This document shows positions 1-31,323 of a stretch of 31,323 nt of DNA, in pieces. The DNA is from a virus. The translations under genes were made by a program, and so were the position numbers. The stretch lies in IMG/VR virus record IMGVR_UViG_3300050821_005301, positions 1 through 31,323 of that record; one strand, 5' to 3'. Numbering within the stretch: the first letter of the stretch is position 1; each line of letters starts with the position of its first letter. Under the pieces are notes generated by a model. That model had not been told where the DNA came from. It searched no databases and saw only the letters and a list, made by a program, of their open reading frames with translations.

Positions 1-153
1 GGAGCAGTCGGAGCAGCCGGAGCAGCCGGAGCAGCGGGAGCAGCGGGAGCAGCCGGAGCAGCCGAAGCAGCGGAAGCAGCCGGAGCAGCCGGAGCAGCGG
101 AAGCAGTCGGAGCAGCGGGAGCAGTCGGAGCAGTCGGAGCAGCCGAAGCAGTT
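1..153. repeat. 17 tandem 9-nt units (GGAGCAGCC type)
   Basis: Seventeen contiguous 9-base units, consensus GGAGCAGCC on the + strand, run from the window edge to 153. Variation is limited mainly to unit positions 2 and 8-9, giving Ser/Phe and Gly/Asp/Arg changes in the leftward protein. The Cys codon of every unit is invariant, which suggests selection on the protein, not a neutral minisatellite. The array probably continues outside the window. Confidence 0.9.
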
Positions 154-246
154 TGTGAGTGTGGCTAGCGCGGCCCGGGCATTCTCTTCCGAGCCCCATT
201 TTTCGATACTGGCGAGGTTGCCCTTGTCATCTGTGATCCAAGTCAT
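1..246 (-). CDS. Cys-tripeptide-repeat protein, 3' end cut by window edge
   Basis: The leftward reading from ATG at 246 stays open to the window edge (82 codons seen). The first 32 residues are an ordinary-looking domain beginning MTWITDDKGN and rich in charged residues and alanine. Then comes an unbroken run of Cys-Ser/Phe-Gly/Asp/Arg triplets, 17 cysteines at exact three-residue spacing. The reading is favoured over the other frames because it has a start with a GAAAGG ribosome site, a non-repetitive N-terminal domain, and a stop/start overlap with the gene before it in the operon. Function unknown. Cysteines every third residue would line up on one face of a three-fold helix, which could bind metal or form disulfides; that is inference. 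I recall similar Cys-rich triplet proteins among phage hypotheticals but cannot name a family. Confidence 0.72.
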   Translation of the reverse strand, partial: MTWITDDKGNLASIEKWGSEENARAALATLTNCFGCSDCSDCSRCSDCFRCSGCSGCFRCFGCSGCSRCSRCSGCSGCSDCS

Positions 247-422
247 GATTTATTGCCTTTCTTCAATGAGCAGTCATATCGCGCAAATGCTTCTCTGACT
301 TTCTGGAGCCGTTCGCTGCCAAACTCGGCTCCCGACTCCCACCATCCTGGGGGGGTATCCAATTCATCCCGATCAATCCCATCGAGAATGATCTCAATTT
401 CGCGCAGCAATGGATTATCCAT
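243..422 (-). CDS. 59-residue acidic phage protein
   Basis: This small leftward gene starts at ATG 422 behind a good AGAGGA ribosome site and stops at 243-245, overlapping the next ATG as ATGA. The product begins MDNPLLREIEIILDG and ends in a basic KKGNKS tail. It has an acidic middle with a Pro-Pro-Gly-Trp-Trp turn and a C-terminal amphipathic helix. No family recognised. The overlaps on both sides and clean start signal support it as real. Confidence 0.68.
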   Translation of the reverse strand: MDNPLLREIEIILDGIDRDELDTPPGWWESGAEFGSERLQKVREAFARYDCSLKKGNKS

Positions 423-424
423 GA

Positions 425-589
425 TTATTCCTCTTTCAGCGCAGTGATTGCGATGTTGTGAATTACGCGGATGGCTGAATCTTGAGGGAAATGGCCATCG
501 CGTGCCGCTGCACAGTTGAACTCTATGGCCTCAAGAGCGGCCTTGAGCCGTTCAATCTCATCGGCCGTTTTGTCAATGTATGGGCTCAT
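425..589 (-). CDS. 54-residue helical protein
   Basis: The leftward reading from ATG 589 follows an AGGGAG ribosome site and ends in TAA at 425-427, two bases before the next ATG. The product begins MSPYIDKTADEIERLKAALE, a heptad-like helix often seen in small phage proteins with a short coiled coil. No known domain is recognised. Its start overlaps the stop of the upstream gene as ATGA, typical of this operon. Confidence 0.68.
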   Translation of the reverse strand: MSPYIDKTADEIERLKAALEAIEFNCAAARDGHFPQDSAIRVIHNIAITALKEE

Positions 590-777
590 GCTCGCTCCCT
601 GTCAGTCTTCTCGGCATTGATGAGCACGGCCATGAGCGGCATTCCCAACAGAACAACGATAAGCAGACAAGCACAGATGGCGATTTGCGAACCGTTGGAA
701 GTGGCCAGCATTTCGGCTACCGCAATGAGAAGCCCCATGGAAACGGCCAGAAGAATCACACTGGTGAGGTCTTTCAT
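586..777 (-). CDS. Small two-helix membrane protein
   Basis: 63 residues. Two hydrophobic stretches, about residues 5-25 (SVILLAVSMGLLIAVAEML) and 32-53 (IAICACLLIVVLLGMPLMAV), are joined by a short polar loop, with a charged C-terminal tail. It should insert in the inner membrane as a hairpin. It overlaps its neighbours by four bases on both sides. Early or accessory phage membrane proteins of this size may affect host membranes or superinfection, but nothing in the sequence assigns a job. Confidence 0.7.
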   Translation of the reverse strand: MKDLTSVILLAVSMGLLIAVAEMLATSNGSQIAICACLLIVVLLGMPLMAVLINAEKTDRERA

Positions 778-1001
778 GCGTAATCTCGCGGAATATAGCC
801 TAGGACTCTATTAACTTCTTCGCAGGCGGCCTTTCCCTGTTCGGAGAACCAGCCCCGGCGAAGCTCCATCTTCTCTTCGTAGTCGCCCTCATCATCGAAA
901 AAGCTCACCGGGATACCATCTCGATAGGCTTTGGCTCCGAGGTCGAAGTTTGTGAGCTGCTGCGCGGGCCGGTGGTCAGAGATGTTGATTATTTGTGCCA
1001 T
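774..1001 (-). CDS. RMF-like small protein lacking the Cys-Pro-Tyr motif
   Basis: 75 residues from ATG 1001, chosen because GGAGGAG lies just upstream. The pattern is G-A-K-A-Y-R-D-G-I-P-V near residues 32-42, a variable acidic loop, then L-R-R-G-W-F near residues 47-52. This parallels the ribosome modulation factor/CrpP layout (helix with Gly-x-x-Ala-x-x-x-Gly, loop, Trp-containing helix) and the clearer homologue encoded at 1087-1284. The usual CPY is absent, replaced by FFDDEGDY. The relationship is tentative. RMF-family proteins bind ribosomes or have other small-protein roles, and whether this one does is unknown. Confidence 0.66.
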   Translation of the reverse strand: MAQIINISDHRPAQQLTNFDLGAKAYRDGIPVSFFDDEGDYEEKMELRRGWFSEQGKAACEEVNRVLGYIPRDYA

Positions 1002-1099
1002 AGACTCCTCCAGAATGCCAACGCCGGGACTTGTTTGTCGCGAGGAGCAAAGAGCCAATACATGGCCAACCAAACGGCTAGTGCGATTATTTGAGCCAT
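989..1099 (-). CDS. 36-residue single-pass membrane microprotein
   Basis: Starts at ATG 1099 after GGAGGGC. The product has one hydrophobic helix (IIALAVWLAMYWLF, residues 4-17) followed by a basic tail ending WRSLWHK. It overlaps the next gene by 13 bases. Its first codons (ATGGC-CAAATAATC) nearly repeat those of the 774-1001 gene, giving both proteins a MAQII start. Too short for family assignment; the start signal and hydrophobic design support expression. Confidence 0.55.
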   Translation of the reverse strand: MAQIIALAVWLAMYWLFAPRDKQVPALAFWRSLWHK

Positions 1100-1284
1100 C
1101 GAACTTGCCCTCCGTTCTTCTCCGCCTCTGCGAAGTACCATCCGGCCCGCCACTCCTGAACATTGACAGCGGCGGTAAGCGACATGTAAGGAATCACCAA
1201 GTAAGGACATTCCTCGATTGGTGTACCTGCCTTAAAAGCCTCTGCCCCTTCTGCTCGCTTGCCAACTAGTATTTGGTCTAACAT
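1087..1284 (-). CDS. RMF/CrpP-like protein
   Basis: 65 residues from ATG 1284 behind AGGGAG. It shows the family pattern: A-E-G-A-E-A-F-K-A-G (residues 10-19), then E-E-C-P-Y (residues 23-27), then Q-E-W-R-A-G-W (residues 41-47). E. coli RMF has the same order of Gly-rich helix, CPY and Trp-Gly-Gly-Trp. RMF binds 30S near the anti-Shine-Dalgarno and makes 100S dimers; the CrpP branch is found on plasmids and phages with debated functions. A phage copy might alter host translation, but that is inference. A longer reading upstream lacks a ribosome site. Confidence 0.72.
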   Translation of the reverse strand: MLDQILVGKRAEGAEAFKAGTPIEECPYLVIPYMSLTAAVNVQEWRAGWYFAEAEKNGGQVRWLK

Positions 1285-1334
1285 ATCGATCTCCCTGGAG
1301 CCGATTATGGTGCTCTTCGGGCTGGCCCACAAGA

Positions 1335-1532
1335 TCACCGAAGTAACTTCCTCGCGTCGAACTCATCGAGCAAGTCAGCGATTGGCCGCCGATCCTCTGG
1401 TAGCATCTCTTCCAGAGTTACGAATGCCAGCTCAATGGCGGCCAATCGCTTCTGCTGCCCTTCGCGCCGGGCGATCATCACCCGCGCATGTCGCTCCCGC
1501 AGGTTGCGCCGCCAGCTTCGTTTGGGTTTCAT
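1335..1532 (-). CDS. Basic/acidic 65-residue protein
   Basis: Starts at ATG 1532, preceded by AGAGAGAC and overlapping the upstream stop as ATGA. The N-terminal half is very basic (MKPKRSWRRNLRERHARVM). The C-terminal half is an acidic helix rich in Leu and Glu (LEEMLPEDRRPIADLLDEF). The polarity suggests nucleic acid or RNP contact at the N-terminus and a dimer or partner helix at the C-terminus, but no family is recognised. A further in-frame start at 1610 has no ribosome site. Confidence 0.63.
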   Translation of the reverse strand: MKPKRSWRRNLRERHARVMIARREGQQKRLAAIELAFVTLEEMLPEDRRPIADLLDEFDARKLLR

Positions 1533-1846
1533 CGTCTCTCTGCGTTCGCAATAGCTAAGCGGGCCTGTTTGATTCCCGGCATGTGATCCATAGTGTCGTC
1601 TTTGCCCCAACCTTCCGCCATTATGGCCTTAAGCGCTGCAAGCAATTCGTTATGGCAGTTTAATGCTCTAACTATTAACTCCCCATTGGCATCGTCTTCC
1701 TCAGGAGAAATACAATGGTGACGATTCATGCTGTCACAGATAGGATATCCGTAGTGGTCATTTATCCCTTTTGGGATTGGTCCGTGGACAATGAAATACC
1801 GACTGCCACTCATGCTATCTTTTGCATGGTCCAATTCATAAATCAT
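1529..1846 (-). CDS. Phage hypothetical with NGELIVRALNCHNELLAALKA helix
   Basis: 105 residues from ATG 1846. An alternative ATG at 1876 would overlap the upstream gene and lacks a ribosome site. The middle contains YGYPICDSMNRHHC, then NGELIVRALN-x-HNELLAALKA, a variant of the NA-LI-AA-ELL-ALK helix very common at the ends of small phage proteins. Cys and His residues near residues 47-55 could bind metal. Function unknown. Confidence 0.65.
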   Translation of the reverse strand: MIYELDHAKDSMSGSRYFIVHGPIPKGINDHYGYPICDSMNRHHCISPEEDDANGELIVRALNCHNELLAALKAIMAEGWGKDDTMDHMPGIKQARLAIANAERR

Positions 1847-1851
1847 ATTGA

Positions 1852-2184
1852 CTATCTTTCTGGATATCCGTCCCATACCGCAACTTTTATGTCTCCTGAA
1901 ACTGTTTTATAAGTTACCGTTTTCATTTTTGCTCCTCCTAGCGGGTGATTAATCCGCCAATGATTCGAGTATGATCTATTCGGTTTTTCTTTCAAGATAA
2001 CCGAAGTACCGTTACCATTGTGCTCGTCCCTTTCATGTTTAAGCCGAATTTCGAGCCAAATAAGGGCCTGAGACTTCAATGGGAAGAATACGATCTTGAA
2101 AGTTTCCGTGTCGGTGAAGGCCCATTTCGCCCGCATCCGCTGCACAAAGGCCGGTTTTTCCAGTTTGGATAGGATATAGCTCAT
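1852..2184 (-). CDS. 110-residue protein with an internal start site
   Basis: Starts at ATG 2184 behind GGAGGAG and overlaps the upstream gene by four bases. The body (residues 1-54) has mixed aromatic and charged residues and looks globular. In the same frame a second ATG at 1926 has an excellent GGAGGAGC ribosome site. It could yield a 24-residue C-terminal peptide (MKTVTYKTVSGDIKVAVWDG start). Either one protein is made or the long form plus a nested short form. No family recognised. Confidence 0.62.
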   Translation of the reverse strand: MSYILSKLEKPAFVQRMRAKWAFTDTETFKIVFFPLKSQALIWLEIRLKHERDEHNGNGTSVILKEKPNRSYSNHWRINHPLGGAKMKTVTYKTVSGDIKVAVWDGYPER

Positions 2185-2381
2185 GATCTCCTCCAGCTCG
2201 ACTCAATGAGCCTTCGAGTGTGCTCCCCGGTGATCTCCTCGATCTGGCCGGCGCTGATATCTATTTTCCCCCACGAAGAATCCCGAAGGTTAGCAGGTCC
2301 AATATTATCCAGTTCGCGGAAATATTCCTTGGCTATAGCATCATTGTCGATTTCGTCCAGAAACGTAACAACCACTTTCAT
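2181..2381 (-). CDS. 66-residue acidic protein
   Basis: Starts at ATG 2381, which overlaps the stop of the upstream microprotein as ATGA, with GGTGAAG upstream. It begins MKVVVTFLDEIDNDAIAKEY, which looks like a beta strand followed by helices. It has the segment GQIEEITGEHTRRLIESSW near the C-terminus. Function unknown. A longer reading to 2462 is rejected because it duplicates the microprotein region in a poor frame. Confidence 0.62.
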   Translation of the reverse strand: MKVVVTFLDEIDNDAIAKEYFRELDNIGPANLRDSSWGKIDISAGQIEEITGEHTRRLIESSWRRS

Positions 2382-2476
2382 TTCTTCACCAGCCACACAA
2401 TCCAGAGCAGTAGAGCCCAGACCGGAAGCGAGCCGAGTACTCCCCAGAAGATGCCGCGCCAAAGCTCACGATTCAT
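2378..2476 (-). CDS. 32-residue membrane microprotein
   Basis: Starts at ATG 2476, overlapping the upstream ribbon-helix-helix gene stop, and its TGA overlaps the next ATG. It begins MNRELWRGIFWG and is followed by a Trp/Leu-rich hydrophobic segment to a double-Lys C-terminus, a positive-outside-helix layout typical of single-pass inner-membrane microproteins. The tight coupling on both sides supports translation. Function unknown. Confidence 0.58.
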   Translation of the reverse strand: MNRELWRGIFWGVLGSLPVWALLLWIVWLVKK

Positions 2477-2601
2477 TTACGCAGTCCCAATTTCAGCAGC
2501 GCAATCACATACTCCCGCAGGGTGATACCGAGCTTTGCCGCCGCGCTCTTGGCTTCGCACTTCAGCTTCCGGTCGATGTTCTTAACGTGCAATTCGGCCA
2601 T
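2473..2601 (-). CDS. Ribbon-helix-helix regulator (Arc-like)
   Basis: 42 residues: MAELHVKNIDRKLKCEAKSA... The N-terminal strand ELHVKNID, then helix A (KLKCEAKSAAAKLG), the turn ITLREY, and helix B (VIALLKLGLRK) match the Arc/FitA-type ribbon-helix-helix fold, whose paired strands of a dimer enter the DNA major groove. As first gene of the leftward operon, next to the divergent start of the rightward block, it is well placed to repress its own promoter and perhaps the rightward one. Its ATG shares a CATG with an in-frame rightward ATG at 2600. Confidence 0.72.
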   Translation of the reverse strand: MAELHVKNIDRKLKCEAKSAAAKLGITLREYVIALLKLGLRK

Positions 2602-2606
2602 GCGGG

Positions 2607-2637
2607 ATAATATTCACCTTTTTCACCACAATGTCAA
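2607..2637 (-). promoter_or_regulatory. Leftward promoter with direct-repeat operator candidate
   Basis: On the minus strand TTGACA (2632-2637) is a perfect -35 box. A -10 is either TATTAT (2607-2612, spacer 19) or AATATT (2609-2614, spacer 17). Transcription would begin at or very near the regulator's ATG at 2601, so the message may be leaderless. The spacer holds two direct copies of GGTGAA nine bases apart (2613-2627), a size and spacing suited to a ribbon-helix-helix dimer pair. Box matches are seen; the binding role is inferred. Confidence 0.5.
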
Positions 2638-2662
2638 GAGAGAATATGGTAATCTTTCCGGC

Positions 2663-3661
2663 ATGAAATTAGCTCACTTCCGTACGAACACAATTCTCTC
2701 TGGATGGTCTAATCTTGCAATCGCACAAACCCTTAGAGATATAGGGCATAGATGCCTATTGGGAGCAATCCCGGTAGATTGGAGCGGGGCCGTCCGCTAT
2801 AAGCTGGCGCTGGCAGAATATGAGCGGATCATTACCGAGATGCCAACAATCGGGCAGCTCGCGGAATGCGATGCAGTTCTAGTCTCCGGACCAGAGTACA
2901 TTTTCAAATGGCTGGAACAACTTTATGGTTCGGCATGGAAAAGCAGAGTGATGTCTGGCCGCCCGGTGATCGCATTTCACATGGAAAGCTCCGTGAGAAA
3001 GGATCGCTCCTTCAACTTCGAGGCGGCGAAGCAATGGGCCAATGTTCACTATTATCCCGATCCTCGGGATGCCGAGCGATTCAAAGGGCTCTGGCAGAGG
3101 CCGGCGGTTGATCTCTTTTGGTTTATGCCGTTGACTAATCAGGAGAAGCGTCTTGATGTTGGATTCGCCGGGAGCCTCTATTCTTCTCGCTCCAAATATC
3201 TTGAGGCGCTGATGCCCCATATGCAGGGAATTGAATTCCGAACCGGGTTCCCGATGGCTGCAGACATCTTCGGAGAGATTCATACTAGTTGGGTGAAAAA
3301 CTATTTATATTCAATAGCTTCCATGAAAATTCACCTTTGCCTACCATCGAACAATTCCAGCTTCGATGTGGGCCGGGTCTATGAAACATTGGCGGTGGGA
3401 ACGTTCTGTCTCGCACCATTTCCTGACAATCCTTCGGACCTCAAAGATAAGCAGCATCTGTGCCGCTATGTATCGCCTGAAGATGTCGCGAAGCAGATCC
3501 GCCATTACCTCGCTGAGCCCACAGAGCGCCAATTAATCGCATCGATCGGGCATGAATGGGTCAAGAAAAACTGCGATCTGCGCCTGGTGCTGGAGCGAGT
3601 CCTAGAGGAGTCCGTCCCCGGCTATTCCTCGCCTGAACTGATTTCCAAAGAAAATGCTTGA
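2663..3661 (+). CDS. Glycosyltransferase, CgeB/GT4-like C-terminal domain
   Basis: 332 residues from ATG 2663 (MKLAHFRTNTILSG). An in-frame ATG at 2600 would cover the divergent control region. The N-terminal Rossmann-like part contains LAECDAVLVSGPEYIFKWLE. The C-terminal part (about residues 210-320) matches the Glyco_trans_1_2/CgeB pattern: MKIHLCLPSNN, F-D-V-G-R-V-Y-E-T-L-A-V-G, Y-V-S-P-E-D-V, then a helix with L-I-A-S-I-G-H. Such enzymes use nucleotide sugars. A phage could use one on host surface sugar, phage DNA or virion protein; the target is not shown. It is the first gene of the rightward block. Confidence 0.75.
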   Translation: MKLAHFRTNTILSGWSNLAIAQTLRDIGHRCLLGAIPVDWSGAVRYKLALAEYERIITEMPTIGQLAECDAVLVSGPEYIFKWLEQLYGSAWKSRVMSGRPVIAFHMESSVRKDRSFNFEAAKQWANVHYYPDPRDAERFKGLWQRPAVDLFWFMPLTNQEKRLDVGFAGSLYSSRSKYLEALMPHMQGIEFRTGFPMAADIFGEIHTSWVKNYLYSIASMKIHLCLPSNNSSFDVGRVYETLAVGTFCLAPFPDNPSDLKDKQHLCRYVSPEDVAKQIRHYLAEPTERQLIASIGHEWVKKNCDLRLVLERVLEESVPGYSSPELISKENA

Positions 3662-3734
3662 CAAGGTGTGCTAAGATTCTTTTCATCCAGCCGAACATAA
3701 CGCGCCTGTGTCTCTTCAGGCTGGCCCGCGGTAA

Positions 3735-4166
3735 GTGGCCCGATATGGAGGAATCCCCATCTCAAGGCCACGCATCCGGCGCTCCGGCGCTGCGCTCGTT
3801 CCCCTTTACAGCCAAAACGGATATCGTATTCGCACGATCTCGCGCCAAGAAGCAATGGACCTCCTGGAGACCGAACAGGCGAAATTCATGCGCGACGCCT
3901 CCGGCAGGTGGTTCAAGGATGAGCGGATTCAGCTCGCGGAACTCGTGCACTCCCCGGCAATGGGAACTTCCAATTCGGACTCCAGCCCGGCCGGGATCGT
4001 CGCCCGCGAGATGCGGGCCCAAGCGGATTGCCGATGCGGCGGCCGCGAATCCTGCAAATGCTCTCTAGGAATCCGGCGCTCACGCAATAAGGTTCTCGCA
4101 TGGCCATCGATCGGCGGCCTAAAAACTTTCCAAGGACACCTACCATGTCTCTCCTCTCAATCGTGA
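3735..4166 (+). CDS. Small phage protein upstream of terminase
   Basis: 143 residues from GTG 3735. The coherent part is Y-R-I-R-T-I-S-R-Q-E-A-M-D-L-L, followed by a helix and strand ending E-R-I-Q-L. This resembles small phage proteins found near terminases in which S-x-x-E-A-x-x-L-L is followed by a variable strand and I-x-L. The C-terminal part has CRCGGRESCKC, a possible metal site, and overlaps the next gene by 22 bases. A competing +1 frame across 3658-4068 is Pro/Arg/Ser-rich and looks like a shadow. Function unknown. Confidence 0.55.
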   Translation: MARYGGIPISRPRIRRSGAALVPLYSQNGYRIRTISRQEAMDLLETEQAKFMRDASGRWFKDERIQLAELVHSPAMGTSNSDSSPAGIVAREMRAQADCRCGGRESCKCSLGIRRSRNKVLAWPSIGGLKTFQGHLPCLSSQS

Positions 4167-4354
4167 AAGTCAATTTTCATTTCGAGCGCGGCGGCAAAGC
4201 ATCCGAGCATCAGTATGATTTTGTTGGGGTTAGCGCAATATCAGAAGCTAACATCAAGACTGTGCTCTTAAACAACAATCGCACGCGTCCAACCGGAGCA
4301 GTTGTCGTAATCGACTCGGTTGAAAACGCGCACACTCAAATCCTAGTGGCCTGA
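4145..4354 (+). CDS. 69-residue beta-strand protein, paralogue of 4394 gene
   Basis: Starts at ATG 4145 with AAGGA nine bases upstream. It begins MSLLSIVKVNFHFERGG and ends GAVVVIDSVENAHTQILVA. The alternation of strands and the D-S-V-x-N-A end are shared with the next gene (KVDSVSNASTGAVWV), so the two look like diverged copies. A compact beta-rich fold is likely. Function unknown; position just upstream of the terminase suggests a packaging or head accessory role. Confidence 0.66.
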   Translation: MSLLSIVKVNFHFERGGKASEHQYDFVGVSAISEANIKTVLLNNNRTRPTGAVVVIDSVENAHTQILVA

Positions 4355-4364
4355 TTTAATCTCC

Positions 4365-4382
4365 CGGCATCCAATGATGCCG
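4365..4382 (+). promoter_or_regulatory. Hairpin between paralogous genes
   Basis: CGGCATC (4365-4371), loop CAAT, and GATGCCG (4376-4382) form a perfect 7-bp stem. GAGG at 4382-4385, the likely ribosome site of the 4394 gene, begins in the last stem base. No U-run follows on either strand, so it does not look like a classic terminator. It may tune translation of the next gene or stabilise RNA. Confidence 0.5.
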
Positions 4383-4393
4383 AGGTTAAAAAC

Positions 4394-4699
4394 ATGGACC
4401 ACCACAAAAGCTCACAGAAAGCTCACACCATGAGCGACAATTCAAGCGCTTCAGTTGCGGTTGCCGAAGAGAAGCCAAAGAAACCAGAACTCCGGCTTTA
4501 CAAAGTCTCCTATCATGAGGAGAATAATGGAGTTGCAATTTCTGGCAGCCACAAATCAGCGCTGATTGTCGCCGCGGCGGACGATCATCACACAGCCGTC
4601 CCGGAGGTCATCACGCGCAACTCCGATCCGCTCCCCGAAGGAGCCTCTATCAAAGTCGATTCGGTTTCGAACGCCAGTACCGGGGCAGTATGGGTTTAA
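4394..4699 (+). CDS. 101-residue protein, paralogue of 4145 gene
   Basis: Starts at ATG 4394 eight bases after GAGG; a second ATG at 4430 (MSDNSSASVAVAEEKPKK) is possible. Residues 1-35 form a polar, disordered N-terminal arm rich in Ser, Lys and Glu. The rest (LRLYKVSYHEENNGVAIS to the end) repeats the strand pattern and D-S-V-x-N-A motif of the upstream gene. Probably a virion or assembly accessory; no family recognised. Confidence 0.64.
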   Translation: MDHHKSSQKAHTMSDNSSASVAVAEEKPKKPELRLYKVSYHEENNGVAISGSHKSALIVAAADDHHTAVPEVITRNSDPLPEGASIKVDSVSNASTGAVWV

Positions 4700-4702
4700 A
4701 GC

Positions 4703-4891
4703 GTGCCCGCAACTTCTAAGGCCCAACAACAAGCAATGGCCATTGCCGAGCACGAGCCGGACAAGCTCTACAAGCGCAACTCCGGCCTGCTCAACATGAG
4801 TCATCAGCAGTTGCATGACTTCGCTGCAACATCAACAAAGGGACTGCCGAAAAAGAAACCATCGCCAAAGTCCTTCTATGGTGAAAAATAG
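4703..4891 (+). CDS. DUF3008-like small protein with C-terminal FYGEK tag
   Basis: 62 residues from GTG 4703. The N-terminal MPATSKAQQQAMAIAEH and the later HDFAATSTKGLPKK match the pattern of DUF3008-type phage proteins (M-P-A-x-S-x-A-Q-Q ... L-x-x-F-A-x-T-x-x-x-G-L-P), which usually end just after the Lys-Pro stretch. Here a basic spacer KKPSPKS and then F-Y-G-E-K-stop have been added. The same ending recurs in other genes up to 7401. Its TAG overlaps the GTG of terS by one base. Function of the family is not established. Confidence 0.72.
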   Translation: MPATSKAQQQAMAIAEHEPDKLYKRNSGLLNMSHQQLHDFAATSTKGLPKKKPSPKSFYGEK

Positions 4892-5358
4892 TGAGCCTAA
4901 AGGACTTACCAGACAAGAAGCAGCAATACATCAAAGAGCGGCTCGCCGGTAAGTCCAAGACTCAGGCCGGAGTCGATGCAGGCTATTCCTTCGCGACAGC
5001 TCGCAATGCCGGCCATGCGATTGAGACGCCCGATGTCCGGCGCGAGTTTGCGGCCGCGATGCGGCGCCGAATCTCTGCTGAGAAGATTGCGGAGACAATC
5101 GAAGCAGGATTGAGCGCGATGGAAACCAAGTTCTTTCAGAAGGATGGGAAGATTGTCGACACTGCTGACGTCATTGCGTGGGGAGAGCGGCGACAATATG
5201 CGGCCCTGGCGGCTGAATATGGCGGGTACTTTGTGCCGCGCAAAGAGGTAGATGTCGACGTCGCAGACGATTCAGCGGCCGGAGAGGTTATACGGCGGGT
5301 TCTCCAAAGCGGAGATCCGGGCACAACTCCCCCGGCTGACGTCAGCCCAGAAAGTTGA
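4891..5358 (+). CDS. terS: Terminase small subunit
   Basis: 155 residues from GTG 4891. Residues about 5-45 (KQQYIKERLAGKSKTQAGVD, then A-G-Y and T-A-R-N-A-G) form the helix-turn-helix found in small terminase subunits that recognise the packaging site. A helical region follows (EKIAETIEAGLSAMETKFF), suited to ring oligomerisation, then an acidic, Pro-rich tail. Length fits the family. It lies directly before the terminase ATPase gene and overlaps it by 107 bases. Unlike its neighbours it has no FYGEK ending. Confidence 0.8.
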   Translation: MSLKDLPDKKQQYIKERLAGKSKTQAGVDAGYSFATARNAGHAIETPDVRREFAAAMRRRISAEKIAETIEAGLSAMETKFFQKDGKIVDTADVIAWGERRQYAALAAEYGGYFVPRKEVDVDVADDSAAGEVIRRVLQSGDPGTTPPADVSPES

Positions 5359-5983
5359 GCTTGCGGCCGCCCTTGAGGCAATTGAGCGGCGCTATATCGA
5401 TGAAGATTGCGCGGTCGACCCGCTGTATTGGTTGCAGAATCATACAGCTACAGAGAATCCACATTATCTGAAGCAGGGGCTTGAGTTCAAGTCTCCTTTT
5501 CCGCGGAAGTCATATTTCATCCCGGTGTTTGAGGCTTTCACTTCGCACCGACGGCTTTTCATCCCGAAGACTCGGGAGATGCTGACGAGCTGGTGTGTAA
5601 TGGGATGGGCCACGCATATGGCGCAATGGCAGCGGGCCTTTTCGGTTGTCCAAGCACAGAGCGAAGATAAAGCCTTTGAACTCGTGGCTTATGCCTGCCA
5701 ACTGTATGATAATCAACCGGATTGGTTGAAGCGCAAGCATCCACTGAAGCAGCCATACTCGAAGCAGGAAATCGAGTGGGCCGGCGGTGGGCGCATCTTC
5801 GGACTGCCTAAGGGCGCGGATAAGCTCCGAATGCACCATCCAACCATCTACGTAATGGATGAGGCCGCTTTTTTGGATGAGGCGGAAGCATGCTACAATG
5901 TGGCGCATCCGGTCGCGCAGCAGATCATCGCGATCTCATCGGCCGGTCCAGGATGGTTTGGGGATCAGTGCCAGCGGTTCTAA
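5252..5983 (+). CDS. terL: Terminase large subunit, N-terminal ATPase half
   Basis: 243 residues from ATG 5252. A deviant Walker A lies near residues 104-114 (IPKTREMLTSW), Walker B at 198-205 (TIYVMDEA) and the coupling motif at 227-234 (AISSAGPG). This is the packaging motor ATPase. Family members normally continue into an RNase H-like nuclease for 450-600 residues in total. Here TAA at 5981-5983 ends the protein right after the ATPase core. The nuclease half is encoded separately at 7548-8510, with five small genes and a gene relic between. Either two polypeptides assemble or the RNA is processed; see findings. Confidence 0.85.
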   Translation: MSTSQTIQRPERLYGGFSKAEIRAQLPRLTSAQKVELAAALEAIERRYIDEDCAVDPLYWLQNHTATENPHYLKQGLEFKSPFPRKSYFIPVFEAFTSHRRLFIPKTREMLTSWCVMGWATHMAQWQRAFSVVQAQSEDKAFELVAYACQLYDNQPDWLKRKHPLKQPYSKQEIEWAGGGRIFGLPKGADKLRMHHPTIYVMDEAAFLDEAEACYNVAHPVAQQIIAISSAGPGWFGDQCQRF

Positions 5984-6058
5984 TGGTGCCAGCCAGCGGC
6001 GAAGAAAGCTAATCCGCGACTGAAGCGTGTTTTCAAAGCCTTTTATGGGGAGAAGTGA
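5984..6058 (+). pseudogene. Orphan FYGEK-ending reading frame behind terL-N stop
   Basis: In the same frame as the terminase ATPase half, directly after its TAA, codons read WCQPAA then KKANPRLKRVFKAFYGEK and TGA (6056-6058). No ATG, GTG or TTG start lies in this frame. A different frame opens at ATG 5983 (TAATG overlap with terL-N; MVPASGEES then TAA), and a one-base shift would join it to the FYGEK frame. So this is a stop-readthrough tail of the ATPase half, a frameshifted mini-gene, or a sequence error. The match to the other FYGE(K/R) endings is clear. Confidence 0.55.
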
Positions 6059-6282
6059 TGGAGTGCTTGGCGTTTGCATTGTGGTTTGTTACGGGATATT
6101 TTCTTGGTAGAGCATCGCGTTCTTCGCGGCAATCTCAGCGACAGCCCATCCAGAAAATGCCCATGTCTCCATTTATGGACGGGTTGATAAATGGAATGGG
6201 AAGCGCCGGAGCTAAAGTCGCTCAAGCGTCCTCGCAATGGCAGAATGAAAGTTTCTTCAAAGACTTCGCGAGGTGGCCATAA
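6058..6282 (+). CDS. Small single-pass membrane-anchored protein
   Basis: 74 residues from ATG 6058, behind GGGGAGAAG, which is also the codons for the preceding G-E-K. Residues 3-18 (CLAFALWFVTGYFLGR) form one hydrophobic helix followed by a basic stretch (RASRSSRQSQRQ) and a polar tail. It lacks the FYGE(K/R) ending. It lies inside the interval splitting the terminase. No family recognised. Confidence 0.6.
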   Translation: MECLAFALWFVTGYFLGRASRSSRQSQRQPIQKMPMSPFMDGLINGMGSAGAKVAQASSQWQNESFFKDFARWP

Positions 6283-6714
6283 ATGTCGCCAATACTTCCG
6301 AAGGAATCGAGCTTTTACGGAAAAGCTAAAGGGCTAGCGAACCAAGCGGCGGAATGGCTGGCAACTGTTGGTCAGACTCCCGAGCAGAAAGCCGCACACC
6401 AGGCGCAACTCGCCGCCGGGGCGCAAGCGGCAGCGGACAACAATGCGGCTCTGGGCGATCTCGCGCAGTATAACACTGGAATCGTGAGCCGGTTCGGGAA
6501 TAGCGGGGCCGCGCCGCAGGCGAGTCCGACGCCAGCGCCTTCTTATGGCCGTGGTACGGCAAGAGTTCCAGGGGAGCGCGGGAAGCCACAGCGGGCGATC
6601 GTGCATGGCGCGGAGGGTATTGTGCGCGGGCCGGTGGCGGCCCGGAGCACATCAGCCATTGCCAAGGCGAATGCTCATCCGAAGAAAGGGAAGCTATTCT
6701 ATGGCGAGCGCTGA
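6283..6714 (+). CDS. FYGER-tagged Ala/Gln-rich protein
   Basis: 143 residues from ATG 6283, immediately after the upstream TAA. The N-terminus carries a related motif (KESSFYGKAKG, residues 7-17). An Ala/Gln-rich helical part follows (AAHQAQLAAGAQAAADN), then a Pro/Gly/Ser-rich linker. It ends A-K-A-N-A-H-P-K-K-G-K-L-F-Y-G-E-R. The ending parallels the orphan tail at 5984-6058 (K-K-A-N-P-R). Low complexity suggests a flexible virion or assembly protein; function unknown. Confidence 0.7.
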   Translation: MSPILPKESSFYGKAKGLANQAAEWLATVGQTPEQKAAHQAQLAAGAQAAADNNAALGDLAQYNTGIVSRFGNSGAAPQASPTPAPSYGRGTARVPGERGKPQRAIVHGAEGIVRGPVAARSTSAIAKANAHPKKGKLFYGER

Positions 6715-6916
6715 CGTTTATACTAAGCTGAAGAATAAGGCCGTTCAAGCGCCAGCAGATGGCCCGAGCGGTGGTCAAGGGTTGGTCCTGAATTGGCAGG
6801 TTCCCCCGCCCGGACCGAACACTCCGGCGGACAATTCCATGCAGATTCAGGATTTGAGCCAGCAACAGCCGAAGCCAGCGCCAAAGAAGCCCAAGCCATT
6901 CTACGGTGAGAAGTGA
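6701..6916 (+). CDS. FYGEK-tagged 71-residue protein
   Basis: Starts at ATG 6701, inside the FYGER codons of the previous gene (14-base overlap). The N-terminal half begins MASADVYTKLKNKAVQAP. The C-terminal half is Pro/Gln-rich, ending KPAPKKPKPFYGEK. The product looks mostly disordered with a basic proline linker before the tag. No family recognised. Confidence 0.68.
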   Translation: MASADVYTKLKNKAVQAPADGPSGGQGLVLNWQVPPPGPNTPADNSMQIQDLSQQQPKPAPKKPKPFYGEK

Positions 6917-7401
6917 GCTTCAGAGATCAGCAGCAACATCATCACAAGCTCCGCGGCATGCAACAAGCCCTCCGCTCCGAAAAGACGCCAGGGCATTTGA
7001 AACCTCACATCCGAAAGGCAATCGAATCCATGAAAAGCGTAAAAGGTCAGCCGATTACGGGAGCCGCAAGCGAAATGAAGCCGGCGCGGCGAAGCATATT
7101 CAATGGGCCGGAGACCCGGCAGGCCGAAAATCAGATTGCCGCTCCGCCGCAGCCTTTCCAGCAGCCAAACTCCGCCGCGAATGCTCCGGCGCCGGCTGGC
7201 CCAATTCCGAATGCTGGCAACTTCGGAATGAAAGGCGGATCTTCGCCTATGACCTCAACCAATCCAACGGGGAACGGAATCCCGGGCCACAATGACAAAG
7301 TGGTTGGCGGCCGGCTAGGGACTTCGCATCCGAAGCGCATCGGCAATCCGCACAATCAGCCCCAGGCGCGAAAGCGCAGCTCATTCTACGGCGAGAGGTG
7401 A
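6913..7401 (+). CDS. FYGER-tagged 162-residue protein
   Basis: Starts at GTG 6913, overlapping the upstream TGA as GTGA, behind GGTGAGAA (the G-E-K codons). Residues 1-45 are helical and basic (QQQHHHKLRGMQQALRSEK; HIRKAIESMK). The middle is Pro/Ala/Asn/Gly-rich and the end is QARKRSSFYGER. Longest of the tagged set. The globular N-terminus with a flexible linker and terminal tag suggests a scaffold or recruitment role, which is inference. Confidence 0.7.
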   Translation: MSFRDQQQHHHKLRGMQQALRSEKTPGHLKPHIRKAIESMKSVKGQPITGAASEMKPARRSIFNGPETRQAENQIAAPPQPFQQPNSAANAPAPAGPIPNAGNFGMKGGSSPMTSTNPTGNGIPGHNDKVVGGRLGTSHPKRIGNPHNQPQARKRSSFYGER

Positions 7402-7404
7402 GAA

Positions 7405-7551
7405 ATGAGAGGTAATCCCTTACACCTGATTCTGATAGTCTTGGCGCTCCTGCTCTTAGCGCTCGCCGCGATCCCGAGCGCGGTTGGTTCGCCTAAAATC
7501 AACTTCGGCTGGGCTGGCATGTTCTGCCTGGCGCTCGCCTATTTGTTCTGA
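7405..7551 (+). CDS. 48-residue two-helix membrane protein
   Basis: Starts at ATG 7405 behind AGAGGTGAGAA. Two hydrophobic stretches, LHLILIVLALLLLALAAI (residues 6-23) and the C-terminal MFCLALAYLF, flank an Asn-Phe-Gly-Trp-Ala-Gly turn. The layout matches a very common class of about 45-50 residue hairpin membrane proteins in phages and bacteria. Its TGA (7549-7551) overlaps a CTG that appears to be the start of the terminase nuclease half. Confidence 0.68.
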   Translation: MRGNPLHLILIVLALLLLALAAIPSAVGSPKINFGWAGMFCLALAYLF

Positions 7552-8510
7552 TAGAGCATCCCGGCATTGAGCAGTGGGAGAATGCCTCGGGCATTCACAT
7601 TCTCCGGCTGCACTATACAGCCGATCCGGAGAAAACTCCGGAGTGGGCCGCCGCGCAAAAAGCGGGCATGACGGACAAGGCCCTTGCCGAGCAAGAATAT
7701 GAGATCAAGTTCGACGCGAAATTGGGAACGCTACTCTATCAAATGGACGATTCGGCTACCCTTGAACCGTCATTCCCAATCCCGCACGATTGGACGCGCT
7801 ACATGGCTTTGGACCCGCATCCTCGAGTGCCTCACGCATTTCTTTGGGCTGCGGTAGATCCATGGGGCGATGCTTATATTTATCGGGAACTGTGGATGTC
7901 GAAGATTTATGGCAAGCCCGGGAACGTGCCAGAGGACGATTACCGTTTCCGGATCAAAGAATACATCGAGACGGTCCAATGGCTGGAATCAGCGGCCAAT
8001 AAGGACAATGGCGGGAAGAAAGAGAAGATCCATCTGCGCGTGATCGATTATGCGGCGCGTGCTTTCCGCGACACTACGGACTCCGAAGATCAACGGAACC
8101 TGCAGGAGCGGTATGAGGACTGGAGTCGCCAGCCAATCTATGGGCAGCCGCCAATGTCCTACCCGCTGAGCTTCGCGGATTGCATCAAAGACCGAGAGGC
8201 CGGCGCTGAAGTGGTCAACGACTGGCTGAAGCCGCGGCAGGTTGAAACCTCGAATGGCTGGAAATACAAGTCCAAGCTGCATATCTTCCGGGATGCGTGT
8301 CCGGAGTTGCTATTGCAGTTGCGGACGAATCGATTCGGGACGCTTTCACCGGCAATGGCTGAGAAAATGGACCCTCAATCGAAGGCGCTGCAGAAGCGCA
8401 ATCACTTGACGGACTGTTTGAAGTATCTTTGCATGGAAGGCTTGCGATTCGTGCCGCCGGTTGGACCGCCGAGCACTTGGAAGCCTATTACGAAGGGAGT
8501 GGCCTACTGA
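7548..8510 (+). CDS. terL: Terminase large subunit, C-terminal nuclease half
   Basis: 320 codons if started at CTG 7548. The frame opens after TAA 7494-7496 and has no ATG, GTG or TTG before ATG 7668. Family-typical sequence (WENASGIHILRLHYTADPEK) begins upstream of that ATG, so a 7668 start would remove conserved residues. RNase H-like acidic residues are D89 (YMALDPH), D167 (LRVIDYAA) and D289 (NHLTDCLKYL), counted from CTG. This domain cuts concatemer DNA at initiation and termination of packaging. CTG lies in a CTGA overlap with the upstream gene, suggesting reinitiation after termination. RNA splicing from 5983 is an alternative. Confidence 0.82.
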   Translation: MIEHPGIEQWENASGIHILRLHYTADPEKTPEWAAAQKAGMTDKALAEQEYEIKFDAKLGTLLYQMDDSATLEPSFPIPHDWTRYMALDPHPRVPHAFLWAAVDPWGDAYIYRELWMSKIYGKPGNVPEDDYRFRIKEYIETVQWLESAANKDNGGKKEKIHLRVIDYAARAFRDTTDSEDQRNLQERYEDWSRQPIYGQPPMSYPLSFADCIKDREAGAEVVNDWLKPRQVETSNGWKYKSKLHIFRDACPELLLQLRTNRFGTLSPAMAEKMDPQSKALQKRNHLTDCLKYLCMEGLRFVPPVGPPSTWKPITKGVAY

Positions 8511-8869
8511 TGAACTGGCGAAGGCTGTATGAGATCACGAAGAAGCATTGCGAAGAACTGGAGCGCGAGGTTGTCGCTGCGGTTCATTCGGCGGAAGTGA
8601 AAATCAGAGGCGGAGTTCCGGTTGACCATCCTTCGCATTGCGGGCAATTCGGTATTCTCGCTGGTATGACTGAAGGTAGTCGCTGTCTCGAAGATCCCCC
8701 AACAGTCTCAGATCATCCCCAAGTAACCAGCGAACCGGATGATCTTCAAAAAGACCTCGCGGCTCTGGCCGAAATGAGGCATCCAGGGCCCGGCGAGCCA
8801 TGTTGCGAAAATGGCATCTTTGGAGATTCGCATCTCTGTATGAAAACAGCCTCCATCAGAATCCGGTGA
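8510..8869 (+). CDS. 119-residue protein between terminase and portal
   Basis: Starts at ATG 8510, overlapping the terminase TGA (TGATG). The N-terminal helix (RRLYEITKKHCEELEREVV) is amphipathic and coiled-coil-like. The C-terminal region has several Cys and His residues (CCENGIFGDSHLC) that could bind metal. A long 3' overlap exists with an upstream start option of the portal. No family recognised; position suggests a head assembly accessory. Confidence 0.58.
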   Translation: MNWRRLYEITKKHCEELEREVVAAVHSAEVKIRGGVPVDHPSHCGQFGILAGMTEGSRCLEDPPTVSDHPQVTSEPDDLQKDLAALAEMRHPGPGEPCCENGIFGDSHLCMKTASIRIR

Positions 8870-11004
8870 TTGACACTCCCCTAGCCGATATCATAGACCG
8901 CCGCAACGAATCCCGCCGCTACTACCAACTGAACTATTGGGATGAATTCGTCGATGCCTACATGGCGATCAAATGCCGTACGAAGCAGATTACGAAGCAG
9001 GATCGCAAGGGCAATGAAATTGAGGATCTGACTCGGACGAATGTAGCCATGCCGGAGATGTCGCTGATCCGGCGGCGCAAGGTGGCCAGGTTGACAGCGC
9101 AGCCGCCTAAAATCAATTACACATCGAGCGGGCAAGTTGACCCGATGATTGCCGAGAAGCTGACATCGCTCGCTTATATGCAGTTTGACCGATCGGACGA
9201 AGCGAAAGAGCATCGCCGAGTCGTCGATTCGGCAATGATCTTCGGGCGCGGCATCTCGAAGGTCTTCTATGACACGATTGAAGTGGAACGTCTCCTCCGC
9301 CGGGATTTGCTGACCTTCCGAGATCGGCGCAAGGCCATGGAAAGCCAAGGCGCGGACCCGGAAGAGATTGAAAATGCTGTTCAGGCGAATGGCGAGCAGT
9401 ATTCCGACGCCGAAATTACCGAAATGATCGCCAAATCTGGCCCAGAGCTAAAAGGTAAGTTCAAAACCACTCAGTATGAGGGTCCAGTTGTCCGGGTCTG
9501 TTTTATTGGCGATGTCTTCGATGAGCCCGGAGCGCGAACACTGAACGAATCGGGTTGGATCGTCGAAAACTACTTTGAGAATGAGTTATTTCTCAAAAAG
9601 ATGATGGCTAAGACCTATTGCGATCCGGAAACCGGGGAGGAATTGCCGGTATTCGATCCGAAGGAATGCCAAGGGCTTATGGAAATGGGCTCCTGGAATC
9701 CTAACCAAGGGACACAGCAGCCCTATGACCTCCGGACCCGGCTGCGCACCACGGGACTAGCGCAGACCTTACCACTCTTTCCGACTCGCCTTCTGCCTGG
9801 GAAGCGCTTCGACATCATCGAATGTCATGAGCGCGACAAGGAAGGCCAGATGTGGATTACCTGGATCGGGAATGAGAAATTCACGCTCGGCAGAATGCCT
9901 TATCAATGGAATTTCTATGGGAAGTCCTGCTATACGGAGTTTGTTCCGCAGCCTGATCCTATTGGAGCCGTGGGAGATTCCCAGATCCGGCTCTTGAAGG
10001 GCTCTTGGGCGCTCCACAATGCCGCCGCGGGCAGCCGGCGCGACCTCGTGAATCAAATCCTGCGGCCGGTCATTCCAGTAGGCAATACCGAGGACGTCCC
10101 AGAAGAGGTTTTCGAGCGCTCGCTCTATCGCGTGGTGGTGGTAAGAAATCCGGCTACATTTCGGCCGATGAATGACAATGGCGCCGCCGCCGGGGCAATA
10201 GAGGCAGCCAACAACGAGGAGGCCCAATGTCTGCGCATGATCGGAATGGCAGAGCCGAGCCTGAACAACGTGGACACTGGCACGGAGGCCAACCCGCAAG
10301 CAGGCCGAACTGCAACTACTGCGGTTCTAGCAGCAAAATCTGCCGATGCTTTGACGAACGACGAGATAAACCAGCTGGAGGTCTATTTCAAGGAATTGGG
10401 AGAGAAAAAGCTCTGGATGAATCAGCAGAGCCGGGAGCGCGGGCAACCTTGGTCGATCGATCCAAAGTACATTAAGACTCAAGGGCTCAGCCAACGCTAT
10501 GGCCGCACAGCAGCAATCCAGCTTGACCCAATGGAGATCCAAGAGGACTTCCAAGTGGAGCCCGAGGCTGGTTCAATGCTTGCCGTAGATGATGACATTC
10601 ACCGGCAAGCCGGGATGCAGGCCTATCAAATGGCAATGTCAGACCCGCAGAATTGGGATACCAATTATGTGGCGTCAACGGTGGCGAAAAGCATCCGCGG
10701 CATTGATGCAGAGAAGGCGGTTCCTCCTCCTAAGCCTCCGCCTCCTCCGCCACCACCGAAGGTTTCCGTTTCTATTGCTGTTAAGTTTGAGACTCTTCCT
10801 CCGGATGTACAGCAGCAATTCCTGCAAGAGATCGGAATGCAGCCAAGCCAAGACCTCCAAGTACAGAGCACGCTGGACGGAATTGAGCGCCTCGGGAAAG
10901 CAGCAAATGCCGCCCATGACATGCTCCAAGATCCAAGCCAAGAAGGAGTCATGGATTCAGGCGAGCCGGAGACATCAATGACTAAGGGAGTCAATGGAGG
11001 CTGA
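8866..11004 (+). CDS. Portal protein
   Basis: 712 residues from GTG 8866, in a GTGA overlap with the previous stop; ATG 8800 in frame would add 22 poorly supported residues. The body fits large podovirus-type portals: an N-terminal region with R-R-K-V-A-R-L-T-A-Q-P-P, alpha-helical stem and wing regions, and W-A-L-H-N-A-A-A-G-S-R-R. Near residue 615 lies a run of prolines (EKAVPPPKPPPPPPPPK), then K-F-E-T-L-P-P-D-V-Q-Q-Q-F-L, a C-terminal pattern recalled from related phage portals. The portal dodecamer is the DNA channel and docking ring for the terminase and tail adaptors. Position after terL is classic. Confidence 0.82.
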   Translation: MIDTPLADIIDRRNESRRYYQLNYWDEFVDAYMAIKCRTKQITKQDRKGNEIEDLTRTNVAMPEMSLIRRRKVARLTAQPPKINYTSSGQVDPMIAEKLTSLAYMQFDRSDEAKEHRRVVDSAMIFGRGISKVFYDTIEVERLLRRDLLTFRDRRKAMESQGADPEEIENAVQANGEQYSDAEITEMIAKSGPELKGKFKTTQYEGPVVRVCFIGDVFDEPGARTLNESGWIVENYFENELFLKKMMAKTYCDPETGEELPVFDPKECQGLMEMGSWNPNQGTQQPYDLRTRLRTTGLAQTLPLFPTRLLPGKRFDIIECHERDKEGQMWITWIGNEKFTLGRMPYQWNFYGKSCYTEFVPQPDPIGAVGDSQIRLLKGSWALHNAAAGSRRDLVNQILRPVIPVGNTEDVPEEVFERSLYRVVVVRNPATFRPMNDNGAAAGAIEAANNEEAQCLRMIGMAEPSLNNVDTGTEANPQAGRTATTAVLAAKSADALTNDEINQLEVYFKELGEKKLWMNQQSRERGQPWSIDPKYIKTQGLSQRYGRTAAIQLDPMEIQEDFQVEPEAGSMLAVDDDIHRQAGMQAYQMAMSDPQNWDTNYVASTVAKSIRGIDAEKAVPPPKPPPPPPPPKVSVSIAVKFETLPPDVQQQFLQEIGMQPSQDLQVQSTLDGIERLGKAANAAHDMLQDPSQEGVMDSGEPETSMTKGVNGG

Positions 11005-11254
11005 GCCTGTGACGCTCCAAGAGGCTGCGGCGCTTCTAACGGCCATAAATAGCTATGATTGCCGCAATGCGCTACAGGCATTCTTTCGGAATGCTTACGT
11101 GCGGAAGCTCGACGAATGCCAGCAGCACATTATCAAAGACCCGCCGGAGGTTAACCAGTCAATTCAGGCCGGCGCGGCCGCAGAAGTCTACCGTTGCGGA
11201 TTTAGTGATCTAGTGAAGTTTTGCGACACTCAACTTAAAAGGGCGAAGGCATGA
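10994..11254 (+). CDS. 86-residue helical protein
   Basis: Starts at ATG 10994, overlapping the portal end by 11 bases. Mostly helical: V-T-L-Q-E-A-A-A-L-L-T-A-I-N near the N-terminus, R-N-A-Y-V-R-K-L-D-E-C-Q in the middle, and a basic C-terminus Q-L-K-R-A-K-A. Four cysteines are spread through it. No family recognised. Its stop overlaps the next gene's ATG (ATGA). Confidence 0.62.
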   Translation: MEAEPVTLQEAAALLTAINSYDCRNALQAFFRNAYVRKLDECQQHIIKDPPEVNQSIQAGAAAEVYRCGFSDLVKFCDTQLKRAKA

Positions 11255-11679
11255 AAAGAATTATCTTTGGATTTATCTTGCTGATTACCGGAATGGCTTA
11301 TGGGCAATCGCTGGTTCTTGCGGACGGTCGCGCCATTCAGAAGGGATGGGCAGCGCTCACTGCCGGCGGAACGGCTTGTGCCTCGGGCTCTGCTGTAACC
11401 ACTTCGCAAACCGTTGGATTCGACGTGAGCGCGGGGATCCCGAAGAACCATACGATTCAGCTCGTGGTGACTGGAGGGCCAGCAACCTGCACGGCGCAAC
11501 TATGCGGTTCGATCGATGGCGGCACGACATGGGGAAGCCTATCGGGGGATCAGACTTGCACATCCTCGGTCATGTTTCATGTTGATGCGCGTCCGGCACT
11601 GATGGTTAAGGTTTCTCTTTCAGCGCTGACTGGCGGAACTTCTCCAACAGTAATGCCGATCTATGTGGGTGGAAGGTGA
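11251..11679 (+). CDS. Exported beta-sandwich-like protein
   Basis: 142 residues. A typical Sec signal is present: MKRI, a hydrophobic core to about residue 17, and a probable cut after M-A-Y-G-Q. The rest has paired strands and paired cysteines (ATCTAQLCGS and DQTCTSS) plus a G-G-T-T-W-G-S-L-S-G-D motif. The repeated V-V-T-G-G-P style resembles decoration or fibre-like phage proteins. A phage structural protein with a Sec signal is unusual. It may instead act at the cell surface. Function unknown. Confidence 0.68.
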   Translation: MKRIIFGFILLITGMAYGQSLVLADGRAIQKGWAALTAGGTACASGSAVTTSQTVGFDVSAGIPKNHTIQLVVTGGPATCTAQLCGSIDGGTTWGSLSGDQTCTSSVMFHVDARPALMVKVSLSALTGGTSPTVMPIYVGGR

Positions 11680-12761
11680 AAACGTTACAAACGTTACTCG
11701 CTTTCTTACTTATTTGCGCTTTCGGAATAGCGCAAACCACCTGCGTCAACTGCGCTGGTAGCGGAGCTGGAACAGGCTCATGCACCAATAAGGCCGTGAC
11801 GGCAGTTAACGGCGGGGCTCCTACATGCTCAACGATAACATCTGCCTTTGTGGATACCAGCGTTGCTCTTACGGGCACGGATATTAATACCTCGAATCAG
11901 GTCACGGCTACTCATTTGGCCGCTGCATTGCCGGTCGCGCAGGGAGGGACCGGAGTTACCGCATCACAAGGCAATGGAACTAAAAATCAGCTTTCGACTG
12001 GGACAACAACGACGAATGATTGTGTCAAGTTCGATGCCAATGGAAATACGATTGATGCCGGAGCGCCATGCGGAGGAACCGGGGGGCAAGTCTTTCCTTC
12101 GTTCACAATTCCCACAGTGAGTGCAACGTTCACCGTGCTAACAGGTGCAGGGCTCACAATCACTGATACGACTTATGGTTCTGGAATCGTAGTGGCCAAT
12201 AATGGAACTGATCTTTTCGGTGCATGGGCTCCAATTCCGACCGCACCCTACACGATTGAAGCCGGGATGAGTTGCAGCACGAATGCAACAAATGGAACGA
12301 ATACCGGGGCTCAATATGGTTTCGGAGTTCGTCAAAGCTCTGCAACGAAACAGGATGTTGGAGAGATCATAACCTTCTCTCCAACAAATGGTTCGATCAC
12401 GACAGGGATTCAATATAGGACCTGCAACTTTACCAATGATGCGGATACAACCGGATCATGCGGAAATTCAGCCAATACTGCAACCGGCAACATGACATTT
12501 TTCCGGACCACGGACGATGGCGCTGCAGGAGCGACTAGCCGTAAGCGGTGGTGGTCGAATAATGGCCGGGTGTGGACCGCCGGAGATGCCGGGGAAGATC
12601 CAACGGTGATTGTTGCAAATCAATTTGGATTCGCTTTCGGAGATAGTCCCAATGCCACGACATGGACTTGTGCGATCCTACACGTTAAAACTTGGTGCGC
12701 TTCGGGATGCACGGTGACATGCGCCGGGGCCGCTTGTGTTCAGCCGCAGGTGATGCCATGA
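11676..12761 (+). CDS. Exported fibre-like protein
   Basis: 361 residues from GTG 11676 in a GTGA overlap. Residues 1-20 form a signal peptide (LQTLLAFLLICAFGIAQ). Near residues 83-95 is A-L-P-V-A-Q-G-G-T-G-V-T-A-S, the well-known phage tail-fibre linker (V-A-Q-G-G-T-G). The C-terminal about 220 residues look like one beta-rich receptor-binding-type domain, ending in a Cys-rich tail (CASGCTVTCAGAACV). Fibre-like design with a signal peptide is odd; it may be a secreted relative of a fibre. Confidence 0.7.
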   Translation: MKTLQTLLAFLLICAFGIAQTTCVNCAGSGAGTGSCTNKAVTAVNGGAPTCSTITSAFVDTSVALTGTDINTSNQVTATHLAAALPVAQGGTGVTASQGNGTKNQLSTGTTTTNDCVKFDANGNTIDAGAPCGGTGGQVFPSFTIPTVSATFTVLTGAGLTITDTTYGSGIVVANNGTDLFGAWAPIPTAPYTIEAGMSCSTNATNGTNTGAQYGFGVRQSSATKQDVGEIITFSPTNGSITTGIQYRTCNFTNDADTTGSCGNSANTATGNMTFFRTTDDGAAGATSRKRWWSNNGRVWTAGDAGEDPTVIVANQFGFAFGDSPNATTWTCAILHVKTWCASGCTVTCAGAACVQPQVMP

Positions 12762-13207
12762 AAATACGATTCCTCTTTCTCGTTATTTTGTTTGCGTCTG
12801 CCCTTTCGTTCGCACAGTGTAATACCGGAGCGGGCGAAGTTGTTGTAGCACAAGTGATGGACGCGACGAAACCGCAACCAACATCGACGAATCTTGCCTG
12901 TTATAATTCATCGACGCAGCAGTTTCGTTTACTCAATAGCACACATCCGGTCATCGTCAATTGCGGAGCCACGCTTACATGCGCCGGAACCTTAGCCACT
13001 AAAGCATTCCTTGCCACCGGCATTGCAACGCTTACTGCCGGGAGTGCTACGGTCAATATCACAAGCGCGGGATTCACGGCAGCACCACGATGCTTTGCCA
13101 ATGATGCCCTGGGCGTGCTATCGAGTGCTAATGCGACTTCGGCAACATCTCTCACGCTGACCGGCACGCTTACGCATACCGTTCAATGGATATGTGTAGG
13201 ACCTTGA
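12758..13207 (+). CDS. Exported beta-rich protein
   Basis: 149 residues from ATG 12758 (ATGA overlap). A signal peptide covers residues 1-20 (FLFLVILFASALSFAQ) with Cys right after the A-Q cut site. The remainder is Thr/Ala/Ser-rich with strand-like repeats (TLTAGSATVNITSAG) and T-L-T-G-T-L-T-H-T-V-Q-W-I-C at the end, seen in some phage fibre tips. Function unknown. Confidence 0.66.
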   Translation: MKIRFLFLVILFASALSFAQCNTGAGEVVVAQVMDATKPQPTSTNLACYNSSTQQFRLLNSTHPVIVNCGATLTCAGTLATKAFLATGIATLTAGSATVNITSAGFTAAPRCFANDALGVLSSANATSATSLTLTGTLTHTVQWICVGP

Positions 13208-13217
13208 GGAAATAAAA

Positions 13218-13652
13218 ATGAAATTCACTGCCATTCTGTTGATTCTGATCTCATCGGTGTTTGCGCAAGAGAGACACAAAGCAGAGCATAAGCCTCGCCC
13301 GGTCACCTTGCCAATGTTCCAACCAGGGCCTCCGAGAGTCGATGATTTCTTTTACCTCTTCATCGCAACCGAAGATGTCAAGGTGCCCGCCGATTGCCGG
13401 GGATCGCGCAGCGTGGCCGCCATTGCGCCCGCGGGCGCGGCTGTCTTCCAACTCTTCGCAAACGATGTGATGTTTGGCACGGTTGAATTCGCACCGGGAG
13501 ATCCAATCCCGCATTTCACCTGTTCTCCGATTGAATTGCATGCCGGGGACGCTCTCTCGGTCATCACGCCGATAGTGGGCGATCCTAAATTATCGGACGT
13601 AGCAATGACCTTCATCCTTGAAAAAGTTTCGGCCAGACCCACTGGCCAATAA
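13218..13652 (+). CDS. Exported protein of unknown function
   Basis: 144 residues. The signal peptide is MKFTAILLILISSVFAQ. The mature part starts with a Lys/His/Pro-rich linker, then a compact beta domain containing A-D-C-R-G-S, a central hydrophobic strand and H-F-T-C-S-P-I-E-L-H-A-G-D-A-L-S-V-I-T-P. The two cysteines could pair. It is last of four consecutive exported products. Two tandem hairpins sit at its 3' end. Confidence 0.66.
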   Translation: MKFTAILLILISSVFAQERHKAEHKPRPVTLPMFQPGPPRVDDFFYLFIATEDVKVPADCRGSRSVAAIAPAGAAVFQLFANDVMFGTVEFAPGDPIPHFTCSPIELHAGDALSVITPIVGDPKLSDVAMTFILEKVSARPTGQ

Positions 13653-13670
13653 GCGCCTAGACCCACTAGG
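13631..13670 (+). other. Tandem hairpins with identical AGACCCACT loops
   Basis: Hairpin 1 is GGCCAG-ACCCA-CTGGCC (13631-13647). Hairpin 2 is CCTAG-ACCCA-CTAGG (13656-13670). Both share the 9-mer AGACCCACT, but the flanking stem bases differ in a compensating way, which suggests selection for the RNA or DNA hairpin. They bracket the stop of the exported-protein gene and precede the scaffold gene. A third AGACCCACT copy lies at 14082-14090 inside the scaffold gene with weak flanking pairing. Neither hairpin has a U-run, so simple termination is unlikely. Confidence 0.6.
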
Positions 13671-13691
13671 AGCGGAAAGCAGCACAACGCA

Positions 13692-14837
13692 ATGGCAGAT
13701 ATAACCGAGGCGATCACGCAAGACCAAATTGCGGATTCGCTATTGTCTCCCATGGACCAAGGCGAGCAGACGGAAGGTCCAGCCGGACCCGAGGCCGAAC
13801 AGCAAACCGAAGTCCAAGAGCTTGACGCGCAGCCGGCGGAAGAGCAAGAACAATTCGAGGAAGATGGCGAGGACTGGCTCCCAAACGAGCAATCCAAGGT
13901 TTTTCCTCAAGAGATCATTGCCAAGTACGCGCAGCGTTACGGTTATACGGAGGAGCAAGTAGCGGCTGACCCACAGCTCGCAAGAGTGCTCCATGACAAA
14001 ATCAACTCTGACATCCTGATTCAGCGCAATCAGCAGCAACAGCAGGAAGCAGCGCGAGAGCAACAGCAGCAGCCAGAGCAGAGACCCACTCAGCAGACGC
14101 CGCAGCAGATTCCTTTCGCGCAATGGCAAGAGAATGCCCGCCAATTTGTGCGGCAAATCGGTCTGAATAGCCCGGAGGTGGCGAAAGCCTTCACTCAGGA
14201 ATTCATGGGCGCATTTGGCGTGCAAAATATTGACGGAGTGAATGCCGAGAAGTTCACGGAAGTCATGAGCATATTCGGTCTGAATCTCCTCAATACGGCC
14301 ATACCGCTCCTCATGCAAGCTCCAAGCGGAATCGAAGGCAAGACAATGTTCCAAGCATTTGCCGAGCAATCGTACCAGGAACTACCAGCCCTGAACGAGC
14401 GTGCGACATATGCCAATGCCTGGGATTCCGTTGTCGAATCAAATCCAGCCTTTGCCAATCTCCCGGCATTCGGCACGAAGCAGTGTGCTCAGCTCATGCG
14501 CGCAGCTGCGGACTCTCTTCCCGGATTTGACGCTGACACCTTCGCGGAGATGCGGTTCTCTGGCCCGGACGGACGGCCACTCTCGAATGCCGATAACAAC
14601 CAGAAAAAATATGCAATTCTCGCTCAGGTTGCGATCGGCCAACAGCCAAATCCTGCCATGATGGCCAAAGCGGTTGAAACAGGAAAACGCCTTGCTCGCC
14701 AAGCGGATGTCAGAAAATCGGCGGGGAACCTCGGGGCCGGCAAATCCAATATTCAGGGGATGCCAAAGAGTACTGCCAATGACGATATCTTTGCGGAAGG
14801 TTTAGCCATCTACAAAGGTGAGCATGGGCGGCTCTAA
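13692..14837 (+). CDS. Scaffold / capsid assembly protein
   Basis: 381 residues from ATG 13692. The N-terminus is strongly acidic and Glu/Gln-rich, followed by a Gln-rich helical stretch (near residues 115-145). Then come helical segments and a basic C-terminal region (GKRLARQADVRK). Acidic, coiled, low-complexity proteins immediately before the major capsid gene are typically head scaffolds, whose C-terminal basic helix contacts the capsid protein. No protease is seen in the window. The assignment rests on position and composition. Confidence 0.72.
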   Translation: MADITEAITQDQIADSLLSPMDQGEQTEGPAGPEAEQQTEVQELDAQPAEEQEQFEEDGEDWLPNEQSKVFPQEIIAKYAQRYGYTEEQVAADPQLARVLHDKINSDILIQRNQQQQQEAAREQQQQPEQRPTQQTPQQIPFAQWQENARQFVRQIGLNSPEVAKAFTQEFMGAFGVQNIDGVNAEKFTEVMSIFGLNLLNTAIPLLMQAPSGIEGKTMFQAFAEQSYQELPALNERATYANAWDSVVESNPAFANLPAFGTKQCAQLMRAAADSLPGFDADTFAEMRFSGPDGRPLSNADNNQKKYAILAQVAIGQQPNPAMMAKAVETGKRLARQADVRKSAGNLGAGKSNIQGMPKSTANDDIFAEGLAIYKGEHGRL

Positions 14838-14847
14838 AGCCTAGATC

Positions 14848-16068
14848 ATGGCTCAATTAACGGCCACACGCAGTTTTAACCAGATGGTTTCGGACACAAC
14901 GCAAGTGCGTGATGTGTCAGAACAGATGGTCCTATTGGAGCCGGATGCGAGTCCGCTCTATGTGCTCACGAATGCCGCGAAACGCAAACAGCCCTCGATT
15001 GCGCCGCGGTTTGAGTGGGTTGAAGACAATGAAGTTCCTCTTTGGGGACAGGCGTCAAACGGTACTACCGATTACACTTCGGCTTCGACCTCAATTGTGG
15101 TTGTGGATGGAACGATTTTCGCTGTGGGCGATATCGTAGCTGTTCCCAAGGCGATCACGAGTTCGGCGGCGCCGGAAGTATTCTTGGTCACGGCCGTCTC
15201 GACGAACACGCTAACCGTCACCCGCGGAATCGGCGCGGCCGGCGCGGACACGATCGGCGCAACGACTTCGCTTCGTATCTTGGGATCGGCGGCAACGGAG
15301 AATCAGACGGTCTATGGGCAGCGATACACTGCCAAGTCCGTGCAGATCTCCTATTGCCAGATCTTCAAAACGCCGGTGCAGGTCACGCACACTGCAGCAT
15401 CGACTAAGCAATATGGGGCTCCGCAGGGTGAGCGCAAATATCAATTGGTCAAGGCGCTGATCCGGCATCGTTCGGAGATTGAAGGGGCCGGACTCTGGAG
15501 CCGGGCCTCGGAGTCTCTCTCTTCGCCGGGCTCGCGCTGGACGACAATGGGCTGGTTATCGCGCATTTCGACCAACAAAACCGATGCGAATACCACGTTG
15601 AGCATTACCGTGTTCAACACCTTCGCGGAGACGGCTTTTCGGTATGGAGAGAAGCAAAAACTTCTGTTGTGCGCTCCGAAGGCCATTTCGGCAATCAATT
15701 TCTTCAGCCAAAACAAGCTCCTGACCCGCGTCGGGGACACGGTTTTCGGTGTGAAGATTGCCCGGTTTGAATTGGCCCTCGGAGAGTTCATGTTGGCCAA
15801 TGATTATCGCCTCGGGACTTCGGATACCGGCTTCCCGGCGGGCGGTAATTCCTTCGCCAGCCATGCCTATTCCATTGACTTGCCTTCGGTTGCTTGGCGG
15901 CATCTCAATGGCGGCGGCGACAATCTCATCGGAGACACCAAGCTCTATGAGAATGTCTTGCCGGACGGTTCCACCACTCGAACGGACGAGTATCGCACTC
16001 AGGGCGGATGGGAGATCCGTCACGAGAAAAAGCATGCTCTGCTGTTTGACTTCAGCGCTTACGCCTGA
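14848..16068 (+). CDS. Major capsid protein, SU10-like
   Basis: 406 residues from ATG 14848. The start is typical of the SU10 capsid family (HK97-fold): S-F-N-Q-M-V-S-D, V-R-D-V-S-E-Q-M-V-L-L-E-P-D-A-S-P-L, then F-E-W-V-E-D. The central beta-rich region and C-terminal H-E-K-K-H-A-L-L-F-D-F also fit. It builds the icosahedral shell. There is no clear ribosome site before the ATG (upstream GCCTAGATC), notable for so abundant a protein; translation may be coupled to the scaffold gene 10 bases upstream. A hairpin follows its stop. Confidence 0.85.
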   Translation: MAQLTATRSFNQMVSDTTQVRDVSEQMVLLEPDASPLYVLTNAAKRKQPSIAPRFEWVEDNEVPLWGQASNGTTDYTSASTSIVVVDGTIFAVGDIVAVPKAITSSAAPEVFLVTAVSTNTLTVTRGIGAAGADTIGATTSLRILGSAATENQTVYGQRYTAKSVQISYCQIFKTPVQVTHTAASTKQYGAPQGERKYQLVKALIRHRSEIEGAGLWSRASESLSSPGSRWTTMGWLSRISTNKTDANTTLSITVFNTFAETAFRYGEKQKLLLCAPKAISAINFFSQNKLLTRVGDTVFGVKIARFELALGEFMLANDYRLGTSDTGFPAGGNSFASHAYSIDLPSVAWRHLNGGGDNLIGDTKLYENVLPDGSTTRTDEYRTQGGWEIRHEKKHALLFDFSAYA

Positions 16069-16105
16069 TAAGGTGTAGGCAATTGGTTCATACGGTAATT
16101 CCTGG

Positions 16106-16134
16106 AAGGCCCTGCGAGCATAGCGCGGGGCCTT
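16106..16134 (+). terminator. Hairpin terminator candidate after major capsid gene
   Basis: AAGGCCC (16106-16112) pairs with GGGCCTT (16128-16134), with an additional inner GCG/CGC pairing in the loop. The following GCTTATTT is only weakly U-rich, so rho-independent termination would be partial. Location after the capsid gene suits reduced read-through into less abundant proteins or mRNA stabilisation. Confidence 0.55.
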
Positions 16135-16151
16135 GCTTATTTGGAGAGTAA

Positions 16152-16679
16152 ATGTCTCAGCAAACCTGCAAGAACTGCGGCGAAGCCATCGTGAATGGCC
16201 GGTGGCAATGCGCGACAGGCGAACAGCACGAGGTCGACGCCAAGACCTATTACATGGACGATGCGCCATCCGATCCTGGGCCATACGTCGACGGACCCGG
16301 CGGCGAGCGAATTCCGAGCTATGGCAACATGGCTCATGCCCAGACCATTATTTGCAATTTGGTGCCGTGCAAGCTGGTTGTCGGAGTCGATGGCATCCAG
16401 CGCGAACAGCCAGGGCGCAATGTGACTTTTGTTCGCGGAATGTTCCAGACCACGGACCCCGAGTTTCAATATTGGCTGGACAAGCGCTCCGGGCTCTGTT
16501 CGCGTGAGCGATGGGAGCAAGTCTACCTTTCGCCTAGTCAACGGCTGGAAATGCGCGAACATGCGCTTGCGGTTGAATCCAAGCGGATTGAGACGCAGAA
16601 GAATGACTTGCTGGCTATGGTGCAAAAGCAACAGCAACAAAAAGGCGCCAAAGGGATGGCGATTACTGAGGCCAATTAA
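16152..16679 (+). CDS. Zinc-ribbon-start protein
   Basis: 175 residues from ATG 16152, with GGAGAGT upstream. Residues 6-20 include C-K-N-C-G and a later W-Q-C, part of a possible zinc site. A globular middle domain (L-V-P-C-K-L-V-V-G-V-D-G) is followed by a long charged C-terminal helix with Gln runs. Its last base overlaps the next ATG (TAATG). Likely a head-completion or virion accessory by position; no family recognised. Confidence 0.62.
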   Translation: MSQQTCKNCGEAIVNGRWQCATGEQHEVDAKTYYMDDAPSDPGPYVDGPGGERIPSYGNMAHAQTIICNLVPCKLVVGVDGIQREQPGRNVTFVRGMFQTTDPEFQYWLDKRSGLCSRERWEQVYLSPSQRLEMREHALAVESKRIETQKNDLLAMVQKQQQQKGAKGMAITEAN

Positions 16680-17185
16680 TGGCACTCTGCGGGAATTGCG
16701 GGGCGGCGGCGCCCCGCGTCAAGACAATTTTTACCAAAAATGGCATTTTATTGCCGATACCGAAAGACGAATGTCCGGTTTGTGCCCCGCAGAGCTTTGA
16801 GCCGGCTCCCGATCCGTCAACGCGGAAAATCTGGATTGGCCCGGAATACATGCCGAGCCGCTACCGCAAAAAGACCGATCATCTTGGAGACTATTACGAA
16901 GGAACGGACGAACTGCGGGCCGATACTGAGGACGCAATCTCTCGCGGTGCAACCGATGAAACGGAAAAGCTGGAGCGCATGAAAGCGCAAAAGCGGCTCA
17001 ATCGACGGACGGCTCCATTGAAGTCTGGCAGCGTCGAGCATTTCCAAGCCATTAACCGAGCGCGGGAAGTAGCAAAGAACCTCGAAGATACTCACAAGCA
17101 GTATTATGACCAAATGAAAGAAGCGGAAGCGGAGCAAGCGCGACAGTTTGCGCACTCACGCTTGCCGCTGGTGCGCGTCAATTGA
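16679..17185 (+). CDS. Zinc-ribbon protein with long charged helix
   Basis: 168 residues. C-G-N-C-G at residues 4-8 and C-P-V-C at about residues 32-35 form a four-Cys zinc ribbon. After it comes W-I-G-P-E-Y-M-P-S-R-Y, then a long Lys/Arg/Glu-rich helix. Similar two-part proteins occur between capsid and tail genes in environmental phages, but I cannot name a family. The end overlaps the next start as TTGA. Confidence 0.62.
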   Translation: MALCGNCGAAAPRVKTIFTKNGILLPIPKDECPVCAPQSFEPAPDPSTRKIWIGPEYMPSRYRKKTDHLGDYYEGTDELRADTEDAISRGATDETEKLERMKAQKRLNRRTAPLKSGSVEHFQAINRAREVAKNLEDTHKQYYDQMKEAEAEQARQFAHSRLPLVRVN

Positions 17186-18141
17186 GCAAAAAATCTAAGG
17201 GAATCAGTGAGGTCGATGCTAAGCGGCTGGCAGAAAAGCTATTTGCTTTCGAGGCCGGGCGCAAAGCCATCTCCGAAATGATTGGAATGGAGATCGTCGA
17301 CAAAGGCCCGGGCCACAAAAAGCCGATCGTTGCTGTGCTCATGCCTTGTTATGACGCCCCGGAGCCGCTGACCGTCAAAGCCTTTGCCGAGATGGTCAAA
17401 GCCTCGCGGGAGTATGCCGCCGTCTATGACGCCTCCAGCCTGAATGGTTCCTCCGTCGTACATTGGACGCGGAATCAGCTTTTGGCCAATCTCATACAGA
17501 GCAAGAAGCCATGGGATTATGTCCTGTTCATGGACGACGACATTGTGCCGGCACCGGACTCGCTCATAAAGCTGTTGGGGCACGGCAAGGACATCATCGG
17601 AGCCGTTTGCACGAAGCGCATTGACCCTCCGGTGCCGAACATCCGGCTTTGGGAAGAGTCGACCGGGAATTTCAAAGAGATCCTTGATTGGCGCGATGAC
17701 GGCCTTTTGGAAGTCGGAGCGGTAGGAACCGGAATGATTCTGCTTTCCCGTCATGCGCTCGAACAGGTGGCGGAGGTTTGGTTTGATGCCCTGGTGGAGA
17801 AAGAGGTCTATGGGATCTCCGATGAAACTGCGGCGCATCTCCGGCGGGAAAGGCTGGCAGCATTCGATGAGAATGGGAATGCGTGGTGGTTTCGCTTTCT
17901 GCCGCACATCCAGCGCGGACATGCGGAGTATGGCGAGGATATGAGCTTTTGCCTCGCGGCGGCACGCTATTGCGGGCTTGGGATCTGGTGTGATACGAAC
18001 GTGCGGCCCGGGCATCTCGGGAAATATCCCTACTCGGTCAACGACTTTCTGCCGTATCAGCGCGAGGTCATTGCGCGCGCGATGAAAGAAGGCCGGGTGT
18101 TTGAGCAAGAGAATCGGGAGAAGATCATCATCGAGCCATGA
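17182..18141 (+). CDS. GT-A-type glycosyltransferase
   Basis: 319 residues from TTG 17182 in a TTGA overlap. The core is GT-A like: K-P-I-V-A-V-L-M-P-C-Y-D, N-Q-L-L-A-N-L, then Y-V-L-F-M-D-D-D-I-V-P, where the Asp-rich DxD-type motif would bind metal and sugar nucleotide. V-G-A-V-G-T-G-M-I-L-L-S-R and Y-G-E-D-M-S-F fit the acceptor-side part. Enzymes of this type transfer sugars. Substrate unknown; being inside the structural cluster hints at virion glycosylation, or host surface change. Confidence 0.75.
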   Translation: MSKKSKGISEVDAKRLAEKLFAFEAGRKAISEMIGMEIVDKGPGHKKPIVAVLMPCYDAPEPLTVKAFAEMVKASREYAAVYDASSLNGSSVVHWTRNQLLANLIQSKKPWDYVLFMDDDIVPAPDSLIKLLGHGKDIIGAVCTKRIDPPVPNIRLWEESTGNFKEILDWRDDGLLEVGAVGTGMILLSRHALEQVAEVWFDALVEKEVYGISDETAAHLRRERLAAFDENGNAWWFRFLPHIQRGHAEYGEDMSFCLAAARYCGLGIWCDTNVRPGHLGKYPYSVNDFLPYQREVIARAMKEGRVFEQENREKIIIEP

Positions 18142-18839
18142 ACCGCGACGAAATTATAGAGATGGTGCAGAAGCTCACGGAGCGTAAGAGCGAGAATGTC
18201 CTGGAGCCTTTGACGCTCTATCGGCACGTGCTGCATCAATTCTGCGGCGAGGCTCGATTCTGGTGGCGGAAGCGGTCTTTCAGCTTCAATACAGTGGCCA
18301 ACACTCCGCAGTATGATCTCTCAGCCGTGGCGACAACTCCCGATGTGAGCGTGCTTTCAGCGGAAGAAATTATCCGCATCCACTATGTTTCCACGACGAA
18401 GACGATCACCGAACTCACGCCGGTATTTGATGATCTGACCATTGCGGAATTAATCGAGCAATTTGATACTCCGGGGCTTCCTGGAATCTGGTGCTTTGAC
18501 GGAACGGACTATAAAACCATCCGGCTCAACATGCCGAATGCGGCATACAAGATCCGCGTCTTTGCTTGGATGATGCCCAACCCGGCCACGGACGATCCGA
18601 GCGCGGTTGTGCCTCTTGTGCCGCCGTGGCTGCATAAAGCCATTGTCCATGGGATGGAAGCTTATATATGGCGTGTCAGCTATGGCCAGCAGGACGAGCG
18701 GTTTGTGACGGCCAAAGCAGCCTACGATCAGACGGTCGATATGGCGAAACTCAGGCCGCGGTGGAGCGTCCAGGGTAACCTCCAGTTCATCAGTCCGGAA
18801 TCCAGCGTGCAAACCACAGGGCGGGGCACGGCATTCTAG
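18138..18839 (+). CDS. Head-to-tail connector / tail adaptor-like protein
   Basis: 233 residues from ATG 18138 (ATGA overlap). An N-terminal helical part (MNRDEIIEMVQKLTER; LHQFCGEARFWWRKRSFSFN) leads to strands (T-P-Q-Y-D-L). This combination is typical of phage adaptor or gp6/gp11-like proteins that bridge portal and tail tube. The gene sits just before the large tail protein, as in podovirus-type genomes. No catalytic motifs are seen. Confidence 0.62.
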   Translation: MNRDEIIEMVQKLTERKSENVLEPLTLYRHVLHQFCGEARFWWRKRSFSFNTVANTPQYDLSAVATTPDVSVLSAEEIIRIHYVSTTKTITELTPVFDDLTIAELIEQFDTPGLPGIWCFDGTDYKTIRLNMPNAAYKIRVFAWMMPNPATDDPSAVVPLVPPWLHKAIVHGMEAYIWRVSYGQQDERFVTAKAAYDQTVDMAKLRPRWSVQGNLQFISPESSVQTTGRGTAF

Positions 18840-20798
18840 ATGCCTAAGCTCGGGGCGATTGAGGTTTTTGAGTTCGGCGGCGTCGACTCGCGGTCGAATC
18901 CGCTCAATATGCCGCAAGGGCGGGCGCTGCGCTGTCTGAATTTCGCACCAAAGCAAAATGGGGAATTGGACCTCCGCTGGGGATATAGCACCGTCTCAAT
19001 GGATACGGTGACTTCGGCGAACAATATTCACACGATCATTCCCTACAATCTATATAGCGGCACGAAGTACCTTGTCTTCGGGCAAGGCGCGGGTCAGATT
19101 TACGCGCTCAACTTGCAAACCGGCGTGCGCTCACAGCCAACAGTGCGCGGCGCTTCGATCTCAGGCAGTCCATTTCAAGGCTACTTTTTCAACAATCGCC
19201 TGCACTTTGGCGATGGGATTCGGGCCGGGAAGTTCTATGACGGAAATGCGATCCGCGACAATGGGCTGCGGGCCTTGAATTCCCTGGACGCTGCGGGCAG
19301 CAGCGTCAGTATAGGAGCGAATGACACACTTGGAATTCCTGCTTCGACGATCGGCGGAAACACGCCCGGCTATCAATTTTTCATGTCCATTTTTAATCCC
19401 CTTACCGGCCATGTCGGTAACCGGATCGCCATTGGAGCCCGGGTTGCGCCTTCAACTGCAAGCGACATCAATATTACCGGCCTGCCCGACTTGTCTGGAG
19501 AGGACACGGAATGGGTTAAGGCCATCGGCCGCACTAACGATGGGGCACTGACTCCCTACTGGATAGTGGATGCAAGCGGAAATCGTATCAGCGCCGGAAA
19601 CACAAATACGACGATCACAATTACGCAATCGGGAATCGATGGCAATTCCGAACTGCCAACACGCAACGGCGTCATTCCATCCGTTTGCAGCATGTTCGCC
19701 ACGGTGGGCGATTATGTTTTTGCTGCAGATACAGGAAGCCCAACGATTCGCAAGAGCGGTTCAGTAGTCGACCAACGCAATGGGATATTCGTTGGCCAGC
19801 CGGAGCAATCTTGGGCTCCAGATGATATTGAGACCTTCCCGACAGCGGCTAATGTTACCGGAATTTTCGAGTATGACTATGAACTGATCGTTGGAACGCA
19901 GCATGATATTGCCGTGCTGACCGATTATGCCGGCGCGCTCCAATGGCGCGGCCCCTGGAATGTTGGAGTCGCCGGCCCGCGGGCCGGATGCAAGACGCCA
20001 TATGGTTTCTATTGGCTGAATTGGGAGCGTCAACTTTGCACCTTCGTTAATGGTCTGCCGGTGGCGATCTCGGAAGAGTATGAGGCGACGGAGTTGTCGC
20101 TTCTCGGATTCGCGGATCTGTCATCCGTCGAAGTAGCCTATTTCCGCGATGCCCAGAAGCAAATCGATGTTCTGGCCATCAAGGGATTTCTAGCGGATCG
20201 CACAACCTCACATATCGTCTATCACGATTTCCGCTTGAGAGATGGGCGGAGCCCATATGGGCAGGGATATGGCGCAACTTATGTCGGAGCGCTGGCAACG
20301 CAGTTCACGATTGCGGCGGGAAGAGATGGAACTGGCAAGCTACGGCTTTTCGCGGGCTGTTCCAGCGGAAACACAGCAACACAAGGGCGCATCTATCAGC
20401 TTTTCGACACAGCCAATGATGCCGGGAATGAGTTCTCTGCCAATTATGTGATGCTCATCAATGGCGGCCCGGAGCGGCCCTCAATTCCGTTTATCGATTT
20501 CTATGGTGACCGGAACGTGCAGATATCGGTTGGGCGAGAACTCGACAATACGACCAGCATTGAGAATTTGACGCCGTTGGACAATCCCGCCCAACAAGTT
20601 CAGGGGCAGGAACACAATTTGCTCTATCGAGCGAAGCTGGCGAAGCCGGAAATCCGCAATGCCTATGTGCAGATCGATTTGGTTTCCCATTCAACGGATG
20701 GCAGCCTCGCGCTGAACACGATTCCGCATTATCCGCTTGAAAGCTATGGGCGCATTTGGGCGATGATCCCGGCAACCGGAGAGACTAGGAACCGATGA
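18840..20798 (+). CDS. Tail tube / stabilisation-like beta-propeller protein
   Basis: 652 residues from ATG 18840, immediately after the upstream TAG; no clear ribosome site. The start (V-F-E-F-G-G-V-D-S-R-S-N-P then R-C-L-N-F and L-D-L-R-W-G-Y) and WD-like strand repeats through the body resemble the podovirus tail tubular or nozzle family, built around a beta-propeller. It follows the connector gene. Probably the main body of the short tail. Exact family is uncertain. Confidence 0.66.
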   Translation: MPKLGAIEVFEFGGVDSRSNPLNMPQGRALRCLNFAPKQNGELDLRWGYSTVSMDTVTSANNIHTIIPYNLYSGTKYLVFGQGAGQIYALNLQTGVRSQPTVRGASISGSPFQGYFFNNRLHFGDGIRAGKFYDGNAIRDNGLRALNSLDAAGSSVSIGANDTLGIPASTIGGNTPGYQFFMSIFNPLTGHVGNRIAIGARVAPSTASDINITGLPDLSGEDTEWVKAIGRTNDGALTPYWIVDASGNRISAGNTNTTITITQSGIDGNSELPTRNGVIPSVCSMFATVGDYVFAADTGSPTIRKSGSVVDQRNGIFVGQPEQSWAPDDIETFPTAANVTGIFEYDYELIVGTQHDIAVLTDYAGALQWRGPWNVGVAGPRAGCKTPYGFYWLNWERQLCTFVNGLPVAISEEYEATELSLLGFADLSSVEVAYFRDAQKQIDVLAIKGFLADRTTSHIVYHDFRLRDGRSPYGQGYGATYVGALATQFTIAAGRDGTGKLRLFAGCSSGNTATQGRIYQLFDTANDAGNEFSANYVMLINGGPERPSIPFIDFYGDRNVQISVGRELDNTTSIENLTPLDNPAQQVQGQEHNLLYRAKLAKPEIRNAYVQIDLVSHSTDGSLALNTIPHYPLESYGRIWAMIPATGETRNR

Positions 20799-21286
20799 AA
20801 TCGATTGCAACAGTGTCGAGTTCGCCAAAAGAGAACTGGCAGAATCGCATTCGTGTGGCCGATACGGTGTCAACGCGTGGAACCAACCAGCGGACAGACC
20901 CGCCTCGCGACATTCAAGCGCAACCAAGCTCTCGCGGAGCGCTCGTGACTTGGAAGCTCCCGGCAACACGTTCTCGGCAGATTGCCGGTTGGCGCGTCTA
21001 CCTAAATGACGAACATACCCTATTCCAGTCAATCAATGACCGCGCAGTGCGGCAATGCTTGGTGACTCTGACATCCGGCGCCAGTCCACAGTCATACAAT
21101 ATCTTCGTTTCCAGCGTAAACTCCTATGGTTCTGAGTCTGTAAAGGCCCGGGCGACGGCAAAGGCGACGGCCGAGAGCGGTGCTCCAGCGGTTCCATCTC
21201 CTCCGCCCGGCTATACGCAGGAGATTTCCGGCGGTGCGGATCGGCGGCGCGGTGCCAAGGCCCAATATGCGGCGGTGACCATCTGA
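20795..21286 (+). CDS. Fibronectin type III-like protein
   Basis: 163 residues from ATG 20795 (ATGA overlap with the tail gene). Residues about 38-125 form an Fn3-like domain: P-P-R-D-I-Q-A, G-A-L-V-T-W-K-L-P, I-A-G-W-R-V-Y-L-N, then Y-N-I-F-V-S-S-V-N-S-Y-G-S-E-S. Arg/Asn-rich N-terminus and a Pro/Gly tail flank it. Fn3 domains decorate virions and bind sugars or surfaces. Its stop overlaps the CTG of the next gene. Confidence 0.68.
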   Translation: MKSIATVSSSPKENWQNRIRVADTVSTRGTNQRTDPPRDIQAQPSSRGALVTWKLPATRSRQIAGWRVYLNDEHTLFQSINDRAVRQCLVTLTSGASPQSYNIFVSSVNSYGSESVKARATAKATAESGAPAVPSPPPGYTQEISGGADRRRGAKAQYAAVTI

Positions 21287-21711
21287 TTCGAATCGCCCCG
21301 CTGGATTTCATCCGGCTAGACCACGCGGCAATAAAACCGCTCGACACAGCCCTCTGGGTTGCGGCGGAGGAGTTCTTTCGCCGGGAGCTGTCGACGTCGT
21401 TCCGCGCAGAAGATGCGCTCAAAACTTGGGTTGCTTACCGTCCAGGGCCGATTGTGATTGGCGCGACGGCGATCTGCATGAGACCGGACATTTTCATGTT
21501 CAGGACGGCGGGAACGGATGCAGCGAAGAGCACCAGGCTCCTGATTGAGCGGTTGCAGTGGTATTTCGCGGATCAGGGCTTCCGCGGGCAGGATGTGACC
21601 CTGCACATCAGCGGCAAGGATTCACCGGAACAGCGGTGCCCGAAATGGGCGGAATCGCTCGCTTCCGTCGATGCGCGACCGGCAGACAGATTTCTAGTCT
21701 TGGTGAGGTGA
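21283..21711 (+). CDS. Acetyltransferase-like phage protein, non-ATG start
   Basis: 142 codons if read from CTG 21283, which overlaps the upstream TGA as CTGA. The first standard start is GTG 21454, but coherent sequence (I-R-I-A-P-L-D-F-I-R-L-D; W-V-A-A-E-E-F-F-R-R-E-L) lies upstream without a stop. The C-terminal half, R-P-D-I-F-M-F-R-T, R-L-L-I-E-R-L-Q-W-Y-F-A-D-Q-G and R-C-P-K-W, resembles GNAT-like phage proteins found beside ejection-protein genes. Function unknown. Confidence 0.62.
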   Translation: MIRIAPLDFIRLDHAAIKPLDTALWVAAEEFFRRELSTSFRAEDALKTWVAYRPGPIVIGATAICMRPDIFMFRTAGTDAAKSTRLLIERLQWYFADQGFRGQDVTLHISGKDSPEQRCPKWAESLASVDARPADRFLVLVR

Positions 21712-21714
21712 TCC

Positions 21715-22299
21715 ATGGGCGGAGGCCCGACGCAGCTACAGAAACAGCAGGCGCAACAGCAAGCAAGTCTTGCCAACCAGCAGGCCGGGGCGGCACAGCA
21801 GCAGCAGCAATTCGCGCAAAACCAGCAACAGATGGTCAATCCGTTCTATCAAAGCCGCATGCAGAACGGTAACCCCTACTATGCCAATCAGATAGATCAG
21901 GTTTCCGGCAATGTGGCGCAAGCCTTTGCCCCGGCACGCGCACAGCTCTATCAGCAGCTTGGCAGCCAGCAAGGCTTGCCGTCCGGTTTTAAGACTCAGG
22001 CCTTGACCGATCTAAATAGTCAACAGGCTCGGGCCTTCGATCAGGGCCTACTCGGGGCGCAAATGGGGCAGGAACAGGCAAAGCAAGGCGGTGCTGCCGG
22101 AATAATGGGACAGGGCCAACTCGCGCAGCAGGGAGCACTTGGCTATTACGGTGGCGCCAGCGGGGCCAACAACTCGATTATGAATGCGCCTCTACAAGGT
22201 CCGTCAGCTCTTGGGGTACTTGGTGGACTGGCGGGCGGGATTGCTGGAGGCTTTGGCGGCGGCGCTGGAGCTGGATTCGCGAAGCGCCTGTTTCATTGA
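21715..22299 (+). CDS. Gln/Gly-rich internal virion-type protein
   Basis: 194 residues from ATG 21715. Residues 8-45 are a Gln/Ala repeat helix, then a region rich in Asn/Gln/Tyr, ending in a glycine-rich hydrophobic stretch (GVLGGLAGGIAGGFGGGAG) followed by F-A-K-R-L-F-H. The Gly-rich C-terminus could enter membranes, as in short-tailed phage ejection proteins. Adjacent genes are similar in style. Position and composition only. Confidence 0.62.
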   Translation: MGGGPTQLQKQQAQQQASLANQQAGAAQQQQQFAQNQQQMVNPFYQSRMQNGNPYYANQIDQVSGNVAQAFAPARAQLYQQLGSQQGLPSGFKTQALTDLNSQQARAFDQGLLGAQMGQEQAKQGGAAGIMGQGQLAQQGALGYYGGASGANNSIMNAPLQGPSALGVLGGLAGGIAGGFGGGAGAGFAKRLFH

Positions 22300-22435
22300 T
22301 CGCCTCGTCATCCGTCCAGGCCTTGCAAAGCGTTCCGTTATAGTGAAGACGCACGATTCCGGCCTGTTCGATCTCGCCATGACCTCCAGGCAAGCCGCAT
22401 TGAATCCTTCGAGGCGAAATAGAATTGCATCTCAT
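22178..22435 (-). CDS. Antisense small protein candidate in structural cluster
   Basis: A leftward reading from ATG 22435 gives 85 residues. The first half (R-I-Q-C-G-L-P-G-G-H-G-E-I, then G-I-V-R-L-H-Y-N-G-T-L-C-K-A-W-T-D-D-E-A-I) looks like real protein. The last part is antisense to the upstream gene. It fills most of a 187-base gap with no rightward gene. A minus-strand promoter (22443-22471) would start transcription at about its ATG. No ribosome site; a leaderless message is possible. Tentative. Confidence 0.42.
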   Translation of the reverse strand: MRCNSISPRRIQCGLPGGHGEIEQAGIVRLHYNGTLCKAWTDDEAINETGASRIQLQRRRQSLQQSRPPVHQVPQELTDLVEAHS

Positions 22436-22442
22436 GCTTTTC

Positions 22443-22471
22443 ATTATGTCTGTAACCTATTGCAAATGCAA
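22443..22471 (-). promoter_or_regulatory. Leftward promoter candidate
   Basis: On the minus strand TTGCAT (22466-22471), a 17-base spacer, and CATAAT (22443-22448) match sigma-70 boxes. The expected start lies at about 22435-22436, the ATG of the antisense candidate gene. A leaderless layout similar to the ribbon-helix-helix operon start makes it more credible. Pattern match only. Confidence 0.45.
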
Positions 22472-22486
22472 CTAAAAGGTTGAAAT

Positions 22487-22687
22487 ATGGGGCAAAATTT
22501 CGGTTCTACCGGACAGCCGCAGCCGCAAAATCCGCAGCAACAGCCGAACGGTTCGGCTAATCCGCTTCAGACAGTTGGACAGCAGGCTCCAGGAAATGGG
22601 TTGTCCCATCTTAATCAGTGGAATAAGCGGCAGAGCGGATATCCGGTCGGGCCGAATCCAGGCCAGATGTTCTTTGGAGGGCAATAA
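22487..22687 (+). CDS. 66-residue Gln/Pro/Asn-rich protein
   Basis: Starts at ATG 22487 with AAAAGG seven bases upstream. The N-terminal part is Gln/Pro/Asn-rich (GQPQPQNPQQQPNGSANPLQ), and the end is Q-W-N-K-R-Q-S-G-Y-P-V-G...M-F-F-G-G-Q. A short intrinsically disordered virion accessory is likely. The 26454 gene starts the same way (MGQ) and shares composition. The FFGGQ end only superficially resembles FYGEK. Confidence 0.58.
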   Translation: MGQNFGSTGQPQPQNPQQQPNGSANPLQTVGQQAPGNGLSHLNQWNKRQSGYPVGPNPGQMFFGGQ

Positions 22688-24103
22688 ATGGGCGCCATGG
22701 GAACGGTTATTCCGGCTTTCCTGAAGAACGTGCTCCCGCCCGATCCCGGCGCGATCGATGCGAACGGCCAGCCAGCCATGGCTCCGCAATTCTCCGCGCA
22801 AACCGCACCTCCGCCGGCAGGCCCTCCACCGGACGTTCCCCAAGATGTTCCACGTGGAATCCAGGATCAATTTCCGCAACTTCCCGCTGATAACACACCA
22901 AATCCGGCGCTTCAGGGTCCGACAAAGCTACATGCGCTGCTTTCCATTCTTGGACAGGGAGCCTTGGGCGCGGCGGCGGGGGCCAGTCAGCGGAATTTCG
23001 GCGCTGGCTTCGAACAAGCAGAACAGTTGCCTTTTCTCCGGGCAATGCGCCAGCGACAATTGCAGCAGGCAGACTTACAGAATCAGCACCTTGCAGCGCA
23101 AACGCAAATGTTGACCAATACCGTGCAATTTACCGATCCGCAAGGGAATCACTATCAGATCCCGCAAGGGCAGCTTCCGGCATTCCTGAAGACCGGGATC
23201 ACAGAAGCCGGAAAGAATCAGCGGCAGGGAGCGGCGATCTCCAGCAAAGAGGGCATTGCTGCGCAGACAAATTCGACGAATCTGCGGAAACAAGGGCTTA
23301 TCCAAGACGATTCAGCGCCGAACGGCGTTCGGCCATTGACTTATGACGAGATGAGCCCTAATGAACAGGCAGTTCATGATTTGAAGTCTTCCCAAGCCGA
23401 TGCGGCTTCCGCACGCGCAGACCTTGAACGGGCCAAGAATGATCCGAACTCACCGGCCTATAAGGCGGCCTATGGAAGGCTCCAAGTTGCGCAACAGAAT
23501 GCCAACACGGCAACGCAGCGGTTGGGACTCGAGGGAATGAAATTCAACGCCGATTACCTTGGAACTGGACCCGGCGGCGCGGCGCTTCCCGGAGCGCAGA
23601 CCACAGAGGCAGGAACTCCGATTGGGATTAAGGTCTCCAATGCGAATAAGACCCCGGCTACACGGTTGAATAAGGGCGACTTAGCAAACAATGTGGTGGA
23701 AAATATCGGCAACGTCACCCAAATCATCCAGAGGCGCCCGGATCTCTTCGGGAAGCTCGCGGGCCGATTCACGACCGTTGAGCAGATGATAGGAACTGAC
23801 GATCCGGACATTGCGGAGCTCGGACAGCGGATTCACAACATAGCTCTCGCTTCCAACGGAGTTCACGGAGTGCGCGGAGCCGGAGCTGTCGCGCAGACTG
23901 AAGCCCAATTGCTCAACCACTTCCGAAATGGCCCGCAGGCGACACAGAAAGCCTTGAGCACATTGGGAGATAGCGTCAAAACCTTTGGCGCGGCGCAGAC
24001 CTTCGGAAATAGGCCAGCACCAGGACCGGCAACGCCCACCGGAGCGGGCGCAAAGCGGCAAGCCAATAATCCGCACGCTGATCTCGGATTCGTTCCAGAT
24101 TAA
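22688..24103 (+). CDS. Internal virion / ejection-type protein
   Basis: 471 residues from ATG 22688 behind GGAGGGC. A Pro-rich N-terminal arm (about residues 15-75) is followed by a long helical, Gln/Ala-rich body. The C-terminal domain contains A-S-N-G-V-H-G-V-R-G-A, then E-A-Q-L-L-N-H-F-R-N-G-P, a pattern recalled from internal or tape-like proteins of short-tailed environmental phages. It probably travels inside the virion and is ejected ahead of DNA. Confident about class, not exact role. Confidence 0.64.
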   Translation: MGAMGTVIPAFLKNVLPPDPGAIDANGQPAMAPQFSAQTAPPPAGPPPDVPQDVPRGIQDQFPQLPADNTPNPALQGPTKLHALLSILGQGALGAAAGASQRNFGAGFEQAEQLPFLRAMRQRQLQQADLQNQHLAAQTQMLTNTVQFTDPQGNHYQIPQGQLPAFLKTGITEAGKNQRQGAAISSKEGIAAQTNSTNLRKQGLIQDDSAPNGVRPLTYDEMSPNEQAVHDLKSSQADAASARADLERAKNDPNSPAYKAAYGRLQVAQQNANTATQRLGLEGMKFNADYLGTGPGGAALPGAQTTEAGTPIGIKVSNANKTPATRLNKGDLANNVVENIGNVTQIIQRRPDLFGKLAGRFTTVEQMIGTDDPDIAELGQRIHNIALASNGVHGVRGAGAVAQTEAQLLNHFRNGPQATQKALSTLGDSVKTFGAAQTFGNRPAPGPATPTGAGAKRQANNPHADLGFVPD

Positions 24104-24308
24104 GCCGAGCGAAAAGAGCGATCGCCCATAAGGCTATTCCGGGGATCATTGGGAAAATGCCGATAACCCATGATCCCCGGCTGATTGCCATAAATGGGAG
24201 CGCATACCAGAAAAAACTCTCGCCCAGAGTGAATGGCGCGAGAAGCAGCGGAACGATGAGATAGGAGCCTATTGAGTAGCGAAACAGGCTTTGGAGGGCG
24301 GCAATCAT
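23976..24308 (-). CDS. Antisense membrane protein candidate
   Basis: The leftward reading from ATG 24308 encodes about 110 residues with several hydrophobic stretches: Y-L-I-V-P-L-L-L-A-P-F, F-F-W-Y-A-L-P-F-M and V-I-G-I-F-P-M-I-P-G-I-A-L-W-A-I-A-L-F-A. It covers most of a 223-base rightward-gene gap (24104-24326) and continues antisense to the previous gene. The hydrophobic spacing is far more protein-like than any rightward reading there. No ribosome site is clear. Possibly an inserted moron-type gene; tentative. Confidence 0.42.
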   Translation of the reverse strand: MIAALQSLFRYSIGSYLIVPLLLAPFTLGESFFWYALPFMAISRGSWVIGIFPMIPGIALWAIALFARLNLERIRDQRADYWLAALRPLRWALPVLVLAYFRRSAPRQRF

Positions 24309-24326
24309 GTTGAGGCAAACGATAGC

Positions 24327-26453
24327 ATGACATCCCCGATGGTTCCAGTGATTTCGCCCGAAGGCCAACCGGGCCAGATCCCGCAAGAGAATCTGAGCGC
24401 GGCAATTGGACGCGGCTTCCAAACGGCGGTGCGCATGACTTCACCGGAAGGGCAATCCGGCTGGATACCGCAATCGAATGCGGCGGCGGCGCTCTCCCGC
24501 GGATTCAAAGTTGGTCAGCCAGCAGTGCAAAGCCAAAGCCAATCGGGGGCACTTTCAACGGCGGCGCGAGAATTCAGCCTTGGGGCGGCAGCGGGAGCCG
24601 GGCTTCCGGAAACTCAGCACGCTTCCGACTTTTCCCTGCTGCCCGGCCTGAAGCAGATAGTTACGCATCCGGTGGACTCCGCAAAGCTCCTCGGTGGTGC
24701 GATCGGCGGGGCGCAAACTGGGCAGCTAAGGCAGGCGGCAGAAGCGGCTAAGGAGATCCCCGGCAATCTGACCGACTCGAATCTCCCATGGATGCAGCGC
24801 CTAAAGGCGGCGGGGGCCAATGCCGGATTGGCTTGGACGCACGCCCAAGGTGGTTTGCTGCCTCTAATTGGGCCGGCTGCAGTAGGGGCCGGGACCGAGA
24901 TCGGACAGGGAATCCAGGGCGGTGACATAGCCAGCGCCGCGCATGGTGTTGGACAGGCGGCAGGACTTCTCGGAACTCTGGCACTTGGCACTCGCGGCGG
25001 TCAGGCCATGGCCGGGAAAGCTCTTGAAGGCGTCAAGGCTCCAATTGAAACGGCTGGCAATTACCTCACAAAGGCGCTAGGAGGCGGCGCGGAAACAATG
25101 GCGCGGCAACCCCTGCCAGCGAGCCAAGGCGCTGCAGGAGCGGCAACGAATGCTGATCTGGCATCATTTGCGAAGAGCAAGGGAATCGACCTAACCCCGG
25201 GGCAAGCTACCGGCGAACCGGCCTTGCAGACCATCCAGGCGATTGGGGAGCGGGCGGTAGTCGGAAAGTCCGGCGCGGCGCTGCGGCAGCATCTCCTAAA
25301 CCAAAAGCTGCAATTCTCGAATGCCTTGGAAGATTTCAAAGACCGTATGAGCCCGAGCGCGGCAACTCCAGATACAGAGAGCATTGGTAACAACATTAAA
25401 AGCCAAGTCTATAACGCCCAAAACGAGCTAAAAGCGGCTGCCCAACGGGATTTTGAGGCTTTCCGGCAAGGCGACGGCGGAAATATGCGTGTCGATTTGA
25501 CCGCAGCCAAGCAGGCGATGCCCGCACGGCTGGAGAAATTTGGCCTTGAGGAGAGCGAATTGCCTCCGGTTGTGCGGAAGGCTCTGGGAGACCAGCCGGT
25601 TGTCCTCAATGGACAGCAAACCTTGCCGTCTCAGCTTCCGCCGCAAGTTCGTGCTGTCCTCGGGCTGGATACCCCGGACGTGGCCCGAGCGCAGACTATC
25701 CGCTCCAACCTGCTTGATATTGCCAGGGATCATCCCGATGGACGAATCCGGGCTTTCGCCAGCCAAGCCGCAAAGGATGTCGACACGGCAATCGCCAACT
25801 CCGCGAATCAGGCCGGTGTCGGGCAGCAATACCGCGCAGCGAATGCGAAATGGAAGCATCTCGCCCAGAACTATTACGACCCGAGTTCGCCACTTTCCAA
25901 GGTACTGAACCAGCCCGACGGCACGAAGATTCCAAACCAGTTGCTTGCATCCGGTAAAGAGGGCGGAAGTCCGGCGGTCCTCCGACAGCTCCATGGCGAA
26001 GGTATTGATCTTTCCCCATTGAAGCGCCAAGTTATCCAGAATATCGAGGAAAATGGCTTCCATCTGACCTCGGGCGGTACGCGCCTTGGGCAATATTCTC
26101 CGGCCTTTCTCAAAACACTCTTCGCTCCGGGCGAGCTCGCCGAACTGCAGAACTATGGCCGGATCTCCCGGGCAATCAAATATGAGGTCAATCCGTCGGG
26201 CACCTCAAATGTCGTGCAAGGCGAACGCCAGTTGCATGGAATACTGTCGCGGAGTGCGAGCGCACTTACAGGCCCAACAGCGGCTTGGCTGACAATGAAA
26301 CCCGGCTTCAAGGCGGCAATGGCTCCTCCAGGGTCGACACAATTGGCGATAGGCGGGGCGCCGCTGTCATCTCTTCAGCCTCCACCCTCTCCGCCTTCAG
26401 TGCCGGCAGGGATTCTTCCATTCCTCCAGGCAGCGCAAAGGAGATCCAAATAA
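24327..26453 (+). CDS. Large internal virion-type protein
   Basis: 708 residues from ATG 24327; a TTG at 24291 in frame is possible but lies over the antisense candidate. The N-terminus has two copies of S-P-E-G-Q-(P/S)-G-x-I-P-Q-x-N-x-x-A-A-(I/L)-x-R-G-F, about 35 residues apart, a repeat class found at the start of phage ejection proteins. The rest is Ala/Gly-rich, helical, with a hydrophobic segment about residues 175-260 that may enter membranes. Likely the largest ejected protein. Confidence 0.66.
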   Translation: MTSPMVPVISPEGQPGQIPQENLSAAIGRGFQTAVRMTSPEGQSGWIPQSNAAAALSRGFKVGQPAVQSQSQSGALSTAAREFSLGAAAGAGLPETQHASDFSLLPGLKQIVTHPVDSAKLLGGAIGGAQTGQLRQAAEAAKEIPGNLTDSNLPWMQRLKAAGANAGLAWTHAQGGLLPLIGPAAVGAGTEIGQGIQGGDIASAAHGVGQAAGLLGTLALGTRGGQAMAGKALEGVKAPIETAGNYLTKALGGGAETMARQPLPASQGAAGAATNADLASFAKSKGIDLTPGQATGEPALQTIQAIGERAVVGKSGAALRQHLLNQKLQFSNALEDFKDRMSPSAATPDTESIGNNIKSQVYNAQNELKAAAQRDFEAFRQGDGGNMRVDLTAAKQAMPARLEKFGLEESELPPVVRKALGDQPVVLNGQQTLPSQLPPQVRAVLGLDTPDVARAQTIRSNLLDIARDHPDGRIRAFASQAAKDVDTAIANSANQAGVGQQYRAANAKWKHLAQNYYDPSSPLSKVLNQPDGTKIPNQLLASGKEGGSPAVLRQLHGEGIDLSPLKRQVIQNIEENGFHLTSGGTRLGQYSPAFLKTLFAPGELAELQNYGRISRAIKYEVNPSGTSNVVQGERQLHGILSRSASALTGPTAAWLTMKPGFKAAMAPPGSTQLAIGGAPLSSLQPPPSPPSVPAGILPFLQAAQRRSK

Positions 26454-26759
26454 ATGGGCCAAACACCGGCAAAGATATTTCCGCCTCCAAGTCCCTTCGG
26501 CGCTAGCAACACAAATGTTGTCAGCCAAGCGCAAGCCGGTGAGCAAGCTCCGCCAATGGCTCAAATGCAAGGCGGCCAAAATTCCGGAGAAATGCAAGGG
26601 CCAGCCGCGGGGCCGCAATTCCAGTTCCAGGGATATCCGGGCGGCCCTGCTGGAGGCATTGGCAATCCGCAGCAGATTGGCAATATGATGCAGCAGCAAT
26701 ACCCCAATCAACAGATGTTTGGCCGATCCATAAATCAAAGGCAGAATGGGCTTATATGA
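26454..26759 (+). CDS. 101-residue Gln/Pro/Gly-rich protein
   Basis: Starts at ATG 26454 with AGGAG about ten bases upstream. Low-complexity, rich in Gln, Pro, Gly, Met (QAGEQAPPMAQMQGGQNSGE). It shares the MGQ start and style with the 22487 gene, so the two may be related virion accessories. Its stop overlaps the next ATG (ATGA). Function unknown. Confidence 0.6.
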   Translation: MGQTPAKIFPPPSPFGASNTNVVSQAQAGEQAPPMAQMQGGQNSGEMQGPAAGPQFQFQGYPGGPAGGIGNPQQIGNMMQQQYPNQQMFGRSINQRQNGLI

Positions 26760-28273
26760 AGCGCATCTTCGCTATCCTGATTCTTCTGTCATCTGCGGCT
26801 TTCGGCACAACGACGGTGACCGGCAATATTCGGGATCTTGGAACCGGTGCGATCGGCACGACGGCATTCGTGCGCTTTTGGCTTCGCGGATGCGGCGGAA
26901 ATCAGCCATTTGTTAGCGGAACCGGCATGATCGGTCCAAGCCAAGGGGGAGTTTTTTATAAGGATTTCTCTGCTGATGCGACCGGGGCTATTTCCGGTAC
27001 GCTCTATTCGACTCGCGATGCAACTGGCTTGCTCGGCGGTGATATCACTTGCGGAACCTCAACGACGGCCGTCTGGTATGGGATGCAGATCTTCAACAAT
27101 GGCAAGGGCGCCCCGGAGACCATGCTGCATGCTAAAAACGGCGTGGCTATCAATATTGGGAGTCCGGTTCCGATTACGACCTTTCCCGTTGTGCCTCCGG
27201 CAACCGGAGACACGTTCTATTTCCGCTTGGATGGCGGAAACGACAGCATTAAGAACATCAGCAATACCGAAGTCGATTTGCTTGGAAAGATTTGCTGGCC
27301 AGACACGACATGCCAGACGACGGCCGCAGCCGGTGGTAGCGGAACAGTTACCAGCTTTTCAGCCGGCAATCTTTCGCCGCTCTTTACGACCTCGGTTACC
27401 ACAGCATCCACGACTCCCGCGCTTAGTTTTTCCCTCTCTAATGCCAGCGCCAACACGGTTTATGCCGGCCCGACCAGCGGCGGCGCGAGTGCCCCGATCT
27501 TCCGCGCTCTCGTGAATGCCGATATTCCGACAGGAGACCAGAATCCAGGCACAACAACGGGAGACGTGTTAGACTGCTCCAACACGGCTACTCCCTGCAC
27601 TCTGGAGCGAATCGGAATCGGTACTCCAGGTCAAACACTGACAGTCAATAGCGCAGGCACACATGCCCAATGGACGAGTCCATTCTCTATAAAGATTGGC
27701 CCACAGAATGGCGCGGTAGCAGCCACAACCATTGTTCCCGCCGGTACGGCTGGACTCTATGTAGTCGATTATTATGGCTCAGTTCCAACACCTTGTTCAA
27801 GCGGAACTGCTCACATCGACTTTATGATGATGACCACCGACGATTCCGGCTTGCCAATCTCGGATGGTGCGAGCGCGAACGCCGATCCTGGAGTGTTTGC
27901 GATATCATCTTTCCAGCTCAATAACTTTCAGAGCACTGGAGGTATCTATACTCCGACGCAGGTATTTCCGAATCCGGTGTCAATTGCCTCGAATGGAACA
28001 GCACCAATCCAATATCAGATTTACTATGAACCCTGCAATGCTGGCGCTTATACCTGTTCCGCCGGTGTGATCGATTGCACGACGACCCCGGGAGTACCAG
28101 CTTGCACCGCCGGTGGTACAGCCTCATGCGCTGGAGGTCAAACGGTGGCCTGTCATCGAATCTACAATGCCACCGCAACCATCACGAATCGATATGCTGG
28201 AACGTGCGACATCAATGCGCAAAGCGCCAATGGCACCTATGTTATTAGGCTTGGAGTGCAGCGAGTACAATAA
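26756..28273 (+). CDS. Exported fibre-like protein
   Basis: 505 residues from ATG 26756. Residues 1-18 are a signal peptide (MKRIFAILILLSSAAFG). The mature part starts with T-V-T-G-N-I-R-D-L-G-T-G, a known start of phage fibre-like beta domains. A central Ser/Thr/Gly-rich linker (SGTVTSFSAGNLSPLFTTSV) follows, then a C-terminal beta region with many cysteines. Fibre architecture with an export signal repeats the pattern of the 11676 gene. Likely receptor-binding or surface-displayed; unproven. Confidence 0.7.
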   Translation: MKRIFAILILLSSAAFGTTTVTGNIRDLGTGAIGTTAFVRFWLRGCGGNQPFVSGTGMIGPSQGGVFYKDFSADATGAISGTLYSTRDATGLLGGDITCGTSTTAVWYGMQIFNNGKGAPETMLHAKNGVAINIGSPVPITTFPVVPPATGDTFYFRLDGGNDSIKNISNTEVDLLGKICWPDTTCQTTAAAGGSGTVTSFSAGNLSPLFTTSVTTASTTPALSFSLSNASANTVYAGPTSGGASAPIFRALVNADIPTGDQNPGTTTGDVLDCSNTATPCTLERIGIGTPGQTLTVNSAGTHAQWTSPFSIKIGPQNGAVAATTIVPAGTAGLYVVDYYGSVPTPCSSGTAHIDFMMMTTDDSGLPISDGASANADPGVFAISSFQLNNFQSTGGIYTPTQVFPNPVSIASNGTAPIQYQIYYEPCNAGAYTCSAGVIDCTTTPGVPACTAGGTASCAGGQTVACHRIYNATATITNRYAGTCDINAQSANGTYVIRLGVQRVQ

Positions 28274-28577
28274 TTTTAAATCCAATTTTTACCACAGATC
28301 AATATGAGTATATATCTCGATAATTATATTGACTTTATGGGATTGTTTTCCTAAACTCCCACAGGCAAGCAAAAGTAAATCCTGTGAATATCTTTTTGTG
28401 GATCAGTTATCCGAAGCTGTCCACAGAAATAAGTCTTGTTTTAAAGAAACTGTGGACGAGTTAAAAGCCAATGGCAGCTATAAAGTAAATCGCTTTACCA
28501 CAAATCCACAGGCAACGACTGCTTTTACTATCCTATATATAACTCTAAATTAGGTTTTCAGTGGTAGTATTCCGCTC
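28274..28577. other. AT-rich intergenic region with DnaA-box-like sites
   Basis: The longest non-coding stretch. It is markedly AT-rich compared with flanking genes. Four 9-mers match the DnaA box TTATCCACA at 7-8 of 9 bases: 28397-28405 (reverse, 8/9), 28417-28425, 28451-28459 (reverse) and 28502-28510. CCACAGGCAA also occurs twice (28359, 28506). It could be a replication origin or a regulatory region before the lysis genes. A reading at 28329-28553 is present but has a poor start and no ribosome site. Confidence 0.5.
28329..28357 (+). promoter_or_regulatory. Rightward promoter candidate for lysis genes
   Basis: TTGACT (28329-28334), a 17-base spacer, and TAAACT (28352-28357) resemble sigma-70 boxes, in the AT-rich gap before the lysis cassette. 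It would produce a long leader that includes three of the four DnaA-box-like sites. Pattern match only. Confidence 0.42.
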
Positions 28578-28841
28578 ATGATTAATCGTCTTCCCGGCGG
28601 ATTCTGCTTCGCGCACGGTCCCTACTCGGACACCATCGGCTGCCCAAGATGGCCTGATTGCGTCACCGATCCGGCGCTGTACGAAGTCGTGATGTTCTCG
28701 CACGGAAAGGCGATTGGCTTTCGCATCGAAGTCCCGGCGGTCCCGGTGCGCTGCCTTTGCGGGCATGAGCACACCGGAAAGTGCATCCAACAGCTTGAAG
28801 GAGGGCTCAACTGTGGGTGCCTACAAGCAATTGCGCGATGA
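28578..28841 (+). CDS. Cys-rich 87-residue protein
   Basis: Starts at ATG 28578 without a clear ribosome site. Cysteines: C-F-A-H-G-P, G-C-P-R-W-P-D-C, then C-L-C-G-H-E-H-T-G-K-C and C-G-C at the end, suggesting one or two zinc sites. A compact metal-binding protein, function unknown. It overlaps the next start by 29 bases, a coupling sign. Confidence 0.6.
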   Translation: MINRLPGGFCFAHGPYSDTIGCPRWPDCVTDPALYEVVMFSHGKAIGFRIEVPAVPVRCLCGHEHTGKCIQQLEGGLNCGCLQAIAR

Positions 28842-29319
28842 ATATTCACTTCAAAATCTTTACGGAAAAAGGACGAATCTCCAAACCATTCCCCGGCGGA
28901 GACTCGAAGACAGAGTACATGTACCTTCGTTCCAAAAAGTAACCATGCCGGTTTTTACTTTAGCGCTTGTGTCTTGCATTTACCTGAGTTACAGTGCCCC
29001 TGTGGTAGGTTTAACGGAATCCGGGCAGCTATTGGGCGGAGGGATTGTGCTGCTCGGCGTAGCGCAGCTATTGGGAATTATTTTTCCGTTCATCCTGAAA
29101 ATGCGCGGAAAATCCTCCTCGGAAAAAACTGCTGGTGAACTCTCACCGGAGCATTGGAACGAGAAATTCTCGCGACATGAGCAGATTCTCGTAAACCAAA
29201 CAGAAATCCTCAAAGGGCTAGCAGCGATCGTAAAAGAAAATCTAGACATCTCGAAGCGTATGGAGATTTGGGCTGCTGCTGAACGCGAGTTGAAACTTCA
29301 AGCACGAGCCCGAATATGA
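28813..29319 (+). CDS. Two-helix membrane protein with coiled tail
   Basis: 168 residues from GTG 28813, chosen for the GGAGGG ribosome site just before it; the reading remains open further upstream. Two membrane helices (V-T-M-P-V-F-T-L-A-L-V-S-C-I-Y-L and G-G-I-V-L-L-G-V-A-Q-L-L-G-I-I-F) are followed by a charged coiled-coil tail (L-V-N-Q-T-E-I-L-K-G-L-A-A-I-V). In a lysis cassette it may be a holin partner or spanin-like protein. Its stop overlaps the next ATG. Confidence 0.6.
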   Translation: MGAYKQLRDEYSLQNLYGKRTNLQTIPRRRLEDRVHVPSFQKVTMPVFTLALVSCIYLSYSAPVVGLTESGQLLGGGIVLLGVAQLLGIIFPFILKMRGKSSSEKTAGELSPEHWNEKFSRHEQILVNQTEILKGLAAIVKENLDISKRMEIWAAAERELKLQARARI

Positions 29320-29753
29320 ACATCACAGTCACCAGGAAATGGTTCACCGCGCTATCGACAATCGGGGAGCTTGAGTGCCTGAATGCTGCGCATGGGCCAT
29401 TCCACTGCTTCACGCTGGAGCCGCCGAAGAAAGATCCGCCCGCCAAGCCGCGCTGCATACCGCCCGGCACCTATGAGGTCATCTGGAGATTCAGCCAAAA
29501 GCATCAGATGTGGGTGCCTGGAATCGAGAATGTTCCAGAGTTCACAGATATCGAAATTCACTCCGGCAACTTCCCGAAAGATACAGAAGGCTGTTTGCTC
29601 GTGGCCGAATCTCGCGGGAACGTCGTGCCCAGCGGGGCAGATTCTATCTTAAACTCTAAAGTGATCTTCGCCCGCCTAGCCTACGAGTACATCAAGCCAG
29701 CAATCGACGCGAAAGAGAGAGTTTGGATTACCTACATGGAGAAACCGGAATGA
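29316..29753 (+). CDS. DUF5675-family lysis-cassette protein
   Basis: 145 residues. The pattern F-H-C-F-T-L-E-P-P, P-P-G-T-Y-E-V, then T-D-I-E-I-H-S-G-N-F-P-K-D-T-E-G-C-L-L-V fits DUF5675 proteins, usually encoded near phage holins. The I-H-x-G-N...G-C-L pattern recalls active-site residues of L,D-transpeptidases and related fold, so it might act on peptidoglycan; that part is inference. No separate endolysin is recognised in the window, which raises its interest. Confidence 0.74.
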   Translation: MNITVTRKWFTALSTIGELECLNAAHGPFHCFTLEPPKKDPPAKPRCIPPGTYEVIWRFSQKHQMWVPGIENVPEFTDIEIHSGNFPKDTEGCLLVAESRGNVVPSGADSILNSKVIFARLAYEYIKPAIDAKERVWITYMEKPE

Positions 29754-29995
29754 TCTGGGGATTTTTCTATCGGTTTTTGATGAAGCTGGCCCATCGCTTC
29801 CACTGGCATTATGCGCCGCCGTCCTATCCCGATGGTGACACTCAACTCTGGTGCCAGTGGTGCGGATTCCGGCAGACAATCAAACGGCGCACGCGCACCA
29901 TTGCAGAGCTAGAACAGATCCTTGCTGAGCCGCCGGATAGCTATGAGGTGAAAATTAATCCCGATGGGTCGATTAAGGCGGTAAAACGTGGCTAG
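29750..29995 (+). CDS. Small protein with Cys-x-x-Cys motif
   Basis: 81 residues from ATG 29750 (ATGA overlap). The N-terminal amphipathic stretch (MIWGFFYRFLMKLAHRFHWHY) precedes a W-C-Q-W-C-G-F knuckle and a helix (T-I-A-E-L-E-Q-I-L). The end is basic strand (V-K-I-N-P-D-G-S-I-K). Part of the lysis cassette by position; function unknown. Confidence 0.6.
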   Translation: MIWGFFYRFLMKLAHRFHWHYAPPSYPDGDTQLWCQWCGFRQTIKRRTRTIAELEQILAEPPDSYEVKINPDGSIKAVKRG

Positions 29996-30524
29996 CATAG
30001 GCGGAGTACTCAGCAAGGTAGCTCCCTGGATTGCCGCTGCGGCTTCAGCTCCGCTCCCCGGATTTGTAGGAATGGCCGCGCAGACGCTTAGCGGGCTCCT
30101 AGGCAAGACGGTGGCTCCCAACGCCCAAGCGATCACCGAGGCGGCCAGAAACGCCTCTACGGAACAATTACAGGCCATCCGGGCGGCAGATCAAGACTTC
30201 GCGCTCAAGATGCAAACCTTGGGCTTTCAAAGCATCGAACAAGTGCTCCGGGCGGATGATGACGATAGGGCCAATGCCCGCGCCCGGGAGATTGCCTTGA
30301 AGGACCGGCTCCCGGCGATTCTGGCGCTTGCGGTCAGCGCGGCATTCTTCGGGCTCCTTTGGATTTTGGCCCGCTGGAACATTCCAAAGGAAAATTCCTC
30401 GATTCTTTATGCCACGGTAGGGACTTTGGGCACGGCCTTTATTTCGATCATCGGCTACTACTTCGGCAGCTCGGCCGGCAGCGATGCAAAAACCAAGATC
30501 ATTGGGGATATTGCGAAGTCGTGA
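29988..30524 (+). CDS. Holin, GTA 3TM family-like
   Basis: 178 residues from GTG 29988. The N-terminal amphipathic or hydrophobic stretch includes A-P-W-I-A-A-A-A-S-A-P-L-P-G-F. An acidic middle Q-V-L-R-A-D-D-D-D-R-A-N-A-R is followed by two membrane helices (L-P-A-I-L-A-L-A-V-S-A-A-F-F-G-L-L-W and A-T-V-G-T-L-G-T-A-F-I-S-I-I-G-Y-Y-F-G). The order and S-S-A-G-S-D-A-K-T-K end match holins of the gene-transfer-agent 3TM family, which permeabilise the inner membrane for lysis. Its stop overlaps the next GTG. Confidence 0.76.
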   Translation: MASIGGVLSKVAPWIAAAASAPLPGFVGMAAQTLSGLLGKTVAPNAQAITEAARNASTEQLQAIRAADQDFALKMQTLGFQSIEQVLRADDDDRANARAREIALKDRLPAILALAVSAAFFGLLWILARWNIPKENSSILYATVGTLGTAFISIIGYYFGSSAGSDAKTKIIGDIAKS

Positions 30525-30973
30525 AAGGATTGCGCATAGTGCCGGTGTCGCTGGAGGAAGCAAATGCCTTTGTCCAGCAGCATCACCGGCATCATAGGCC
30601 GGTTCCTGGCGCCAAGTTTTGTATCGGCTGTGCAAATGGCAGTGCAATTGTTGGTGTAGCGATTGTTGGCCGTCCTGTTGCGCGGATGTTGGACGATGGA
30701 TTGACTCTTGAAGTCAATCGGGCTTGCACTGATGGCACTAAAAACGCCAATTCATGTCTATATGGCGCGGCCCGGCGAGCGGCGTTTGCTCTCGGATATA
30801 GGAAGCTGATTACCTATACTCTGCCAGAGGAGAGCGGCTCCAGTTTGGCCGGTGCCGGTTGGAAGTGCATGGGATTGGCCGGTGGCGGAAAATGGGCAAG
30901 GGAATATCGCCCACGAGTAGATACCCATCCGCTTCAGTCAAAAATCAAATGGGAAGTGCCAGCGCAATGCTAG
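30521..30973 (+). CDS. XF1762-family protein
   Basis: 150 residues from GTG 30521 (GTGA overlap). The start L-R-I-V-P-V-S-L-E-E-A-N-A-F-V, then H-H-R-H-H-R-P-V-P-G-A-K-F-C-I-G, G-V-A-I-V-G-R-P-V-A-R and L-E-V-N-R-A-C-T-D-G-T-K-N-A match XF1762-family phage proteins, which look related to N-acetyltransferases. Often found near lysis genes; biological role unknown. Confidence 0.76.
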   Translation: MKGLRIVPVSLEEANAFVQQHHRHHRPVPGAKFCIGCANGSAIVGVAIVGRPVARMLDDGLTLEVNRACTDGTKNANSCLYGAARRAAFALGYRKLITYTLPEESGSSLAGAGWKCMGLAGGGKWAREYRPRVDTHPLQSKIKWEVPAQC

Positions 30974-31155
30974 AGCATCTCAAGCTCGCCTTCGACATCG
31001 CTCTGACCGTTCTTTCGGGCGTGGCTTATTGGGGATGCGTAGAGAAGCTAAAAGCCTGCATCAAAGAGCGCCAGGCAACAGCAGAGATTAAGCGTGAGTT
31101 GTTTCAGGCATTCTTGAAGGATCTGGCCGGTAAGGCTAATGGGCAGGCTGTCTAA
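30967..31155 (+). CDS. 62-residue membrane-anchored protein
   Basis: Starts at ATG 30967, overlapping the upstream stop; ATG 30949 is possible. A hydrophobic helix (L-A-F-D-I-A-L-T-V-L-S-G-V-A-Y-W-G) near residues 7-23 is followed by a Lys/Glu-rich helix. Small one-helix proteins of this kind in lysis cassettes can be spanin or antiholin parts. Assignment unsure. It converges with the leftward gene from the right edge (20-base overlap). Confidence 0.55.
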   Translation: MLEHLKLAFDIALTVLSGVAYWGCVEKLKACIKERQATAEIKRELFQAFLKDLAGKANGQAV

Positions 31156-31294
31156 GTCCAGGCCGTTTCTTCCCACACCAAAAGCATTCATTCGCTGGCC
31201 GCGAAGGGCCGTCATCGTATACATGGCCGCCGTGTTTCCGCACACACTGGAACTCAATCCACGCCCGTCTGATTCGTCGCAACAATTCAGGCAT
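31136..31294 (-). CDS. Small zinc-knuckle protein, right-edge leftward gene
   Basis: The leftward reading from ATG 31294 gives 52 residues (MPELLRRIRRAWIEFQCVRK...), with C-F-W-C-G-K-K-R-P-G near the end and a C-x-x-x-x-H-x-x-H-like stretch before it (C-V-R-K-H-G-G-H). This suggests zinc binding. A TTG at 31309 in frame has a strong GAGGAG ribosome site at six bases and may be the true start (57 residues). The frame is open at the edge. It marks the return to leftward genes. Confidence 0.6.
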   Translation of the reverse strand: MPELLRRIRRAWIEFQCVRKHGGHVYDDGPSRPANECFWCGKKRPGLRQPAH

Positions 31295-31323
31295 ATTCTT
31301 TATAGGCAACAGCCTCTCCTCAA

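Follow-up and report, generated by a model that had tools for sequence, protein, structure and literature searches.

The window analyzed here is a 31,323-nt stretch of viral DNA (IMG/VR record IMGVR_UViG_3300050821_005301), and the tagged, cassette, and terminase genes described below lie on its plus strand. Four genes (starting at 4703, 6283, 6701, and 6913) and one orphan frame end in FYGE[K/R]-stop, as pointed out in a sequence-only reading of the same DNA and as can be seen directly in the sequence. The first gene (4703..4891) has a GTG start and encodes a 62-aa protein with the C terminus SFYGEK. That reading had called this protein DUF3008-like, in agreement with its match to PF11450 (E = 6e-6), which exceeds the curated cut-off; the alignment stops at residue 52, with the tag outside it. 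The protein belongs to tagged family 3, to which relatives supply five further members. Downstream lies terS, encoding the untagged terminase small subunit (4891..5358; phrog_641, E = 3e-5, with Terminase_2 under the cut-off), the start of which overlaps the stop codon of the tagged gene. It is followed by TerL-N, the ATPase half of the large terminase (5252..5983), which ends just past SSAGPGWFGDQC.

The region between TerL-N and the nuclease half, TerL-C, is occupied by a cassette of small genes. Directly past the TerL-N TAA, and in the same frame, an orphan frame (5984..6058) has a translation ending in KAFYGEK-stop; no ATG, GTG, or TTG start is present in frame, and it is probably the leftover of a deleted tagged gene. 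The next ORF (6055..6282) encodes an untagged 75-aa protein to which searches, including phrog, assigned no family. The tagged 143-aa product of 6283..6714 (C terminus LFYGER) has, as had been noticed, an additional FYGK close to its N terminus (SSFYGK); comparison with all other tagged proteins revealed no homologue. Within its tag codons sits the ATG of the following gene (6701..6916), which encodes a tagged 71-aa protein ending in PFYGEK. The last tagged gene of the cassette (6913..7401; 162 aa, C terminus SFYGER) belongs to family 0, which is the best conserved of the tagged families and has 28 distinct tagged members in relatives. An untagged ORF for a small hydrophobic protein (7405..7551) closes the cassette. 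The sequence-only reading missed a fifth tagged gene, located in the tail/ejection region (22487..22687), which encodes a Gln/Pro-rich 66-aa protein ending in MFFGGQ. A major head protein (phrog_1328) is also encoded by the phage, and a putative scaffold protein is encoded at 13692-14837.

A large terminase encoded by two genes

Together with the phrog_641 match of terS, fold matches of both TerL halves uphold the assignment of this region to terS and a split terminase. The AlphaFold model of TerL-N (pLDDT 91) has the ATPase core fold, with T4 gp17 as the top Foldseek match (E = 4e-11, TM 0.67). TerL-C, comprising the linker and nuclease (7548..8510), was delimited by comparing the junction with those of relatives, and likely starts at a CTG that overlaps the preceding gene. 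Its model (pLDDT 80) matched the D6E terminase and the P22 terminase nuclease domain in Foldseek (E ~1e-5), and it has conserved Asp residues, in keeping with an RNase H-like terminase nuclease. The end point of TerL-N is identical across all clade relatives. The large terminase is thus truly split, and the split is conserved, with ATPase and nuclease encoded as distinct genes; two further loci, L165 and L167, were scored as split by the script and, lying outside the clade, were left out. A single-protein TerL-N scan yielded nothing useful, and a literature search found no description of a two-gene terminase.

In terL genes interrupted by group I introns, the coding sequence is likewise broken up by intervening sequence. 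There, however, splicing rejoins the pieces, whereas here each half has its own stop and start. An Rfam search at the gathering score gave zero matches in the window and 15 related loci, and in one relative (L162) the two terminase genes overlap (ATGA); on these grounds an intron-interrupted terL was rejected. In basal clade members terL is split and the insert has no tag; the split probably predates the tag. The natural two-protein enzyme, as predicted from these genes, could allow ATPase-nuclease coupling to be studied in separable parts.

Distribution of the tag and the level of selection

With relatives included, there are 88 distinct tagged proteins falling into ~18 mutually unrelated families. 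Their consensus is (A/S)-F-(Y/F)-G-(E/G/D), preceded by a basic or Pro/Gln-rich spacer. The first position is an invariant Phe and the second is Tyr or Phe; past the Gly there are 0 to 4 residues of variable type, or ~10 in the family 0 proteins of G017 and G019 if AFMGD/AFFGD is the motif. Among 1,019 mechanically chosen ORFs from the window plus 12 phage records, whole or near-whole, 24 end in F[FYWM]G plus 0 to 4 residues, against a chance expectation of 1.5 +/- 1.4 (maximum, 6) in 200 draws in which the same proteins were cut at random internal positions. Most tagged genes sit between TerL-N and TerL-C. At least one tag is found there in 30 of 32 nonredundant genomes, and tag density falls from 0.95 per kb in the insert to 0.07 per kb upstream of it and zero downstream. 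In addition, every fully scanned tag-bearing genome has one tagged small protein in the tail/ejection region; in G033 to G035, which have no insert tags, a search for a convincing tag in that region found none. A strict K-x-A-F-[F/Y]-G-E-stop scan of 2.9 million viral contigs gave plausible matches confined to this lineage, which is uncultured. The original observation is therefore confirmed and is bigger than noted.

Several other searches were uninformative. Those with the tagged DUF3008-like, SKAQ-type, and DUF6496 proteins (tblastn in INPHARED), with the portal (INPHARED and PDB), and with the protein encoded at 18840-20798 (PDB) returned nothing useful, a capsid profile search of genome contigs yielded no host assignment, and a literature search found no description of the C-terminal tag itself.

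Conservation of the tag could in principle be a by-product of DNA, either of the next gene's ribosome site (GGNGA) or of a recombination seam. A possible start lies within 25 nt of the stop in 84 of the 88 tagged genes, GAG is favored over GAA (0.65 versus 0.48), and in the window gene starts overlap tag codons. However, a ribosome site requires neither an invariant Phe nor Tyr/Phe at position two, and neighboring genes with overlapping starts, namely TerL-N and a phosphatase-like gene, lack such an ending. Moreover, usage of the Phe, Tyr, and Gly codons of the tag is close to background, with synonymous variation at about background rates. Because the tag codons match background usage, we conclude that selection acts on the peptide and that any share of the ribosome site is small at most. 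A ribosome-site element alone was rejected on the basis of codon usage and the invariant Phe. Whole-tag agreement among unrelated proteins is higher within genomes than between them (0.26 versus 0.09, p = 0.001), which suggests a single common partner, although common descent may account for part of it. Tag codon identity is only slightly higher within genomes than between them (0.48 versus 0.42), which rules out recombinational copying of gene ends as the main cause. Overall, we regard an origin in a DNA element as very improbable. The original interpretation survived both of the tests proposed with it: the ending persists in orthologues from related phages, and a ribosome-site element did not account for it.

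Tagged proteins as candidate virion cargo

Sequence comparison links one tagged family, family 2, to a protein proven to be virion cargo. Its sole significant PDB match is crAss001 cargo protein 1, gp45 (residues 281-333, E = 1e-4), and we take the two domains to be homologous. The gp45 protein is attached to the portal and tail barrel, and peptides from the stretch matching family 2 have been detected in virions (PMC10172136). In gp45, AFGG directly follows the family 2 domain and also opens the portal-bound segment, and AFGG is present at residues 425-428; the excess of this motif is marginal, being matched in 23 of 500 shuffles, and it has one aromatic residue versus two in the tag. Family 5 matches a protein of the crAss-like phage cr10_1 encoded between the protease and capsid genes, and its profile found nothing useful in the PDB. 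The tagged families present in the window gave no gp45 or crAss-like match and, since family 2 is absent from the window, gp45 is linked to the window proteins only via the tag. In both Tunturi_2 and JustBecause the family 2 homologues are untagged, so that there the domain does not depend on a tag.

The best explanation in our view, to which we give about an even chance, is that the tag is a transferable docking signal for virion cargo. It would recruit many unrelated small proteins to one partner within the assembling virion, for which the portal or inner tail, the capsid interior, and the scaffold are candidates. The tagged proteins would ride as cargo and be ejected into the next host, and most of their genes would be held in a variable cargo cassette placed in the gap of an already split terL. 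Virion presence, the partner's identity, and ejection are all predictions of this model. A shared docking or encapsidation signal, as first proposed, is the best reading because orthologues keep the ending, its bases vary synonymously, and tags agree within genomes; virion cargo in particular is further supported by gp45. The proposed tie to the packaging motor is not supported, given the tagless inserts of basal members, and the original interpretation is therefore partly supported. A broader version, which we hold tentatively and at somewhat less than even chance, is that the tag is a general C-terminal cargo address: any small protein gaining F-[Y/F]-G-E would be loaded, and the cassette would collect new cargo genes within a permanently two-gene terminase.

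Peptide conservation and within-genome agreement would suit any common partner, and the tagged proteins, being small, basic, and without assigned function, could instead dock to a single nonvirion target, for example a host or phage enzyme or a protease adaptor, in a takeover or regulatory role. We consider this unlikely, given that family 2 is homologous to a domain of a virion cargo protein and that a tagged protein lies in the tail/ejection region. Among candidate partners of this kind, the methyltransferase and phosphatase encoded in some inserts are ruled out because the window lacks both and keeps its tags. A short conserved C terminus on unrelated proteins, agreeing within genomes, could also be a processing or degradation signal, with a protease cutting at or near F-[Y/F]-G or the C terminus setting stability; but both the number and the type of residues following the Gly are variable, family searches recognized no protease next to the tagged genes, and this reading is improbable. 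That the majority of tagged genes lie between the terminase halves would be expected if tagged proteins bridged or regulated TerL-N and TerL-C. However, a tagged protein is also present in the tail/ejection region, and the tagless split of basal members rules out a requirement for the tag in joining the halves, making a terminase role the most improbable of these alternatives. With virion docking as the preferred reading, the tail looks, as judged from sequence, like an address label for particle loading. The small lysine-rich DUF3008 and DUF6496 phage proteins are unexplained; if the tag marks them as virion cargo, what they do could be tested right away, and sequence alone would suffice to list the cargo genes of an entire phage group.

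Comparison with known targeting systems

The likeness to crAss001 gp45 (PDB 7qog chain M; PMC10172136) lies in the family 2 homologous domain and the AFGG that follows it; gp45 itself ends in KKKKGLTYG. In contrast to the many small proteins of this lineage, gp45 is a single 842-aa protein, and its motif is mostly internal with a single aromatic residue, whereas the lineage tag is C-terminal. Family 1 encapsulin targeting peptides are short, C-terminal, and dock unrelated cargo in an HK97-fold shell (PMC8346489). Unlike the tag, they follow the consensus SDGSLGIGSLKRS, which the tag consensus does not fit, and their cargo consists of enzymes in a nonphage particle.

In T4, a capsid-targeting sequence on internal proteins brings them inside the head and does so for a foreign protein as well (PMC9958956). 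Like the tag, it is a short sequence common to several proteins, and if the docking model is true, the tag could likewise be used to load phage particles with proteins. Its function is proven, whereas the tag is known from sequence; it also differs in being N-terminal, ~10 residues long, of another sequence, and carried by few proteins in a single phage. All 88 tagged proteins have the tag at the C terminus, and the 6283 product has one internal FYGK near its N terminus.

Tagged proteins of the window and its relatives

Small proteins ending in F-[Y/F]-G-[E/G/D], the tag, are encoded in the 31,323-base window, a phage record, at 4703-4891, 6283-6714, 6701-6916, and 6913-7401, and a tagged orphan frame lies at 5984-6058, as the sequence-only reading had described. 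The orphan frame has no usual start codon and follows the TAA of TerL-N (the ATPase half of the large terminase, 5252-5983) in the same frame; it reads as the relic of a tagged gene since deleted. A fifth tagged gene (22487-22687), which that reading had missed, follows the capsid and tail genes and encodes 66 aa ending in ...GQMFFGGQ. Upstream of terS, 4100-4354 and 4394-4699 are tandem copies of a small untagged family ('...YHFE...VIDSV'), which also accounts for three adjoining genes, one of 286 aa, at 7462-8787 in the terminase insert of the related locus L050. A glycosyltransferase-like gene (17182-18141; phrog_12406, E=3e-5) is found among the virion genes.

The major capsid protein identified 13 close relatives at 78-83% identity, and a few more were added later. 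Probing with TerL-N and TerL-C (linker and nuclease half, 7548-8510) located the split at the identical residue in all 12 capsid-found relatives having both halves, with about 1.7-5.4 kb between them. All 12 inserts contained tagged proteins, with endings that include FYGE, FYGER, FYGEA, FYGEF, FYGDA, FFGDN, FYGK, and FYGR. The 88 distinct tagged proteins fell into about 18 families without detectable mutual similarity after tag removal (the largest with 28, 12, 7, 6, 5, 4, 4, 4, and 3 members), a count that treats non-clustering ejection-region proteins as one; the only assignable family names were DUF3008 and DUF6496.

In the available stretches, the region between the halves has 0.95 tags per kb, compared with 0.07 per kb in sequence upstream of TerL-N and none past TerL-C. 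Insert tags, one or more per genome, were present in 30 of 32 nonredundant genomes; in the exceptions, L149 and L150, a resembling protein ends in LLYGD. Tag-type endings were carried by 24 of 1,019 ORFs in 13 records versus 1.5 expected, approximate counts, since the ORF set was picked mechanically and omits some real tagged genes. In every tag-bearing genome scanned completely or almost completely, the tail/ejection region encodes one additional small tagged protein, 'ejection region' being a label based on gene order and composition. The proteins of this region received no name from family searches, and no convincing tail/ejection-region tagged protein was found in G033-G035, phage records with a split terminase and no insert tags.

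The sequence-only reading had proposed searching viral sequences for the ending. A blind scan of 2.9 million viral contigs for A-F-Y-G-E-stop returned 20 stretches, with a plausible tagged small basic protein only in L111 and L117, which belong to a more distant clade, likewise with a split terminase. Stricter scans (K-x-A-F-Y-G-E-stop and K-x-A-F-F-G-E-stop, TGA as stop) matched nine contigs, six from split-terminase phages and three with frames of <30 codons and no terminase or capsid matches. Within that collection, the strict tag is plausible only in this lineage. A capsid profile search of genome contigs found no host for these uncultured phages, and the open PMC literature yielded no account of the tag or of a terminase encoded by two genes in this way, although one may exist elsewhere.

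Conservation of the tag as peptide

The search definition itself imposed Phe as the first residue and Gly as the third. Among the 88 tags, the second residue is Tyr (60) or Phe (28); as the fourth, Glu occurs 49 times, Gly 18, and Asp 8. The proposal that the peptide is conserved while codons vary freely was borne out, as synonymous codons at the tag are close to the phages' own usage (TTC, 0.61 versus 0.68; TAC, 0.57 versus 0.61; GGC, 0.34 versus 0.43). Only GAG is somewhat favored (0.65 versus 0.48), which is compatible with a minor ribosome-site contribution.

Tags of unrelated families agreed more often within a genome than between genomes, both over the whole tag (0.26 versus 0.09; P = 0.001) and at position 4 (0.52 versus 0.34; P = 0.001), with genomes permuted within families. 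Shared tag states in related genomes can stem from descent. Codon agreement for the same tag residue rose only slightly (0.48 within versus 0.42 between), which argues that the within-genome agreement is maintained at the peptide level.

The split terminase

The TerL-N model has the T4 gp17 ATPase fold (pLDDT 91, TM 0.67), and the TerL-C model (pLDDT 80) is a terminase linker plus nuclease resembling those of D6E and P22. A TerL-N profile scan gave 59 loci. Throughout the clade running from the window as far as L164, TerL-N always stops 0-19 residues past the aligned coupling motif, and TerL-C, where in reach, occupies a frame of its own at a distance of 66 bases to 5.4 kb; more distant homologues are mostly intact terminases. 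The halves overlap through a shared ATGA in L162, and one small gene separates them in L164. TerL-C has its own usual start codon in most relatives; the start is apparently CTG in the window (7548-7550) and L050 (8784), where relatives have ATG, GTG, or TTG. No Rfam families, including group I introns, were found in the window and related loci.

In the N-half tree, split loci cluster away from intact ones, but node support is low (0.52), and L165 and L167, both doubtful, also count as split at the base of the tree; in these distant loci outside the clade, the terminase appears interrupted after the ATPase part (54-913 and 4914-5465, respectively). Tags are confined to the inner part of the split-terminase clade. 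This pattern would fit a sequence of events in which the split was followed by gene insertion at the gap and then by the tag; since the split precedes the tag in that order, the terminase apparently does not require it. Genes resembling LAGLIDADG/HNH homing endonucleases by eye directly follow TerL-N in L053 (~3633-3800), L074 (5814-6251), and L122 (4914-5267). The gap is a possible homing site, and this could account for the origin of the split.

Of 13 genomes compared, 12 also have in the gap a methyltransferase-like gene (phrog_13505 and phrog_27021 matches) and a gene likened by eye to histidine phosphatase, as in the L044-L055 inserts (e.g., L052, where the two lie at 4008-4607 and 5355-5885); the window has lost both.

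A possible role of the tag in docking virion cargo

Family 2, a cluster of tagged proteins, has homologues outside the clade in many phages; those in Tunturi_2 and JustBecause end without the tag. Its sole significant PDB match (E=2.6e-4 by profile, 1.2e-4 with a single member) is gp45 of crAss001, in which the domain spans residues 281-333. In the virion, gp45 serves as cargo protein 1, with residues 425-552 resolved at the portal wing and residues 214-245 inside the tail barrel; mass spectrometry also detected its peptides 275-300 and 307-320 (PMC10172136); both peptides overlap the family 2 domain. AFGG directly follows this domain. Another AFGG, which opens the portal-bound segment, comes after a second stretch that is family 5-like by eye (E=0.085, not significant). 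The C-terminus of gp45 reads KKKKGLTYG. Family 5 matches a 75-aa protein of the crAss-like phage cr10_1, encoded between the protease and capsid genes (E=2e-11), and also a 609-aa cr108_1 protein (E=4.6e-11), which by eye has an AFGGW...DDYVFS segment in common with gp45. The motif likeness is weaker evidence, since the crAss motif has one aromatic residue, unlike the two of the tag, and the [F/Y]G[G/E] excess in gp45 is marginal (reached in 23 of 500 shuffles).

The best explanation, to which we give about an even chance, is that the tag acts as a C-terminal docking signal for virion cargo, with both virion presence and the partner putative; its main rival is a tag that docks onto a partner outside the virion. 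The logic of a virion docking tag would be comparable to that of the T4 capsid-targeting sequence (PMC9958956), which differs in sequence and position, and of encapsulin targeting peptides (PMC8346489), which differ in sequence.

At residues 9-14, the protein encoded at 6283-6714 carries SSFYGK, another instance of the motif, which might thus be active also at non-C-terminal sites. Proteins resembling that encoded at 6913-7401 end in AFMGDFGGRPRGM in L121 (5527-5988) and in AFFGDFGGRPKHLKG in L125 (9572-9991), each a tag-like motif followed by ~10 more residues.
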